A stretch of 64,000 nucleotides of DNA, taken from Anaerolineales bacterium (lineage in GTDB: Bacteria; Chloroflexota; Anaerolineae; Anaerolineales; Villigracilaceae). Below the pieces are notes generated by a model. The model saw only the letters and a list, made by a program, of their open reading frames with translations. It was not told where the DNA came from and did not search any database. The stretch is taken from assembly GCA_024710905.1 (NCBI GenBank), contig JANJTV010000076.1, positions 1 through 64,000 of the forward strand, given 5' to 3'. Positions within the stretch are counted from its first letter, which is position 1, and the number at the start of each line of letters is the position of its first letter. Made by a program: the position numbers and the translations under genes. Shown piece after piece: positions 1 to 64,000 of the stretch.

Positions 1-2261
1 TTGAGCGCCGCCGCGGCCTGCTTAAGTGTCTTGATGCGCCGGGCCGCCAAATCATACGCGCCGCGCCCGGTCACCGCCTCGATGCGGCGAACGCCGGCGG
101 CCGCCGATCCCTCGTTGACGATGAAGAACGCGCCGACATCTGACGTACGCTGCAAATGAGTCCCGCCGCACAGTTCAAACGAATGGCGTTCGTCGGGCGC
201 GCCGATGGTGATGGTGCGAACCGTCTCGCCATATTTTTCACCAAACAGGGCCATTGCACCTTCGGCAATTGCTTCTTCGCGGGCGCGTTCCTTTGGCGTG
301 ACGGGCATGTCGGCGGCAACGGCTTCGTTGACCAGCCGCTCGACCCGTTCAACCTGCTCGGCGGTCATTGCTTCGGGATGGTTGAAGTCGAAACGCAGGC
401 GGTCTGGCGCAACCAGTGAACCGGCCTGGCGGGCATGTTCCCCCAGCACTTTGTGCAGCGCGGCATGTAACAAGTGAGTAGCCGTATGATTGCGCATGGT
501 GTCATGCCGCAGCGTGGAATCCACCTCGGCAATGGCTTTCTCGCCCACCCTGGGCCTGCCCGAAATCACCTCCCCAACATGGACGATCACGCCCGGCGCG
601 GGTTTGCGCATCTCCGTGACTTCGATCTCCCAGCCTGGCCCATGAATTGAGCCACTGTCTGTTACCTGCCCACCGGATTCTATGTAAAAACCGGTCTTGG
701 GCAGCAAAACTTCCACCTGGTCGCCAAACTGGGCATCAGGAACAGGTTTTCCGTTCACCACCAACGCCAGGACCTCGGTGTTGACCTGCAGGCTGTTGTA
801 GGGATCATATTCCACGCCCGAAGCAGGCAGTTTCCCGGCTGCGGTCAGTTCCTTGAAGAGTCCCGTGTAAAAATCGGCGTCCTCGCCGCCCATCTCGCCC
901 ATGGCCTTGCCGCCGCCGGAAGCCAGGCGATGTTCTTCCATCCCGGCCCTGAAGCCGCCCTCGTCTACATCCAGGTCTTGCTCGCGGGCAATATCACGGG
1001 TAATTTCAAACGGCAGGCCGTATGTGGCGTACAACTCAAAAGCCTTGTGGCCGTCCAGGACGGTCTTGCCGGATGTTTTCAGGGCATCCAGCAGGTCTTG
1101 CAGGTGTGCTGTGCCCGTTTCAATGGTGCGGGCAAAACGCTGTTCTTCGCGGGTCAGGTTGTCCAGGATGGTCGGGCGCGCCTTAACCAGTTCCGGGTAA
1201 AAGTCACCATAGATGCGGATGACCTCCTCCGCCACTGGGGCCAGGAAAGGTTCGTGCAGGCCAATCTTGGTGCCAAAACGGGCTGCGCGGCGCACAATCA
1301 TGCGGCAGACATAGTTTCGGCCTACATTTCCCGGCACGACGCCATCGGCAATCAGGAAAGACGCCGTACGCACATGGTCAGCGATCACGCGGTACGGCGT
1401 GAAATTCTCCTCGCGCTCGGCATCACTTTGCCCACTCAGCGCCTGGGTTTTCTGGATGAGCGGCCAGAGCAAGTCCGTTCGATAATTGGAGGAGACATCC
1501 TGCAACACTGCAACGATGCGCTCAAAACCCATGCCGGTATCCACGTGCGTGGCTGCCAGGGGCTCAAGGCGACCATCATCGTACAGGTTGTACTGGATAA
1601 AAACGTTATTCCACAGCTCAAGGAAACGCGTGCAATCGCCATTTACTTCACAACGGTGCGGCTGGCCCTGTAGGTCGCAATATTCAATTCCGCGATCAAT
1701 GTGGATTTCCGAACAAGGCCCGCACGGGCCAGTCTCGCCCATCTGCCAGAAATTTTCCTTGCGCCCGAAGAACAACACATGGCTTGGGTCAAAGCCGGGC
1801 TGCGCGCGCCAAATGCCTGCTGCTTCTTCGTCGGTGGGCACATTGCCCTTGTCATCCTTGAAGCAGGTGGCGTAAAGGCTTTCCTTCGGGATGCCCCACA
1901 CATCGGTCAACAGCTGCCAGCTCCAGGCAATGGCTTCTTTTTTGTAATAGTCGCCAAATGACCAGTTGCCCAGCATTTCAAAAAACGTATGGTGGGTATC
2001 ATCCCGGCCCACATCATCCAGATCGTTGTGCTTACCTGCCACACGCATGCATTTTTGAGAATTGACTGCGCGGGTATAAGGCCGCTTATCCGTGCCCAGA
2101 AATACATCCTTAAACTGCACCATGCCCGAGTTGGTAAACAACAGGGTGGCATCCCCTCCCGGCACCAGGCTGGCAGACGGCACAATGGTATGCTGGTGTT
2201 CAACAAAAAAGTCTATAAAAGTCTGGCGGATCTCCGCCCCGGTCAATTTTTTCTGGCCCAT
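1..2261 (-). CDS. alaS: Alanyl-tRNA synthetase, 3' end cut by window edge
   Basis: Charges tRNA-Ala with alanine in the cytoplasm and edits mischarged Ser/Gly. About 753 codons are visible, reading leftward from ATG 2261 (GGAAG lies upstream). The N-terminal class II catalytic domain is clear (LFTNSGMVQFKDVFLG, then VNSQKCMRVAGKHNDLDDVG and DDTHHTFFEMLGNWSFGDY). The editing domain has the zinc-type motifs HTATHLLHAAL and CGGTH. The window ends near the start of the C-terminal oligomerisation domain, so the stop codon is outside. Identification is secure; only the C terminus is unseen. Confidence 0.97.
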   Translation of the reverse strand, partial: MGQKKLTGAEIRQTFIDFFVEHQHTIVPSASLVPGGDATLLFTNSGMVQFKDVFLGTDKRPYTRAVNSQKCMRVAGKHNDLDDVGRDDTHHTFFEMLGNWSFGDYYKKEAIAWSWQLLTDVWGIPKESLYATCFKDDKGNVPTDEEAAGIWRAQPGFDPSHVLFFGRKENFWQMGETGPCGPCSEIHIDRGIEYCDLQGQPHRCEVNGDCTRFLELWNNVFIQYNLYDDGRLEPLAATHVDTGMGFERIVAVLQDVSSNYRTDLLWPLIQKTQALSGQSDAEREENFTPYRVIADHVRTASFLIADGVVPGNVGRNYVCRMIVRRAARFGTKIGLHEPFLAPVAEEVIRIYGDFYPELVKARPTILDNLTREEQRFARTIETGTAHLQDLLDALKTSGKTVLDGHKAFELYATYGLPFEITRDIAREQDLDVDEGGFRAGMEEHRLASGGGKAMGEMGGEDADFYTGLFKELTAAGKLPASGVEYDPYNSLQVNTEVLALVVNGKPVPDAQFGDQVEVLLPKTGFYIESGGQVTDSGSIHGPGWEIEVTEMRKPAPGVIVHVGEVISGRPRVGEKAIAEVDSTLRHDTMRNHTATHLLHAALHKVLGEHARQAGSLVAPDRLRFDFNHPEAMTAEQVERVERLVNEAVAADMPVTPKERAREEAIAEGAMALFGEKYGETVRTITIGAPDERHSFELCGGTHLQRTSDVGAFFIVNEGSAAAGVRRIEAVTGRGAYDLAARRIKTLKQAAAAL

Positions 2262-2293
2262 TCGCGCTCCACTTCCAGGAAATTAGTGGGGGA

Positions 2294-2299
2294 ATTATA
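2294..2299 (-). promoter_or_regulatory. Probable -10 element of alaS
   Basis: TATAAT on the minus strand, 32 bases before the alaS ATG. No good -35 is visible. Confidence 0.5.
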
Positions 2300-2356
2300 T
2301 CTGAAAAGGCCTGCTATTTCTTAAGAAAGTTCCGGCGAGAGTATAATCCTGGTGAA

Positions 2357-2914
2357 ATGAAGAAAGTATCCGTTCTCAGCCTGCTCCTGCTTTCCGTTGC
2401 CCTGGCCTGCAACCTGCCCTCCCTGGCGATTCCGTTAACCCCCACCCCGGAACCCTCCGAAACGCCACCCCCCGCCGCTGAACGTTACAGCGCCTGCGGA
2501 TGGATGTGGGCGACCGAGGACTTGCCTGAGCTTTCAAAAGAACTTTCCGCGCACCTGTCAGGCAATAACCTGCCGCAGACCACCGTCATTGCAACCGCCT
2601 ACGGCGAGAACTGCCTCAACCAGCAAGGCGACGTAGAATATTTTCTTGCCATGCAAACCGATTTCTACGTTACGATTCCGGTGGACCGCCTGGATGACGC
2701 CACCAGCATGGGTGACCTGGCGGGGAAAATCCTTACCGCGCTGGATTCTTTTCCGCGGGATGAACTTCCCGGCAACGGGCCAGGCCAGGTACAACTCCGC
2801 TTTACCGCAGGCGAGGATGAAAAATTCTTCTGGTTTTCCTACCACGATTGGTTAACCGCCCGGGAAGCAGGGCTGCAAGGTGCCGATTTGCTTGAAGCGC
2901 TGGCTAACAAATAA
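2357..2914 (+). CDS. Small lipoprotein of unknown function
   Basis: A 185-residue exported protein. It starts with a short lipoprotein signal (MKKVSVLSLLLLSVALAC), with Cys18 as the likely lipidated residue. A Pro/Thr-rich linker (TPTPEPSETPPPAAE) follows, then a compact domain with two further Cys (C47, C75) and the sequence WFSYHDWLTAREAG near the end. A TATAAT box ends only 9 bases before the ATG and there is no Shine-Dalgarno sequence, so the mRNA may be nearly leaderless. It diverges from alaS. I do not recognise the family. Confidence 0.8.
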   Translation: MKKVSVLSLLLLSVALACNLPSLAIPLTPTPEPSETPPPAAERYSACGWMWATEDLPELSKELSAHLSGNNLPQTTVIATAYGENCLNQQGDVEYFLAMQTDFYVTIPVDRLDDATSMGDLAGKILTALDSFPRDELPGNGPGQVQLRFTAGEDEKFFWFSYHDWLTAREAGLQGADLLEALANK

Positions 2915-2984
2915 TTATGAATTGGTTATCATTGGATTAACAGAATGTGATATAAATCGGCTACATTCAATAAGAGAGACGCCT

Positions 2985-3350
2985 TTGGAAACCTTGACAC
3001 TCGCATTCCTCGGTCACATGGTGGGAGATTACATCCTTCAGATTGACTGGATGGCCGAAAACAAAAAGAACGACAACATCTCGTGCCTGGTGCACAGCCT
3101 GGTCTGGACGGCCTCCGTGCTGTTCTTCACTGGCTGGTGGGGCTGGTTGCCTTTCTTAATCCTGTTTGGCTTCCATTTCCTGCAAGACCGCACCCAATTT
3201 GTCGGCTTCTGGATGAACCTGGTTGGCCAGCGTAACTTCGCCACCGGCCCGTATGCTCCCTGGTCCATGGTGATCATCGACAACACCTTCCACCTGCTGC
3301 AGATCTGGCTGGTCTGGAAGTTGATCGGCATGAACATTATCGTCCTGTAG
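2985..3350 (+). CDS. DUF3307-type membrane protein
   Basis: A membrane protein of about 121 residues with the pattern of DUF3307: an N-terminal GHMVGDYILQIDWMAENKK stretch, hydrophobic helices around LVWTASVLFF and WLPFLILFGFHFLQDRTQFV, and a last helix FHLLQIWLVWKLIGM. The start is a TTG at 2985, preceded by AGAGAG. An upstream ATG at 2880 lies inside the preceding gene and would add residues that do not look like part of the family. The function of the family is not known. Confidence 0.75.
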   Translation: METLTLAFLGHMVGDYILQIDWMAENKKNDNISCLVHSLVWTASVLFFTGWWGWLPFLILFGFHFLQDRTQFVGFWMNLVGQRNFATGPYAPWSMVIIDNTFHLLQIWLVWKLIGMNIIVL

Positions 3351-3366
3351 ATATCAAAAAAAGCCT

Positions 3367-3396
3367 AATAATCCCCTTGACACGGGGATTATTTTA
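3367..3396 (+). terminator. Intrinsic terminator after the DUF3307 gene
   Basis: AATAATCCCC (3367-3376) pairs perfectly with GGGGATTATT (3384-3393) across a 7-base loop and runs into a T-rich tail. An A-run precedes it. The loop contains the -35 hexamer of the next gene. Confidence 0.75.
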
Positions 3397-3405
3397 TTGT
3401 ACACT
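3377..3405 (+). promoter_or_regulatory. Promoter of the GbsR/MarR-type regulator operon
   Basis: A perfect TTGACA (3377-3382), a 17-base spacer and TACACT (3400-3405). The -35 lies in the loop of the upstream terminator hairpin. Confidence 0.7.
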
Positions 3406-3407
3406 TT

Positions 3408-3425
3408 GTTTAGTAGTTACTAAAC
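3408..3425. promoter_or_regulatory. Palindromic operator candidate
   Basis: GTTTAGTAGTTACTAAAC is a perfect inverted repeat with 8-base arms and a 2-base centre. It lies just after the -10, over the expected transcription start, so a bound protein would block initiation. The regulator encoded right after it (3444) is the obvious candidate for autorepression. Confidence 0.6.
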
Positions 3426-3443
3426 ATTCTAAATGGATAAACC

Positions 3444-3974
3444 ATGAACAACTCAACCACGGAAATCAAGCAACACTTCATTGAAGGGCTGAGCGGCATC
3501 AGTGCCTTTTGGGGCTTCCCCAAAGCCATGGGCGCCATCTTTGCCGTGCTTTACTTGGCCCCCGACCCCCTGCCGCTGGATGAACTGGTGGCGCAAACCG
3601 GGCTGACCAAAGGCGCCATCAGCACCACCGTCCGCTCCCTCGCCCGGATGGGGCTGGTTCACCCGGTGACCCGCCTCGGCGATCGCAAGGATTACTACCG
3701 CGCCGAAACAGATTTTTACAAGTCCATCCGCAACATCCTGGCCGAACGCCAGAACAGCGAATTCGACCGGGCCGTTGCCTCGGTGCGCGAAACGCTCGAG
3801 AAACTGGACCACGGCCAGGGAGAGTTCGCCCCCGAGGAGCGTGCCTTCCTGATCGAACGGGTGCGCGCCCTCCAGGATTTTTTCGACGCACTGGACAGTC
3901 TCACCCGCGCCGTTTCCCGGCTTGAAGGGCTGGGGCTGGGTACCGTCCAGAACGTGCTGAAAATCCTTAAGTAA
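3444..3974 (+). CDS. GbsR/MarR-family transcriptional regulator
   Basis: A 176-residue DNA-binding protein. It has a winged-helix core around residues 25-85 (LPLDELVAQTGLTKGAISTTVRSLARMGLVHPVTRLGDRKDYYRAE carries helix 2, the recognition helix and the wing) and a long helical C terminus that probably dimerises. The pattern fits the GbsR branch of the MarR superfamily. It is first in a run with a membrane protein and an SDR-like reductase, behind a consensus promoter and a palindrome, which suggests local autoregulation. The ligand cannot be inferred. Confidence 0.8.
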   Translation: MNNSTTEIKQHFIEGLSGISAFWGFPKAMGAIFAVLYLAPDPLPLDELVAQTGLTKGAISTTVRSLARMGLVHPVTRLGDRKDYYRAETDFYKSIRNILAERQNSEFDRAVASVRETLEKLDHGQGEFAPEERAFLIERVRALQDFFDALDSLTRAVSRLEGLGLGTVQNVLKILK

Positions 3975-4055
3975 CCCATCTCACTAAACTCTGTTCGCAA
4001 ACCGGGGCATCCGCCGCCGGAGGGATTAATGTTGCCAAAAACGAAAGGAGCAACC

Positions 4056-4409
4056 ATGAACACCATTTTGATTTACCTCGCCCAACTAATTGTCACCCTG
4101 CTGGCCTGCCTGGGCTTGGCAGCCTACATCCGCCCGCACTTGCGGCGGGTGCTGGCCGACCTGTGCGGCACGGAAGAACGCGCCCTGTTCTGGACAGTTT
4201 TCTCCAACCTGATGCTGGTCGTCATGCCGGTCATCTTCGGTCTGGGTTTTGTGCCTGTCGCTGAAACCAGCCCTGCGGCCTTCTTCGAACTGGCCGACCA
4301 GCTGCGCTGGAACCTGCTGGGCTTCATCTTCTCGCTGGTATGCATCGCCGGGGCAGTGGCATTCTTCGCCATGGTCGCCCCCCGGCCCACCAAACAACAA
4401 GGAGGCTGA
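4056..4409 (+). CDS. Small membrane protein, unknown function
   Basis: A 117-residue protein with about three hydrophobic segments (residues 4-24, 48-71, 89-112) joined by short charged loops such as RPHLRRVLADLCGTEERALF. ATG 4056 is chosen because AAAGGAG sits 7 bases before it; an ATG at 4029 in the same frame has no such site. It lies between the regulator and the SDR-like gene, one base before the latter, so it is probably co-transcribed. I do not recognise the family. Confidence 0.7.
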   Translation: MNTILIYLAQLIVTLLACLGLAAYIRPHLRRVLADLCGTEERALFWTVFSNLMLVVMPVIFGLGFVPVAETSPAAFFELADQLRWNLLGFIFSLVCIAGAVAFFAMVAPRPTKQQGG

Positions 4410-4410
4410 C

Positions 4411-5316
4411 ATGAAAAAAATCGCCATCACCGGAGCATTCTCTTACACTGGAAGGTACATCACGCACCGCCTGCTGGCCCAGGGCCACGAAGTGATTACC
4501 CTGACCAATCACCCCAAGCGCCGCGATCCATTTAACGGCCAGGTGCAGGCTTTCCCGTTGGATTTTGACCTGACCAACATGACCAAAGCCCTGATGGGCG
4601 TGGATACGCTCTACAACACTTACTGGGTGCGGTTTGACAAATCCAGCAATACCCAACCCCAGGCCGTGGAGAATACCCGCCTGCTGGTCAAAGCCGCCCA
4701 ACTGGCCGGGGTGCGCCGCATGGTACACATCAGCATCACCAACCCCAGCGCCGACTCCCCCCTGCCCTACTTCTGGGGCAAGGCCGCCAACGAAAAAGCG
4801 GTCATCGAATCTGGAATGGAGTACGCCATCCTGCGTCCCACCGTTTTATTCGGCAAGGAGGATGTGCTGATTAACAACATCGCCTGGCTGCTGCGGCGCT
4901 TCCCGTTCTTTGCCCAGATCGGCGACGGGCAGTATAAAATCCAACCGGTTTATGTGGATGATGTGGCCGCCCTGGCCGTGGAAGCAGGCAACCGCAATGA
5001 CAATCTGGTCTGGGATGCGGTCGGCCCGGAAATCTACACCTTCGATGGCCTGGTGAAGGAAATAGGCAACTCTATTGGCTATACGAAGCCCATCCTGCAC
5101 ACCCATCCCCGGCTGGCATTGCTGGCATCGCAGATTATCGGCCTGTTCCTGGGGGATGTGGTACTTACCCCGGAAGAGGTGGACGGGCTGATGGCCAACC
5201 TGCTGGTCTCCCCCGAACCTGCCCGCTGCCCGACCAAAATCTCAGCCTGGCTGAGGGAAAACCGCGATACGGTTGGCGTGCAGTATGCCAATGAAATCCA
5301 GCGACATTACCAGTAA
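4411..5316 (+). CDS. NAD(P)-binding SDR/NmrA-like reductase
   Basis: A 301-residue Rossmann-fold protein. The dinucleotide-binding loop is ITGAFSYTGRYI at residues 5-16, followed by an acidic strand region and ALMGVDTLYNTYWVRF. It belongs to the atypical (extended) SDR type seen in NmrA-like and NDUFA9-like proteins. The typical Tyr-x3-Lys catalytic pair is not evident (YFWGKAANEKAV is the nearest sequence). ATG 4411 has GGAGG upstream and follows the preceding stop by one base. It may act as a quinone or nucleotide-sugar reductase or a redox sensor; the substrate is unknown. Confidence 0.75.
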   Translation: MKKIAITGAFSYTGRYITHRLLAQGHEVITLTNHPKRRDPFNGQVQAFPLDFDLTNMTKALMGVDTLYNTYWVRFDKSSNTQPQAVENTRLLVKAAQLAGVRRMVHISITNPSADSPLPYFWGKAANEKAVIESGMEYAILRPTVLFGKEDVLINNIAWLLRRFPFFAQIGDGQYKIQPVYVDDVAALAVEAGNRNDNLVWDAVGPEIYTFDGLVKEIGNSIGYTKPILHTHPRLALLASQIIGLFLGDVVLTPEEVDGLMANLLVSPEPARCPTKISAWLRENRDTVGVQYANEIQRHYQ

Positions 5317-5325
5317 AGAACAAAG

Positions 5326-5359
5326 AAGAGGAAAGACGGTCAACCATCTTTCCTCTTTT
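5326..5359. terminator. Bidirectional terminator
   Basis: AAGAGGAAAGA (5326-5336) and TCTTTCCTCTT (5347-5357) form an 11-bp stem with A-rich and T-rich flanks. It lies between the convergent SDR-like and IMPase-like genes and can serve both. Confidence 0.75.
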
Positions 5360-5381
5360 GCATTTAATTTACAAAAGTCTC

Positions 5382-6152
5382 TCAAGAATTAATCAAAGCC
5401 AACAACTGCTCTTTGATAGCCGCGTTACAGGCCAGGGCTTCGTTATGCGTATGCCCTTCACGCCCATCCCAACTGCCGAAAAATCCACCTGCCTGCTTGA
5501 TGATCACCGGGAAGGGCCCGCAATCCCAGATGTTCATAATCGGGTCGAGCATCACTTCAGCCCGGCCGGTTGCCACCGCCAGGTATCCGTAGGCATCGCT
5601 CCAGCCGCGCGAGGCATAGGCAACGGCACTTATCCGCTCCCAGGCCTCTTCGCGGTTGTACTTTGCCATGTTACGAATGTTGGTATAGCAAAGGAAAGCC
5701 CTGTCCAGGCTGTCAATCTCGGAAACCCGCGCCGGACGGCCATTCCACCAGGCGCCCAGGCCTTCAGCGGCGCACAGCATTTCATCGGTGCCGGGATAAT
5801 ACGCTGCGCCTACCTTCACCACCCCTTCCACTTCCAGGCCAATCAACACCCCGTAGAGCGGAATACCGCGCATAAAGGATTTTGTCCCGTCAATCGGGTC
5901 AATAATCCAGCGGAAGACTGAGCCGGAAGCTGTCTCACCAAACTCTTCGCCCAGAATGGCATGTTTCGGGTAGCGCTTTTCGATTTCAGCGCGGATAAAC
6001 TGCTCGGCGGCCCGGTCGGCAACAGTTACCGGCGTATCGTCTTCCTTGTAGTCGGGACGCACCCCGGCATTGAAATAGCCCAGCGTAATCCGCCCGGCGC
6101 GGTAGGCCAGGTCTGTTGCAAACTCATAAAGTGATTGCAGGTTTTCTGTCAT
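5382..6152 (-). CDS. Inositol-monophosphatase-like phosphatase (possibly histidinol-phosphatase)
   Basis: A 256-residue Mg2+/Li+-sensitive phosphatase of the IMPase superfamily. The metal-binding motifs are all present: ILGEEFGE, WIIDPIDGTKSFMRGIP and, near the C terminus, NIWDCGPFPVIIKQAGG. The sequence resembles the HisN type that removes phosphate from histidinol phosphate, but no his genes are nearby, so inositol phosphate, FBP or PAP remain possible. ATG 6152 (MTENLQ) is preferred to a start 12 codons upstream, because the longer version would overlap the preceding gene. Confidence 0.85.
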   Translation of the reverse strand: MTENLQSLYEFATDLAYRAGRITLGYFNAGVRPDYKEDDTPVTVADRAAEQFIRAEIEKRYPKHAILGEEFGETASGSVFRWIIDPIDGTKSFMRGIPLYGVLIGLEVEGVVKVGAAYYPGTDEMLCAAEGLGAWWNGRPARVSEIDSLDRAFLCYTNIRNMAKYNREEAWERISAVAYASRGWSDAYGYLAVATGRAEVMLDPIMNIWDCGPFPVIIKQAGGFFGSWDGREGHTHNEALACNAAIKEQLLALINS

Positions 6153-6156
6153 ACGT

Positions 6157-6741
6157 TTAACCCTTGGCCTGCCCGGCAGGCATGGCAACCACCGCCTTGC
6201 AATCCGGGAAGTTCAGGCAGCCATAATACTGCTGGCCTTTTTTGGGCCCATCTGTGTAAAAACGCAGCACCATGGTGATCTCGCAGTTCGGGCAGATGGG
6301 AGAAAAATCCTGCTCCTGCCCGTGCTGGTGATCCCGCGCACGGCGCATGGCATCCTTGAACAGCCCGGCAATTTCGGCCACTTCGTATTTCTCTTGCAGG
6401 GGTACATAGACCAGGGGCAGGTTGGCCGCCGCAAAGACCTGATCAAGGAACTCGTCACGCGGGCGATGGTGGGACTTGGCCAGGTGAAACAACTTGACGC
6501 CAAGTACCGGTTTCATGTTGGTATGACTGATCAACAGGAAATCGATCGTCTTGCGGTAGATTTTATTAAAGTAATGCACGTTTTCGTTGGGCCGGGTCAC
6601 AGAGAATAATTCCTGCAGCGAAACCTTGGCGCACACATAAAAACGGTCGTGCATGGCATCGGCCACCAGGCGAAAGAAGGTCATCTCACTGGGGCTGAGA
6701 AAATCCTGGCGGATTCGGTATGGGAGTTGTTCTTCAGGCAT
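6157..6741 (-). CDS. DUF2726 protein with topoisomerase-type zinc ribbon
   Basis: A 194-residue protein. Residues about 25-140 fit DUF2726, a restriction-endonuclease-like domain (SEMTFFRLVADAM, IDFLLISHTNMKPVLGVKL, ending in PLVYVPLQEKYEV). The C terminus has a four-Cys zinc ribbon (CPNCEITMVLR ... YYGCLNFPDCKA) like those of topoisomerase I. This points to nucleic-acid binding or cutting. ATG 6741 has TATACT 6 bases upstream and no Shine-Dalgarno sequence, suggesting a leaderless transcript. It ends 4 bases before the IMPase-like gene. Confidence 0.8.
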   Translation of the reverse strand: MPEEQLPYRIRQDFLSPSEMTFFRLVADAMHDRFYVCAKVSLQELFSVTRPNENVHYFNKIYRKTIDFLLISHTNMKPVLGVKLFHLAKSHHRPRDEFLDQVFAAANLPLVYVPLQEKYEVAEIAGLFKDAMRRARDHQHGQEQDFSPICPNCEITMVLRFYTDGPKKGQQYYGCLNFPDCKAVVAMPAGQAKG

Positions 6742-6763
6742 GAGCGTAGTATACAGCGATTGT

Positions 6764-7999
6764 TTAATTGGAAGCAAGCAATTCCCGCAACAGGGCTTGC
6801 TCCCCGGCCCCGGTACTGACCAACCCATCCAGGCGGGCGGCACGCACCTGCCAGAGAACCCTACGATACAGCGGACCAGGCGGCACCCCCAGGGCCTTAA
6901 GCGTCTCGCCGGTTGTTTCAGCTTGCACATGCCGCCAGCCTGTTGCGTAATTGTGCAATTCTGCCTGTTCGCTATGCAAATAGGCAGCATAGATCGCTGT
7001 CATGGGCAATCCATCCAGCCGGGCAACCCATGCAGAAGGCGGCTGCCCGCGCAAGCCTGTCAAGTCACGAGTCAGGGCGCTGGCAGCACGGATGACTTTT
7101 AGCATCGGCGCGGCAAAAGCAAGGCTCGCATTGGCAGCATCCAGCGCGGCGGTGGTTAAAGACATCAGCCACAGGGCATAGCCCAAAACCCGCTTTAACG
7201 GTTGGTGGCCGAGGGTGGGCCTGAGTCCCCAGCTGGGCGGCGGCGGCTGGTGGGCCAAATCCAGCAGGCGGGTTAGAGGCGGTTCCACGGGCAGGACATC
7301 CGGCAGGAATGACTGCAAACCCAAACCATACAGGCGCGACAACATGGCCGGGGCATGCGGCTCGTCCAGGATCATATCCAGTTCATGGCGCAGGCGTTCC
7401 GGCGAGAGCAGGCGCAGGCCGGGTCGGGCCGCCTCCAGCCAGCCCCGCGTGGAGGGCTCCATCGCAAACCCATAGCGCTGCTCATAGCGAATGGCACGCA
7501 GGATGCGGGTGGGATCATCAATAAACGAATTTTTATGCAGGGCACGAACAACGCCTTTTTGAAGGTCTTGCAGGCCATTGTGTTCATCCACCAGTTCCCC
7601 ATCCACCAGGCGGATGGCGAGGGTGTTGATGCTAAAGTCACGGCGCGCCAGGTCGTCGGCAAGCTTCGCGGGCTGCACAACCGGCAGGCTGGCCGGGGCC
7701 GGGTAATGCTCCCGGCGGGCAGTTATCAGGTCCATGAAAACGCCAGGTCGGGGCTGCCAGACCGCAGTCTGGAAAGCCGGATGTACGATGATTTCCCCGC
7801 CATGCTGTGCAGCCAGCCGCCGGGCAACATCCACCGCATTGCTTTCAAAAACCAGGTCCAGATCCAGCGAAGGACGACCCAGCAGCAGATCGCGCACCAC
7901 GCCGCCCACCAGGGTTGCCGGGGACAGCTTGGCGGCCAACCCCAGCCAGTAAAAATGCTCTTGCGGCAGGAAATCCCGCAGTCTCTCAGACAGGTTCAT
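6764..7999 (-). CDS. CCA tRNA nucleotidyltransferase / poly(A) polymerase family
   Basis: A 411-residue class II tRNA nucleotidyltransferase. It has the GGVVRDLLLGR motif, the metal-binding pair in LDLDLVF, the RRDFSINTLA motif and the nucleotide-selecting DDPTRILRAIRYEQRYGF motif. These enzymes add or repair the 3' CCA of tRNAs; close relatives add A only or make poly(A). No HD phosphohydrolase motif is visible in the C-terminal helical part. The ATG follows TACAAT by 6 bases with no Shine-Dalgarno sequence, so it is probably leaderless. Confidence 0.88.
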   Translation of the reverse strand: MNLSERLRDFLPQEHFYWLGLAAKLSPATLVGGVVRDLLLGRPSLDLDLVFESNAVDVARRLAAQHGGEIIVHPAFQTAVWQPRPGVFMDLITARREHYPAPASLPVVQPAKLADDLARRDFSINTLAIRLVDGELVDEHNGLQDLQKGVVRALHKNSFIDDPTRILRAIRYEQRYGFAMEPSTRGWLEAARPGLRLLSPERLRHELDMILDEPHAPAMLSRLYGLGLQSFLPDVLPVEPPLTRLLDLAHQPPPPSWGLRPTLGHQPLKRVLGYALWLMSLTTAALDAANASLAFAAPMLKVIRAASALTRDLTGLRGQPPSAWVARLDGLPMTAIYAAYLHSEQAELHNYATGWRHVQAETTGETLKALGVPPGPLYRRVLWQVRAARLDGLVSTGAGEQALLRELLASN

Positions 8000-8005
8000 A
8001 GCCTT

Positions 8006-8036
8006 ATTGTACCGCGCAGCGCAATAATGGTATAAT
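8006..8036. promoter_or_regulatory. Overlapping divergent promoters
   Basis: On the plus strand, TTGTAC (8007-8012), 18 bases, then an extended -10 TGGTATAAT ending at 8036. On the minus strand, TACAAT (8011-8006) is the -10 of the CCA gene. The same bases serve as -35 one way and -10 the other, so the two directions should compete. Confidence 0.6.
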
Positions 8037-8043
8037 GCCCGCC

Positions 8044-8100
8044 ATGCTAAACAACCCGTCCCCTGCCCCGAAATATTTCAAAGCCTCCTGGTCTGGATAG
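8044..8100 (+). CDS. Putative 18-codon leader peptide
   Basis: ATG 8044 opens an 18-residue reading frame (MLNNPSPAPKYFKASWSG) starting 7 bases after an extended -10, so it could be translated from a leaderless end. It contains three Pro codons in five and is followed 22 bases later by an intrinsic terminator. The downstream genes include proS. This resembles a codon-controlled attenuator, but such a short frame could also be chance. Confidence 0.35.
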   Translation: MLNNPSPAPKYFKASWSG

Positions 8101-8122
8101 GTTTAATTAGACATGCAACCCG

Positions 8123-8154
8123 GCGGCTCCCCACCCAGGCGAGCCGCTTTTTTT
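8123..8154 (+). terminator. Intrinsic terminator / attenuator before the MazG-like gene
   Basis: GCGGCTC (8123-8129) pairs with GAGCCGC (8141-8147) and is followed by seven Ts. It lies about 110 bases into the transcript from the 8031 promoter and before any large gene, so it would produce a short RNA or act as an attenuator. Confidence 0.75.
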
Positions 8155-8197
8155 ATCAGAAGGAAAAGGAGCTGGCTCCCCCGCGCCTGACCCCGAT

Positions 8198-8509
8198 ATG
8201 GAAATCAAAGACCTGACCGAAGAGATGAACCGTTTTGTCCGCGCAAAAGGCTGGTACGAGGCCGGCAGCAAACGCCCGCAAACCCCGCGCAACCTGGCCA
8301 TTTCACTATCGCTGGAAGCCAGTGAGATCCTCGAGCACTTCCAGTGGGCTGAGGACGTAAAAGACAAGGATGAACTGGCCGGTGAATTGGCCGACGTTGC
8401 GCTTTACCTGCTGCAACTGGCCTCGGTGTCAGGCATCGACCTGGAGCAAGCTGTGCTGGAAAAACTAAAAGTAAACGAAACCCGGAGTTGGGACACCGGG
8501 CAAGGATAA
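8198..8509 (+). CDS. MazG-like nucleotide pyrophosphohydrolase
   Basis: A 103-residue all-helical NTP-PPase of the MazG/RS21-C6 (dCTPase-like) type. The metal-binding pattern is present: SLSLEASEILEHFQW on helix 2 and ELAGELADVALYLLQLA on helix 3. Such enzymes remove abnormal nucleotides such as methylated dCTP. The spacing from the AAGGAG at 8167 to the ATG is long, so ribosome loading is unclear. It is followed by the LOG-like gene, both being nucleotide-housekeeping types. Confidence 0.85.
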   Translation: MEIKDLTEEMNRFVRAKGWYEAGSKRPQTPRNLAISLSLEASEILEHFQWAEDVKDKDELAGELADVALYLLQLASVSGIDLEQAVLEKLKVNETRSWDTGQG

Positions 8510-8526
8510 TTTGCAAGGAAGAAACC

Positions 8527-9093
8527 ATGAACATCACCGTTTTTGGCGGCTCACAACCCAAGGCAGGCTCACCTGGCTATCAAGAAGCCCAAACCCTCGG
8601 CAGGCTATTGGCTGAGGCCGGGCACAATCTGCTGACCGGCGGCTATATCGGTACGATGGAGGCCGCCAGCCGTGGCGCAGCCGAAGCAGGCGGGCACGTG
8701 ATTGGCGTGACCTGCGAAGAAATTGAAGCCTGGCGCGCAGTAAAACCCAACGAATGGGTAAAAGAGGAACGCAGGAAACACTCTTTGCTTGAGCGGCTCG
8801 AAGCGTTGATTAGCGGCTGCGATGCGGCCATCGCCCTGCCCGGCGGTCCCGGCACTCTGACCGAGATTGTGCTCATGTGGAACCTGATGATCGTGGACTC
8901 CCTGCCCCGGAGGCCGCTCATCCTGGTCGGGGAAGGCTGGCAGGCCGTTTTCGACCAGGTTTTCAGCAGGCTGGGGCAGTACACACCCGAACAACAGCGC
9001 GACCTGTTACAATTTGCCCCTGATATTGAAACTGCCGTTGCCATGTTGGGCAACAATCAAAAAAACACCAATAACAAACACGGGCTGGCTTAG
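8527..9093 (+). CDS. LOG-family phosphoribohydrolase (lysine decarboxylase-like fold)
   Basis: A 188-residue protein with the LOG signature PGGPGTLTE at about residues 100-108, the opening VFGGSQP and GGYIGTMEAASRGAAEAGG. The family cleaves nucleoside 5'-monophosphates to base and ribose phosphate (cytokinin activation in plants and some bacteria); in other bacteria the role is nucleotide salvage or unknown. ATG 8527 follows AGGAAG; an in-frame start at 8488 would overlap the MazG-like gene. Confidence 0.85.
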   Translation: MNITVFGGSQPKAGSPGYQEAQTLGRLLAEAGHNLLTGGYIGTMEAASRGAAEAGGHVIGVTCEEIEAWRAVKPNEWVKEERRKHSLLERLEALISGCDAAIALPGGPGTLTEIVLMWNLMIVDSLPRRPLILVGEGWQAVFDQVFSRLGQYTPEQQRDLLQFAPDIETAVAMLGNNQKNTNNKHGLA

Positions 9094-10572
<1,479 letters not shown>

Positions 10573-10578
10573 GCCATC

Positions 10579-10619
10579 TTGCCTCGCCCAAACCCACAAC
10601 CCTGGTCTGGGCGAGGCAA
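10579..10619 (+). terminator. Hairpin after proS
   Basis: A perfect 12-bp stem, TTGCCTCGCCCA (10579-10590) with TGGGCGAGGCAA (10608-10619). No U-tract follows, so it may stabilise the mRNA 3' end or give partial termination before the next gene at 10632. Confidence 0.5.
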
Positions 10620-10631
10620 TTCCATAAACCC

Positions 10632-11444
10632 ATGCCAGCCATTGATATTGCCAGACTGAAGATCCAGGCCGCGACGCTGGTCGAGAATTTCGACCAGCCA
10701 GATGCCTTCCTGAAAGGGTTGCACGAGATTCTGGATTTATACGCTGACCGCACCCTGCGAGTCGGCGTGGTTGCTGCACCCATTTCGGTACTGCCGAGTT
10801 ATCGCGCCCCGCAATCTGTGTTGCGCCAGATCGAGCAGGAACTGCTGCCATTGGCGGCCACCTTCCCCGAACAAGCCATGGATCTGACCGATGCCCTGTG
10901 GAAAGATGGTCACCTGGAAACGCGACTGCTGGCCGCATCCCTGCTTGGCCGTATCCACCCGTCCACACCGCTACTATTAGACCGGATCAGCGCCTGGGTC
11001 AGCCGCGCCAGGGACAAAACCCTACGCAACGCCCTGCTTGGCAACAGCCTGGGCCGCCTGCGCCGCGAAACGCCGGACCAATTCCTGGCGCTGATGCAGG
11101 AATGGCTCGCCTCGGATTGGCAAAAAATGTGGCCAAATGCCATCCTGGCCATGCTGCCCCTGGTTGAAGACCCGGCTTACGACAACCTGCCACCTGTCTA
11201 CGAGATCATCAAACCGGTACTGGAAAATGCCCCGGTGGCCCTGCAGGTCGAAATCTCGGAACTGGTCAACACCCTGTATGAAGCCTCACCAGTCGAAACG
11301 GCCTTTTTTATGAAGCAAACCATCCTGCTTTCACAAAACCCGCAAACAGCTGTACTTTTCCGCCGCATGCTGCCCGCCCTGCACGAAGATTTGCAGGAAC
11401 GGGTACGCGAATGGCTGCGCGAAGCCGCCAAAGCGCCGCGGTAG
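10632..11444 (+). CDS. HEAT-like repeat protein, unknown function
   Basis: A 270-residue, almost wholly helical protein. Repeated helix pairs of HEAT/ARM character can be seen (for example LWKDGHLETRLLAASLLGRI, LRNALLGNSLGRLRRETPDQFL and WPNAILAMLPLVEDPAY). The order of elements recalls DNA alkylation repair (AlkD-like) proteins, but I cannot confirm the catalytic residues. ATG 10632 sits just after the proS hairpin; longer in-frame starts lie inside proS. It precedes rpsO. Confidence 0.65.
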   Translation: MPAIDIARLKIQAATLVENFDQPDAFLKGLHEILDLYADRTLRVGVVAAPISVLPSYRAPQSVLRQIEQELLPLAATFPEQAMDLTDALWKDGHLETRLLAASLLGRIHPSTPLLLDRISAWVSRARDKTLRNALLGNSLGRLRRETPDQFLALMQEWLASDWQKMWPNAILAMLPLVEDPAYDNLPPVYEIIKPVLENAPVALQVEISELVNTLYEASPVETAFFMKQTILLSQNPQTAVLFRRMLPALHEDLQERVREWLREAAKAPR

Positions 11445-11453
11445 TGAATTTTC

Positions 11454-11462
11454 TGGTATAAT
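11454..11462 (+). promoter_or_regulatory. Extended -10 promoter of rpsO
   Basis: TGGTATAAT, about 100 bases before rpsO. The long leader leaves room for the translational autoregulation typical of S15. Confidence 0.55.
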
Positions 11463-11560
11463 TCTTTGTCCAAGACTGGTCCTGTCTGCGGTTCGGCTTC
11501 CTTAGCGGGCTGCGCACATGGAGACCTGCACCATCCATTTAGAAAGGAGAAGCAAACGTC

Positions 11561-11836
11561 ATGCCGTTAGACAAAACTGTCAAAACTCAGGTTATCAGCG
11601 ACTTCCATCGCCATGAAACCGATACCGGTTCCCCGGAAGTCCAGGTCGCCATCCTGAGCAAACGCATCACCCAGCTGACGGAGCACTTACGCGCCAACAA
11701 ACACGATGAATCGTGCCGCCGTGGCCTGCTCCGCCTCGTGGGTCAGCGCCGCCGATTGCTGGCCTACCTGCGTAAGAACGATTACGCTCGTTACCTGGCC
11801 ATCACCGAAAGCCTGAACCTGCGCCGCGCCAAATAA
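11561..11836 (+). CDS. rpsO: 30S ribosomal protein S15
   Basis: A 91-residue protein of normal S15 length that binds 16S rRNA in the platform. Conserved stretches are [38 protein letters not shown] and [15 protein letters not shown] strong Shine-Dalgarno (AAAGGAGAAG) precedes the ATG. The rpsO-pnp order is the classical bacterial arrangement; a terminator hairpin lies between them here. Confidence 0.98.
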
Positions 11837-11849
11837 GTTCGTCGTATCT

Positions 11850-11881
11850 GTAGGGGCGACTCCCCAAAGGGTCGCCCCTAC
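11850..11881 (+). terminator. Terminator after rpsO
   Basis: GTAGGGGCGAC (11850-11860) pairs perfectly with GTCGCCCCTAC (11871-11881) over a 10-base loop; only a short T stretch follows. Confidence 0.65.
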
Positions 11882-11991
11882 ATTTCAAACATATCCCGCA
11901 CAGCCGTCAGGAATTGAAACACGCTGACAACCCCACTTCACAAATCTATTGTTGTCATCGTCCTTCAGTCCCTGACCAGGCGGGAAATACC

Positions 11992-12014
11992 GGCAGGCCC
12001 CAAGACGGCCTGCC
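11992..12014 (+). promoter_or_regulatory. Stem-loop in the pnp leader
   Basis: GGCAGGCC and GGCCTGCC form an 8-bp stem ending a few bases before the pnp Shine-Dalgarno (CAGGAGA). In other bacteria pnp autoregulates through a leader stem-loop; this one is placed to do so. The role is inferred. Confidence 0.45.
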
Positions 12015-12028
12015 ACAGGAGATAATTT

Positions 12029-14275
12029 ATGAAACCCGAAGCAAAACGCTACACAACCACCGTTGGTACGCGCACCGTTGCCTTTGAAACCGGCAAGCTG
12101 GCCCACCAGGCTGGCGGCGCGGTCACGGTCGCCATCGACGAGGCCATCATCTTCGCCGCTGCCACCATGGGCGGTGTGCGTGAAGGTATAGACTTCTTCC
12201 CGCTCAGCGTGGAATACGAAGAACGCCTGTACGCTGGCGGCAAAATCCCCGGCTCATTCTTCCGCCGCGAAGGCCGCCCCAGCACCGATGCCATCCTGAC
12301 CGCCCGCCTGACAGACCGCCCCCTGCGCCCGCTCTTCGCGCACGGCATGCGCAACGAAGTGCAAGTGATGATGTTCTCACTCTCCTCCGACGGCATCAAC
12401 CCGCTGGATATCCTCGCCATCAACGCTGCCTCCGCTGCTATCATGATCTCAGATATCCCCTGGGACGGCCCGGTCGGCGCAGTACGCATTGGTCGCGTCA
12501 ACGGCCAGTTTATCGTCAATCCGACCTTTGAAGAAATTTCCCAGTCTGACCTTGACTTGCGCCTGGCTGGAACCAGGGATGCCATCCTGATGGTCGAATG
12601 CGGCGCAGATGAGATTCCCGAAGACGTAATGGTTGCCGCCCTTGAACTCGGCCACCAGTCCATCCAGCCCATTATCGACTTGCAGTTCAAGATGCAGTCC
12701 GAAGTCGGCAAGCCCAAGCGTGAAGCCTCTTTTGCCAACGCCACCGACGAACTCAACAAAAAAGTGTTGGATCGCGTCAGCGGCCCGATGAACGACCTGC
12801 TTGACAAGCCACTTGCCAAGGCCGAATTTTACGGCGGGATGGACGCCATCCTGGAAGAAGTGCTGGCCGAAATGTGCACGGTGCCCGAAGGTGCTGACCC
12901 AACAGGCTACCCCTCAGAGAAAGCCGTTAAAGCGGCCTTTGGAGAAGCGGAAGGCGCCATCGTACGCGAGCGCATCCTCGGCATGGGCAAACGCCCCGAT
13001 GGTCGCGCACCGGCGGATATCCGCCCGATCTGGTGCGAAGTTGGCCTTTCCCCGCGCGCGCACGGCTCCGGCCTGTTCACCCGCGGCGAGACCCAGGTAC
13101 TTACCCTTGCCACCCTCGGCACCCTCGGCGAAGCCCAGGAACTGGACAATCTCTCCCCCGTCGATAGCAAACGCTACCTCCATCATTACAACTTCCCACC
13201 CTTCTCCACGGGTGAAGTGAAACCCCTACGCGGGCAGTCCCGCCGCGAAGTAGGCCACGGCGCGCTGGCCGAACGCGCGCTGGAACCGGTCATCCCCAAC
13301 GAAGAAACCTTCCCCTACACCCTGCGCCTCGTCTCCGAAGTGCTGGCCTCCAATGGCTCATCCTCGATGGCCTCTGTGTGCGGCTCAACCCTAGCATTAA
13401 TGGATGCTGGCGTGCCGATTAAGGCCCCTGTTGCCGGTGTGGCCATGGGCCTGGTGACTGACGACAGCGGCCGTTACAAGATCCTGACCGACATCCAGGG
13501 CACGGAAGATCACCTTGGCGACATGGATTTCAAAGTGGCCGGGACGACCAAGGGTATCACTGCCCTGCAAATGGATATTAAAATCAGCGGTCTGAGCACA
13601 AAAATGATGACCGAGGCCCTGGCCCAGGCCCGCGATGCCCGCCTGCATATCCTGGACAAAATGTTTGAAGCCATCGCATCGCCGCGCCCCGAACTCAAAC
13701 CGCATGCTCCGCGCATCATCACGGTTAAAATCCCGGTTGACAAGATTGGCGCATTAATTGGCCCCGGTGGGAAGAACATCCGCGCCTTGCAGGAAGAAAC
13801 CAAAGTCAAGATTGACGTGCAGGAAGATGGCACCGTCTTCATTGCCTCGGTTAACGGCGTAGGCGCAGAAATTGCCCGGCAACGGGTGGAAGCCCTGGGT
13901 GAGTCTGCCGAAATTGGCCGCATTTACACGGGCAAGGTTGTCCGCGTGGCAGATTTCGGCGCATTCGTTGAAATCCTACCCGGCGTTGATGGCATGGTGC
14001 ATATCTCCCAGCTCGACACCGAACGAGTGAACAAAGTGGAAGATGTCGTCAACCTGGGCGACGAGATTTCGGTCATGGTGATTGATATTGACCCCGGCTC
14101 CGGGAAGATTCGCCTTTCCCGCCAGGCTGTATTGGAAGGCTGGACCGCAGAGGAAGCGCGCGAAAAAGACCAGCGCAAACCTGGCGGTGGCGGCCGCCCG
14201 AATGGCGGGGGCAGGCCCGGCGGAGGCCGCCCACATGGCGGTGGTGACCGTCGTGGCAACGACCGTAGGCGCTAA
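12029..14275 (+). CDS. pnp: Polyribonucleotide nucleotidyltransferase (PNPase)
   Basis: A 748-residue phosphorolytic 3'-5' exoribonuclease. It has two RNase PH-like halves (the first with FFPLSVEYEERLYAGGKIPGSF and TDRPLRPLF; the second with FPYTLRLVSEVLASNGSSSMASVCG), a KH domain (KIGALIGPGGKNIRALQEET) and an S1 domain (GKVVRVADFGAFVEILPG). The C-terminal tail of about 40 residues is rich in Gly, Arg and Pro, which may add RNA contacts. It ends in a clear terminator. Confidence 0.98.
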   Translation: MKPEAKRYTTTVGTRTVAFETGKLAHQAGGAVTVAIDEAIIFAAATMGGVREGIDFFPLSVEYEERLYAGGKIPGSFFRREGRPSTDAILTARLTDRPLRPLFAHGMRNEVQVMMFSLSSDGINPLDILAINAASAAIMISDIPWDGPVGAVRIGRVNGQFIVNPTFEEISQSDLDLRLAGTRDAILMVECGADEIPEDVMVAALELGHQSIQPIIDLQFKMQSEVGKPKREASFANATDELNKKVLDRVSGPMNDLLDKPLAKAEFYGGMDAILEEVLAEMCTVPEGADPTGYPSEKAVKAAFGEAEGAIVRERILGMGKRPDGRAPADIRPIWCEVGLSPRAHGSGLFTRGETQVLTLATLGTLGEAQELDNLSPVDSKRYLHHYNFPPFSTGEVKPLRGQSRREVGHGALAERALEPVIPNEETFPYTLRLVSEVLASNGSSSMASVCGSTLALMDAGVPIKAPVAGVAMGLVTDDSGRYKILTDIQGTEDHLGDMDFKVAGTTKGITALQMDIKISGLSTKMMTEALAQARDARLHILDKMFEAIASPRPELKPHAPRIITVKIPVDKIGALIGPGGKNIRALQEETKVKIDVQEDGTVFIASVNGVGAEIARQRVEALGESAEIGRIYTGKVVRVADFGAFVEILPGVDGMVHISQLDTERVNKVEDVVNLGDEISVMVIDIDPGSGKIRLSRQAVLEGWTAEEAREKDQRKPGGGGRPNGGGRPGGGRPHGGGDRRGNDRRR

Positions 14276-14279
14276 ATTA

Positions 14280-14309
14280 ACGGAGCAGGATTAATCCTGC
14301 TCCGTTTTT
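14280..14309 (+). terminator. Terminator of pnp
   Basis: ACGGAGCAGGATT followed directly by AATCCTGCTCCGT: a perfect 13-base palindrome ending in five Ts. Confidence 0.9.
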
Positions 14310-14404
14310 CGTTAAGCGAATATGAGTAATGCCATCAAAATTATATGGAAAAATAGGTTATTTCACCGTATAATTTTGACATTGGCCCAACCAAAGGAGA
14401 ATGT

Positions 14405-15511
14405 ATGAAAAAGTATCTGCTCACAAGTGTCGGTTTTCTCTTGGTTCTTTTTGCAGTATTTGCCCTCACCCCAACCGCTCGAGCTGTGCAACATCAACAG
14501 GACGATATCATTGCGCGCGGCAAGTACCTGGCCGGTATCGCCGGATGTACACATTGCCATACCCCCTACCGTGCAGAATTCAATGACTTTGCCACCCTGA
14601 CACTGGATCAGATTCGCATGATCGCCTTTGATGAGCAACTGGCGATGGACACCGATCGATGGATGGCAGGTGGCCGTGCGTTTGACCTAGGCCCGGCCGG
14701 TGTGGTTTTTACACGCAACATTACGCCGGATGCTGAAACCGGCATTGGCGGTTGGACAGATGAGCAATTAAAAGTCGCCATCCGCACCGGGCAGACTCCA
14801 TCCGGCGAAATGCTCTTCCCGGTCATGCCCTATCACAATTACAATGGACTCGCCGATGCTGATCTGGATGCAATTATTGCCTATATGCGCTCGGTCGACG
14901 CGGTCAGCAACCAGGTTCCCGATGAGACTGTTTCCAAGCAGTTCCTCCAGCCATTGCCTTATCGCCAGGGTATCACTGCGCCGGACCCATCTGACAAGGC
15001 CGCGCGCGGCAAATACCTGGTGGAAGTGGTAATGGGCTGTACGGATTGCCACACACCAATTAATCCTGAAACTGGCGCACCGCGTATGGACCTTTACCTG
15101 GCAGGCGGCCAACCTTACCAGGGGCCGTGGGGCATTGTCTATGGCGGCAACATCACGCCTGACAACGAAACCGGCCTGGGGGACTGGACCGAAGATGAAA
15201 TGAAGCGTGCCATCCTGACGGGTGTCGGAAAAGATGGGCGCCGCTTAATCCTCATGCCGTGGTATGCTTATTCCGGCCTCACCGAGCAAGATGCCGATGC
15301 AGTCGCCTATTACATGACCAGTGTTTTACAGCCTGTTAAGAATGAAGTGCCAGCCGCATCCGTAATTGCCGAGTTTGTTGTGATGGGTGAAGAAGAAACC
15401 GCCACCCCGCTCGCTGGCAACCTTCCTGATGCAGGGATTCTGGCGGCCATTGGCGGTGCACTGGTTGCTATTGCTGTGCTCGTTACCCTCTTTAGACGGA
15501 AAGCCAACTAA
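14405..15511 (+). CDS. Membrane-anchored diheme cytochrome c
   Basis: A 368-residue exported electron carrier. It has a signal peptide (residues 1-27, ending TPTARA), two class I cytochrome c domains with CxxCH haem sites (CTHCH near residue 48 and CTDCH near residue 217), and a C-terminal membrane helix (GILAAIGGALVAIAVLVTLF) followed by positive residues. Possible axial Met residues lie in MLFPVMPYHNYNGL and LILMPWYAYSGL. AAAGGAGAATGT precedes the ATG. It is 6 bases upstream of a sensor kinase, so the two are probably co-transcribed. The electron partner is unknown. Confidence 0.9.
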   Translation: MKKYLLTSVGFLLVLFAVFALTPTARAVQHQQDDIIARGKYLAGIAGCTHCHTPYRAEFNDFATLTLDQIRMIAFDEQLAMDTDRWMAGGRAFDLGPAGVVFTRNITPDAETGIGGWTDEQLKVAIRTGQTPSGEMLFPVMPYHNYNGLADADLDAIIAYMRSVDAVSNQVPDETVSKQFLQPLPYRQGITAPDPSDKAARGKYLVEVVMGCTDCHTPINPETGAPRMDLYLAGGQPYQGPWGIVYGGNITPDNETGLGDWTEDEMKRAILTGVGKDGRRLILMPWYAYSGLTEQDADAVAYYMTSVLQPVKNEVPAASVIAEFVVMGEEETATPLAGNLPDAGILAAIGGALVAIAVLVTLFRRKAN

Positions 15512-15517
15512 TAAATT

Positions 15518-17509
15518 ATGTTCTCACAGTTTCGAGATATCTTCGAAAAACGCTACCTGAGCATTCGCTGGAAACTGGTTCTGCCCCTGGCGGCAGCCAT
15601 CCTCATTGTTCTTTTGGTGTTCTCACCCATCACCAACCTGTTTATCACTTCGCAGATTGAAGCGGAGTCTGACCGCAGGCTAGCGGAAATTGCCGACTCG
15701 GTGGGTGCACTGATTGAAAACTCGGAAAACCTGGCGCGTACCAGTGCGGCATTGCTGGCCAATCAACCAGAGGTTATCTCTGCATTCACCAACCTGGACG
15801 AGAACACGCCCACACTGCTCTCAAACAAAGACTCCCTGCGATTACAGGAACTCTCCCTGTACACCCCCAACTATCAACCCGGTGACATTGCCTATTTTTA
15901 CGGTGGGCCACAAGTGGCGCGACGGTTGCAGGTTAACGAGCAAGCACAGACTATCCGGGATGAATTAATCAAGCAAGCCCTCGAACTCAGGGTTCCGGTC
16001 AGCAGCGTGGCAATTGCCCCGCAAAACTCCCAGATCATTGGCGTGGCTCCCGTTTTTGACAAACAAACCAATCGCTTGCTTGGAGTCGTATTCGCCGCCT
16101 TTTATATGGATGACGAATACATCAACAACATCTCCGGGATCATCGACACAGATTTGGCCATTGTGGTCGAAAACAAGGTGGTTGTCAGCAACATTGACAA
16201 GGAAGCAGGTTACGAGGCGCTGATTAACACCGGTTGGCTGGGGAGTTCCGAGCAACCCACCCAGAACGTTCGTTACGCCAACGGGCAGGAATATCGCCTG
16301 CTCGGGCACCCGCTGGTCATCTCAAATCGCCAGCTCGGGAACGTCCTGGTGGTTGCCCAACCCATTGAGCAGCTCAACGCCGTCAGCCGCAATATCCAGA
16401 TCATCCTGTTCTCGTTGATCGGCCTGTTCACCCTGATGACCGTCTGGTTCTGGGTAGCGGCCTTCCTGGCCTTTTCCCGACCATTGGAGCAGCTTACCAA
16501 AGCAACAACTCGCATCAGTCTTGGTGAATTCGCACAGAACGTCAGCACAGACTACTTATTCTTAAAAGATGAAATCACTGTGCTGAGTGAAAATTTCAAT
16601 GCCATGACCTATCACCTGAACGAGTTGTATGCCAGCCTCGAAGACCGGGTCGTGCAACGAACACAGGAGTTGGTCGAAGAGCGCAATAAATTAGCCATTG
16701 CCTTGCGCAACCTGGAAGATGCCCTGCAAGACCTGGCAGAAGCCCGCGATGAAGCCGTCATGGCAAACAAATCCAAAACCGAATTCGTCTCTGTCGTTTC
16801 TCACGAGCTCAAAATCCCCATGACCTCCATCAAGGGTTACAGTGACTTAATGCTTTCCGGCGCGACCGGCCAGCTCAATGACAACCAAGCAAACTTTCTC
16901 AAAACCATTCGCGCCAACGTCAACCGCATGGCAACCCTGGTTTCCGACCTGTCGGACATCTCTCGTATCGAAAGCGGCAACTTGCGCCTTGAACCCAAAA
17001 TGATTGATGTACGCGAAGTAATTGAGGAAGTTGTCTCGCTGTCACAGGCGCAGATTGACCAAAAGCACCAAACCCTTACCACCAGCTTCCCTGAAGGGCT
17101 TGGGAATGTGTTTTATGACCGCAACCGCCTGGCCCAGATCATCACCAACCTGGTCAGCAATGCCAATAAATACTCCCAGGAGGGTGCGGCCATCTCGATT
17201 GAAATCGCCCCCTTCTCGGAAGAGATTGAAGGCGCAGATGGGGAGGGGCAACAAGATTTCCTGCGAGTCAAGGTTCAAGACAACGGCCTGGGAATGACCC
17301 CGGAAGACCAGGCGCAGTTGTTCAACAAGTTCTTCCGTTCAGCCGATGACAAAGTTCGTGAAGCGCCGGGAACAGGCCTTGGCCTGAGCATCACCAAAAA
17401 CCTGATCGAACTGCAGGGCGGTCGCATCTGGTTTGAAAGCGAGTTCCGTAAAGGAACAACGTTCTTTTTCACCATCCCGCTGAAAACAGAAGCAACCCCG
17501 ACCGAATAG
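15518..17509 (+). CDS. Sensor histidine kinase with extracytoplasmic sensor domain
   Basis: A 663-residue membrane kinase. A first helix near residues 20-43, an extracytoplasmic Cache-like region to about 285, a second helix near 290-315, a HAMP segment, and a coiled coil (about 370-420) lead to the HisKA box SVVSHELKIPMTSIKGYS with His429. The ATPase domain has NLVSNANKYS, DNGLGM and GTGLGLSITKNL. No receiver or response-regulator gene is adjacent. Being next to a cytochrome c, it may sense redox or respiratory substrates; this is inferred from position only. Confidence 0.93.
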   Translation: MFSQFRDIFEKRYLSIRWKLVLPLAAAILIVLLVFSPITNLFITSQIEAESDRRLAEIADSVGALIENSENLARTSAALLANQPEVISAFTNLDENTPTLLSNKDSLRLQELSLYTPNYQPGDIAYFYGGPQVARRLQVNEQAQTIRDELIKQALELRVPVSSVAIAPQNSQIIGVAPVFDKQTNRLLGVVFAAFYMDDEYINNISGIIDTDLAIVVENKVVVSNIDKEAGYEALINTGWLGSSEQPTQNVRYANGQEYRLLGHPLVISNRQLGNVLVVAQPIEQLNAVSRNIQIILFSLIGLFTLMTVWFWVAAFLAFSRPLEQLTKATTRISLGEFAQNVSTDYLFLKDEITVLSENFNAMTYHLNELYASLEDRVVQRTQELVEERNKLAIALRNLEDALQDLAEARDEAVMANKSKTEFVSVVSHELKIPMTSIKGYSDLMLSGATGQLNDNQANFLKTIRANVNRMATLVSDLSDISRIESGNLRLEPKMIDVREVIEEVVSLSQAQIDQKHQTLTTSFPEGLGNVFYDRNRLAQIITNLVSNANKYSQEGAAISIEIAPFSEEIEGADGEGQQDFLRVKVQDNGLGMTPEDQAQLFNKFFRSADDKVREAPGTGLGLSITKNLIELQGGRIWFESEFRKGTTFFFTIPLKTEATPTE

Positions 17510-17512
17510 CAT

Positions 17513-17546
17513 AAAAACTCCCGCAAAATACACTGCGGGAGTTTTT
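17513..17546. terminator. Bidirectional terminator
   Basis: AAAAACTCCCGCA (17513-17525) pairs with TGCGGGAGTTTTT (17534-17546). It separates the convergent kinase and GNAT genes and overlaps the end of the latter by two bases. Confidence 0.85.
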
Positions 17547-18144
17547 ATATCAACAACTTGGCCTCCAACATTTTTTTGACATCCGGCCATTCAGAATCCA
17601 CAATACTAAAATACACCGAATGACGAAACAGGCCATCTTCCAGGATCATATGATTGCGTAACACCCCTTCTCGCCTAGCGCCAATTCTTTCAATGGCCGC
17701 CAATGACCGCTCATTTCGTGAATCCGCCTTAAACTGCACACGGATGCAATCCAGCGTTTCAAATGCAAATGTCAACAGCAGGTATTTTGTCTCTGTGTTT
17801 ACACCCGTACGCTGGAACGCCTTCCCATACCAGGTCCCGCCAATCTCCAGTCCGCGATGCGCCGGGCGAATGTCCAGGTAACGGGTCGCCCCGGCCACCT
17901 CCCCGCTCGGTCTGTGGATTACGGCAAAGGGGTAGTCTACCCCCGTTTTCTTCCTTTGGAGAAGGTCCTCCACCCAGCGACTGATCCCATCTTCAGAAGC
18001 GACATCCCCATATAACATATACCGCCAAATCGAGGGATCGCTTCCCACCCGAGCCAGACCACCGACATGGGAAAGGCTCAGCGGCTCCAAACGGACCACC
18101 TGGCCTTCCAGCACGATTTCCTGGTCAAAGTAATGGGTTGGCAT
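17545..18144 (-). CDS. GNAT acetyltransferase, RimJ/RimL type
   Basis: A 199-residue acetyl-CoA-dependent N-acyltransferase. It has the typical opening LEGQVVRLEPLSLSHVGGL, a middle strand IGGTWYGKAFQRTGVNTETK (the acetyl-CoA pyrophosphate loop region) and the late RNERSLAAIERIGARREGVLRNH motif shared with the ribosomal-protein acetylating group. ATG 18144 is used because longer in-frame starts would overlap murE, which ends 14 bases upstream. The substrate is not predictable. Confidence 0.87.
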   Translation of the reverse strand: MPTHYFDQEIVLEGQVVRLEPLSLSHVGGLARVGSDPSIWRYMLYGDVASEDGISRWVEDLLQRKKTGVDYPFAVIHRPSGEVAGATRYLDIRPAHRGLEIGGTWYGKAFQRTGVNTETKYLLLTFAFETLDCIRVQFKADSRNERSLAAIERIGARREGVLRNHMILEDGLFRHSVYFSIVDSEWPDVKKMLEAKLLI

Positions 18145-18157
18145 CACAGCAACAAAC

Positions 18158-19720
18158 CTACCCTTCTTGCGTGGGCAAATAAGGCATCTCAGGACCTTTT
18201 TTTCCCAAAAGTTCAGCCAGGGCCGCCCGCATGGCGGTTCGGTCATCCCACAAATATTCTGTCACGCCAAAACACATGGATTGCTCGTGCCCTTTGCCAC
18301 AGGCAATGACCAGGTCGCCAGGAAGTGCCATCTTGACGGCAAACCGGATGGCCTCGCCGCGATCCCGTACACGCGTGAAGGTCTCACCTTCCCTGCTGCC
18401 CCTGGCGCGGGCCCCGGCAGCCATTTCTTCCAGGATGTCATCCAAAGACTCAGTCCGCGGGTCTTCAGCGGTGAGCACAGAAAAGTCTGCCAGCCCAGCA
18501 GAAGTTTCGGCCATCATGCGTCGTTTCTCCCTGTCACGCAAACCGGCAGAGCCAAATACAGAAATAATCCGGCCCGATGTCATCTGGCGGGCAGCCTCGA
18601 GCGCTACACGCAACGCATTGGGGGTGTGCGCGAAATCAACGATTGCAGTGAAGTTCTGTCCAAGATCGATCACTTCCATTCGACCCGGGATGCCGGGCAG
18701 CCGCGAAAGTCCGCGCGCAGCCACTTGAGGGTCAATCCCCAGACCAGAGACCGCCGCCGAGAACGCCGCCAGGCAGTTGGACACGTTATACGCACCAACC
18801 AGGTTGGATGTCGCAGGAACCATAAACCCCGCCCCGCAAATGTCAAAAGACAATCCACTGGGGGAATATTCAACGTTCGTTGCGTAAATATCTGCACTTG
18901 GGAACAACCCATAGCTGACCCGTTTTGTTTTGATCAGCTGATGTAAATACTCGTAAGACTTAACATCATCACGATTGAGTACCCCCAGGCGCGGATTTCC
19001 CTGCGGCTTTTCTACTGTATCCTGTAATAGCTCAAACAAGCGGCCTTTGGCTGCACGATAGTTTTCATAGGAACCATGCTCATCAAAGTGCTCATGGGTA
19101 ATATTGGTCACCACGGCGATATCATACTGCGAGGCATCTGCCCGGTATTGTGATAGGCCATGCGAAGTTGTCTCAAGGATGACATGCGTCAGGCCTGCCT
19201 GAACCATGCGCGCCAGGTATCGCTGGACGTCCGGCGCATCAGGCGTTGTGACATGAAAACCTGTGTCCAGCACCTCATCTCCGATCACAGCATTGACCGT
19301 TGAAATCAGGCCAACCTTTAACCCGGCTTCTTGCAGGATATGGAACAACAAATTACTGGTCGTCGTCTTGCCATCTGTTCCCGTTACGCCGATCACCGTC
19401 AGGCGATGTCCCGGGTAATCATAAAAAGCAGAAGCCAGGTAAGTCACTGAGCGGCGCGCATTCTCAACCCGGACATACGGTACGGGTAGGCCGGAGGACA
19501 GGTCTTGTTCACCCACTACCGCCACTGCCCCGTTCTGGATTGCCGTCGGGATAAATCGGTGCCCGTCCGCGCTGCCACCCGGCATGGCAATGAACAAATC
19601 CCCCGGTTTTATTTTCCGGGAGTCGATCTGGATACCCAGAATTTCAGGGTTTTCTCCAAAAGTTCCTTGGTAGACGAAGGGGAATTTCGGAAATAATTCT
19701 GCAAGGCGGATAGTTGTCAT
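18158..19720 (-). CDS. murE: MurE-type Mur ligase
   Basis: About 520 residues. It adds the third amino acid to UDP-MurNAc-L-Ala-D-Glu in peptidoglycan synthesis. The N-terminal domain has IDSRKIKPGDLFIAMPG, the ATP loop is GVTGTDGKTTT, the middle has FHVTTPDAPDVQRYL and TNITHEHFDEHGS, and the C-terminal domain begins RLPGIPGRMEVI. The residue-3 specificity loop reads AEDPRTES instead of the DNPR that marks diaminopimelate enzymes. Start ATG 19720, with an alternative TTG two codons upstream. No other mur genes are near. Confidence 0.88.
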   Translation of the reverse strand: MTTIRLAELFPKFPFVYQGTFGENPEILGIQIDSRKIKPGDLFIAMPGGSADGHRFIPTAIQNGAVAVVGEQDLSSGLPVPYVRVENARRSVTYLASAFYDYPGHRLTVIGVTGTDGKTTTSNLLFHILQEAGLKVGLISTVNAVIGDEVLDTGFHVTTPDAPDVQRYLARMVQAGLTHVILETTSHGLSQYRADASQYDIAVVTNITHEHFDEHGSYENYRAAKGRLFELLQDTVEKPQGNPRLGVLNRDDVKSYEYLHQLIKTKRVSYGLFPSADIYATNVEYSPSGLSFDICGAGFMVPATSNLVGAYNVSNCLAAFSAAVSGLGIDPQVAARGLSRLPGIPGRMEVIDLGQNFTAIVDFAHTPNALRVALEAARQMTSGRIISVFGSAGLRDREKRRMMAETSAGLADFSVLTAEDPRTESLDDILEEMAAGARARGSREGETFTRVRDRGEAIRFAVKMALPGDLVIACGKGHEQSMCFGVTEYLWDDRTAMRAALAELLGKKGPEMPYLPTQEG

Positions 19721-19742
19721 GGGCAAGTTTTACCATAAAACA

Positions 19743-19772
19743 AAGACCTGGCGGGATTCTCCGCCAGGTCTT
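19743..19772 (-). terminator. Terminator of the atp operon
   Basis: AAGACCTGGCGG (19743-19754) pairs with CCGCCAGGTCTT (19761-19772); read leftward it is followed by a T-rich stretch. It closes the Fo gene block before murE. Confidence 0.8.
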
Positions 19773-19790
19773 ATGGAATCTTTTAGAAAC

Positions 19791-20525
19791 TTAGCGCAGG
19801 TTGGAGCGCAGGCCTTCGAGTTTGCCGGAGACAGAACCATCCAGCACCTTATCACCCACGCGCACAACCAAGCCACCCAGGATGGACGGATCCACACGGA
19901 AGGTCACCGCAGCGGCGCCTGCCTTGGAAAGCACATCCTTTTTGACAGTTTCCTGCTCTTCCTTTGTGAGCGGCAGGGCGCTGGTTATTTCAGCAGACTG
20001 GCCGGTAACGCCAGCAGCATCCAGAACAACCAGTTTGCCAGATTTGACACCAGAGAAGAATTCGTCGATAAGGGCACGCTGGCGTTTTTCATCCAGGGCT
20101 TCGCCAACCAGCTTCTGGGTGGCAGAAATTGCCAGGGCGGCCACCTGGCCGCGCAAGTCACCGAGGATGCGGTTGCGTTCTTCTTCCACTTCGGCCAGTT
20201 TCTTTTCAGCGGCCTTGCCAGCCTCTGCATCAGCAGCAGCCTTCACATCACGCGCAGCAGCTTCAGCGCGCTCAGTGGCCTCGCGAACGATCGTGCCAGC
20301 CTTGGCCTGAGCCTCAGCAATGATCTTTTCAGCTTCTTTTTCAGCGTTGGCGCGGGCTTCAGCAGCCTCGCGGGCGTCTTCGAGACCCTGTGCAATTGCC
20401 TTCTTGCGGTTCTCAAGCATGTTCAGGATGGGGGTGTACATCCAGTTCGCGAGAACTGTGAAAACGACAATAAACGCAATGACAAATACCACCAAAGAGC
20501 CGAGATTAATACCAAGTGCTTCCAT
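19791..20525 (-). CDS. atpF: ATP synthase b-delta fusion subunit
   Basis: A 244-residue stator protein. Residues 8-30 are the membrane anchor. Residues 35-140 form the long Ala/Glu/Arg-rich helix of subunit b (NRKKAIAQGLEDAREAAEAR). The last 80 residues match the C-terminal part of subunit delta (KEEQETVKKDVLSK, GGLVVRVGDKVLDGSV, LEGLRSNL). The N-terminal six-helix domain of a normal delta, which binds the top of alpha subunits, is absent. No separate atpH and no F1 genes follow; the operon ends here. Confidence 0.88.
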   Translation of the reverse strand: MEALGINLGSLVVFVIAFIVVFTVLANWMYTPILNMLENRKKAIAQGLEDAREAAEARANAEKEAEKIIAEAQAKAGTIVREATERAEAAARDVKAAADAEAGKAAEKKLAEVEEERNRILGDLRGQVAALAISATQKLVGEALDEKRQRALIDEFFSGVKSGKLVVLDAAGVTGQSAEITSALPLTKEEQETVKKDVLSKAGAAAVTFRVDPSILGGLVVRVGDKVLDGSVSGKLEGLRSNLR

Positions 20526-20541
20526 GAACAGCTCCTTAGGC

Positions 20542-20781
20542 TTACACGAAGAGAATAATCAGAGCGACGGCCAGGGCGTAAATGGCGACAGCTTCTGCGA
20601 AAGCGATACCCAAAATCATGTTGGTCTGGATCGTGCCAGTATAGTCAGGGTTACGGCTCATCGCTTGCACAGCACCACCCACCACGATACCAATACCAGC
20701 GCCAGCGCCAGCCACACCAATCACGGCCAAACCAGCACCGATGTAGCGCATTGCCTGTAAGAAGACCACGGGATCATTCAT
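20542..20781 (-). CDS. atpE: ATP synthase subunit c
   Basis: A 79-residue two-helix proteolipid of the rotor ring. The first helix has the glycine-rich pattern AGLAVIGVAGAGAGIGIVVGG, the polar loop has SRNPD, and the second helix carries the ion-binding Glu in GIAFAEAVAIYALAV. The residue after that Glu is Ala, not the Ser usual in sodium-binding rings, and the helix-1 Gln of such rings is not seen, so proton coupling is more likely. It lies between atpB and the b-delta gene. Confidence 0.95.
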   Translation of the reverse strand: MNDPVVFLQAMRYIGAGLAVIGVAGAGAGIGIVVGGAVQAMSRNPDYTGTIQTNMILGIAFAEAVAIYALAVALIILFV

Positions 20782-20823
20782 GATGTAATTTCCTCCAAAT
20801 CGTAAGTTTGATTTTTTATAAGT

Positions 20824-21918
20824 TTAGTGAGCTTCAGCGTGTTCGTCGCCGTGATGGCTGACGGTTGCCTGACTCATGAACGTCTGGGCCAGGGTGGCAA
20901 ACACATATGCCTGGATCAGGCCCACAAAGGTTTCAAGGCCATACAAGAAGCCTGGAACAAGGGCGGGAACCAGCACGCCCAGAATACCCAGCAGGAGGGT
21001 ACCCGCAAAGATGGTACCAAAAAGACGCAAGCCAAACGAGAGCACTTTGGCAATTTCACTGATCAACTCAAGCACACCAACGATGGTATCCATCAGGCCA
21101 AAGAACGGCTTCTTGATGATGGTGGTGAAATTGAAGAACTTCACGAGGTAGGACGGGCCAAGCGCCATGAAACCAAATACCTGCACCATGACCATGGTAA
21201 TGATCGCCAGCGAGAACGTGAAGTTCAGGTCAGTCGCCGCGCCACGGAAACTAGGCGCCAGGAAACAATCATCTACACAGGCATGACCTCGCTTGTGCTT
21301 GACTTCTTCCCCGTGGTCACCTTCTTCGGCATGCGCAGCGCGCTCGCTGGACTTCACCACGTGTGAGCCGTCCAAGGTCATGACCGGCAGGCCACCAATT
21401 TCGAAGAGCGTCTGCGTATCATAGCCAGTGTAGCTGCCATAGCCTTCTTCAAAATAGCCGATCGTTTCATGGAAAGGCAGCAATTTAACCAGATTCGCCG
21501 TCAGCACAACCAGGAAGATGGTCATCACAAACGGGAAAATGCGGCGGGCATGTTTGCCAGCAGCGCTTTGCGTACTGTTCCAGAAAAATTCCACCAGGAA
21601 CTCAACAAAATTGTAGAAACCTGACGGAACCTGCTGGCCGCTGCGAATAAAGGGCTGGACAACAAAAAACACGAGCGCAAACAGCAGGATGATGGCCAGA
21701 CTCAACGAGGCCATTGTGTTCGTAAAGTAGGTTTCGAACGGGGTGCCGTAGGCTATCTTCGCCAGGCTCGGGATGAACGGCTCGGCAGGCAGGATTACGG
21801 TCGGGCTGATCGGGGTGAAAATCCCCTTCACGGCGAACGCAAGCCAGCCGCCCAGGATCATCAGACCGAGCAACACCCAGCGTTTGAACCCAAAACGTCG
21901 TTCAGTTTTGGCGGTCAT
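20824..21918 (-). CDS. atpB: ATP synthase subunit a, with His-rich insertion
   Basis: A 364-residue proton-channel subunit, clearly longer than the usual 230-280. The essential Arg is in VLSFGLRLFGTIF (Arg298) and the last helix contains GLIQAYVFATLAQTF. Extra length lies at residues about 150-228, between membrane helices: GYGSYTGYD, then a highly charged His/Glu/Lys segment with two Cys (CVDDC). The extreme C terminus is also His-rich (SHHGDEHAEAH). The role of these parts is unknown. Confidence 0.93.
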   Translation of the reverse strand: MTAKTERRFGFKRWVLLGLMILGGWLAFAVKGIFTPISPTVILPAEPFIPSLAKIAYGTPFETYFTNTMASLSLAIILLFALVFFVVQPFIRSGQQVPSGFYNFVEFLVEFFWNSTQSAAGKHARRIFPFVMTIFLVVLTANLVKLLPFHETIGYFEEGYGSYTGYDTQTLFEIGGLPVMTLDGSHVVKSSERAAHAEEGDHGEEVKHKRGHACVDDCFLAPSFRGAATDLNFTFSLAIITMVMVQVFGFMALGPSYLVKFFNFTTIIKKPFFGLMDTIVGVLELISEIAKVLSFGLRLFGTIFAGTLLLGILGVLVPALVPGFLYGLETFVGLIQAYVFATLAQTFMSQATVSHHGDEHAEAH

Positions 21919-21929
21919 AAGTTAGTTTA

Positions 21930-22202
21930 TTACTCTCCTTGATTTTTAGTAGAGGGCGGCGACATCTTAGAAATCGCGCTCATGGCCACCCGGTACATCA
22001 CAAAGATGCTAATCGGGGCGCTGACAATCATCAACAAAATCGTAAATAAAGGCTTGACATTCAACATCCCATCCAGCCAAAGCCCAAGCGCCAGCGCACC
22101 AATCACTATACCCAGAATTATGAACCCTCCAAGGCTGACAACCCCGGCCAGGGTCATCGTAAAGGAGGCTTTTCGTTTTTCAATGTCAGCCTGGTCAGTC
22201 AT
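21930..22202 (-). CDS. AtpZ/AtpI-like small membrane protein
   Basis: A 90-residue protein with two hydrophobic helices (residues about 17-45 and 50-75) and the GLWLDG pattern of AtpZ/AtpI proteins, which aid c-ring assembly or Mg2+ supply and sit first in many atp operons. It leads the operon here, 11 bases before atpB. Its ATG lies 8 bases after an extended -10 with no Shine-Dalgarno site, so the atp mRNA is probably leaderless. Confidence 0.8.
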   Translation of the reverse strand: MTDQADIEKRKASFTMTLAGVVSLGGFIILGIVIGALALGLWLDGMLNVKPLFTILLMIVSAPISIFVMYRVAMSAISKMSPPSTKNQGE

Positions 22203-22210
22203 AGGTTCGG

Positions 22211-22219
22211 ATTATATCA
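22211..22219 (-). promoter_or_regulatory. Extended -10 promoter of the atp operon
   Basis: TGATATAAT on the minus strand, with TGGACG 17 bases upstream of the TATAAT as a possible -35. It ends 8 bases before the first ATG. Confidence 0.65.
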
Positions 22220-22246
22220 AAGGCTTATGGATACGTCCAGAAAGTC

Positions 22247-22276
22247 GTGACGGGTTTCACGATTGAAACCCGTCAC
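22247..22276 (-). terminator. Hairpin between the nuo and atp operons
   Basis: GTGACGGGTTTCA (22247-22259) pairs perfectly with TGAAACCCGTCAC (22264-22276) over a 4-base loop. No T-run follows on the minus strand, but the place fits the end of the nuo transcript. Confidence 0.65.
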
Positions 22277-22300
22277 GCGCGGATTTCTTCTGGCAGGTTG

Positions 22301-23755
22301 CTAAAAGAGCGCTTTGGCCGCTTCGGTGGAGATTCCAAACCAGGGGGCGACGATCGTCCCCACCAGGATGATACCCACCGACAGGATGGTCAGTGCGATC
22401 ACAAACGGACGGGACATGACCACTGGGAATTCGGCTTCGTTTTCACCTTCCAGGCGGTACAGGTAAACATATTTCAGCACCGTCAGGTAGTAGTATACGC
22501 TGATGACCGAGTTGACAATACCCACCAGCACCAGCCACAACCAACCCGTCTGGATGCCTGCCATAAAAATGAAGACCTTGGCCACAAAACCGCCAAACGG
22601 AGGCATACCGGCCAGGGACAGGAATGCAATCAGCATGGCTAACGCCAGGTAAGGTGAACGGCGGCCCAGGCCATCATAGGCGCGGATCTCATCAGAGCCC
22701 AGGGTTTGCGCGGCCACCGCCACGATGCCAAAGGCGGCCAGGTTGGTCAGGATGTAAGCAATCAGGTAAAAAACGACACCTGCCACACCGAGTTCATTGG
22801 CAGCCACCACACCGATCAGGGCGTACCCGGCATGTGAGATGGACGAGTAAGCCAGCAGGCGCTTGATGTTGGTCTGCGCGAGGGCCACCAGGTTGCCCAG
22901 GGTCATGGTCAGGACGGCGATAATCGCCAGGATCCACTGCCACTGGCCACTCAGGCCGGCTGAAGCGGGGAATATATCGATGAACAGGCGCACCAGGACG
23001 GCAAAACCTGCCGCCTTGGAAGCCGTGGAAAGGTACCCGGCAATCGGGGTCGGGGAACCTTCATAGGTATCAGGCGCCCAGAAGTGGAACGGAACCAGCG
23101 AAATCTTAAAACCAATCCCGACCACCAGCAGCATAATCAAGCCAAGCGTAAAAGGCGTCATGCCGGTGAACTGCCAGGAAATCACCGAGTAGTGGGTGCT
23201 GCCAGCAAACCCGTAAATCAATGACAGGCCGTAGAGCATGATGGCCGAGGTCATCGCGCCAAAGAGCAGGTATTTGAAACCGGCTTCGGTGGATTTTTTG
23301 TCATTGAGCAGGAAACCCGCCAGCACATACATGGGGATGGAAGTAGTTTCCACCGCCAGGTAGAGCATGACCAGGTCTGAAGCGGCAGCCATCAGGCTCA
23401 TGCCGATGGTGGCAGCCAGCAACAGCAGGTACGACTCCGGACGCTCGGACAGGCCAGGTGAATCCATCATAAACAGCGCGGTGATGGCTGCGCCAAAAAC
23501 AAAGGCCATTTTGAGCGCAAAGGAGAACATATCGTAGCGGATCATGCCGCCAAACGCAGAAGCAGCTTCACCCGGGACAGCCAACAGCAGGCTGGCGGCC
23601 AGGGTAACGGTAAGACCGCCTGCTGTGAGCCAGCCAAGCCGAAGGCGGCGGTGCTCATCCCGCCAGAATGGGTCCAGCACAAGGATGAGGATGCCAACCA
23701 GGAGGATCATTACCTCCGGCAGGATGGCCAGGAAATTGACATCAAAAGCGGGCAT
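22301..23755 (-). CDS. nuoN: NADH-quinone oxidoreductase subunit N
   Basis: A 484-residue antiporter-like membrane subunit of complex I with about 14 helices. The broken-helix region reads YLAVETTSIPMYVLAGFLLND, with the conserved Glu, and the channel lysine regions are FKISLVPFHFWAPDTYEGSPTP and NIKRLLAYSSISHAGYALIG. It is the last nuo gene. Its ATG directly follows the nuoM stop, so translation is probably coupled. Confidence 0.96.
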   Translation of the reverse strand: MPAFDVNFLAILPEVMILLVGILILVLDPFWRDEHRRLRLGWLTAGGLTVTLAASLLLAVPGEAASAFGGMIRYDMFSFALKMAFVFGAAITALFMMDSPGLSERPESYLLLLAATIGMSLMAAASDLVMLYLAVETTSIPMYVLAGFLLNDKKSTEAGFKYLLFGAMTSAIMLYGLSLIYGFAGSTHYSVISWQFTGMTPFTLGLIMLLVVGIGFKISLVPFHFWAPDTYEGSPTPIAGYLSTASKAAGFAVLVRLFIDIFPASAGLSGQWQWILAIIAVLTMTLGNLVALAQTNIKRLLAYSSISHAGYALIGVVAANELGVAGVVFYLIAYILTNLAAFGIVAVAAQTLGSDEIRAYDGLGRRSPYLALAMLIAFLSLAGMPPFGGFVAKVFIFMAGIQTGWLWLVLVGIVNSVISVYYYLTVLKYVYLYRLEGENEAEFPVVMSRPFVIALTILSVGIILVGTIVAPWFGISTEAAKALF

Positions 23756-25243
23756 TTATGCACCTCCCAACAGGCGCAGGATGTAATCCACGCCGGTAGA
23801 GACCATGGGAACCATCAGGCCGGGGAAAAGGCCGAGTGCGATCATAAGGACGCACAGGGTGGCCAGGGCAAGTTTATCGAGAACGGTGATGGAGGTAATG
23901 TGACCCTCAAACTGGGCAGGCATCTCGCCGAAGAAGACTTTGCGGACGACCAGCAAAATGTAAGAGGCGGTGATGACAATGGAGAGGGCGGCAATGGCGG
24001 CAATGCCCCATTGGCCGATCTGCCAGACACCCATAAAGATGGGGAACTCGGCGACGAAACCGGAGAAACCGGGCATGCCCATCGAGACCAGACCGCCGAT
24101 GATGAAGGCGATGGCCACCCAGGGCAGTGGTTTGACCATGCCACCCAGCTCGGGAATCTGCCGGGTGTGGGCGCGGTCATACACCATGCCGACGGCAGCA
24201 AAGAAGAGGGCCGTCATCACGCCGTGCGAGAACATCTGAACGCTGGCGCCAATCAGGCCCTGCTCGGTGAGGGTGGCAAAACCAAGCATGACCAACCCCA
24301 TGTGCGAGACAGACGAGAAACCGATGACGTACTTCATGTCGGTCTGGATCATGGCGATAAATGCGCCATAGATGACATTGACCGTGGCCAGGCCGAGCAC
24401 CACCCACTTCCAGTACAGTGCGCCTTCGGGCAGCAGCATGATGCCAACGCGCAGGGCGGCAAACGCACCCAGTTTCATCAGCACGCCCGCATGGAACATC
24501 GAAACGGCAGTCGGGGCAGCCACGTGACCGTCAGGAGACCAGTTGTGGAAGGGGAAGATGCCACCCAGGATGGCGAAACCGAGGAAAACAAATGGGAACC
24601 AGAAAATCTGGAATTCCTTTGAAAAGCCTGCGCCCTCCATGGCCAGCATATCGAATGTAAACGTGCCTGTGTTGTTGCCGGTAGCCCAGTACATGGCCAG
24701 CGCGCCGACCAGGGCAAACACTGAACCAACAAACAGGTACAGGGTCAGTTTCATGGCCGCATACTCGCGGGTGACTTTCCAGCCCCAGATGGCGATCAGC
24801 AGGTACATCGGGAAGACCGCGATTTCATAGAAGAAGAAGAGCATAAACAGGTCCAGCGCGACAAAGACGCCGAACACGCCACCCGCCAGCAGGAACAGGA
24901 AGGCAAAGAATTCACGCGGGCGATCGTCGATGCCCCAGGAGATCAGCACGCCGGTGAACATGACGATGCCGGTCAGCAGCACCAGCGGGGCGCTGATGCC
25001 ATCCACGCCGAGGTGCAGGGAAATGCCCAGCGCAGGCAACCAGTTGTATTTTTCCACGAACTGGTAGCCGGCCGCTGCCTGGTCGTAAGTTACATAGACC
25101 CAGATGGACAGCAACAAGGCGAGAACAGCCGCCGCCAGGGCCGTGACGCGAATCTCGTTCTTGCGCTCCTCCTTGAACAGGAAAAGCAACGCGCCAGCGA
25201 CCAGTGGTGTAAACGTGATGACACTAAGGATGGGAAATTGCAT
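23756..25243 (-). CDS. nuoM: NADH-quinone oxidoreductase subunit M, copy 1 (distal)
   Basis: A 495-residue antiporter-like proton-pumping subunit. The conserved Glu of helix 5 is in FFFYEIAVFPMYLLIAIWG; the helix 7 Lys is in HAGVLMKLGAFAALR. The broken-helix motif is NWSPDGHVAAPTAVSMFHAGVLMK, which differs from the DAHTEAPTAGS form of the neighbouring copy. The two NuoM proteins are therefore diverged paralogues, not a recent duplication. Start ATG 25243 with GAGGTG upstream. Confidence 0.95.
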   Translation of the reverse strand: MQFPILSVITFTPLVAGALLFLFKEERKNEIRVTALAAAVLALLLSIWVYVTYDQAAAGYQFVEKYNWLPALGISLHLGVDGISAPLVLLTGIVMFTGVLISWGIDDRPREFFAFLFLLAGGVFGVFVALDLFMLFFFYEIAVFPMYLLIAIWGWKVTREYAAMKLTLYLFVGSVFALVGALAMYWATGNNTGTFTFDMLAMEGAGFSKEFQIFWFPFVFLGFAILGGIFPFHNWSPDGHVAAPTAVSMFHAGVLMKLGAFAALRVGIMLLPEGALYWKWVVLGLATVNVIYGAFIAMIQTDMKYVIGFSSVSHMGLVMLGFATLTEQGLIGASVQMFSHGVMTALFFAAVGMVYDRAHTRQIPELGGMVKPLPWVAIAFIIGGLVSMGMPGFSGFVAEFPIFMGVWQIGQWGIAAIAALSIVITASYILLVVRKVFFGEMPAQFEGHITSITVLDKLALATLCVLMIALGLFPGLMVPMVSTGVDYILRLLGGA

Positions 25244-25255
25244 GGTTCACCTCGA

Positions 25256-26776
25256 CTAGAACAGCATGGTCATGGCTTTGTTGATGACATCCAGCAGCCA
25301 CATCGGCCAGATGCCAAGGACGAGAATGAGCACCATGAGCGGGGCCATGACAATCAACTCGCGGGTGTTGATCTCGGTCAGTTTGTGTTCGCCGTGCGCC
25401 CAGTGTTCGTTGAGCGGGCCATGCAGCACCTTGGCAACACCTTTCAGGATATACGCGCCGGTCATCAGCAGGCCGATCATTGCCAGGGCGGTAAAGACCG
25501 GCAGGATGCCAAACGCGCCGCGTACCACCAGGAACTCGGAGATAAAGCCGTTCAGGCCGGGCAGGCCCAAGGAGGCCATGCTGGTAAAGATCAGTATCGC
25601 GCCATAAACAGGCACAAGCGGGAACAGGCCTCCAAGCTTCTCCAGGTCGCGGGTATGGGTGCGTTCATAGATCACGCCGACCAGGAAGAACATGCCTGCC
25701 GCCGAAAGGCCATGGTTGAACATTTGAAGCACAGCCCCGTTCAAGGCGATGGTGGCGCTTTCAGTACCCATGGCTTTGGCCGCGGCAGCGATGCCGAGCA
25801 GCACAAAGCCCATATGATTGACCGAGGAATAGGCCACCAGCCGCTTGAAGTCCGTCTGGCCGAAGGAGCCAAACGCGCCAAAGATGATCGCCATGACGGC
25901 CAGGAAGGCAAGCCATTCGGCATACTGGGCAGATTCAGCCGGGTAAAGCGGCAAGACCAAGCGCAGGAAGCCATACGCGCCAAGCTTGAGCAGCACACCC
26001 GCCAGGATCATCGAACCGGCTGTGGGGGCTTCCGTATGGGCGTCGGGCAGCCAGGTATGGAAAGGCCAGACCGGCACCTTGATGGCAAAGGCAATCACAA
26101 AGGCCCAGAAGGTCACCACTTTGACCGTTTCAATCGGCATCCCCAGGAAGGTGGCCGGGTTGAAACTCGTCCATCGCTCGACCAGGGTCACCAGGTCGTA
26201 AGTCTGGAAGGTGACGCCCAGCATCTGGATGGCAAGCAGCAGGCCCAATGAACCGCCCATGGTATAGATCATAAACTTGAGCGAGGCGTAGTTACGATTG
26301 GCCGAACCCCACTGGTTGATCAGGAAGTACATCGGCACCAGACCAATCTCCCAGAAGACAAAGAAGATTAGCAAGTCAAGCGCCAGGAAGACGCCCAGCA
26401 TGCCTGTTTCGAGGAACAGGAAGAGCATCATGTAGGCCTTGACTTTGTCCGTGACGCTGAAGGAGGCCAGGATGGCCAGTGGCGTCAACAGGGTGGTCAA
26501 CAAGACCATGCTCAGCGACAACCCATCCACGCCGAGGTGGAAGTTGGAGTTGATCGCCTCGTACCAGATATAGTTTTCCTGGAACTGGAAGCCGGGCATA
26601 TCCGGGTTGAACTGCGTCCAGAGCCAGACCGAAAGGCCGAACGGCACCAGGCTGGCGAGCAAGGCCGTCCAACGGATCAGCTTGACTTCGTCCTTGGGCA
26701 GGAAGAAGATGACCAGCGCAGCCAAGGTCGGGAAAAACAAGATGCTTGTCAGCAGGTGAGTGCTAATGAAATCCAT
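25256..26776 (-). CDS. nuoM: NADH-quinone oxidoreductase subunit M, copy 2 (next to nuoL)
   Basis: A 506-residue antiporter-like subunit with the standard NuoM features: LHLGVDGLSLSMVLLT, FVFWEIGLVPMYFLINQWG with the helix-5 Glu, LPDAHTEAPTAGSMILAGVLLKLGAYG with the helix-7 Lys, and FKRLVAYSSVNHMGFVLLG. It sits between nuoL and the other nuoM. Two intact NuoM genes in one operon imply either a complex I with an extra pumping module or alternative assemblies. Confidence 0.95.
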   Translation of the reverse strand: MDFISTHLLTSILFFPTLAALVIFFLPKDEVKLIRWTALLASLVPFGLSVWLWTQFNPDMPGFQFQENYIWYEAINSNFHLGVDGLSLSMVLLTTLLTPLAILASFSVTDKVKAYMMLFLFLETGMLGVFLALDLLIFFVFWEIGLVPMYFLINQWGSANRNYASLKFMIYTMGGSLGLLLAIQMLGVTFQTYDLVTLVERWTSFNPATFLGMPIETVKVVTFWAFVIAFAIKVPVWPFHTWLPDAHTEAPTAGSMILAGVLLKLGAYGFLRLVLPLYPAESAQYAEWLAFLAVMAIIFGAFGSFGQTDFKRLVAYSSVNHMGFVLLGIAAAAKAMGTESATIALNGAVLQMFNHGLSAAGMFFLVGVIYERTHTRDLEKLGGLFPLVPVYGAILIFTSMASLGLPGLNGFISEFLVVRGAFGILPVFTALAMIGLLMTGAYILKGVAKVLHGPLNEHWAHGEHKLTEINTRELIVMAPLMVLILVLGIWPMWLLDVINKAMTMLF

Positions 26777-26790
26777 TGTTCACTCCCCTT

Positions 26791-28953
<2,163 letters not shown>

Positions 28954-28962
28954 GTGTTTCTC

Positions 28963-29271
28963 CTACCACTTCATCAGGTCGAGTTCATCGGCGATGATGG
29001 TATTACGCTGGCGATAAACCGAAATGACCAGCGCCAGGCCAACAGCCACTTCGGCTGCCGCCACCGCAAAGACGATGATGGAAAATACCTGGCCCGCCAT
29101 GTTGGAAGTGTCTCCATAGCGCCAGAACGAGACCAGGTTGATATTGACTGCGTTCAGCATCAGTTCGATGCCCAGCAGGATGGCAATGGCATTCTTGCGC
29201 GCCAGCACACCATACAGGCCAATGCTGAACAACGCCGCAGCAAGGATGAGATACCAGGAAAGCGGAACCAT
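28963..29271 (-). CDS. nuoK: NADH-quinone oxidoreductase subunit K
   Basis: A 102-residue, three-helix subunit. It carries the two conserved membrane glutamates of NuoK (LLGIELMLNAVNINLVSF and VFAVAAAEVAVGLALV). Normal length and position between nuoJ and nuoL. Confidence 0.97.
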   Translation of the reverse strand: MVPLSWYLILAAALFSIGLYGVLARKNAIAILLGIELMLNAVNINLVSFWRYGDTSNMAGQVFSIIVFAVAAAEVAVGLALVISVYRQRNTIIADELDLMKW

Positions 29272-29286
29272 AATTTTGCCAGCCTC

Positions 29287-29784
29287 CTACTTTCGATACG
29301 CCACATACACGGCGCCAACCAGCGCCGCCAGCAGCAGGATGGATGCCACCTCGAAAGGCAGCACGTACGCATTGGGGGAAACCAGCGCGTTCGCCAGCGC
29401 CATCAGCGGGTCGCCAGAGACGGCCCCGCGTTCAGCGTTGAAGTTGTTCAGTTCGCGCACGGTCAGGAACAGGCCGCCAAACGACAGCAGGGCAATTAGC
29501 AGCGCCACCGGCCAGTTCTTGTTGGTCTGCGAGACCTTATCCAGCAGGTCACGGCGGGTCAGCATGACGGCGAAGATGAACATGATCGCAATTGCGCCAA
29601 TGTACACCACCACCTGCGCCACGGCCAGGAAGGAAGCGTCCAATTTGGCATACAGGATGGCGACACCAAACAGGGTGGAAACCAGCCACAACGCGGCATG
29701 GATCAGGTTGCGGGTGGTGACCACCATCAATGCCGAACTGATGATCAGCGCCGCGGTAAGGACAAAAATAATTTGCTCAGCCAT
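29287..29784 (-). CDS. nuoJ: NADH-quinone oxidoreductase subunit J
   Basis: A 165-residue membrane subunit with five helices. The family-typical stretch LDASFLAVAQVVVYIGAIAIMFIFAVML contains the pi-bulge helix, and the opening NLIHAALWLVSTLFGVAILY is conserved. It follows nuoH directly. The nuoI gene normally found between nuoH and nuoJ is missing. Confidence 0.96.
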   Translation of the reverse strand: MAEQIIFVLTAALIISSALMVVTTRNLIHAALWLVSTLFGVAILYAKLDASFLAVAQVVVYIGAIAIMFIFAVMLTRRDLLDKVSQTNKNWPVALLIALLSFGGLFLTVRELNNFNAERGAVSGDPLMALANALVSPNAYVLPFEVASILLLAALVGAVYVAYRK

Positions 29785-29796
29785 GTGTTTGCTCCG

Positions 29797-30978
29797 TTAA
29801 TCCCCGGCCCCGACGCTTTCGAGCGCGGCGCGGTCACGGCGAGATTTGGCGCGCAAGCCTTCCAGGGTGATCCAGGCAACCACCACATTGGAAAGGAACA
29901 TGCCCGCAATGTACCACCCGGTGGGGGCGTCCAGCAGGGCGCGGTGCACCACAGCCGTCACCATCAAGAGGATAAAAGCCAGCGGGGTCAGGAATTTCCA
30001 GTTGAAGGCCAGCATGTGGTCAATGCGGATGCGCGGCACGGTGTACTTGATCCACATGATCACCCAGTAGCCGATCATCGCCTTGGCGACAAAGTAAAAC
30101 GCGCCCAGCAGCGGGTATTCCTCGGCCCACGGGCCATGCCAGCCGCCAAAGAACAGCACGGCCATGAAACCGCCGAAGGTAAAGGCATGCAGCAGCTCGC
30201 CAGCGTAGAACAGGCCGAACTTCATGCCGGAATACTCAATATGGTAGCCCGAAACGATTTCCGATTCGCCTTCGTTCAGGTCAAACGGAGAACGTCCCAG
30301 TTCGGCAATGGCCGCCACCAGGAAAATCAAAAATCCCAGCGGCGATATCAGCACAAACCAGTAGCCCGCCTGCGCTTCGGTGATTACCTTCAGGCTCATC
30401 GAGCCGGTGATAATGGTCGGGATGAGCAGGGCCACCACCATCGGGATTTCGTAAGAAATCATGTTCGCGACCATACGGTACGCGCCCAGCAGGGCAAATT
30501 TGTTGTTGCTGGCCCAGCCCGCCATGATGATCGCCAGCGTTCCAATCGCGCCGGTTGCTACCAGGTAGAGCAAGGCCACGTTCAGGTCCACGCCATAAAT
30601 ACGCGATGCCAGCGGTACCACCGCCCACAGGAAAACCACCGAAGCCATGGAAAGCACCGGAGCAAGGTTAAAGACCACCTTGTCGGCTCCTTCTGGGGTG
30701 ATGTCTTCCTTAATAATGAGCTTGATGATGTCCGGGAAGGGCTGCAGGATGCCGAAGGGCCCCACGCGGTTCGGGCCCAGGCGATCCTGGAAGCGCGCCA
30801 CAACCTTGCGCTCCACCCATACCAGGAAGATATCCAGCACCATGGCCGCCGTGATCAACAACACAATACCCAGCAGGTTGAGGATGATGTCGGCAGCCAA
30901 GGCATCCAGGCCCCAGCCGGTGAAGATTTGCAGCAGCCAGTCGTAGGCCACTTTAATAGGGTCGGTCCAAAAATTCAT
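29797..30978 (-). CDS. nuoH: NADH-quinone oxidoreductase subunit H
   Basis: A 393-residue membrane subunit that forms the quinone chamber with the peripheral arm. Conserved loops are WVERKVVARFQDRLGPNRVG, PFGILQPFPDIIKLIIKED and SPFDLNEGESEIVSGYHIEYSGMKF. ATG 30978 is chosen because AGAGGAG lies upstream; an in-frame start six codons earlier overlaps that site. It is separated from nuoA by 73 bases holding a terminator-like hairpin. Confidence 0.97.
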   Translation of the reverse strand: MNFWTDPIKVAYDWLLQIFTGWGLDALAADIILNLLGIVLLITAAMVLDIFLVWVERKVVARFQDRLGPNRVGPFGILQPFPDIIKLIIKEDITPEGADKVVFNLAPVLSMASVVFLWAVVPLASRIYGVDLNVALLYLVATGAIGTLAIIMAGWASNNKFALLGAYRMVANMISYEIPMVVALLIPTIITGSMSLKVITEAQAGYWFVLISPLGFLIFLVAAIAELGRSPFDLNEGESEIVSGYHIEYSGMKFGLFYAGELLHAFTFGGFMAVLFFGGWHGPWAEEYPLLGAFYFVAKAMIGYWVIMWIKYTVPRIRIDHMLAFNWKFLTPLAFILLMVTAVVHRALLDAPTGWYIAGMFLSNVVVAWITLEGLRAKSRRDRAALESVGAGD

Positions 30979-31000
30979 GGAACACTCCTCTGTCACGAAT

Positions 31001-31032
31001 AAAAGGCTGAGGGGAGATTTCCCATCAGCCTT
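31001..31032 (-). terminator. Terminator-like hairpin between nuoA and nuoH
   Basis: AAGGCTGA (31032-31025) pairs with TCAGCCTT (31010-31003), followed leftward by TT and ATTCG. It could attenuate or process the nuo transcript after nuoA. It occupies the place where nuoB, nuoC and nuoD usually lie. Confidence 0.6.
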
Positions 31033-31051
31033 CCTGTTTCCAAAGTGTCAA

Positions 31052-31408
31052 TTACGCCCATTCCAACATTCCCTTGCGCCAGGCATAAATCAGGCCGGCA
31101 AAAAGGATGAGGATGAAGATGATACCTTCCACAACCACAAACATGGGCAGCAAGTTCAACGACAGCGCCCACGGGAACAGGAAGACCACTTCAACATCGA
31201 AAATCAGGAACACCAGGGCATACACGTAATACTGGGCCTTAAATTGCACCCAGCTGTCCCCCACCGTTTCGATGCCGCACTCATAAGTGCTTTGCTTGAT
31301 TGGATTGGGCTTGCGGGGAGCCACCAGTGCCGAAATGACAATTGGCGCCACCGGAATCAGCGTCCCAACGATCAAAAAGAGACCAACGTACATCCAGGGA
31401 CTATCCAT
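31052..31408 (-). CDS. nuoA: NADH-quinone oxidoreductase subunit A
   Basis: A 118-residue three-helix subunit. The conserved loop PNPIKQSTYECGIETVGDSWVQFKAQYY, with the quinone-site Cys, is followed by YVYALVFLIFDVEVVFLFPWA with the paired acidic residues in the membrane. AGAGGAGAA precedes the ATG. It is the first gene of the nuo run. Confidence 0.97.
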   Translation of the reverse strand: MDSPWMYVGLFLIVGTLIPVAPIVISALVAPRKPNPIKQSTYECGIETVGDSWVQFKAQYYVYALVFLIFDVEVVFLFPWALSLNLLPMFVVVEGIIFILILFAGLIYAWRKGMLEWA

Positions 31409-31511
31409 ACAACATTCTCCTCTTTAAGATTGGGCAATTCATCACAAACAGTCTTGAGAATTTTATCACACCAAAAATACACAGGGAAATTACCCGTGTA
31501 AGCAATTCCCA

Positions 31512-31524
31512 TGATATTTGTCAC
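31512..31524 (-). promoter_or_regulatory. CRP/FNR-type operator candidate upstream of nuoA
   Basis: Read on the minus strand, GTGACAAATATCA, then T. These 13 bases are identical to the core of the site before the duplicated tna promoter (37705). It lies about 110 bases upstream of the nuoA ATG. The last half-site base differs (ATCAT for ATCAC). Confidence 0.5.
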
Positions 31525-31543
31525 ATTTTTGGAGTCGGGCGGG

Positions 31544-32302
31544 CTACCCGCGAACTGGCTGCCGTTTCATCCGCCGCCACAGCCAGCGGAGCGCTTCCTC
31601 GAAGAACGGCATGCCCAGCACCGAGCCGAGCGCCGTGCCCACCAACCCGGCCACCCGCGCCGTCCCGGCATCCATGCCGAAGAAAGACGTGGCCTGGATT
31701 TCGATCACCTGCGAAGAAAGCGCCTGTCGGCTCTCCGGAGAACCATCCAACGGAATGTAGGTCAGGTAGAACCAGACCGTACCGCGATAGTTGCCAACAT
31801 CTTCAGGCCGGAGGCTCCAGTAAAACGTGACCGACTGCCCGGGCCGAAGCGGTTCGCTGATCTCTCCCGACGGGCGCACTTCCATCCCGGCCATATCCAG
31901 CCGGGCCTGCGCCAGCACATTGTGAGTCTCAAACAGGTCGGGGAATTCGATCACCTCCCCTTCGGTGACATTCCCGTCCAGTTCAGCGGTCGGCGTGATG
32001 TTCCCCCGGTCGTCCACTTCCAGCGTTAGGCGCACCACATCCGAATCCCCTGCTCGGATGCCGGGCGGGTATTCCAGCACCAGCATGCGCCGTTCCAAAA
32101 GGGTGGGAGGGCTGGCAGGCGGGATGCCCGGTTCTTCTGTAGCTTCAATATCCAGCCCCTCGGTGGGGATGGCCTCAGCAGGAGCTTCGGTCGGTTCGGG
32201 CGCGGGCATGGCCTGCGGAGCGCAGGCGACAAACAATATTCCCAGCGCCAGGCCAACCAGGGCGCGCAACCCCCAGGAACGGAATTGCCGTAACGTGCCC
32301 AT
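31544..32302 (-). CDS. Lipoprotein with C-terminal membrane helix
   Basis: A 252-residue exported protein. The signal and lipobox end at LGILFVAC (Cys27). A Pro/Glu/Thr-rich linker (PAPEPTEAPAEAIPTEG) follows, then a beta-rich domain (VRLTLEVDDRGNITPTAEL, GQSVTFYWSLRPEDVGNYRGTVWFYL) and near the end a Gly-rich hydrophobic stretch with WLWRRMKRQ. The beta part recalls an immunoglobulin-like surface domain. No known family recognised. Its stop is 135 bases from nuoA. Confidence 0.75.
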   Translation of the reverse strand: MGTLRQFRSWGLRALVGLALGILFVACAPQAMPAPEPTEAPAEAIPTEGLDIEATEEPGIPPASPPTLLERRMLVLEYPPGIRAGDSDVVRLTLEVDDRGNITPTAELDGNVTEGEVIEFPDLFETHNVLAQARLDMAGMEVRPSGEISEPLRPGQSVTFYWSLRPEDVGNYRGTVWFYLTYIPLDGSPESRQALSSQVIEIQATSFFGMDAGTARVAGLVGTALGSVLGMPFFEEALRWLWRRMKRQPVRG

Positions 32303-32306
32303 CGCG

Positions 32307-33059
32307 TCAGCGGTTCACTTCTTCCACTTCGGTATACCAACGCAGGCGCGTGCCCACCCGGTCTCTTAACTGCCAGAGCACCGGCTTGTTGACGCGGTCC
32401 AGCATGCGCCGGATGGTATCGATACGCCCCAGCACCACCTGCACCGAGTCGTCGTCCAGGCCGGGGTTTTCATTAATTAAGACATTCTCCACCTTGCTCA
32501 AGGTAATCGTCAGGGTTTTATATAGGCCCCAGTCCTTCAGGCACAGGCGGGTGATGCGGTCTACATTGATGCCGCTGTCATCGTTGAACGTCACGTCGTT
32601 ATCCAGCAGCAACGAGATGATGTCCAGCGCGTCCTTGCGGTTCAGGTCAACGATCTGTATTTTGGAGAGGAACAATTCGGCCAGCGGCACGGTTAACGGG
32701 TGTTTGTCGAAACGGTCGCGCATGGGCAGTTTGTGGCACATCTCAAAATCGCCGACAAAGACATCGATGCGGCGGCCCGACTCGGGGTCGAAGAAAATCT
32801 GGCGGCGGTCGCCGTTCAGCAGGTTGAAGGTCTTCTCCGGCTGGTAGCCAATGCTCGAAAAGAAGGCGTCCAGGCGGCGTTTGTCCTTTTTAGGCACCAC
32901 CAGGTCGATGTCCGGGTAGTCCCGGTGCAGGCCGCCGCGGTGCTGCTGGGCGGTTGGGCTGTGAAAACGAATGGCCAGTCCGCCGATCAGGCGCAGGGGC
33001 AGGCCCTGCTGATGGGCGGCATCCATGAGGTATTGCATTTCGTCAACAATACTGCGCAT
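32307..33059 (-). CDS. Nucleotidyltransferase-fold protein
   Basis: A 250-residue protein with a minimal nucleotidyltransferase signature: LRLIGGLAIRFHS, then DYPDIDLVVPKKDKRRL (the DxD pair) and RRIDVFVGDFEMCH as the third acidic position. A helical second half follows. The layout recalls AbiEii/AbiGii-like or minimal nucleotidyltransferases, but there is no partner toxin or antitoxin gene beside it, so the function is open. AGGAAACC precedes the ATG. Its stop is 4 bases from the lipoprotein start, so they are probably co-transcribed. Confidence 0.65.
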   Translation of the reverse strand: MRSIVDEMQYLMDAAHQQGLPLRLIGGLAIRFHSPTAQQHRGGLHRDYPDIDLVVPKKDKRRLDAFFSSIGYQPEKTFNLLNGDRRQIFFDPESGRRIDVFVGDFEMCHKLPMRDRFDKHPLTVPLAELFLSKIQIVDLNRKDALDIISLLLDNDVTFNDDSGINVDRITRLCLKDWGLYKTLTITLSKVENVLINENPGLDDDSVQVVLGRIDTIRRMLDRVNKPVLWQLRDRVGTRLRWYTEVEEVNR

Positions 33060-33070
33060 ACGGTTTCCTG

Positions 33071-33102
33071 CCAGCCCCTCCCCACCAACGAGGAGGGGCT
33101 GG
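33071..33102. terminator. Strong hairpin between the permease and nucleotidyltransferase genes
   Basis: CCAGCCCCTCC (33071-33081) pairs with GGAGGGGCTGG (33092-33102). A T-rich tail is on the plus-strand side only, while the flanking genes run leftward, so its use as a minus-strand terminator is uncertain. Confidence 0.45.
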
Positions 33103-33115
33103 TCTTAATTTTATT

Positions 33116-34777
33116 TTATTCTACTGGAATTTCCTGGTGAACCTTCTCAATATCAATGCCCTTGCGTTTTCGGTAGGCCCGGAAGCCAAAGTAAATGGCC
33201 GCCGCAATGGCATACAACGAGAGAATGAACACAATTGAGCCGCCATTCTTATACCCGTCCGGGTTGATGCTGTAGCCAATGCCATACAGCGCGTTGGGGT
33301 CAAACAGCCACTGGTAAAGCAGGAATAGGCTAAACCCGCCAAAAACAACGCCCGCAATGGTGATCAGCGGGATGCCCAAGACCTGGTACTTGACGATGGG
33401 CGAGGCCTCGTACAGGTCTTTCTTGGTGTAGGGCAGCAGGATGGCCGCAATGGAAGTGCCCAGGTAGGTGACGGCAATCACCAATGTGGAGGCCAGCGTC
33501 AGCGAGCGGAAGCCGCCCAAGCCATCTGGGTCAGCGCCGACATTGAATGCAAACAGGTACGAAATCAGGATGGACGGCACGACCATCAGCAGCAGCGCAT
33601 AGAGCGGTGTGCGGGTGCGCGGTTCAATTTCGGCCACTTTTTCGGGCAGCAGGCGGTCGAAAGCGGCGGCGAAGATCACGCGGGTGGAGGACAGGAAGAG
33701 CGTGCCGCTCCAGCCGAACCACCACAGGCTGATCAGCGCCACCAGCAAAATCTGGATGGCGCGATTCTCAAAGAAAAAGGCCGCAAACAAGGCCGGGTTG
33801 GGCCAGTAGGGCAGCGGCGCAGCCTGGTCGGTGAAGCCCCAGGTGTAATTCCAGTAGGCGGCGTTGGCCTGCATGTAGAAATCCCAGCCGATGCCGCGAT
33901 CCAGCGCCAGCGCAAACAATACGCCCAGCACGGTGGTGACGATCAGCGCGGAGGCCATGCCCCAGAAGTTCCGTTTGAAATCGGTTGCGCCGCGCACTTC
34001 GCCGTACAGCGTGGCGCCCCAGTTGGGGTACAAGTTAAAGAAGACCAGGTACGGCATGGCCAGGAAGATGGCCGCCAGCGTGCCGCCTGAAACGGCAAAC
34101 GTGGTGCCGGCACCGGCTTCAACCGTGGCGTCGTACACGCCCGGCGCGGCCCCAAACAGGGCCACCGAGTTGGCTTCCAGCCCGGCCTTGAAGGCTTCTG
34201 TGTCGCCAAAGGCAAACACGGCAATGATCGCCAGCAGGCCAGCCATGCCGGCCCAGAAGGTAAAACGCTGTACCCGCGCGTACCACTGCATGCCCGCGCC
34301 AACGAAAATGCTCACCAGCGCGAGGGTGATCAGGGAGGTGACGAACAGCCCAAGCTCGGTCTGCCCGAACCACAGGGCTGCATCTCTGGCACCGAACAGG
34401 CCCAGCAGCGGGGTGATCACAATATGGCGGAGCATATCCGCATAAATGGGCACCCACAGCCACAAAATGAACCACCAGCCGGTGACGGCCAGGATGAACC
34501 CGACCGCCCCGCCCAGCACGCGGCTCTGCCAGACGTAATCGCCGCCGGAACGCGGCATGACGGCGATCAGCCCGGCATAGACGATGACTTCAAAGAGTAT
34601 GAAGACCGCGCTGACCAGCAGGGTGGGGACCAACCCGCCCTCCAGGAAGTACATCTGGCTGAAGATGTAGAAGCCGAGTGTGACCAGGTTGATCGAGAAG
34701 GCCGCGTAAATGAACGCGTCCCAGACAGACCAGGCCCTCACCAGCCCGGTGGCCTTGCGAATGAACAAATCGGACAT
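33116..34777 (-). CDS. APC-family amino acid permease
   Basis: A 553-residue secondary transporter with about 12-14 helices. The N-terminal part has the typical AFSINLVTLGFYIF, then GLIAVMPRSGGDYVWQSRVLGG, the substrate- and cation-binding region of helices 1 to 3. Central TRVIFAAAFDRLLPEKVAEIEPRTRTPLYALLLM is a common APC loop. ATG 34777 follows AGAGGAGAAAA; a longer in-frame start lacks it. The substrate, likely an amino acid or polyamine, cannot be told. Confidence 0.88.
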   Translation of the reverse strand: MSDLFIRKATGLVRAWSVWDAFIYAAFSINLVTLGFYIFSQMYFLEGGLVPTLLVSAVFILFEVIVYAGLIAVMPRSGGDYVWQSRVLGGAVGFILAVTGWWFILWLWVPIYADMLRHIVITPLLGLFGARDAALWFGQTELGLFVTSLITLALVSIFVGAGMQWYARVQRFTFWAGMAGLLAIIAVFAFGDTEAFKAGLEANSVALFGAAPGVYDATVEAGAGTTFAVSGGTLAAIFLAMPYLVFFNLYPNWGATLYGEVRGATDFKRNFWGMASALIVTTVLGVLFALALDRGIGWDFYMQANAAYWNYTWGFTDQAAPLPYWPNPALFAAFFFENRAIQILLVALISLWWFGWSGTLFLSSTRVIFAAAFDRLLPEKVAEIEPRTRTPLYALLLMVVPSILISYLFAFNVGADPDGLGGFRSLTLASTLVIAVTYLGTSIAAILLPYTKKDLYEASPIVKYQVLGIPLITIAGVVFGGFSLFLLYQWLFDPNALYGIGYSINPDGYKNGGSIVFILSLYAIAAAIYFGFRAYRKRKGIDIEKVHQEIPVE

Positions 34778-34840
34778 GCTGTTTTCTCCTCTTGGCGGTT
34801 GGGTTTGGGTATCGGGCCAGCGCCCGTACTTCACTTAAGT

Positions 34841-35782
34841 TTAACCCTGGGTCAGCACAAACTGTTCCACTTTGTCGCGGCCCAGCGTCACCAGCGCGCC
34901 TTGCAAGACGCCCTGCTCGTACATGCTGCCGGGGTTGATGCACAGTGTGCGCCCGATGCGGGCATGCCCGCGCCCCTCGTGGATGTGCCCGTGCAGGCTG
35001 AGCAGCGGCTGGTGTTCTTCGATTGCGGCACGCAGGGCGGTGGAACCGACGGGTATAAGCGCGTTGCCGGCGTATTTCGGGCGTAATTGTTCGTCCAGTT
35101 CCGGCGCTTCATCCAGGTTCGACGCATACGGCGGGACGTGGATGTTGTAAATGGCAGATTGGGGATTTTTCAGCCGCGAAATCATGGCCTGGTAACGGAG
35201 GGCAAGCTGGTCTTCGGGCTGCTCCCGGTGCGTGTTCCACGGCGTGGGATTGGACCAGCCCGAGGCGATCATTTCATGCCCGGCGGCCACTTCGATGACT
35301 TCGCCCTCGGCCAGGGTGACAACCTGAGATTGGCGCAGGAGGTCATCCACCTCGAACTGGTCGTCATTGCCGGGCGCAACGTAGACACGCATGCCGGTGC
35401 CTTCCAGTTTTCGGGCGGCAATCGCCATCCATTCCTCCACCACCTTGAGCACCTGCTGGAGGAAGATCTTGTTGACTTTGTCGGGGTCGCGCCCCAGTTC
35501 AACCAGTTCGTCGGGGTTGGTCAGGTAGGGGTAGTAGCCGCGCGAACGAATCTTTTTGACCATTTCGGCCAGTTCGTCCGGGCCATGCAGTGAAAATTGT
35601 TGTTCGAGCAGGGTGACGTTGTACTTGCCCGCGCCCTGTTCCACCACCGGCACCACCGCTTTGCCGGTCATGTCGCCGCCCAGGATGAGCACCTGCGCCC
35701 CGTAGAACTTGCCCGCGTTGAGAAATTTGTTCCAGCAAATATCTGATCCGTGTATGTCGGTGGCGAAGAAAATGGTGGTCAC
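34841..35782 (-). CDS. Metallophosphoesterase
   Basis: A 313-residue calcineurin-like phosphoesterase. The dimetal ligands are all visible: FATDIHGSD (Asp, His), LILGGDMTG (Asp), APGNDDQF (Asn), YNIHVPPY (His) and SLHGHIHEGRG (two His). The start is GTG 35782 with GGAG upstream. It lies between the permease and a small membrane protein. The substrate, a phosphoprotein, cyclic nucleotide or other phosphoester, is unknown. Confidence 0.9.
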   Translation of the reverse strand: MTTIFFATDIHGSDICWNKFLNAGKFYGAQVLILGGDMTGKAVVPVVEQGAGKYNVTLLEQQFSLHGPDELAEMVKKIRSRGYYPYLTNPDELVELGRDPDKVNKIFLQQVLKVVEEWMAIAARKLEGTGMRVYVAPGNDDQFEVDDLLRQSQVVTLAEGEVIEVAAGHEMIASGWSNPTPWNTHREQPEDQLALRYQAMISRLKNPQSAIYNIHVPPYASNLDEAPELDEQLRPKYAGNALIPVGSTALRAAIEEHQPLLSLHGHIHEGRGHARIGRTLCINPGSMYEQGVLQGALVTLGRDKVEQFVLTQG

Positions 35783-35800
35783 CCGGCGGTCTCCGTTTGG

Positions 35801-36037
35801 TTAAAGGGTTAACACCACAAACCCTGTGTCGTGGAGCACACAGGCTGCGGGGTTGGGGATGTGGGCCAATTGGCGTTTGCCCGGCAGGCTAGCCTCCGGG
35901 GTGGGGAGCTGCATCTGGGTCGGTTCTATTGGCTGGCGGCGCACGTTGCGCGGGCCGGGCAGCAGGCTCCAGGCCAGCAGGGCCAGCGAGAGGCCCAGGC
36001 TCAGCAGGGCCAGCGTCAGGCGCAGGGGTTTTGGCAT
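35801..36037 (-). CDS. Small membrane-anchored protein, unknown function
   Basis: A 78-residue protein with one strong N-terminal helix (LTLALLSLGLSLALLAWSLL) and a Pro/Gln-rich tail ending IPNPAACVLHDTGFVVLTL. An extended -10 (TGCTATAAT) ends 6 bases before the ATG with no Shine-Dalgarno sequence, so the mRNA is probably leaderless. No family recognised; coding status rests on the promoter and the clear membrane helix. Confidence 0.55.
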   Translation of the reverse strand: MPKPLRLTLALLSLGLSLALLAWSLLPGPRNVRRQPIEPTQMQLPTPEASLPGKRQLAHIPNPAACVLHDTGFVVLTL

Positions 36038-36043
36038 GGGTGA

Positions 36044-36052
36044 ATTATAGCA
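36044..36052 (-). promoter_or_regulatory. Extended -10 promoter, leaderless
   Basis: TGCTATAAT on the minus strand, ending 6 bases before ATG 36037. Confidence 0.6.
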
Positions 36053-36083
36053 TCCGTCCGCCGGTTAACGGGCGCAGGGTGCT

Positions 36084-36126
36084 GTTATTTAAACTTGAAA
36101 AGTGAACCATTTAAAGTTTAAATAAC
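36084..36126. repeat. 13-bp perfect inverted repeat between divergent genes
   Basis: GTTATTTAAACTT (36084-36096) and AAGTTTAAATAAC (36114-36126), spaced by 17 bases, lie just upstream of the mntA -35. It may be an operator serving both directions. Confidence 0.5.
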
Positions 36127-36143
36127 AAATGACAAACCCACGT

Positions 36144-36172
36144 TTGACAAAACCTCCTGGATTGGCTATGCT
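36144..36172 (+). promoter_or_regulatory. Consensus promoter of mntA
   Basis: TTGACA (36144-36149), 17 bases, TATGCT (36167-36172). The -10 ends 6 bases before ATG 36179, predicting a leaderless mRNA. Confidence 0.75.
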
Positions 36173-36178
36173 TAACTC

Positions 36179-36472
36179 ATGAAACGGGAAAAAGCCCTGC
36201 GTCTCCTGCAAAATAATCGCGCCGCGCTGGCGAGTCGTTATCACATTGCTTCGCTTTCCATCTTTGGGTCTGTCGCCCGGGATGAAGCCCGCGACAGCAG
36301 TGATATTGACGTACTGGTTGAATTCTCAAAAACCCCCGGCCTGTTCGAATTCATCGCCCTGCAACAAGAGTTGGAAAACCTGTTGGGCTGCAAAGTAGAC
36401 ATCGGCACCCCGCGCTCCCTGAAACCGCACATCAAACCCACCGCGATTAAAGAGGCCATTCGTGCCCCCTAG
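36179..36472 (+). CDS. mntA: MntA-type nucleotidyltransferase (antitoxin)
   Basis: A 97-residue minimal nucleotidyltransferase with the motif FGSVARDEARDSSDIDVLVEF (GSxxR and DxD) and the later acidic site KVDIGTP. In MNT-HepT toxin-antitoxin pairs this protein AMPylates and silences the HEPN toxin HepT, encoded directly downstream. Here the stop overlaps a HepT-like start, but the toxin is internally deleted. The protein itself looks intact, so it appears to be an orphan antitoxin. Confidence 0.85.
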   Translation: MKREKALRLLQNNRAALASRYHIASLSIFGSVARDEARDSSDIDVLVEFSKTPGLFEFIALQQELENLLGCKVDIGTPRSLKPHIKPTAIKEAIRAP

Positions 36473-36581
36473 GCATTGGCAAGAGCGCATCAGCGACATG
36501 CTGGACGAAGAAATACTCTGGAACGCCGCTCAAGAAAACATTCCGGAATTAATCGTATCCATCAAGCGCATTTCAGGGTAA
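36462..36581 (+). pseudogene. HepT-like toxin remnant with internal deletion
   Basis: An in-frame 39-codon stretch starting at GTG 36462, overlapping the end of mntA. Its first part, PPRHWQERISDMLD, is the typical HepT N terminus, and its last part, ILWNAAQENIPELIVSIKRI, is the typical HepT C terminus. About 65-75 residues between them are missing, including the HEPN RNase motif (Rx4-6H). The frame is kept across the junction. The reading is from my memory of the family. Confidence 0.7.
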
Positions 36582-36645
36582 TTTGAAGAATTGCGCAAAA
36601 GCATCGCCAACTCCCTCCGCCGGATTGTCGAGTTCAGCCGGTGAG

Positions 36646-37578
36646 ATGCCAATGACACTAGCAGAGTTGCGCCACCAGATCAGCAAATTCCTGGGTTTCA
36701 CCATTGCCGAACACCCGGTAGCCTTCAGTACGCACAATGTGGTTGAACAAGAAGGCTATCAGCGGTTGCGCATCAGTTATCAAAGCCAGGAAGGGGATCA
36801 GATTCCGGCCTACCTGCTCCTGCCTCATGGGGAGGGTCCTTTTGGCGCAGTGTTGGTGCATCATCAACACAACAGCCAGAGACACTTTGGCAAAAGTGAA
36901 GTCTGCGGGTTGGTTGGTGATTCCCTGCAGGCGTTTGGCCCCGCCCTGGCAAGGCAGAAAATGATCGTCCTTGCGCCAGATTCAATCTGTTTTGAAGACC
37001 GCCGCCAGAATCGGTCCGGGACTGAGGCAGATGAGCCAGCCGATATTGCACAACACTTCAATGAAATGTGTTATCGCCTGTTGCGCGGCGATACGCTGAT
37101 GCGCAAGGTGTTGAGCGACTCTGCACAGGCCATCTCCCTGTTGCGTACACACGAACTGGTTGACCCTGAACGCGTCGGCATTTTGGGGCATTCGTATGGC
37201 GGCAATACCGTGCTTTTCCATGGTGCGCTGGACGAGCGAATCCAGTTTGCCTGTTCGAGCGGCGCCGCGTGCACCTATCAATACAAGCTGGCTCACCAAA
37301 TTGGCATTGAAATGGCCGAAGTGATTCCAGATTTTGTGGCACATTTTGACATCCCTGACTTGGTTGCCTGTTTTGCCCCACGACATCTGCTGCTTTTGTC
37401 AGCAACAGAAGATAAGGCCTCCTAGGATGCAGAAGAGATTGTCGACCGAGTAAAAGAGAGGTGGGCATCAATGAAGGCTTTCTCGCGCCTTGCGCATCAG
37501 CGATATGAAGGAGGACATGCCTTAACTCAGGAACGCTTCGATAACATAATGCGCTGGTGTACCAGGTTTGCCCATTGA
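36646..37578 (+). pseudogene. Alpha/beta hydrolase interrupted by an in-frame TAG
   Basis: A 310-codon frame of a dienelactone-hydrolase/esterase-like protein. The nucleophile elbow GILGHSYGGN and the acid region LLLLSATEDKAS are followed by TAG at 37423-37425. The same frame then continues for 50 codons (DAEEIVDRVKERWASMKAF ... YEGGHALTQERFDNIMRW) to TGA 37578. That tail holds the expected catalytic His (GGHAL). The truncated 259-residue product would lack it, so the gene is probably inactive. Confidence 0.75.
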
Positions 37579-37640
37579 ACGCTGGCCGGAAGCACATCTG
37601 CTGTTTACACATGAAGAGCCCGGGCCGGGCAATAATCGAA

Positions 37641-37688
37641 AAAGGAAAGATCCCAAAAGTATTATGGCGCGGGATCTTTCCTTTCTTA
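37641..37688 (+). terminator. Intrinsic terminator
   Basis: AAAGGAAAGATCCC (37641-37654) pairs perfectly with GGGATCTTTCCTTT (37671-37684) and is followed by a short T-rich tail. It ends the hydrolase remnant. The interval from 37579 to 37932, over 300 bases, holds this, the first tna promoter copy, a short remnant frame and an inverted repeat. Confidence 0.8.
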
Positions 37689-37692
37689 TATT

Positions 37693-37797
37693 AGGCCATT
37701 TGAAGTGACAAATATCACTGACGAGCCTCCGGCCCGACGTGCTACACTTTTTACACAGCCAAAAAAGAGTCGCCATGCCCAAAGACCTGCCGGAACC
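37693..37797 (+). repeat. 105-bp duplication of the tna promoter region, copy 1
   Basis: Aligns without gaps to 38890-38994, about 92 of 105 bases identical by hand count. It contains GTGACAAATATCAC (37705-37718), an extended -10 TGCTACACT (37740-37748), a Shine-Dalgarno-like AAGAG and the first eight codons of a TnaA-like start. The downstream gene now is the TPR protein, not tryptophanase. Confidence 0.85.
37705..37718 (+). promoter_or_regulatory. CRP/FNR-type operator, copy 1
   Basis: GTGACAAATATCAC, a dyad of GTGA and TCAC six bases apart. Its centre is about 43 bases before the expected start of transcription, a class II activator position. Confidence 0.6.
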
Positions 37798-37897
37798 AAC
37801 CTTCATACCAGCGTTGTCATTCCCATTTTGCCCGCAACGTGCAAACAAGGTTTACGCGATGCGGGCAAAATTCTTTCGGCAAGGATTCACACACTAA
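37775..37897 (+). pseudogene. Short frame with a TnaA-like N terminus
   Basis: A 40-codon frame beginning MPKDLPEP, similar to MPNTLPEP of tnaA, then diverging. It includes no Trp codon, so a TnaC-like leader role is not supported. It is best read as a truncated tnaA remnant left by the duplication. Confidence 0.55.
37825..37871 (+). repeat. Inverted repeat before the TPR gene
   Basis: ATTTTGCCCGC (37825-37835) and GCGGGCAAAAT (37861-37871), perfect, 25 bases apart, then TCTTTC. It may act as a weak terminator or attenuator ahead of the TPR gene. Confidence 0.45.
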
Positions 37898-37932
37898 AAT
37901 CATAGTTAAGTGCCGCTCACCAAGAGGTAAAA

Positions 37933-38814
37933 ATGGCCCTCACAAATGAAGAAATTTCAGCCCTAAATGAAGCTGAAAAAAAGGCGCAGGGATCTGCAGA
38001 AAAAGATGCTATTTTAAAACCGCTCCCCATTTATAAGGTCATTGAAGTGTTAAGAGAACACCCCAATGAAAGTTTACGAATTATTGCTTTTACGCATCTG
38101 GGTGTTTATTACAAAGAATCCCCTGGGGTAATGGAAGCATTGTACGAAGCCGCGCAGAACAAAGAAAATAGCGTCGATTTCCAGGCAGGCGCCAGACAAT
38201 TTTTACTTTCAGATTCGCCAAAGCCTAAACAAAAGGATAGTGTACCTAATACTAATCGGGGAAATTTGGGGTTTGCAGTGAAAGGTCTTTTATTTGTTTC
38301 CCCAATGATTGTTTCAATAGTCGTCAATACATTTGATATCGTTGAAAACCCAGTGCTGGCGAATATATTAAGTAACGCTCACCTGGCGTATCCTGTCATT
38401 GCTTTTGTGATTTTCGTCTTATGGGTGATTGGTTCCGTAACCAGCGCCATACAGGCTGCTCAACCCACTGCAACACAAATCGGAATGCGATTTCTTGATT
38501 CAGGCCATTACAAAGATGCCATTGAAAGTTTCAAACAAGCAACCAATGACAATCCCCAAGATGATCGTGCATGGTACTTGCTCGGCTTATCTTACGATAA
38601 TAACCAACAAGAAGATGAAGCAATGAGATGTTACGACCGGGCGATAATACTTAATTCATTTCAGCCCAATGCCTGGAATAACAAAGGAAGAATATATTAT
38701 GGGAGGGGTGAGTTTTCGAAAGCAAAAGAGTGTTATGAAAAAGCACTTGAATATGGCAGCCAGGAAGCGAAGAACAACCTGGAGACCATGAAGCGTTTTG
38801 GGCGCTCCGAGTAA
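37933..38814 (+). CDS. TPR-repeat membrane protein, AT-rich
   Basis: A 293-residue protein. Residues 1-100 form a helical cytoplasmic region. Two hydrophobic segments lie at about 115-140 and 155-176 (AVKGLLFVSPMIVSIVV and AYPVIAFVIFVLWVIGSV). The C-terminal 100 residues hold three TPR units (GHYKDAIESFKQATNDNP, DRAWYLLGLSYDNNQQEDEAMRCYDRAI, AWNNKGRIYYGRGEFSKAKECYEKALE). AAGAGGT precedes the ATG. Base composition is clearly more AT-rich than its neighbours, and it sits between two copies of the tna promoter segment, both signs of later insertion. Probable protein-interaction role. Confidence 0.82.
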   Translation: MALTNEEISALNEAEKKAQGSAEKDAILKPLPIYKVIEVLREHPNESLRIIAFTHLGVYYKESPGVMEALYEAAQNKENSVDFQAGARQFLLSDSPKPKQKDSVPNTNRGNLGFAVKGLLFVSPMIVSIVVNTFDIVENPVLANILSNAHLAYPVIAFVIFVLWVIGSVTSAIQAAQPTATQIGMRFLDSGHYKDAIESFKQATNDNPQDDRAWYLLGLSYDNNQQEDEAMRCYDRAIILNSFQPNAWNNKGRIYYGRGEFSKAKECYEKALEYGSQEAKNNLETMKRFGRSE

Positions 38815-38839
38815 AATTTTACTGACAAAGCTGCTTAGC

Positions 38840-38875
38840 AAGGATCTCGCACAAAAAAAACGTGTGTGATCTTTT
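38840..38875 (+). terminator. Terminator after the TPR gene
   Basis: AAGGATCTCGCAC and GTGTGTGATCTTTT pair with some G-U and mismatched positions across an A-rich loop and end in Ts. Confidence 0.5.
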
Positions 38876-38889
38876 AGTCCTTAAAACTC

Positions 38890-38994
38890 AGGCCATTTGA
38901 TGTGACGAATATCACTGACAGGCGTCCCGCCCGGCATGCTACACTTTTTGCACAGCCAAAAAGGAGTCGCCATGCCCAACACCCTGCCGGAACC
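38890..38994 (+). repeat. 105-bp duplication of the tna promoter region, copy 2
   Basis: The functional-looking copy. It carries the operator (38902-38915), the extended -10 TGCTACACT (38937-38945), AAGGAG before the ATG and the first codons of tnaA. Confidence 0.85.
38902..38915 (+). promoter_or_regulatory. CRP/FNR-type operator before tnaA
   Basis: GTGACGAATATCAC, within TGTGACGAATATCACT, very close to TGTGA-N6-TCACA. It is centred about 43 bases before the expected start, as for class II activation. Enterobacterial tna operons are also CRP-controlled. Confidence 0.65.
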
Positions 38995-40348
38995 CTACCG
39001 CATAAAAGTTGTTGAACCCATCCAGCTCATCCCGCCCGAAGCGCGCGAATCCGCATTGCGCGAGGCGGGTTACAACCTGTTCAGCCTGAAAGCGGAAGAC
39101 ATCTTCATCGACCTGCTGACCGATTCCGGCACCGGTGCCATGAGCCAGGAGCAGTGGGCCGCCATCATGCGCGGCGACGAAAGCTACGCCGGGGCCAGGT
39201 CCTATCATCGCCTGAAAGCCGCCGTCGAAGACATCTTCGGTTTTAAATATTTCGTCCCCACCCACCAGGGCCGCGCCGCCGAGAACATCCTGAGCGCCGT
39301 GCTGGTCAGACCGGGCAATTACATCCCCAGCAACATGCATTTCGACACCACCGACGCCAACATCCGCGCGCGCGGTGGCCGCCCGGCGAACCTGGTGATT
39401 GACGAGGCCTACGACCCCGAAAACCCACATCCGTTCAAAGGCAATATGGATGTTGCCAAATTGCGGGCCTTCATCGAGACAATCGGCGTGGCAAATATCC
39501 CCTTTGGCATGCTGACCGTGACGAACAACGCTGGGGGCGGCCAGCCCGTTTCGATGGAAAACATCCGCGCCGTGGCAGGCATCTACCGCGAATATGGCAT
39601 CCCATTCTTCATCGACGCCGCCCGCTACGCCGAAAACTGCTATTTCATCCGCCAACGGGAACATGGCTACGCGCAAAAATCCGTCAAAGAGATCGCCCGG
39701 GAGATGTTCTCGCTGGCTGACGGCATGACCATGTCCGCCAAAAAAGACGCCATTGTGAACATTGGCGGGCTGCTTTGCCTGAACGCCGAATCCACCTTCC
39801 AGCACATCCGCAACGAGTTAATCCTGCGCGAGGGCTTCCCCACCTACGGCGGGCTGGCCGGGCGCGATCTGGACGCAATGGCGGTTGGCCTGTACGAAGG
39901 CCTGCAGGAAGACTACCTGGCCCACCGGCTGGGACAAACCGCCTTCCTGGCCGCCCGGCTGAACGAAGCCGGCATCCCGACCATCCAACCGGCGGGCGGG
40001 CATGGCGTGTACATCAACGCCGGGGCCATCCTGCCGCACATCCCGCAGCACGAATTCCCGGCCCAGTCTCTGGCGGTGGAGTTATACCGCGCAGGCGGAA
40101 TCCGTGGCGTGGAGATCGGCTCGGTCATGTTCGCTTGCCTCGACCCTGAAACCAACCAGTGGCACTACCCCAAACTGGAACTGCTGCGCCTGGCCATCCC
40201 GCGCCGCACCTACACCCACAGCCACCTGTCCTACGTCGCCGACATACTGGCCGAAATCAAAGAGCGAGCGGGCCAGTTGCGCGGCTACAAATATACCTAC
40301 GCGCCAGAGCTGCTGCGCCACTTCACTGCCCGCTTCGAGCCATTATAG
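38972..40348 (+). CDS. tnaA: Tryptophanase
   Basis: A 458-residue PLP-dependent beta-eliminating lyase that splits tryptophan into indole, pyruvate and ammonia. Family stretches include [42 protein letters not shown], the PLP Lys in [14 protein letters not shown] and [34 protein letters not shown] near the C terminus matches tryptophanases, where tyrosine phenol-lyases have a different sequence with a substrate Arg. ATG 38972 follows AAGGAG. No tnaB permease is adjacent. Confidence 0.88.
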
Positions 40349-40389
40349 GCATCTTTCCCCAGTCCAAAACTTGTGTTTGCTACCCAACT

Positions 40390-40451
40390 AGTAAAGCACC
40401 CTTGACAAAATATCAAGTATCCAATATATTAATAGTCAAGCATGCTTTACT
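40390..40451 (+). promoter_or_regulatory. Promoter flanked by an inverted repeat
   Basis: AGTAAAGCA (40390-40398) and TGCTTTACT (40443-40451) flank a consensus promoter: TTGACA (40402-40407), 17 bases, TATATT (40425-40430). The repeat could be bound by the XRE-type regulator at 41055. Confidence 0.65.
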
Positions 40452-40473
40452 AATTGTCAAAGGAGACAAACAC

Positions 40474-40659
40474 ATGAAAACCAACCACCGCAATCACGGC
40501 CTTGCCCTGGGCATTGGCCTCGGCACAGCGCTCGGCGTGGCATTCGACAACCTCGCCGCAGGGGTTGCCCTCGGGGCAGCCATTGGCCTGGCCTTCGGCC
40601 AGTTCATCAAGGACAACACCTGCCTGCCCTCCGATAAAACCGACCAGGCCGGGGAGTAA
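40474..40659 (+). CDS. Small glycine-rich membrane protein
   Basis: A 61-residue protein dominated by one long Gly/Ala-rich hydrophobic stretch (LALGIGLGTALGVAF, then AAGVALGAAIGLAFGQF), resembling a glycine zipper hairpin, with a short polar tail. AAAGGAG precedes the ATG. It leads a three-gene set with a membrane protein and an XRE regulator. Function unknown. Confidence 0.7.
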   Translation: MKTNHRNHGLALGIGLGTALGVAFDNLAAGVALGAAIGLAFGQFIKDNTCLPSDKTDQAGE

Positions 40660-40662
40660 CCG

Positions 40663-41058
40663 ATGGACCACCGCGAAATTTCCAGGCGCTACCTGCGTGA
40701 ACTACTGGGCGGCATGCTCATTTACATCATCCTGCTGGTCAGCAGCCTGACCCTGCTCAAAAGCATTGACCTTACCGGCACGCCCTTGCTGGCCGCCCTG
40801 GTCGCCATTGCGCCCGCCATCGGGGTGGTGCTGGTCATGCTGGCGCTGATGCGCCTGCTGCGTGACAGCGACGAATTCCTGCAGCGCATCCAGTTGCAGG
40901 CCACGGCCTTCGCCGCCGGGGTCACCGCCATGGTCACCTTCAGTTATGGCTTCCTCGAAAATGTTGGCCTGCCCAAATTTCCCACCTTTGCCGTGCTACC
41001 CATGATGATACTACTCTGGGGACTGGGGCTGGCATATTTCAACCGGAGATACGAATGA
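40663..41058 (+). CDS. Four-helix membrane protein paired with an XRE regulator
   Basis: A 131-residue integral membrane protein with about four helices (residues 16-33, 43-64, 81-98, 106-126) and a charged linker LMRLLRDSDEFLQRIQLQA. Its stop overlaps the start of the XRE regulator by 4 bases (ATGA), so translation is coupled. Such pairs are frequent in bacteria, but their role is not established. Confidence 0.75.
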   Translation: MDHREISRRYLRELLGGMLIYIILLVSSLTLLKSIDLTGTPLLAALVAIAPAIGVVLVMLALMRLLRDSDEFLQRIQLQATAFAAGVTAMVTFSYGFLENVGLPKFPTFAVLPMMILLWGLGLAYFNRRYE

Positions 41059-41246
41059 AAAATCGGCTCAAGGTGCTGCGCGCCGAACGGGATTGGTCCC
41101 AGGCCGACCTGGCCGACCGGCTCAAGGTCTCGCGCCAGACCATCAACGCCATCGAGACGGGTAAATATGACCCCAGCCTGCCGCTCGCCTTCAAGATTGC
41201 CGAACTCTTCGGCCTGAAAATCGAGCAGATCTTCTTCCCGGAATGA
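41055..41246 (+). CDS. XRE-family HTH regulator, minimal
   Basis: A 63-residue protein that is only a helix-turn-helix domain: RLKVLRAERDWSQADLADRL, SRQTINAIETGKYDPSLPLAFKIAELF, ending KIEQIFFPE. This is the YozG-like short form. It is translationally coupled to the upstream membrane protein and probably controls its own operon through the inverted repeat at 40390-40451. Confidence 0.9.
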   Translation: MKNRLKVLRAERDWSQADLADRLKVSRQTINAIETGKYDPSLPLAFKIAELFGLKIEQIFFPE

Positions 41247-41298
41247 CCCGCCCGGCAGGCGCACGAGCAGCCTGCCACCCTTATACAAAACGCCGCCA

Positions 41299-41329
41299 CC
41301 CTGCCGGTTTCAACCCAGGCAGGGTTTTT
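41299..41329 (+). terminator. Terminator after the XRE gene
   Basis: CCCTGCC (41299-41305) pairs with GGCAGGG (41318-41324), followed by five Ts. Confidence 0.85.
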
Positions 41330-41382
41330 ATCAAAATTGGCAGATATAATTGCTTATCCCACACAAACAAAGGCGGTGACCC

Positions 41383-41583
41383 ATGAAAAACTTGAGGATT
41401 TTGCTTACCGTTGGTTTTATCATTCTGCTGCTCATCCCCACTGTGCCGGTCAACATCAAAGAACTGGCTACCGGCGGCATGCTCATTTTCGCCGCACTTA
41501 CCTACCGAACGGACTGGTGGCGGCGGGGCGTAATCCTGGCCTCCGGCATCTTTGTATTGCTGCTCGGGCTCAACCTGGTCTAG
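41383..41583 (+). CDS. Small two-helix membrane protein
   Basis: A 66-residue protein with two hydrophobic helices (ILLTVGFIILLLIPTVPV and GVILASGIFVLLLGLNLV) joined by ALTYRTDWWRRG. AAAGGCGGTG precedes the ATG and a TATAAT lies at 41345-41350. It is 17 bases before the dioxygenase gene and probably co-transcribed. Function unknown. Confidence 0.65.
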   Translation: MKNLRILLTVGFIILLLIPTVPVNIKELATGGMLIFAALTYRTDWWRRGVILASGIFVLLLGLNLV

Positions 41584-41600
41584 CCCGAAGAAAGCAGACC

Positions 41601-42659
41601 ATGACGGATCAAGAAATTCCCCTGTATTACGCCGACTATCTCGAATTGGAAAAAGTGCTGGACAGCCAGCACCCGAAAAGCGCTCCCCTGGCCGGCGGCG
41701 TGGGTGATGAAATGCTCTTCATCATCATCCACCAGGCCTATGAGTTGTGGTTCAAGCAAATCCTGCATGAACTGGGCTGGGTGCTGCAGGTCTTTGCCCA
41801 GGACAACATCAATGACAACGCCGCCGACCTGAGCAATGCCGTCCACAAGCTCAAACGGGTCGGGAAGATTTTGGAACTACTCAACCAGCAGGTTGGCGTG
41901 CTTGAAACCATGACCGCCCTGGATTTCCTGGAATTCCGCAACCTGCTTCAACCCTCCTCCGGATTCCAGAGCCTGCAATTCCGCCTGATCGAAGCGCGGC
42001 TGGGCCTGAAAATGGAAAACCGCTACAAGGCCGATTACTACAAAAACACCCGGCCGGGCGGTTTCAGGCAGGAAGACTTTGAACGCATCAACGAAGTGGA
42101 ATCCCAGCCCACGCTCAAGCAACTGGTCATCAAGTGGGCCGAACGCACGCCATTTTTTGACCGCGACCTTTGGCAGGGCTACCAGCCGCTCCATCCGCAA
42201 CAGGCAAGCCTGGACAGTCACCCGTTCTGGAACGATTACCGCCAGATCTACGCCAGCAGCCTGTCTGGCAACGAAGCGGGCCGCCTGGATGAGCTGGACA
42301 AAGCCTTCTTCACCGAGGGGCGCGGCGAATTCCCTGTGGCGGCCTTCCGGGCCGTGTTGTTCATCAACCTGTACCGCAACCTGCCTATCTTCCACCTGCC
42401 GTTTGAACTGCTCAGTTCACTGATTGAGATCGATGAATTGCTCTCCAACTGGCGCTACCGCCACATGATGATGGTGCGCCGCATGATTGGTATCCGCACC
42501 GGGACAGGTGGCACGAGCGGGGCGGGCTACCTCGAAGGCGCACTCAGCCAGCACTATATTTTCAAGGAACTGACGGAGGCCGCCACTTTCCTGGTTGAGC
42601 GCAGCCGCCTGCCGGAACTTCCGCGCGGGGTACGGGAGAAAGCCAGTTTTAACGCCTGA
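41601..42659 (+). CDS. kynA: Tryptophan 2,3-dioxygenase family protein
   Basis: A 352-residue haem dioxygenase that opens the indole ring of tryptophan to N-formylkynurenine. Family hallmarks: FIIIHQAYELWFKQILHEL (haem-pocket His), FRNLLQPSSGFQS, and RHMMMVRRMIGIRTGTGGTSGAGYL with the proximal His. It is longer than the 280-residue bacterial norm, with the extra part around residues 120-240. No kynureninase or kynurenine formamidase lies nearby. ATG 41601; an in-frame start at 41337 would swallow the preceding small gene. Confidence 0.87.
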   Translation: MTDQEIPLYYADYLELEKVLDSQHPKSAPLAGGVGDEMLFIIIHQAYELWFKQILHELGWVLQVFAQDNINDNAADLSNAVHKLKRVGKILELLNQQVGVLETMTALDFLEFRNLLQPSSGFQSLQFRLIEARLGLKMENRYKADYYKNTRPGGFRQEDFERINEVESQPTLKQLVIKWAERTPFFDRDLWQGYQPLHPQQASLDSHPFWNDYRQIYASSLSGNEAGRLDELDKAFFTEGRGEFPVAAFRAVLFINLYRNLPIFHLPFELLSSLIEIDELLSNWRYRHMMMVRRMIGIRTGTGGTSGAGYLEGALSQHYIFKELTEAATFLVERSRLPELPRGVREKASFNA

Positions 42660-42703
42660 GAAAACCGTTTCATGGCCCGGCAGAAAAGTTAAGGCATATA
42701 CAT

Positions 42704-42789
42704 CTCGATACGGCGGCGATGGTCGAGTAACCCTTGGTTGTCGAGCTTGTCGAGACAAGGGTATATCGAGACCCACCGCCTACTCGACC
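42704..42789. repeat. Compound palindromic repeat (REP-like)
   Basis: Within 86 bases, GGTCGAGTA (42721-42729) matches TACTCGACC (42781-42789) and CCCTTG (42731-42736) matches CAAGGG (42756-42761). A near-tandem TTGTCGAG/CTTGTCGAGA lies at the core and CTCGATA/TATCGAG arms outside. It looks like a dispersed extragenic palindrome. The 42660-42815 gap holds nothing else. Confidence 0.6.
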
Positions 42790-42815
42790 GCTTGGAATTA
42801 ATTTGCCTACCAGCA

Positions 42816-43685
42816 CTAGCGAAACTTGATCCCAAAATGGTTCGCCACCGCCCGCTCCAGGCCGGGGACGCCCCGGTCAATGGGCGAATTCATGATTTTT
42901 ACCTCGCCGGTCAACGGGTCGCGGATGACCATGGTGGAAGACCCGCCGCCATCCAGCAGGATGGCATTATCGCCACCGTAGAACAGCATCAGCTCGGCCA
43001 GCTCCGAAATGGTTGCCCCCTCGCTGTAGAACGGCTGGCGTCCATCCACAACGATCATAATCAGGCGGTTGCCCGGCCCATCCACACCAATCGCGGTACG
43101 CGGCGCCACTTCATTGTCCGGCAACTCAGTGACCGGCTCACGGTTGCGGACAATCCAATGACTGCCTGAAATGGCATTGTACAACTCGCCTTTTAATTCT
43201 CCAAAAGATATTTTTCGATTGTCGTAAAAATAAATGGTCGGGCCTTTATACAGACCGTAGGTACGCCCGCGTACAGCGGTGAAACCATTGGTCACCACCG
43301 GGTCACCGGGGCGGGGATAGTAATCCAGGGGGTTGTTGGACCACCAGGGAGTAAAGCCGTCACCATTAATCCCTGCGATTAAGTCAAACTCGGTCACAAA
43401 TTGCTTGGTGGTGCGCGCATTAAGTGGGTACGGCTCTTCGCGGTCGCGGCGATCGGCCGGTGTGATGAAGACATCCAGCGATTGCTCACGCAAGTCGGCG
43501 GTCAGGATGTGCGCCACCATCAGGCGGGGGAAGTAGTGCACCTTGCGGTAATAGACCATGCCAGGGTAAAGTTCTTCCCGCATTTCGACCATCGCCGGGC
43601 GGCCGGAATAATAGACTGCGGGGCCAAGCACACACAGGCCCATCAGCAAAACAATAGACAGCAGCAGGATTTGTTTTCGTTTCAT
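42816..43685 (-). CDS. Phosphodiester glycosidase (NAGPA) family protein
   Basis: A 289-residue exported or anchored protein. One N-terminal helix (ILLLSIVLLMGLCVLGPAVYY) leads to an NAGPA/DUF2233-type domain with the typical FDLIAGINGDGF and the late motif NAILLDGGGSSTMVI. Family members hydrolyse sugar-phosphate diesters, often in capsule or cell-wall metabolism. ATG 43685 is used with GGAAAGG upstream; a GTG two codons earlier is possible but overlaps that site. Confidence 0.85.
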   Translation of the reverse strand: MKRKQILLLSIVLLMGLCVLGPAVYYSGRPAMVEMREELYPGMVYYRKVHYFPRLMVAHILTADLREQSLDVFITPADRRDREEPYPLNARTTKQFVTEFDLIAGINGDGFTPWWSNNPLDYYPRPGDPVVTNGFTAVRGRTYGLYKGPTIYFYDNRKISFGELKGELYNAISGSHWIVRNREPVTELPDNEVAPRTAIGVDGPGNRLIMIVVDGRQPFYSEGATISELAELMLFYGGDNAILLDGGGSSTMVIRDPLTGEVKIMNSPIDRGVPGLERAVANHFGIKFR

Positions 43686-43741
43686 TCTCACCTTTCCACA
43701 AAAATTGTACCGGGATATTTTTAACGAAACATGAGAAACAA

Positions 43742-43772
43742 AACAGCCGCAGCGGACACCCGTGCGGCTGTT
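43742..43772. terminator. Terminator of the DUF1385 gene
   Basis: AACAGCCGCA (43742-43751) pairs with TGCGGCTGTT (43763-43772), followed on the minus strand by TTGTTT. Confidence 0.75.
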
Positions 43773-43793
43773 GTTTTGCTGTGCAATGAATGG

Positions 43794-44666
43794 TTAATCA
43801 GCCGCTTCGAACTTGCGCATCTCATTAAAGGAGGTAATTGCCACTTCCAGCATGGCCAGGTCTGGTTCGCGGGTGGTCAGGCGCTGCAGGGCCAGGTTCG
43901 GGATGACCAGGGCCCGCACAAGCGGGTTCTCCAGGTTATTGGCCGTCCAACGGATGATTTCCAGCGCAATGCCCGCCAGCACCGGCAGCAAGAGCAACCG
44001 ACCGGCAATTTGCCAGCCCACCGGCAAGGGATGCAGGAAGCTGAAGACCAGGATGGACAGCAACACCAGCGTGAGCAGGAAGGCCGTGCCACAGCGGGGA
44101 TGCTCCAACGGGAAACGGGAGACAGACTCGGGGGTGAGTTCGGCCCCGGCTTCATAGGCGTTGATTGTCTTGTGCTCCGCGCCGTGATACATGAACACGC
44201 GCCGGATGTCCTCCATCCGCCCGATCAGCAGGATGTAACCAATCAGCAGCAGCAGGCGGGTAAAACCTTCAATAGCTGCCGCAACCCAGACATTCACGCC
44301 CAACCACTCCACGCCTTTCGAGACGCCGTACGGTACAAGGAAAAACAGGCCAATACTAAAGGCCAGCGAAAGTGCCAGCGTGCCAACCAGGGCCGGACCT
44401 TCCAGCTTTTCGTCTTCGCCACTCTGGGTATTGGCAGACATGGTCAGGGCGCGCATGCCCAGCCCGAGCGCATCCCAGAGCAGGATGCTGCCACGCAGGA
44501 ACGGCACCTTTGGCACCCACGAGTTATACAGACCGGAGAGCTTCTCCGTGTGAACAACGATTTCACCGTCCGGCGCGCGCATGGCAACCGCCATGCCTTT
44601 CTGGCCGCGCATCATCACCCCTTCAATGACGGCCTGCCCGCCGTAAGCCATAATTTTATCTTCCAT
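43794..44666 (-). CDS. DUF1385 (YqhQ-like) membrane protein
   Basis: A 290-residue protein of the DUF1385 family. It has the N-terminal [38 protein letters not shown], then membrane helices, and the central [17 protein letters not shown] followed by [16 protein letters not shown], whose His and Cys residues suggest metal binding. The biochemical role is unknown. AAAGGA precedes the ATG. Confidence 0.9.
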
Positions 44667-44692
44667 ACCAGTAAATCCTTTTTTTCGTTAAA

Positions 44693-46063
44693 TTACGCCA
44701 GATTAAATAAGAAATGAACCAACGCTTTTGTGCCGTTGTGCCAGGAGGGCAGGTCAAGTTTTTCATTGGGCGCATGCAGGTTGTCATCCGGCAGGCCAAA
44801 ACCGGTCAGCACCGATTCCATGCCAAGGATCTTCTGCATGTAACCCACCACCGGCACAGAGCCGCCCTCGCGCTTGAAGTACGGGCGTTTGCCCCAAACG
44901 GTCTCAAACGCTTTGGCCAGGGCTTGTGCGCCGGGGAGATTAATATCAGAAATGGAGGCCGCACCACCTGCAAACATGACCACTTCCCATGTTACGGTCT
45001 TGGGGGCATTCTTCTCCAGATACGCCAGCAGTTGCTGGTGCACTTCCTTGGGATCCTGGTCTGGTACCAGGCGCATCGACACCTTGGCCATGGCCTTGGC
45101 GGGCAGCACAGTTTTGGAACCTTCGCCAACAAAGCCGGAAAGGAAACCATTTACATCCAGGGTCGGCCGTGCGCCAATCCGCTCGACAGTCGTATAGCCT
45201 TTTTCGCCATACACTTCGGGAACACCCGTCAGGGCCTTCGTCTTTTCATCGGTAATTGGCAGGCGGGCCAGTTCAGCGCGTTCTTCCGCAGGAAGCTCAC
45301 GCACCCGGTCATAAAAACCAGGCAAGGTAATGCGGCCATCCCTGTCGTGCATCCCGGCCACCAGTTCAGCCAGCACAATGGCCGGGTTATGCACCGCGCC
45401 ACCATAAATGCCTGAGTGCAGGTCACTGGCCGGACCCTGCACACGGATTTCAAAGTAGGCTAGGCCGCGCAGGCCGTACGTCAGGGTTGGTTCATCGCGC
45501 GCCAGCATGCCCGAATCCGGGTTCAGACAGAAATCAGCTTTTAGCAATTCCTTGTGCTGTTCCAGGAATTTCGGCAGGGAAGGCGAACCGATCTCTTCTT
45601 CACCTTCCAGAATCCACTTGACGTTCACCGGCAGGCTGCCTGTCTTGACAATCGATTCAACTGCATTAAAACAGGCCGCATCCTGGCCTTTCATGTCCGA
45701 AGCGCCACGTCCCATCATGCGGTCACCATCCACCCTGCCGCTGAAGGGGTCATCGCGCCACAGTTCGATCGGGTCCACAGGCTGCACATCATAATGGCCA
45801 TAAATCAGCACGGTCGGTTTGCCCGGCGCGCCCAGCCATTCACCATACACCACCGGGTGCAGGTCGGTTGGCAGGATCTGAACGTTATTCATCCCCAAGC
45901 TTTTCAGGCGGTTGGCCACCCAGTCGGCAGCCTGCTGCATCTGCGGTTTGTGTTCCGGGCTGGTGGAGATGCTCGGGATGGCAACAAATTCCTGCAGGTT
46001 CTTTTCAAAGTCGCGTTCATGCTGACGGGCATAGTCCAGCGCCGCCTGTCGGTGGTCAGTCAT
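44693..46063 (-). CDS. M20-family dipeptidase
   Basis: A 456-residue zinc peptidase of the dipeptidase/CNDP type. Metal and catalytic residues: LIYGHYDVQPVDP (His, catalytic Asp), MGRGASDMKGQ (bridging Asp), ILEGEEEIGSPSLP (catalytic Glu plus ligand), CLNPDSG and, near the end, LPDDNLHAPNEKLDL (His). ATG 46063 follows AGGAGGA; longer in-frame starts run into the preceding gene. It probably cleaves short peptides, perhaps those taken up with the solute-binding protein encoded upstream. Confidence 0.92.
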   Translation of the reverse strand: MTDHRQAALDYARQHERDFEKNLQEFVAIPSISTSPEHKPQMQQAADWVANRLKSLGMNNVQILPTDLHPVVYGEWLGAPGKPTVLIYGHYDVQPVDPIELWRDDPFSGRVDGDRMMGRGASDMKGQDAACFNAVESIVKTGSLPVNVKWILEGEEEIGSPSLPKFLEQHKELLKADFCLNPDSGMLARDEPTLTYGLRGLAYFEIRVQGPASDLHSGIYGGAVHNPAIVLAELVAGMHDRDGRITLPGFYDRVRELPAEERAELARLPITDEKTKALTGVPEVYGEKGYTTVERIGARPTLDVNGFLSGFVGEGSKTVLPAKAMAKVSMRLVPDQDPKEVHQQLLAYLEKNAPKTVTWEVVMFAGGAASISDINLPGAQALAKAFETVWGKRPYFKREGGSVPVVGYMQKILGMESVLTGFGLPDDNLHAPNEKLDLPSWHNGTKALVHFLFNLA

Positions 46064-46077
46064 CAGTTCCTCCTGGG

Positions 46078-46602
46078 TTAGTGTTTTACGTACAAAAACC
46101 AAAATTCGTGCGGCGCAAACGCCGAACGGAATATTTCCAGCCAGATAAACTCCCCGTCCCCAACCTGCCTGCGCAGGGCCGCATCCAACTGGTCCAACTG
46201 TGCCCACTCGGGGAGGTCAGGTACTTCATTTTTTAAGAGTTGCAGGATGGTGCGCTGGCGGGCTTCGTTGGCATACGCGGGCAGGGAGGTGTTCGGGGCA
46301 AATTTCACATCAGACAGGTATTGCGACCAAAGCCTAAGGCGGCTGGTCGTTTCCCTGGCTGCTTTCCGCTCCCAGGCCACACGCCATTTGCGTTTTACAT
46401 CCTCCACAGCCTGGAGATAATTGCTCGCCTCGGCAGGGTGGGTCTGCCCCAGGCGCTTGGTGGCAAGCAGGATATTGCCGGGCGTCAGACGGTACACACC
46501 GCGGCTGACCGCCCAGTAAAGTTCTTCCGAGAGGAGGTAGTCCTGCATCAGAGGCAGGGCTTCTTCCAAAAAAGTCAGGTCTTGTTGTTCTTCAAAATCC
46601 AT
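46078..46602 (-). CDS. Hypothetical protein, helical
   Basis: A 174-residue soluble protein, mostly helical and rich in Leu, Arg, Trp and Glu (EQQDLTFLEEALPLMQDYLLSEELYWAV, RKWRVAWERKAARETTSRLRLWSQYL). It contains no signal peptide and no motif I recognise. It lies one base after the solute-binding protein and 14 bases before the M20 peptidase, so the three are likely one operon. Confidence 0.7.
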   Translation of the reverse strand: MDFEEQQDLTFLEEALPLMQDYLLSEELYWAVSRGVYRLTPGNILLATKRLGQTHPAEASNYLQAVEDVKRKWRVAWERKAARETTSRLRLWSQYLSDVKFAPNTSLPAYANEARQRTILQLLKNEVPDLPEWAQLDQLDAALRRQVGDGEFIWLEIFRSAFAPHEFWFLYVKH

Positions 46603-46603
46603 T

Positions 46604-48295
46604 TCAGGGTTGCGCTTCCGCCGATTCTTCCGCCCCGCGCCGGGTCACCAGGTACCACTCGCCAATCGTCAGGAAGCGATCACTGGTATCAAACAACGGG
46701 GGAACCTGCACGCCAAGTACCTGCTGGCTGACCCCATAACTATAGACAGGATAATACAACGGTAGGGCTGGCAGTTCACGGCCAAATACCACCTGGAAGT
46801 TGCGATACAGGCGGGTGCGGAAATCAAAATCGGTATTAATGCGCGCCTGCTCCAAGTACTCACTGGCCGTGCGGTTATCCCAACCGGTGTAATTTTGTCC
46901 GCTGGTGGCTTCGAACTGGTGCCAGAAGGGGTAGGGATCCGGGTCTGGCAGGCGCGCAAGGTTCAAATCCACCAGTGCAGCCTGGTAACCGCGAGTCATG
47001 ATCCACTCATTGACCATCTGCTCATAAGGCAGGGCTTCCAGTGTCACGCGCACACCCACCTGCGCCCAGGTCTCCTGGATGGATTGGGCAATGGCTGTAT
47101 GCAGCGCATCATCCGGGTGCACCAGGCTGAATTCCAACAGGTTTCCGCTTTCATCCGCACGTACATCCCCGCCCGCAGATGGAATTTGATATCCTGCACG
47201 CTTTAACAAATCAATGGCCGCCTGCGGATCATAGGTCAGTTGCTCGGTATTTTCGTAATAGGCCCAAGTGCCGGGAAAAATCGGCCCGTGCGCCACAATC
47301 CCTTGCCCGCCCAACAGGCGGTCCACAATGCGCTGGCGATTAATAGCCAGTAACAGCGCCCGACGCAAGTCGGGGTCTTTCAGGAACGGCTTCTCAGGGG
47401 AATTATGGTTCAGCAGCACCATGCTCATCTCGGGCAGGCGGCCGGTATAAACAGAAAGGGTCGGTTCGGCCAGCGCCATGGGCAGCACGTCCGGAGTGAT
47501 CTGGCTGATCGCCAGAACCTCGCCTTCCCGGAAGGCAGCCAGGGCAGCATCCGAGGATGGGTAATAACGGAACACCACCTGCTGGATGAACGGCTTCTGG
47601 CCGTAATAATCGGTAAACAGGCTCAACTCCACGCCTGTCACTTGCCCGCCGGAAACCACCAGGCGGTCAAACTTGTATGGCCCGCTGCCAACCGGGTTGA
47701 GGTTGAACTCCGCGGCAGGGATTTGGTCCGGCGGGATGCTCCCCAGCAGGTGTTGCGGCAGCACACCAAACGTCAGGTAATCCAGGAAAGGCGCATATGG
47801 CTCAGGCAGGACAAATTGAAGGGTCTTGTCATTCAGTCGTTTAATCTGAACCTGCTTCCACAGGTCGCGAACATCCAGTGGGAAGAAAGTGACATCATTT
47901 TTGATCAACTCGATCGTAAAGATGACGTCATCACTGGTCACAGGCTGCCCGTCGTGCCAGATCGCATTCGGGCGGATGGAAAAATTGTAAATCGTGCCGT
48001 CCTGCGAAACACCCCACGACTCCGCCAAGTCTGGCATTGGCATGCCGCGGGAATCAAAGCGAATCAAACCGCTAAAGATCAAGCGGTCAATATCGCGATC
48101 AGCCGGGTTGTTCAGGTCGAGCAGCGGGTTCAGGCGGCTGATCGAACCGATCAACGCTTCAGAGTAAATCCCCCCGGTGGCAGGTTGTGGCACGAACGAA
48201 ACCGCCTGGGTGCCTGCATCCTGTGTAAATAGCAGGACGGCCACAAACAGCAGGGTCACAATGACAACAAGGAGTTGTAAACGGAGTTTTTTCAT
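46604..48295 (-). CDS. Peptide-type ABC transporter solute-binding protein
   Basis: A 563-residue extracytoplasmic protein of the SBP_bac_5 (DppA/OppA) family. It begins with a membrane anchor or signal (LQLLVVIVTLLFVAVLLFTQ). Typical stretches are PDLAESWGVSQDGTIYNFSIRPNAIWHDGQPVTSDDVIFTIEL, NPVGSGPYKF and RRALLLAINRQRIVDRLLGGQG. No Cys lipobox is evident, so it may stay anchored by the helix. Permease and ATPase genes are not adjacent. ATG 48295 lacks a strong Shine-Dalgarno sequence. Confidence 0.9.
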   Translation of the reverse strand: MKKLRLQLLVVIVTLLFVAVLLFTQDAGTQAVSFVPQPATGGIYSEALIGSISRLNPLLDLNNPADRDIDRLIFSGLIRFDSRGMPMPDLAESWGVSQDGTIYNFSIRPNAIWHDGQPVTSDDVIFTIELIKNDVTFFPLDVRDLWKQVQIKRLNDKTLQFVLPEPYAPFLDYLTFGVLPQHLLGSIPPDQIPAAEFNLNPVGSGPYKFDRLVVSGGQVTGVELSLFTDYYGQKPFIQQVVFRYYPSSDAALAAFREGEVLAISQITPDVLPMALAEPTLSVYTGRLPEMSMVLLNHNSPEKPFLKDPDLRRALLLAINRQRIVDRLLGGQGIVAHGPIFPGTWAYYENTEQLTYDPQAAIDLLKRAGYQIPSAGGDVRADESGNLLEFSLVHPDDALHTAIAQSIQETWAQVGVRVTLEALPYEQMVNEWIMTRGYQAALVDLNLARLPDPDPYPFWHQFEATSGQNYTGWDNRTASEYLEQARINTDFDFRTRLYRNFQVVFGRELPALPLYYPVYSYGVSQQVLGVQVPPLFDTSDRFLTIGEWYLVTRRGAEESAEAQP

Positions 48296-48312
48296 GAGAG
48301 TGGATTGAAAAG

Positions 48313-48364
48313 AAGGCCCGCGTCCCTGCCAGCCTAGCAATGGCTCAGGCCAGGGCGGGGCCTT
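48313..48364 (-). terminator. Terminator of secG
   Basis: AAGGCCCCGCCCTG and its imperfect partner CAGGGACGCGGGCCTT (minus-strand reading) form a long stem, followed by CTTTTC. Confidence 0.65.
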
Positions 48365-48388
48365 CCTTCTATTCAATGGGTACGAGGA

Positions 48389-48613
48389 CTATAGCCCCAG
48401 CACCAGGGCCAGGATGGCCAGCACAAAGAACAAGATGCTCAGCGCGATCGTCGCCCCAAACAGGGTTTTCTCGATGCCGCGCCGGGCCGTGAACACAGTA
48501 CCGGTATCGGCGCCCGTCAGGCCACCCAAACCAGCACCCTTGCTCTGCAAAATGACACTTGCAATCAGAGCCAGGGAAGTAATTACCAAACCAATGTCGA
48601 TAAACGTTTCCAT
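48389..48613 (-). CDS. secG: Protein translocase subunit SecG
   Basis: A 74-residue two-helix subunit of the SecYEG channel. It shows the family signature VILQSKGAGLGGLTGADTGTVFTARRGIEKTLFGATIAL, in which QSK-GAGL and the RRG-EK loop are diagnostic. GGAGG precedes the ATG. A divergent promoter region separates it from the PHP gene. Confidence 0.95.
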   Translation of the reverse strand: METFIDIGLVITSLALIASVILQSKGAGLGGLTGADTGTVFTARRGIEKTLFGATIALSILFFVLAILALVLGL

Positions 48614-48648
48614 TCGGATGTTTTGCCTCCTGCAAAATTAGCGCGGAC

Positions 48649-48656
48649 ATTATAAT
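48649..48656. promoter_or_regulatory. Shared -10 region for secG and the PHP gene
   Basis: ATTATAAT reads as TATAAT on both strands. It lies 35 bases before the secG ATG and 36 before the PHP ATG. Confidence 0.5.
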
Positions 48657-48692
48657 TGCCAACAATCGAAATCGTCAACCACGAGGGATTTA

Positions 48693-49757
48693 ATGGAAGA
48701 ACTGGTCGTAAACCTGCACATGCACACCCGCTATTCCGATGGTTCCGGCAGCCACGCCGACATCGCCCGCGCTGCCCTGCAAACCGGGCTGGACGTGGTC
48801 ATTGTTACTGATCATAACATCTATGTCGAAGGGCGTGACCAGTACTTTCGGGAAGGCAAACACCGCCTGCTCATGCTGATCGGCGAGGAAGTCCACGACC
48901 AGGCCCGCGACCCGCAACGCAACCACCTGCTGGTCTTTGGCGCGCGCCGCGAACTGGCTACTTTTGCAGACAAGCCGCAAAACCTGATCGACAACACCCG
49001 CAAAGCCGGTGGAATCTGCTTCCTGGCCCACCCTCACGACGCCGAGAGCAAACCCATCCACGAAACGGGCATCGCCTGGGAAGACTGGTCTGTCACCAAC
49101 TATAACGGCATCGAGTTATGGAATGGCCTGAGCGAACTAAAAGAAGTTTCGCCCACCCTGGCCCATTTTGTCTTCCACGCCTACCTGCCCCACCTGGTGG
49201 GCCGCAGCCCAAACCCGCTCACACTTGCCAAATGGGATGAACTGCTCGCCAGCGGCCAGCGCGTGGTTGCCATTGGCGGCTCAGACGCGCACGCCTGGCC
49301 TGCCAGCCTAGGCCCGCTCAAAGGCATCATCTACCCCTACGAATTCCATTTCAAGACCATCAACACCCACATCCTGACCGACTCTCCCCTGACCGGCAAC
49401 CTGGAAAAAGACTCGAAAATGGTCTACGACGCCCTCTCCAGCGGGCATTGCTTCGTCGCCTACGACCTGCCCGGCAGCACCCGCGGATTCCGGTTTTCGG
49501 CCCAGGGCGCGACTGCCCGCGCCATCATGGGCGATGAGATCGAATTGGAAGGCGGGGTCACCTTGCAGGCCAAGCTGCCCCAACCTGCTGACATTCACCT
49601 GCTCAGGGACGGCAAAGTCATCCAACGCTGGCGCGATCGCGACATCTTCTCCTACATCGCCACCCAGCCCGGCGCCTACCGCGTGGAGGCCTATCGCCCT
49701 TACCTTGGCCGCATGCGTGGCTGGGTGTATTCCAATCCCATTTACATTCGGGAATAG
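48693..49757 (+). CDS. PHP-domain phosphoesterase
   Basis: A 354-residue metal-dependent hydrolase. The PHP motifs are NLHMHTRYSDGSG (His-x-His), VIVTDHNIYVEG (Asp-His), LIGEEVHD (Glu), FLAHPHD (His) and AIGGSDAHAWP (Asp-x-His). The C-terminal 100 residues form a beta-rich extension (LEGGVTLQAKLPQPADIHLLRDG). Related proteins hydrolyse phosphoesters such as nucleoside bisphosphates or DNA ends; the actual substrate is not evident. It is 3 bases upstream of the amidase gene. Confidence 0.9.
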   Translation: MEELVVNLHMHTRYSDGSGSHADIARAALQTGLDVVIVTDHNIYVEGRDQYFREGKHRLLMLIGEEVHDQARDPQRNHLLVFGARRELATFADKPQNLIDNTRKAGGICFLAHPHDAESKPIHETGIAWEDWSVTNYNGIELWNGLSELKEVSPTLAHFVFHAYLPHLVGRSPNPLTLAKWDELLASGQRVVAIGGSDAHAWPASLGPLKGIIYPYEFHFKTINTHILTDSPLTGNLEKDSKMVYDALSSGHCFVAYDLPGSTRGFRFSAQGATARAIMGDEIELEGGVTLQAKLPQPADIHLLRDGKVIQRWRDRDIFSYIATQPGAYRVEAYRPYLGRMRGWVYSNPIYIRE

Positions 49758-49760
49758 GCC

Positions 49761-51107
49761 ATGGATTCTTCCACACTGACGATGGAAACCACCCGGCAGG
49801 CGCTTGCCTCGGGCGAATTGACCCCGGGCGGGCTCACCCGGACCTTGCTCACCATCATTGAAGCCAAAAACCCCACCCTGAACGCCTTTGTACAAACGAT
49901 CGACCCGGAGACCCTTGCTGACAAACCATATAACAGCCAACTCTCACTTTCCGGCGTTCCCATCGCCATCAAGGACCTGATCGACCTGGCAGGCTGGCCC
50001 ACCAAAGCCGGTTCACCAAAGTTCTTTGGCAACCCGCCCGCCGCCAAAGATGCCGCGGTCACAGAAAAACTCAAATCCGCCGGGGCCATACTGCTCGGCA
50101 AAACCAATACGCATGAAATCGCCCTGGGCATCACGGGGATCAACCCGCACACTGGGCCAGTTCGCAATCCGCACGATCCGCAGCGCATCACTGGCGGATC
50201 CTCCAGCGGCTCGGCGGCGGCGGTCGCAGCGGGGATGTGCATTGCCGCGCTGGGTAGTGACACAGGCGGGTCGGTTCGCATCCCAGCGGCGTTGTGCGGT
50301 GTGGTCGGCCTGAAACCGACCTACGGACGGGTCAGCACCCGTGGCGTGCTGCCGCTTTCCTGGAACCTGGACCACATTGGCCCAATCACCAAGACCGCCA
50401 AAGATGCCGCCCTCCTGCTTAATGTACTGGCAGGCTACGACCCACGCGACCCCGGCAGCATTAACCATTCAACCGAAGATTACTACGCGAATATTACAGG
50501 CGGCGTGGCTGGTTGGCGGGTGGCCCTGGCAGCCGGGGAATATATCGATGAAAGCGATGCAGAGATACTGGCCGCCTTAAACCAGGCTGCAGAATTATTG
50601 AAAGCCCTCGGTGCAACCGTCACCCCGGTTGAAATTGTCCGCCTACGCGAGTGCGCCGCAGCCAACGGCACGATGGTCATTGCCGACGCAGCTGCCTTCC
50701 ACAGGGACAGGCTGGCCGAACACCCGGACTGGTTCGGCGAGGACGTACGCACCCGATTGGAAAAAGGCCGTGCGGTGACCTCCACCGAATATGCCCTGGC
50801 GCGCCGCACCCAGCAGGAGATGAAACACTATTTCAGCTTATTCTTTGAAGAATACGACCTGCTCCTGCTGCCTACCACCGCCACCAGCGCCGCAAAAATC
50901 GAAGGGCTGGATTCAGCCACTTTTGCCCCCAAAATGACCCGCTTCACCGCGCCATTCAACCTGACAGGCCTGCCCGCCCTGTCGCTGCCGTTGGGAAAAA
51001 CACCAGCCGGGATGCCGCTTGGAATTCAGCTGGTCAGCGAGGCGTGGGGGGAGGCGAAACTGCTACGCGCTGCTTATGCGCTGGAACAGGCGAATCGTTC
51101 CAAATAA
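49761..51107 (+). CDS. Amidase signature family protein
   Basis: A 448-residue amidase. The catalytic triad is visible: Lys in VPIAIKDLIDLAG, the cis-Ser in TGGSSSGSAAAVAAG and the nucleophile Ser in LGSDTGGSVRIPAALCG. It resembles GatA of the Glu-tRNA amidotransferase, but there is no gatB or gatC beside it, and family members also cleave free amides. Assignment as a general amidase is safer. Confidence 0.9.
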   Translation: MDSSTLTMETTRQALASGELTPGGLTRTLLTIIEAKNPTLNAFVQTIDPETLADKPYNSQLSLSGVPIAIKDLIDLAGWPTKAGSPKFFGNPPAAKDAAVTEKLKSAGAILLGKTNTHEIALGITGINPHTGPVRNPHDPQRITGGSSSGSAAAVAAGMCIAALGSDTGGSVRIPAALCGVVGLKPTYGRVSTRGVLPLSWNLDHIGPITKTAKDAALLLNVLAGYDPRDPGSINHSTEDYYANITGGVAGWRVALAAGEYIDESDAEILAALNQAAELLKALGATVTPVEIVRLRECAAANGTMVIADAAAFHRDRLAEHPDWFGEDVRTRLEKGRAVTSTEYALARRTQQEMKHYFSLFFEEYDLLLLPTTATSAAKIEGLDSATFAPKMTRFTAPFNLTGLPALSLPLGKTPAGMPLGIQLVSEAWGEAKLLRAAYALEQANRSK

Positions 51108-51138
51108 AATCCCGCCATGATAAATCAAGACGGGATTT
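51107..51138. terminator. Terminator between convergent genes
   Basis: AAATCCCG (51107-51114) pairs with CGGGATTT (51131-51138); it follows the amidase and faces the SUMF1-like gene. Confidence 0.6.
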
Positions 51139-51161
51139 CTTATCCATGACATCCTGATCTT

Positions 51162-52958
51162 TTACGGTCCAGCACAATATCCGCCAGCCGCGCCGACCGG
51201 GGAGGAAACCCAGGTGCAGCCAAAATTCGATTGCGCCATGCAGTCCCCGAAGGTGGTGAACTGGCAGCAGTAACAAGTCTGGGGCGGCGGCTCGTGAGGG
51301 GTCGGGGTTGGACAAACCGGTATGTACACCTGACCGGTGTTGCACAGGTTGGGCAGGTACTCATACAACACACAGGAATTGGTGCAGTCGCTCCACACGT
51401 AACCGATCGGGCAGAATAACTCTGGCATCTCGACCTGGCAGCAATCTTCATCCGGGTCGTAAACTGTGCCGCCCCAGCAATACGAGTCACAAACCCCGAG
51501 GTGGGCATCGCGATAGTAAGGGACCATGCAACTGTCCAGCGGCCAGCAAATATCAAAATCCGTCCAGAGCATGAAGCCCGCCGGGCAGCCGCTGGCAGAA
51601 GGCAAAGGCACACAGCCAATTTCTGTGAAAACAAACCCCGCAGGGCAGCCACCCCCTTCATCGACCCGCGGCAGCACGTCATCGCAATAGCCCAGTTCAG
51701 GGTTGAACACGTAGCCATCCGGGCAGGTTGCTTCAGGGTCAGGGATGGGCGGGCCTGTTCTCTCACGACAAACCCGGACATCTGGTGTGCTCCCCTGGTG
51801 CAGGATCGCCCCGTAGCAACTATATTTGCCGAGCGCATAGGGCGAACAGGTCAAATTTATTTCATCAATTTTGGCATCGTAGGTATAGTTCAGCAAATCA
51901 TCTTCGGAGCCAAAGACGGTGAAATTGACACCGGTAAACTGGCCTTTCTCGCGTTCTTCACAATACCCTTCGATATCGAAATCCCATGCCACGGGCGGGG
52001 TGGGGTCAGAAGGCGAACCACCAGAACGAACAAGGGGCACCACGCAAAACGGGGCTGGCGCGCGGCCCGTAAGCACACATCGAAAACCAAGGTCCGGGCG
52101 GTGTTCGTCGGGCTGCTCCGCAAAACGCAATGCTGCATCAAGTTCATCCGCGACCGAAGCATATCCACCGCCACGAATCACCCGATGCGTACCAATTTCT
52201 GGCCCCCGGGGGTTGGAGGCCGGTGAAACCAGGTAGTACTCTTCGGCATACCAATCAGAGACCCATTCAAACACATTCCCGGTCATATCATCCAGTTTAT
52301 ATGGACTGATCCCAAACGGGTAACTGGCTACCGCTGCCGGGCCAACCGGCTCGATACAGCCGTTGTAATTTGCCAATTCGCATGTCGGCTCAGTGTTTCC
52401 CCACGGGTAAAGCCGGGCGTCCACACCGCGCGAGGATTTTTCCCACTCCGCTTCAGTGGGCAGGCGCGCATCGATCCACAGGCAATAGGCTTGCGCCTGC
52501 TCCCACGAGACATTCACGACCGGGGAATCCAATTTTGCAGGGTCGGCATACCAATCCGGCTCGCCTGCTTCTGTCACGGGAGGGGAACATTGCCCGGCAG
52601 CCACACAGGCACCATATTGCTGGTTGGTTACCTCGGTGCGCTGGATCCAAAACCCGAACAGGGAAACAGCATGGGCAGGAGAGTAATCCGCGCCACCGGG
52701 CACATCCCGACCCATAACAAATTCCCCGCCCGGCACATAGACAAACTCGCTTTGGTCAAACCAGGTCAGGGTTGTCCCGGCCGGGGGTTCTTCCGGCATT
52801 CCTTCCGGCTCCTCGTCAGGAATGGATGTGGCCAGTTCAACTTCGACGGCTGGCTCCAGGCTCTCATCATTCCCGGTCACCGGGATAACCGGTGAAGGCC
52901 AGCTGCAACCGGAAAACAGGAATAACCCGGCAATAAGGAGGGCGCAAATCCGTTTCAT
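51162..52958 (-). CDS. SUMF1-like lipoprotein with Cys-rich repeats
   Basis: A 598-residue surface lipoprotein. The signal ends at LFLFSGC (Cys18). After an acidic linker, residues about 70-300 form a formylglycine-generating-enzyme-like domain (FVMGRDVPGGADYSPAHAVSL, RLPTEAEWEKSSRG, YPWGNTEP, NVFEWVSDWY, GFRCVL). The segment RGGGYASVADELDAALRF lacks the catalytic Cys pair, so it is probably a binding domain. The last 300 residues hold many Cys and repeats starting CPxGF/Y (CPDGYVFN, CPAGFVFT, CPAGFMLW, CPIGYVWS). AAAGGAG precedes ATG 52958. Confidence 0.85.
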   Translation of the reverse strand: MKRICALLIAGLFLFSGCSWPSPVIPVTGNDESLEPAVEVELATSIPDEEPEGMPEEPPAGTTLTWFDQSEFVYVPGGEFVMGRDVPGGADYSPAHAVSLFGFWIQRTEVTNQQYGACVAAGQCSPPVTEAGEPDWYADPAKLDSPVVNVSWEQAQAYCLWIDARLPTEAEWEKSSRGVDARLYPWGNTEPTCELANYNGCIEPVGPAAVASYPFGISPYKLDDMTGNVFEWVSDWYAEEYYLVSPASNPRGPEIGTHRVIRGGGYASVADELDAALRFAEQPDEHRPDLGFRCVLTGRAPAPFCVVPLVRSGGSPSDPTPPVAWDFDIEGYCEEREKGQFTGVNFTVFGSEDDLLNYTYDAKIDEINLTCSPYALGKYSCYGAILHQGSTPDVRVCRERTGPPIPDPEATCPDGYVFNPELGYCDDVLPRVDEGGGCPAGFVFTEIGCVPLPSASGCPAGFMLWTDFDICWPLDSCMVPYYRDAHLGVCDSYCWGGTVYDPDEDCCQVEMPELFCPIGYVWSDCTNSCVLYEYLPNLCNTGQVYIPVCPTPTPHEPPPQTCYCCQFTTFGDCMAQSNFGCTWVSSPVGAAGGYCAGP

Positions 52959-52994
52959 GACAGGGCTCCTTTCACTGCGGTCAGGCATAAATTA

Positions 52995-53025
52995 AACAGA
53001 CCCCACCGCCGGGGTGAGGCCTGTT
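52995..53025 (-). terminator. Weak hairpin in the 52959-53204 gap
   Basis: Outer AACAG/CTGTT and inner ACCCC/GGGGT pairs, with TTTAATTT following on the minus strand. It may end the acyl-CoA synthetase transcript. The rest of this 246-base gap shows no gene. Confidence 0.4.
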
Positions 53026-53204
53026 ATGGTATGTTCTAATTACTCTCGCCCAAGGGCGGCATCTAGACGACCAATATTTTCAATTTCATTATAGCCACTC
53101 TAAAACGGAAAACATCCTTACAGGTTTGGGACCCTGCAATAACCAAATACGGACAAACAGTAAACTCTCCTTAGGGTTCACAAACGTAGGTCGGGAAGTA
53201 CAGG

Positions 53205-55160
53205 TCAAGCCCTTTTACGAATCGCATCCACCGCCTCCGGGTTGACCAGTGAACTGGTATCCCCAGGTTCCTGGCCCAGGTACGCCGCGCGGATCATGCG
53301 CCGCATCACTTTGGCGTTGCGCGTCTTGGGCAGGTCAGCTACAAAGAGTATCTCCTTCGGCGCCAGCGGCTTGCCCATTTCTGCAATGATCATGGTTTTT
53401 AACTCGCTTACCAGCGCATCAGCGGGAGCAAAACCTGCCTTCAACACCACTAAGACCACCAGTTCGCTGCCTTTCACCTCGTGTGGCACACCAATGGCCG
53501 CCGACTCAACCACTGCCGGGTGACGAACAAGGATCGATTCAACTTCTGCCGGACCAAGCCGTTTGCCGGCGATCTTAATCGTGTCATCGCTGCGACCCAG
53601 GATGTACCACAGGCCGTCGCTGTCAATGGCGGCAAAATCACCATGCACCCAGGTGCCGGGCCAGCGGTTCCAGTATGTATCAAGGTAACGCTGTTCGTCC
53701 TTCCAGAATCCGCGCGTCATGCCAATCCACGGGGCCGTCAGTACCAGTTCCCCAACCGCGTTACGAACCGGCTGGCCATTCTCGTCCACCACTTCAGCAG
53801 CCATGCCCGGGCACGGGCCAGAAAAGGCACATGGCTTGAGTGGCAAAAGCGGGTTACCCATGACAATGCCGCCAGAAATCTCCGTACCACCGGAATAATT
53901 AATGATTGGCCGCTTACCCTGCCCAACCTTTTCAAATAACCACTTCCACGGTTCCGGGTTCCACGGCTCGCCAGTGCTGGCAAAAAAACGGATACACGAC
54001 AGGTCATGTTTCTGGTGCATCTCATCACCATGCGGGATGAGCGAACGGATTAGCGTGGGCGAAACTCCCAGGTGTGTAACCCGGTGGTCGGCAGCCAGCT
54101 TCCAGAGCCTGTCCGGGGCGGGGAAATCCGGCGCGCCATCATAAAGGAACATGGTTGCCCCCAGCAACAGCGTGCCAAACACCAACCAGGGTCCCATCAT
54201 CCAGCCCATGTCGGTCATCCAGTACATCACATCCCCGGCATGGACATCCGTGCCAAAGGCCATGTCCTGGGCGGCCTTAACAGGGAAACCGCAATGGGTA
54301 TGTAGCGCGCCTTTGGGTCGCCCGGTGGTTCCGGATGTGTAAATAATCATCAGGGGGTCTTCGGCGCTGGTTTGCTCAGTCTCGCAGGTGGTTGACTGCC
54401 TGGCAACCAGTTCGTGCCACCAGTGGTCGCGGCTAGGCTGCATGGGGATGTCCTGCCCGGTGCGCTGAAGCACAATCAAATGCTTGAGATGCGGCAACTG
54501 GGCGGCGGCTTCGTCGGCAATGGATTTCATCTCAACGGGTTTGCCACGCCGGAACGCACCATCACAGGTAAACAAGGCTACCGCTTCAGCATCAGCCAGG
54601 CGGCTGGCGACCGCCCCCGCGCCGTACCCGCTAAACAGGGGCAGGATCACACCTCCCAACTTGGCTACCGCCAGCAGGGCAATCACAATTTCAGGGGTCA
54701 TTGGCATGAACAGGCCAACTGCATCCCCCTTTTTAATGCCCAGCGCTTTCAGGGCATTGGCGGCCTGGTTTACCTGCATGGATAATTCGGCATAGGACAA
54801 GCTACGTACTGGGCCTTCTTCACCTTCCCAGGAAATGGCTGTCCGGCTGGCCTTTTTAGTCGCCTGCCACTTGTCGATACAGTTGTGGACGATATTCATG
54901 CGGCCATTCACACACCAGGCCGGCAATTGGATGCCCCGGCTGAGGTCCACCACCTGGCTGTATGGCTGGTAAAACTGGATGTCAAGATAGTCCAGGACTG
55001 CTTCAGTAAACCAGGGGACATCGCTGGTGGAGCGGGTCATCAGCTCTTGAAAACTGGCAATACCGTGGCGGCGCATGAATTCTGTCAGGTGAGCCTTTTC
55101 GATGTATTCCGGGCCGGGCCGCCAGACAATCTCGCCGCCAAAGTCAAAGGTTTGTTCCAT
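53205..55160 (-). CDS. Acetyl-CoA/acyl-CoA synthetase (AMP-forming)
   Basis: A 651-residue adenylate-forming enzyme that activates a short carboxylic acid to its CoA thioester. Motifs: [18 protein letters not shown] (P-loop), [62 protein letters not shown], and the acetylation-site Lys in [11 protein letters not shown]. Length and layout fit the ACS-like group; acetate, propionate or acetoacetate are possible substrates. ATG 55160 with CAGGAG upstream; a TATAAT lies 38 bases before it. Confidence 0.9.
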
Positions 55161-55285
55161 CCGTTACTCCTGTGGGCAGGTTGGGGTTGATACTGATAAT
55201 TATACGGGAAAGCGCAACAAGCTTAACAAGAACAACAATTACCCTGTTATGAATTCCTGACAAATAAAAAGTAGAATTAATCACA

Positions 55286-56203
55286 ATGAAATTGCCATTT
55301 GAGAGCGCCCCGGCCATCCCTGTTGCCAGCAATCCAACAGAACTAGAAACATCCACACGTCGCATGCGTCTGACTGGCCTGGCCATTCAGGAGGATGCCT
55401 GCTGGTTGTATTCCGGGGGGAGGCCACTGCACGGATACCGCAAGAACGGCCAGGGCTGGGCCCGCATCTCAAATGCCGATGCGCAAGGAAAAACGTCCAC
55501 CGGCGAAACACTTTTTCGGGTTATCCCTGCCGCCGGGGTGCAATTTTCCAAGATTCTCTTTGAAAACGAAGGGGCCAGTGAGGTAGTTTCTCTGACACCT
55601 TCTGCATTAGTAAATTTGGTGGAGAATGCCGGGGAGGATACCTCCCCTAATCTGATTCGCATCCAGCAAAATAGCATGGAAGGCTTTTGGCTGATCTCGC
55701 GGCAGAACCCGGAAGCCACCCGCAGCGTAACCCTGCAGGGAAACCAATGGCTTGAAGGGGAAACCTCGTCACAATTGTTAAAAAACGCCGCCAGGGAGGA
55801 CGGGCTGACAGCCACGTTGTTCAGGGGAAGCGTAAAAAATGAAGCCTGGCAAGAGCTATACCTGAATATCATTTTTGAATGGATGACTGACCGCGTTCTG
55901 GAACGCTATGGTCAGTTGACCGGACGGGTAATGATCGGGGCGGTGACCCGTGATTTGCTGCTGCATGCCTCACGCAACAACTTGAACCTGTCCTTTGAAA
56001 ATAACCGCTTAACCAGCAACAGCCTGTTTGCGAGCGCCAGTGACATGGCGCAATCGCATACAGCCTGCATGGAACTTATCACCCGCCATATTGAAGCCGT
56101 GATTGGGATTGGCATGATGATATTGATCATGCGCCAGATACAAAACAGCCTCGGCCCTACTTATCTGGCTGTTGCCCGCCAGTATGGATTTATTTTCGCC
56201 TGA
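55286..56203 (+). CDS. Hypothetical protein
   Basis: A 305-residue protein without a clear signal peptide. The N-terminal half is beta-rich (LTGLAIQEDACWLYSGGRPLHGY, FRVIPAAGVQFSKILFENEG); the C-terminal half is helical (NEAWQELYLNIIFEWMTDRVLERYGQLTGRVMIGAV) and ends with a hydrophobic helix (AVIGIGMMILIMRQI). A TAGAAT lies 8 bases before the ATG with no Shine-Dalgarno site. It is 22 bases before a membrane-protein gene and probably co-transcribed. I do not recognise the family. Confidence 0.7.
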   Translation: MKLPFESAPAIPVASNPTELETSTRRMRLTGLAIQEDACWLYSGGRPLHGYRKNGQGWARISNADAQGKTSTGETLFRVIPAAGVQFSKILFENEGASEVVSLTPSALVNLVENAGEDTSPNLIRIQQNSMEGFWLISRQNPEATRSVTLQGNQWLEGETSSQLLKNAAREDGLTATLFRGSVKNEAWQELYLNIIFEWMTDRVLERYGQLTGRVMIGAVTRDLLLHASRNNLNLSFENNRLTSNSLFASASDMAQSHTACMELITRHIEAVIGIGMMILIMRQIQNSLGPTYLAVARQYGFIFA

Positions 56204-56225
56204 TTTCACTTAAGGAAAGCCAACC

Positions 56226-57017
56226 ATGAGCAACACGCACCACGCAAAAGTCTTGCAGGTAGCCTTGCTGCCAACCCTGGCAATCTTTGGCCTGTACATC
56301 TGGGTGTATCTTCAGTCTCCATTTTCCGATTTTACCAACCGCCTCGTGCTTAACGGGGTGACTGTTTTTGCAGCCGCCTTCTGCGCCATCATGCTCTTCC
56401 TGTTGGTTCGTAATTTTCAGGCCGATGAACCCGCCCGGAAAATCTGGTTCCTGTTTGCAATTGCCATCAGCCTGTGGGTAGCAGGGGAATTACTGTGGGC
56501 CTACTACAACCTGACCATTGAGGAAGTTCCCGCACTGAGCGCGGCAGATTGGTTCTGGGCAGCAGGGTATGTTTTCCTGACTTGGTCCATCCTGAAACAA
56601 TACCAGTTGGTCTTTCCCGGCCATATCAATCGCTTGCGCTTTATTGCCCTGGGAATCTGGCTATTTATGCTCTTGCTGACAACATACATTGTGGTCGTCA
56701 ACGAACCTGAACACTTCTGGGAAGATTTCCTGGTTTTCTTTTACCCTACCGGCGATTTCTTCATAGCAGTGTCAGCACTGGCGCTGGTATTCATCTTCAG
56801 AAGCGGGCAACTGGCCCGCCCTTGGCTGAGCCTGTTTGTCTTTGTCGTTTCCGATGCGCTTTACCTGTGGGCAACCACCTCGGGCAGCTACGACTTCGCC
56901 ATGTCGGCAGACGTCACCAGCCTTTTGGTCGATACAGTCTACCTGCTGGCCTATACCGTGCTCGGTTGGGGGGTCTTCAACCAATTCCTGTTGATGCATT
57001 TCAGCCGCCGCTCTTAA
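56226..57017 (+). CDS. Polytopic membrane protein, unknown function
   Basis: A 263-residue protein with about eight hydrophobic helices. Repeated patterns of the form helix, WFLFAIAISLWVAGELLWAYYNL and ADWFWAAGYVFLTWSILKQY recall sensory membrane modules found N-terminal to kinases or cyclases, but no enzymatic domain follows. AAGGAAAGCC precedes the ATG. Probably one transcript with the preceding gene. Confidence 0.72.
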   Translation: MSNTHHAKVLQVALLPTLAIFGLYIWVYLQSPFSDFTNRLVLNGVTVFAAAFCAIMLFLLVRNFQADEPARKIWFLFAIAISLWVAGELLWAYYNLTIEEVPALSAADWFWAAGYVFLTWSILKQYQLVFPGHINRLRFIALGIWLFMLLLTTYIVVVNEPEHFWEDFLVFFYPTGDFFIAVSALALVFIFRSGQLARPWLSLFVFVVSDALYLWATTSGSYDFAMSADVTSLLVDTVYLLAYTVLGWGVFNQFLLMHFSRRS

Positions 57018-57020
57018 TCA

Positions 57021-57045
57021 AAAACCCCCTACGGGGCGTTTTTTT
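57021..57045. terminator. Bidirectional terminator
   Basis: AAAACCCC and GGGGCGTTTTTTT with a CTAC loop, between the convergent membrane-protein and binding-protein genes. Confidence 0.65.
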
Positions 57046-57733
57046 GTTGCATGCAACCAAGTACATCCACCAATACACCATCAGGTGGTTTACTGGTGAT
57101 GGCCAACACGGGCAACAGCAGCGGGTTTTCCAGGGGAATCAGGCGGATATCTGTCCCAGCAGAGCGGCGGCCGATATAGCCGATAGCGTTCACATCACGG
57201 GCGATTTCGGCGCGCAATTCCTCCCCGGCTGCCGCCAGCCTGGCCGTTGAGACGGGGAATCCCGCTCCCAGGACCACGCTGTTAAACCCTTCACCAAGGT
57301 CGCCTTGCGGCGCAAAGACCCAAACCTGCACCGGTGCTTCCACCCCGGTGACCTCCAGCCAGTTCGTAATGTCTCCCGAAAACAACCCTTGAACCTGTGC
57401 CTGGCTGATAAATGCAGCCGGGTTCTCAGGGTGCACGGCCAGGGCAATTTCCTCTTCACCAACCTGGTAAGCAAACCCTTCCAGTAGATTGGGTTCTCCC
57501 ACCCGCAAAACAACCTGCGCATTGGCCGGGTCGTTCAGGCGGATGATTGCGCCATAAGCATCGGCGCAGGCGAACATGTCTCCCAACCAGGGCTGCGCAG
57601 CCTGGCTGGCGTACACATCAACCACCTCGGGCAGTGAGTCTGTGCTGGCCGCCGGCGAGCCGCTACAGGCCGACTGGAGGATGATCCAAACAGCCAGCAA
57701 AGATACAATGACTACACGATATTTGTTTACCAT
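57029..57733 (-). CDS. PBP-like solute-binding lipoprotein
   Basis: A 234-residue exported protein. The lipobox ends at IILQSAC (Cys23). The middle part matches PstS-like periplasmic binding proteins: IALAVHPENPAAFISQAQVQGLFSGDITNWLEV and later DVNAIGYIGRRSAGTDIRLIPL. Full PstS proteins are longer, so this is a short relative; phosphate, tungstate or another oxyanion may be the ligand. Its ATG overlaps the stop of the upstream peptidase, so translation is coupled. Confidence 0.8.
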   Translation of the reverse strand: MVNKYRVVIVSLLAVWIILQSACSGSPAASTDSLPEVVDVYASQAAQPWLGDMFACADAYGAIIRLNDPANAQVVLRVGEPNLLEGFAYQVGEEEIALAVHPENPAAFISQAQVQGLFSGDITNWLEVTGVEAPVQVWVFAPQGDLGEGFNSVVLGAGFPVSTARLAAAGEELRAEIARDVNAIGYIGRRSAGTDIRLIPLENPLLLPVLAITSKPPDGVLVDVLGCMQQKNAP

Positions 57734-58836
57734 TTTTCCAACAATAAGGCCAGCAAGGCTGCCCTTTCAGGCAGGCTGCTGGCAAGGATATATTCACGTT
57801 CTGAGTGCAGGCCATCACCCACTGCCCCCATACCATCCAGCACAGGGACGCCGAGCGGGGCGATAAAATTCCCATCCGAGCCGCCACCCGAACCACCCGC
57901 CTTAAGTTCCACGCCCAGTTCACGGGCAATTTCACTGGCCTTCACAAAGGCAGCCTGATTGATTTCATTAAAAGGCAACGGTGGGCGGTTGAGACCACCG
58001 GTAATTTCAATCGAGGTATCCGGCAAGATTGGTTTCAGGGCACGCAAGGCCGCATCAATGCGTTCTGCTTCGCCGGGTTGGAGCACACGCATGTCAATTT
58101 CAGCCATGGCTTCATCCGGCACGACATTGGCCGCCATGCCGCCGCTGACCATACCAACATTTAGAGTTGTCGCCTTGGAATAATCAGTTAACTTCTGGAT
58201 GGCGATAATCTGGTGGGCCAGCTCTTCAATCGCATTACGTCCTTTTTCGTGGTCGCCACCCGCATGCGCTGCACGCCCTTTGACCTTGATGAGGTAATCG
58301 CCAACGCCCTTGCGCCAGGTCTTAAGCGACCCGTCTGACAGCGCAGGTTCCATGACAAACACCATTTCGGCATCGCAGGCCATCGATTCGATCAATGCCT
58401 GTGAGGTCAGGCTGCCGACTTCCTCGTCAGAGGTGAACAGGGCCGTAATGGAACGGGAGGCAGGCATGCCGGTGGCGGCCAGTTTGGCAATCGCCGCCAG
58501 GGCGATGACAATGCCCGCTTTCATATCCTGCACGCCAGGACCGTGAATCCGCCCGTCTTTTTCATAAAAAGGCATTTTCGCCAGGGTGCCAAGCGGGTAG
58601 ACCGTATCCATGTGGCAGAGGATCAGGATGTTCGGGCCGCTGCCCCAACGGGCCGAAATGTGGTTGCCCGCGCTGTGCTGGGGGTGGATTTCCACCAGGC
58701 CGCCCAGGCTACGGCATTGCTCGGCAACAATTGTGCCCACCCGGTCTACAGCCGATTTTTCATGGGTGGGCGATTCAGTTTCGACCAGCGTTTTCAGCAG
58801 GCCGGTCATGGACGGAAGGTCGGGGGTAATGGTCAT
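57727..58836 (-). CDS. M20-family peptidase, carboxypeptidase G2-like
   Basis: A 369-residue zinc peptidase. Metal and catalytic residues: LILCHMDTVYP (His, Asp), HGPGVQDMKAG (bridging Asp), ALFTSDEEVGS (catalytic Glu), FVMEPALSD and the C-terminal GDGLHSEREY (His). A dimerisation domain lies between (VKVKGRAAHAGGDHEKGRNAI). ATG 58836 is used, 7 bases after the uppP stop; longer frames run into uppP. It releases a terminal residue from a peptide or folate-like substrate. Confidence 0.9.
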   Translation of the reverse strand: MTITPDLPSMTGLLKTLVETESPTHEKSAVDRVGTIVAEQCRSLGGLVEIHPQHSAGNHISARWGSGPNILILCHMDTVYPLGTLAKMPFYEKDGRIHGPGVQDMKAGIVIALAAIAKLAATGMPASRSITALFTSDEEVGSLTSQALIESMACDAEMVFVMEPALSDGSLKTWRKGVGDYLIKVKGRAAHAGGDHEKGRNAIEELAHQIIAIQKLTDYSKATTLNVGMVSGGMAANVVPDEAMAEIDMRVLQPGEAERIDAALRALKPILPDTSIEITGGLNRPPLPFNEINQAAFVKASEIARELGVELKAGGSGGGSDGNFIAPLGVPVLDGMGAVGDGLHSEREYILASSLPERAALLALLLEKW

Positions 58837-58843
58837 ACGTTCC

Positions 58844-59683
58844 TTAAAGAATGAAATGAGCAGACAGGCAGGCCAGGCCCAGCACGGCGCAATAGATGGC
58901 GAAAACGGCAAGAGAACGCTTGCTCAGGAATTCTATCAGCCAGCGGATGGCCAGCCAGCCAAACAGGGCAGCCGCGAGAAAACCAATCCCCAGCAGGGGT
59001 AGGAAGGCGGCCAGGCCGGGCATTTGAAAAACATCGATCAGTTCATAAAGGCCGGCCGCCAGCATGACCGGCACAGACATCAGGAAAGCAAAGCGGGCGG
59101 CGGAGGGGCGATCCAGCCCGCGCAACATACCGCCGCTGATGGTCGTTCCGCTGCGCGAGGCGCCCGGAAAGACCGCAATGACCTGGAACAGGCCAACCAC
59201 CAGTGCATCCAGCCAGGTCATGGTAGAGAGCTGGCGATTCTTTTTTGAGAGCGTTTCGGCCAGGGTAAGCAGCACCGCCGCCGCCATCAAACGGATGCCG
59301 GCCTGCAGGATGGGTTGGGCAAACAGGGCTTCAACAGCATCCCGCAGCAAATAGCCGATCACCAAGGCTGGGAGAGTGGCCAGCAGAACATACAGGCCGA
59401 GCAATGCCTGCGGTTTTTGGGAATCTGGGAAGTCACTGCGCTGAAGATGGGAAAGGGTAAATGCGCCTGTGGAAGCGGCAATGCTGAGCAGGTCCTGCCA
59501 GTAATAAATGAAAAGGGACACCAGGGTTCCAAGCTGGACAATCACCAGGAAGGAAAACATGGCACTGTCAGCAGGCAGGCCAAGCAGGTTTTGGGCAATT
59601 AACAGGTGTGCGGTGGAGGAAACCGGGATGAATTCGGTCAGTCCCTGGATCATGCCGAGCAGGAGAGCGTGGAGGAGGGTCAT
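58844..59683 (-). CDS. uppP: Undecaprenyl-diphosphatase
   Basis: A 279-residue membrane phosphatase (BacA family) that recycles the lipid carrier of cell-wall synthesis. Signatures: GMIQGLTEFIPVSSTAHL near the N terminus and VIAVFPGASRSGTTISGGM, the two active-site motifs, with about eight helices. It runs before the M20 peptidase and the binding-protein gene. AAAGAG lies upstream of the ATG. Confidence 0.96.
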   Translation of the reverse strand: MTLLHALLLGMIQGLTEFIPVSSTAHLLIAQNLLGLPADSAMFSFLVIVQLGTLVSLFIYYWQDLLSIAASTGAFTLSHLQRSDFPDSQKPQALLGLYVLLATLPALVIGYLLRDAVEALFAQPILQAGIRLMAAAVLLTLAETLSKKNRQLSTMTWLDALVVGLFQVIAVFPGASRSGTTISGGMLRGLDRPSAARFAFLMSVPVMLAAGLYELIDVFQMPGLAAFLPLLGIGFLAAALFGWLAIRWLIEFLSKRSLAVFAIYCAVLGLACLSAHFIL

Positions 59684-59747
59684 GTTTTCTCTTTATTAAT
59701 AACAGTAATCGCCGCTATTCATCATCACAAAGATTCATCATGGCTGA

Positions 59748-62294
<2,547 letters not shown>

Positions 62295-62314
62295 CAAAAT
62301 TTAGAAATAGTTGG

Positions 62315-62911
62315 TTACGGCAGGCAATTTCCCTGGCAGAATTCGTAAGCCGTAAGCGCATCCTGTTTACACTGCTCAAATATCACAGTCTGTTCAGCAA
62401 TACACGTAGTATTACGCCCACAATTTATAGGGTCTTGATAAGAACAATACTCCATAGCCTGATTGTAGGTTGTAAGACACGTATCCTTGCAGACCAGGCA
62501 GGATTCTGAATCCTCGCAAACCGGGGCTAGTGTTGGGGTGGCAACAAATTGCGGCGGGGAACTGTCAAATAACGGCACACTGACGGAATAAATGTTGCCG
62601 TTCCAGTTTATAGTCACATCCTCACCATTAACTTTGTTCAAACCACCCGGTAACACACAGGCAACCTTGCCGTCATCGCGCAGTTCACAATGAAGCTTGT
62701 GCGTTTTCGAACCGTCAGAAACGGAGATATTCAAGGATTTAACATTTACATCTTCCGCAACGTCAAACAGGAAAACCAATCCCTTGCCTTGCACGACAGA
62801 AACACCGAGGAAAACCGGGGTGCTGGCCGCATAAGCAGGAATGATGGCCACTCCTATCATGGCAAGGGCGACCAATAATAAAACAGCGAATTCTTTGAAA
62901 ACTTTAACCAT
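62315..62911 (-). CDS. Secreted Cys-rich protein, unknown function
   Basis: A 198-residue exported protein with a signal peptide (FAVLLLVALAMIGVAIIPAYA). Residues 30-130 form a beta-rich domain (VFLGVSVVQGKGLVFLFDVAEDVNV) with one Cys pair (LHCELRDDGKVACVLPGG). The last 65 residues hold ten Cys in short helices (CEDSESCLVCKDTC, CGRNTTC, EFCQGNC). AGGAGG precedes the ATG. It shares its exported Cys-rich style with the SUMF1-like lipoprotein. Family unknown. Confidence 0.75.
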   Translation of the reverse strand: MVKVFKEFAVLLLVALAMIGVAIIPAYAASTPVFLGVSVVQGKGLVFLFDVAEDVNVKSLNISVSDGSKTHKLHCELRDDGKVACVLPGGLNKVNGEDVTINWNGNIYSVSVPLFDSSPPQFVATPTLAPVCEDSESCLVCKDTCLTTYNQAMEYCSYQDPINCGRNTTCIAEQTVIFEQCKQDALTAYEFCQGNCLP

Positions 62912-62973
62912 GTATCCTCCTGAAATTGATTATTTCATTTTACCGATAAGTCGGTCTGAAAACTGATCGGAAT

Positions 62974-62988
62974 TATATATATATATAT
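62974..62988. repeat. TA dinucleotide run
   Basis: Seven TA repeats in the 62912-63101 intergenic gap, within a very AT-rich stretch. No promoter pair can be fixed there with confidence, apart from a TATAAC near 63077. Confidence 0.7.
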
Positions 62989-63101
62989 TGTCCAGTCAAG
63001 AAACGATTTAATCTTACCTTGTAAGAAAACCCAATATATCCACCATATCCTATACAACCCACAATTGAATTCGTGATATAACACGCAATGAAGCAACGCC
63101 T

Positions 63102-64000
63102 ATGAACGACCCCAACTATAACGACGCCCTGCAAGATTTTACCGAAGCCCGCCTGAAAGCCTCCATGCAGGAGATTCTGGCGCGCCTGCGTGGCCAGAGC
63201 AATGAACTGCTTTCATATGACGAGGTGGCCAAAAAACTGCGCCTGAGCGCACGCGCCGAGCGCGGCATCCAGCAAATTCCTCTGGATTCGATCGTCGGCA
63301 GTGTGGGCCGCTACACCGATTTTACGCGCAGCTTCATGCCCAAGGCCAACACCAGCCAGGAACGCTGGGCGCGGGTGAAAGCGGCAATTGACAACCCGGC
63401 CGGACCCGGCTGGCCCCCGATTGACGTGTACAAAGTCGGGGAGGTGTATTTCGTGCTGGATGGCAATCACCGCGTCTCGGTCGCCCGCCAGGAGGGTTTC
63501 GCCACCATCGAAGCGCACGTAATCGAAATTAAAACCAGCGTCTCTCTGACAGCGGACGTCCAGCCCGATGACCTGATCATCAAGGCCGAATACGCCGCCT
63601 TCCTCGAAGCGACCGGTTTTGACAACCTGCGCCCCGGCGTGGATTTGAGCGTCTCGGTCCCAGGGCAGTATGAGCACCTGCTGGAGCACATCAAGGTGCA
63701 CCAGTATTTCATGGGCATCGATTTCAAACGCGACGATGTGACTTACGAGGAAGCGGTGGCACACTGGTACGATGCTGTTTACCTGCCATTGACAGAACCC
63801 ATCCGAGAACGCGGGGTACTGCGCTGGTTCCCCGGACGCACCGAAACCGACCTGTACATCTGGGTCTCAGAGCATCGCGCTGTGCTCGAGGAAGAGATTG
63901 GCTGGAAGATCCGCCCGGAAGCCGCCGCCGAAGACCTGGCCATCCGCCTGAAGCGGCGTACCGAACGCGGGAGCAAAAAGCCGGGACAATGGCGCGAGAG
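63102..64000 (+). CDS. ParB-like/DUF4032-type protein, 3' end cut
   Basis: About 299 codons are visible from ATG 63102. Residues 50-145 resemble a ParB-type nuclease/DNA-binding domain (IPLDSIVGSVGRYTDFT ... PPIDVYKVGEVYFVLDGNHRVSVARQEG). Further on, DLYIWVSEHRAVLEEEIGWKIRPE recalls DUF4032. No parA is near, so a chromosome-partition role is unlikely. The C terminus is beyond the window. Confidence 0.7.
   Translation, partial: MNDPNYNDALQDFTEARLKASMQEILARLRGQSNELLSYDEVAKKLRLSARAERGIQQIPLDSIVGSVGRYTDFTRSFMPKANTSQERWARVKAAIDNPAGPGWPPIDVYKVGEVYFVLDGNHRVSVARQEGFATIEAHVIEIKTSVSLTADVQPDDLIIKAEYAAFLEATGFDNLRPGVDLSVSVPGQYEHLLEHIKVHQYFMGIDFKRDDVTYEEAVAHWYDAVYLPLTEPIRERGVLRWFPGRTETDLYIWVSEHRAVLEEEIGWKIRPEAAAEDLAIRLKRRTERGSKKPGQWRE

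Follow-up and report, generated by a model that had tools for sequence, protein, structure and literature searches.

In the textbook F-type ATP synthase a single peripheral stalk is paired with a single a subunit, so that the H+/ATP ratio is fixed by the size of the c-ring alone. The limit to one stalk has been traced to the N-terminal domain of the delta subunit, which sits on the pseudo-three-fold axis of F1, and in Bacillus PS3 deletion of this domain combined with fusion of the delta C-terminal domain (delta-C) to alpha yielded complexes with as many as three stalks and three a subunits and a measured H+/ATP ratio of 5.8 (Ueno et al. 2025, PMC12229609). The authors chose the delta-C-alpha fusion for fear that an unfused delta lacking its N-domain would bind poorly, named Acidaminococcus fermentans as carrying a natural delta-alpha fusion without the N-domain, and asked whether multi-stalk enzymes exist in nature (PMC12229609). 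Loss of delta is itself known in N-ATPases, where b is also longer (PMC5706428), and in both Dictyoglomi and N-ATPases (PMC4154653). Among deposited structures, the 9itj series (entry title Chloroflexus aurantiacus ATP synthase) comprises 18 alpha chains in six entries, 12 delta in six, 36 a in 18 and 72 b in 18, so that each alpha3 is accompanied by two delta chains, two a chains and four b chains. Chain W of 9itk (state 2) is modelled over residues 85-154 only and chain S of the same entry has 69 residues; therefore only delta-C appears to be modelled in this state. A two-stalk Chloroflexus enzyme was reportedly described in 2025.

The window examined in the present study is a stretch of 64,000 nucleotides from an Anaerolineales bacterium of the family Villigracilaceae (assembly GCA_024710905.1, contig JANJTV010000076.1, positions 1 to 64,000). 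Its minus strand encodes, at 19791..20525, a 244-residue protein that the initial annotation had read as a b-type helix and coiled coil joined to the C-terminal portion of delta only. Domain searches bear this out, with ATP-synt_B (PF00430) matching residues 11-140 (E 6.8e-24, 84.9 bits versus a Pfam cut-off of 28) and OSCP (PF00213) matching residues 176-243 through positions 103-172 only of its 172-position profile (E 2.4e-18, 67.2 bits versus a cut-off of 22.3). The F-type b model TIGR01144 scores 102 bits (cut-off 65.5) and TIGR01145 51 bits, below its cut-off of 57.5, while positions 1-102 of PF00213, corresponding to the six-helix N-terminal domain of delta, have no match in the protein. 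An AlphaFold2 model built from 30 sequences (mean pLDDT 79.3, pTM 0.32) predicts a continuous helix over residues 8-143, a short helix at 146-161 and a delta-C fold at 177-243. Combining these results, we delimit a b part with membrane helix and coiled coil (residues 1-160, 20046..20525, minus strand; PF00430 and the AlphaFold2 helices), a linker (residues 161-175, 20001..20045, minus strand; pLDDT <50 at residues 161-171) and the delta C-terminal domain (residues 176-244, 19794..20000, minus strand), which matches the fold of Chloroflexus aurantiacus delta (9itj_S) with Z 10.1 and an rmsd of 1.9 over 68 aligned residues. Alignment A2, made with 30 out of 39 fused sequences, also delimits the linker, and places it at the site where the mycobacterial b-delta protein carries the entire delta N-domain. 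All that is left of delta here is the C-terminal anchor domain, carried at the end of b, and there is no hidden in-frame upstream part, because the reading frame spans only 255 codons from stop to stop.

The fusion gene belongs to a minus-strand F0 cluster with the order I-a-c-b(-delta). It begins with a gene for an AtpI-like small membrane protein (21930..22202; PF09527, E 3.9e-06), continues with a 364-residue a subunit (20824..21918; PF00119, E 1.7e-34) and the c subunit of the rotor ring (20542..20781; PF00137, E 6.2e-17), and has intergenic gaps of 11-64 bases. From reading their sequences we take the genes upstream of the cluster to be nuo-like and the gene after the fusion to be murE-like. 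The best solved relative of the a subunit is 9itj_T from Chloroflexus aurantiacus (E 5.6e-40; next 1.5e-15), and that of the b part of the fusion is the Chloroflexus aurantiacus b subunit of the same series. The loop between the LLP and DLN motifs of the a subunit spans 80 residues in the window, 59-61 in three Chloroflexia (a gene of L116 at 6970-7908) and a median of 12 in 13 other phylum members. We considered this long loop as a marker of a double stalk and rejected it, as it is equally long in full-delta relatives within the class (median 47 in 19 FULL, 49 in 87 FUSED); since the loop does not track the state of delta, the a subunit offers no independent support for a multi-stalk enzyme.

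The genome assembly (3,426,958 bases in 154 contigs) was searched for the missing domain. PF00213 and PF00430 each gave two matches above cut-off, at the window gene and at 136.3-137.1 kb of contig C62, and one further PF00430 match scored a sub-cut-off 12.6 bits. The second location was rejected as a second b-delta gene because this contig of 156,870 bases is an inverted duplicate, exactly self-reverse-complementary over the 20 kb at either end and the central 20 kb, and the copy is a mirror image; the window genes are therefore probably present twice in the assembly. The contamination listed for the genome, 6.84%, may be inflated by the duplication of C62. Profile searches of the genome found no full or separate atpH and no second atpF, the two discoveries that the initial annotation had named as counting against it. 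We also used a profile restricted to the delta N-domain (A1, 23 rows), which had no match in this genome at E<=1. Across a search of 31 genomes, A1 recovered all six in-class full-delta genomes lying outside the profile (E 4.8e-25 to 2.3e-21), gave weak matches confined to profile positions 53-99 in three Chloroflexia genomes, and had no match below E 0.047 in the other 22 genomes, among them the present one. By homology search, then, the six-helix domain is absent from the genome, as had been claimed for the protein itself.

The F1 genes lie outside the window on contig C64 (locus L004), in the order alpha-gamma-beta-epsilon, and no atpH was found beside atpA-G-D-C there. The search proposed in the initial annotation, for a separate N-domain protein near atpA-atpG-atpD, thus gave none. 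A gene that we take to be MreB-like directly follows atpC (L004 12698-13705). A survey of 16 F1 loci, made with greedy gene picking that missed some atp genes in L232, L233, L238, L243 and L244, revealed no conserved uncharacterised small gene or small helical protein beside F1; the most recurrent neighbours were presumably MreB-like (8/16 loci) and Rex-like regulator genes (7/16 loci), named from reading of the sequences. These results bear on the idea, raised in the initial annotation, that another protein supplies the domain. For a homologous protein the idea found no support in the genome. An unrelated protein could occupy the on-axis site and restore a single-stalk cap while being invisible to sequence searches, but we regard this as improbable given the absence of a conserved candidate beside F1 in the 16 loci and the lack of room among the F0 genes. 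The companion proposal, that the top of the stator is built differently, is the outcome we favour, no homologous N-domain protein having been found. The fusion is best explained as the stator arm of an F-type ATP synthase, the sole one that was detected in this genome.

The fusion was matched at E<=1e-6 in 102 of 121 sampled genomes of the order, and in 95 of these, counted by eye from the table, the alignment runs from residue 3 or earlier to residue 238 or beyond in a single frame. Six of the 95 (G168, G176, G200, G343, G536, G594) align at only 24-33% identity and their proteins may be N-type; alignments in the other seven genomes are partial (G512, G528, G546, G558, G562, G582, G585). Named carriers among the best 80 of 405 confirmed stretches include Longilinea arvoryzae KOME-1 (L220), Bellilinea sp. 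KatS3mg047 and Candidatus Desulfolinea nitratireducens. Judged from these matches, the fusion is standard in this Anaerolineae order. The short protein might be suspected of reflecting a frameshift, a misassembly or a piece of a longer fusion, coming as it does from an inverted-duplicate assembly product in a genome with listed contamination, but the recurrence of the same end-to-end protein in 95 of the 102 matching genomes, including strain KOME-1, makes such an artefact barely credible. Among 120 genomes sampled from the class, PF00213 scored at least 94.6 bits in 54 (full delta), at most 75.7 bits in 60 (reduced) and had no match in six, with the counts made by eye and the 60 reduced including N-type b genes that were not separated genome by genome. 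Long OSCP matches in fused proteins of some families (profile 12-172 or 35-172; G037, G262, G372, G493, G144, G475) were dismissed as probably coiled coil aligned to the N-domain, because their scores do not exceed those of delta-C by itself and A1 finds no match in G372. Three genomes of the same family without a delta match (G337, G387, G332; loci L246, L247, L248) encode a catalytic subunit A of the A/V type, scoring 897-912 bits with TIGR01043 (short of its cut-off of 972), and seem to have swapped the F-type enzyme for an A/V-type one; a fourth, G269, had neither a delta match nor A/V-type subunit A.

Relatives within the Chloroflexota carry a graded set of forms, comprising full delta, delta of 118-123 residues (L070, L071, L072, L074, L075), free mini-delta of 81-84 residues and the fusion (L076-L081 and L084-L086), with a delta of 167 residues in L073; the numbered loci come from selected genomes of the class. 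The mini-deltas directly follow b (L067 6986-7240; L068 6977-7231; L069 2187-2432) and are, to our knowledge, among the smallest known delta subunits. In L067 and L068 they lie between b and alpha in I-a-c-b-delta-alpha-gamma-beta-epsilon clusters, and from these three loci it follows that delta-C without the N-domain exists in otherwise ordinary gene clusters. As the b and mini-delta genes overlap by four bases in L067 and L068, a small indel could fuse them. In Chloroflexia (L116, L117, L118; 157 residues in L116 and L118) the first half of the delta N-domain is absent and A1 matches only at positions 53-99. A quick IQ-TREE analysis of 72 alpha sequences of at least 430 residues, with 10 of the 30 full-delta loci of the phylum (every third), requires five state changes for full versus reduced delta and two for the FUSED group, although its starred branches alone force no more than one full/reduced change. 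The window alpha groups with FUSED rows of its own family and order.

The same tree bears on whether the enzyme could be an N-ATPase, a Na+-pumping enzyme type spread by lateral transfer, with a long b and no delta. The fusion aligns end to end with TIGR03321, the alternate F1F0 subunit B (residues 13-242 on 10-244 of 246), but at 70.8-71.4 bits falls far below the cut-off of 224.7. The window alpha lies among Anaerolineae alphas, from which the alphas of N-type-ordered operons (L082, L083) separate at a support of 100, and the arrangement I-a-c-b plus alpha-gamma-beta-epsilon differs from the N-ATPase order beta-epsilon-I-R-a-c-b-alpha-gamma. On alpha tree, gene order and TIGR03321 cut-off we rejected N-ATPase membership, which we consider very unlikely. 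The N-ATPase-ordered operons L082 and L083 (genomes G486 and G411) have b genes scoring 109.4 and 130.4 bits to TIGR03321, against the same cut-off, and these are the only OSCP-like matches in their genomes, possibly representing a divergent N-type as sole enzyme.

In known enzymes the N-terminal helix of alpha binds delta. This helix is kept in the window's alpha (MSDLIKQITSDFQKQIETY...), which is 79% identical to the alpha of G072, and the inspected FUSED, MINI and SHORT rows likewise have it. We lean towards a stator in which delta has been cut down to delta-C on b, delta-C grips the alpha N-terminal helix, and F1 carries more than one stalk, each with its own a subunit. The stator arm would hold F1 through delta-C and the retained alpha helix, loss of the on-axis domain would allow several peripheral stalks with one a subunit apiece, and the additional stalks and a subunits would raise the H+/ATP ratio. 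What our searches address is the permissive condition, that is, loss of the on-axis domain. More than one stalk per F1 is probable because the enzyme lacks the domain that holds F1 to a single stalk, and from the PS3 engineering, the 9itj chain counts and the best solved relatives of a and b it is to be expected that delta-C holds alpha directly and that more than one stalk is possible and likely. Certain features argue against this reading. Delta-C is fused to b here and to alpha in the engineered design, and the alpha helix would also be expected to persist with a single stalk. Furthermore, b-delta presumably pairs with itself, the searches having revealed no second b; such a homodimer would bring two delta-C to every stalk, an awkward match to one delta-C per alpha in an enzyme with two or three stalks.

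The homodimer suits at least as neatly the main rival, a single stalk with one a subunit whose two delta-C heads bind two alpha N-helices, the second head replacing the N-domain. As the genome has a single b-type gene scoring above cut-off, both b chains would bear delta-C, and the low-pLDDT linker (161-171) could allow each head to reach an alpha of its own. Against it, the free mini-deltas of relatives show that delta-C need not pair with b, and the deposited enzyme from the same phylum is two-stalked. We consider the two-headed single stalk doubtful and prefer several stalks per F1. Extending this preferred reading, many Anaerolineae may possess natural enzymes with two or three b-delta(C) stalks and a subunits around one F1, with an approximately doubled or tripled H+/ATP ratio as an adaptation to low pmf, the design having arisen on more than one occasion in Chloroflexota as the N-domain was eroded step by step, a scenario for which we see an even chance.

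Our literature search found no paper in which the main ATP synthase of Anaerolineae is described as carrying a short b-delta fusion, or in which its graded forms are reported. One Chloroflexi genome, RBG-9, was noted in a previous report as lacking the F1 delta subunit (PMC3971608). Beyond what the initial annotation described, the trait is order-wide and graded in relatives, and its mechanistic meaning, that the N-domain limits stalk number, is published. A whole order of common environmental bacteria is missing exactly the stalk-limiting domain in its main ATP synthase, with intermediate steps in its relatives, and named organisms, including strain Longilinea arvoryzae KOME-1, make the question of natural multi-stalk enzymes directly answerable.

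Several known systems share part of this architecture. Subunit E of V/A-type enzymes likewise places a small alpha-beta head after a long helix, and yeast V1 subunit E (5bw9_I) aligns with fusion residues 41-244 (Z 8.2, a value common for long helices; rmsd 4.8, 195 aligned), but at 12% identity to the fusion. Subunit E lacks a membrane helix and has G as its partner. The N-ATPase resembles the present enzyme in lacking a delta gene and in having a long b (~246 residues) with a delta/E-like C-terminal part, and differs in lineage (alpha tree), in gene order and in usually being an extra enzyme. The mycobacterial b-delta (7jg5, 445 residues) also combines b and delta in one chain with delta-C at the terminus, but has the full N-domain and a separate b, whereas the fusion in the window is ~200 residues shorter, bears delta-C only, and no second b was found in the genome. 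VIA-align superposes model residues 115-244 on residues 109-444 of the Mycobacterium smegmatis b-delta (125 aligned, rmsd 2.9 Å), which agrees with the statement in the initial annotation that mycobacterial fusions retain full delta, and the two proteins share both ends, the N-domain being excised from the window fusion. The engineered Bacillus PS3 F1Fo (PDB 9jc1) has likewise lost the N-domain and kept delta-C, but is man-made and carries delta-C on alpha, whereas that of the window is on b (PMC12229609). The Chloroflexus aurantiacus enzyme (9itj series) is from the same phylum, provides the best solved matches to a and b and has an N-terminally reduced delta of 157 residues; unlike the window, its delta is separate and keeps approximately half of the N-domain, matching the second half only of the A1 profile, and its operon is intact. 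Its two stalks are evident from chain counts, whereas those of the window enzyme are predicted.
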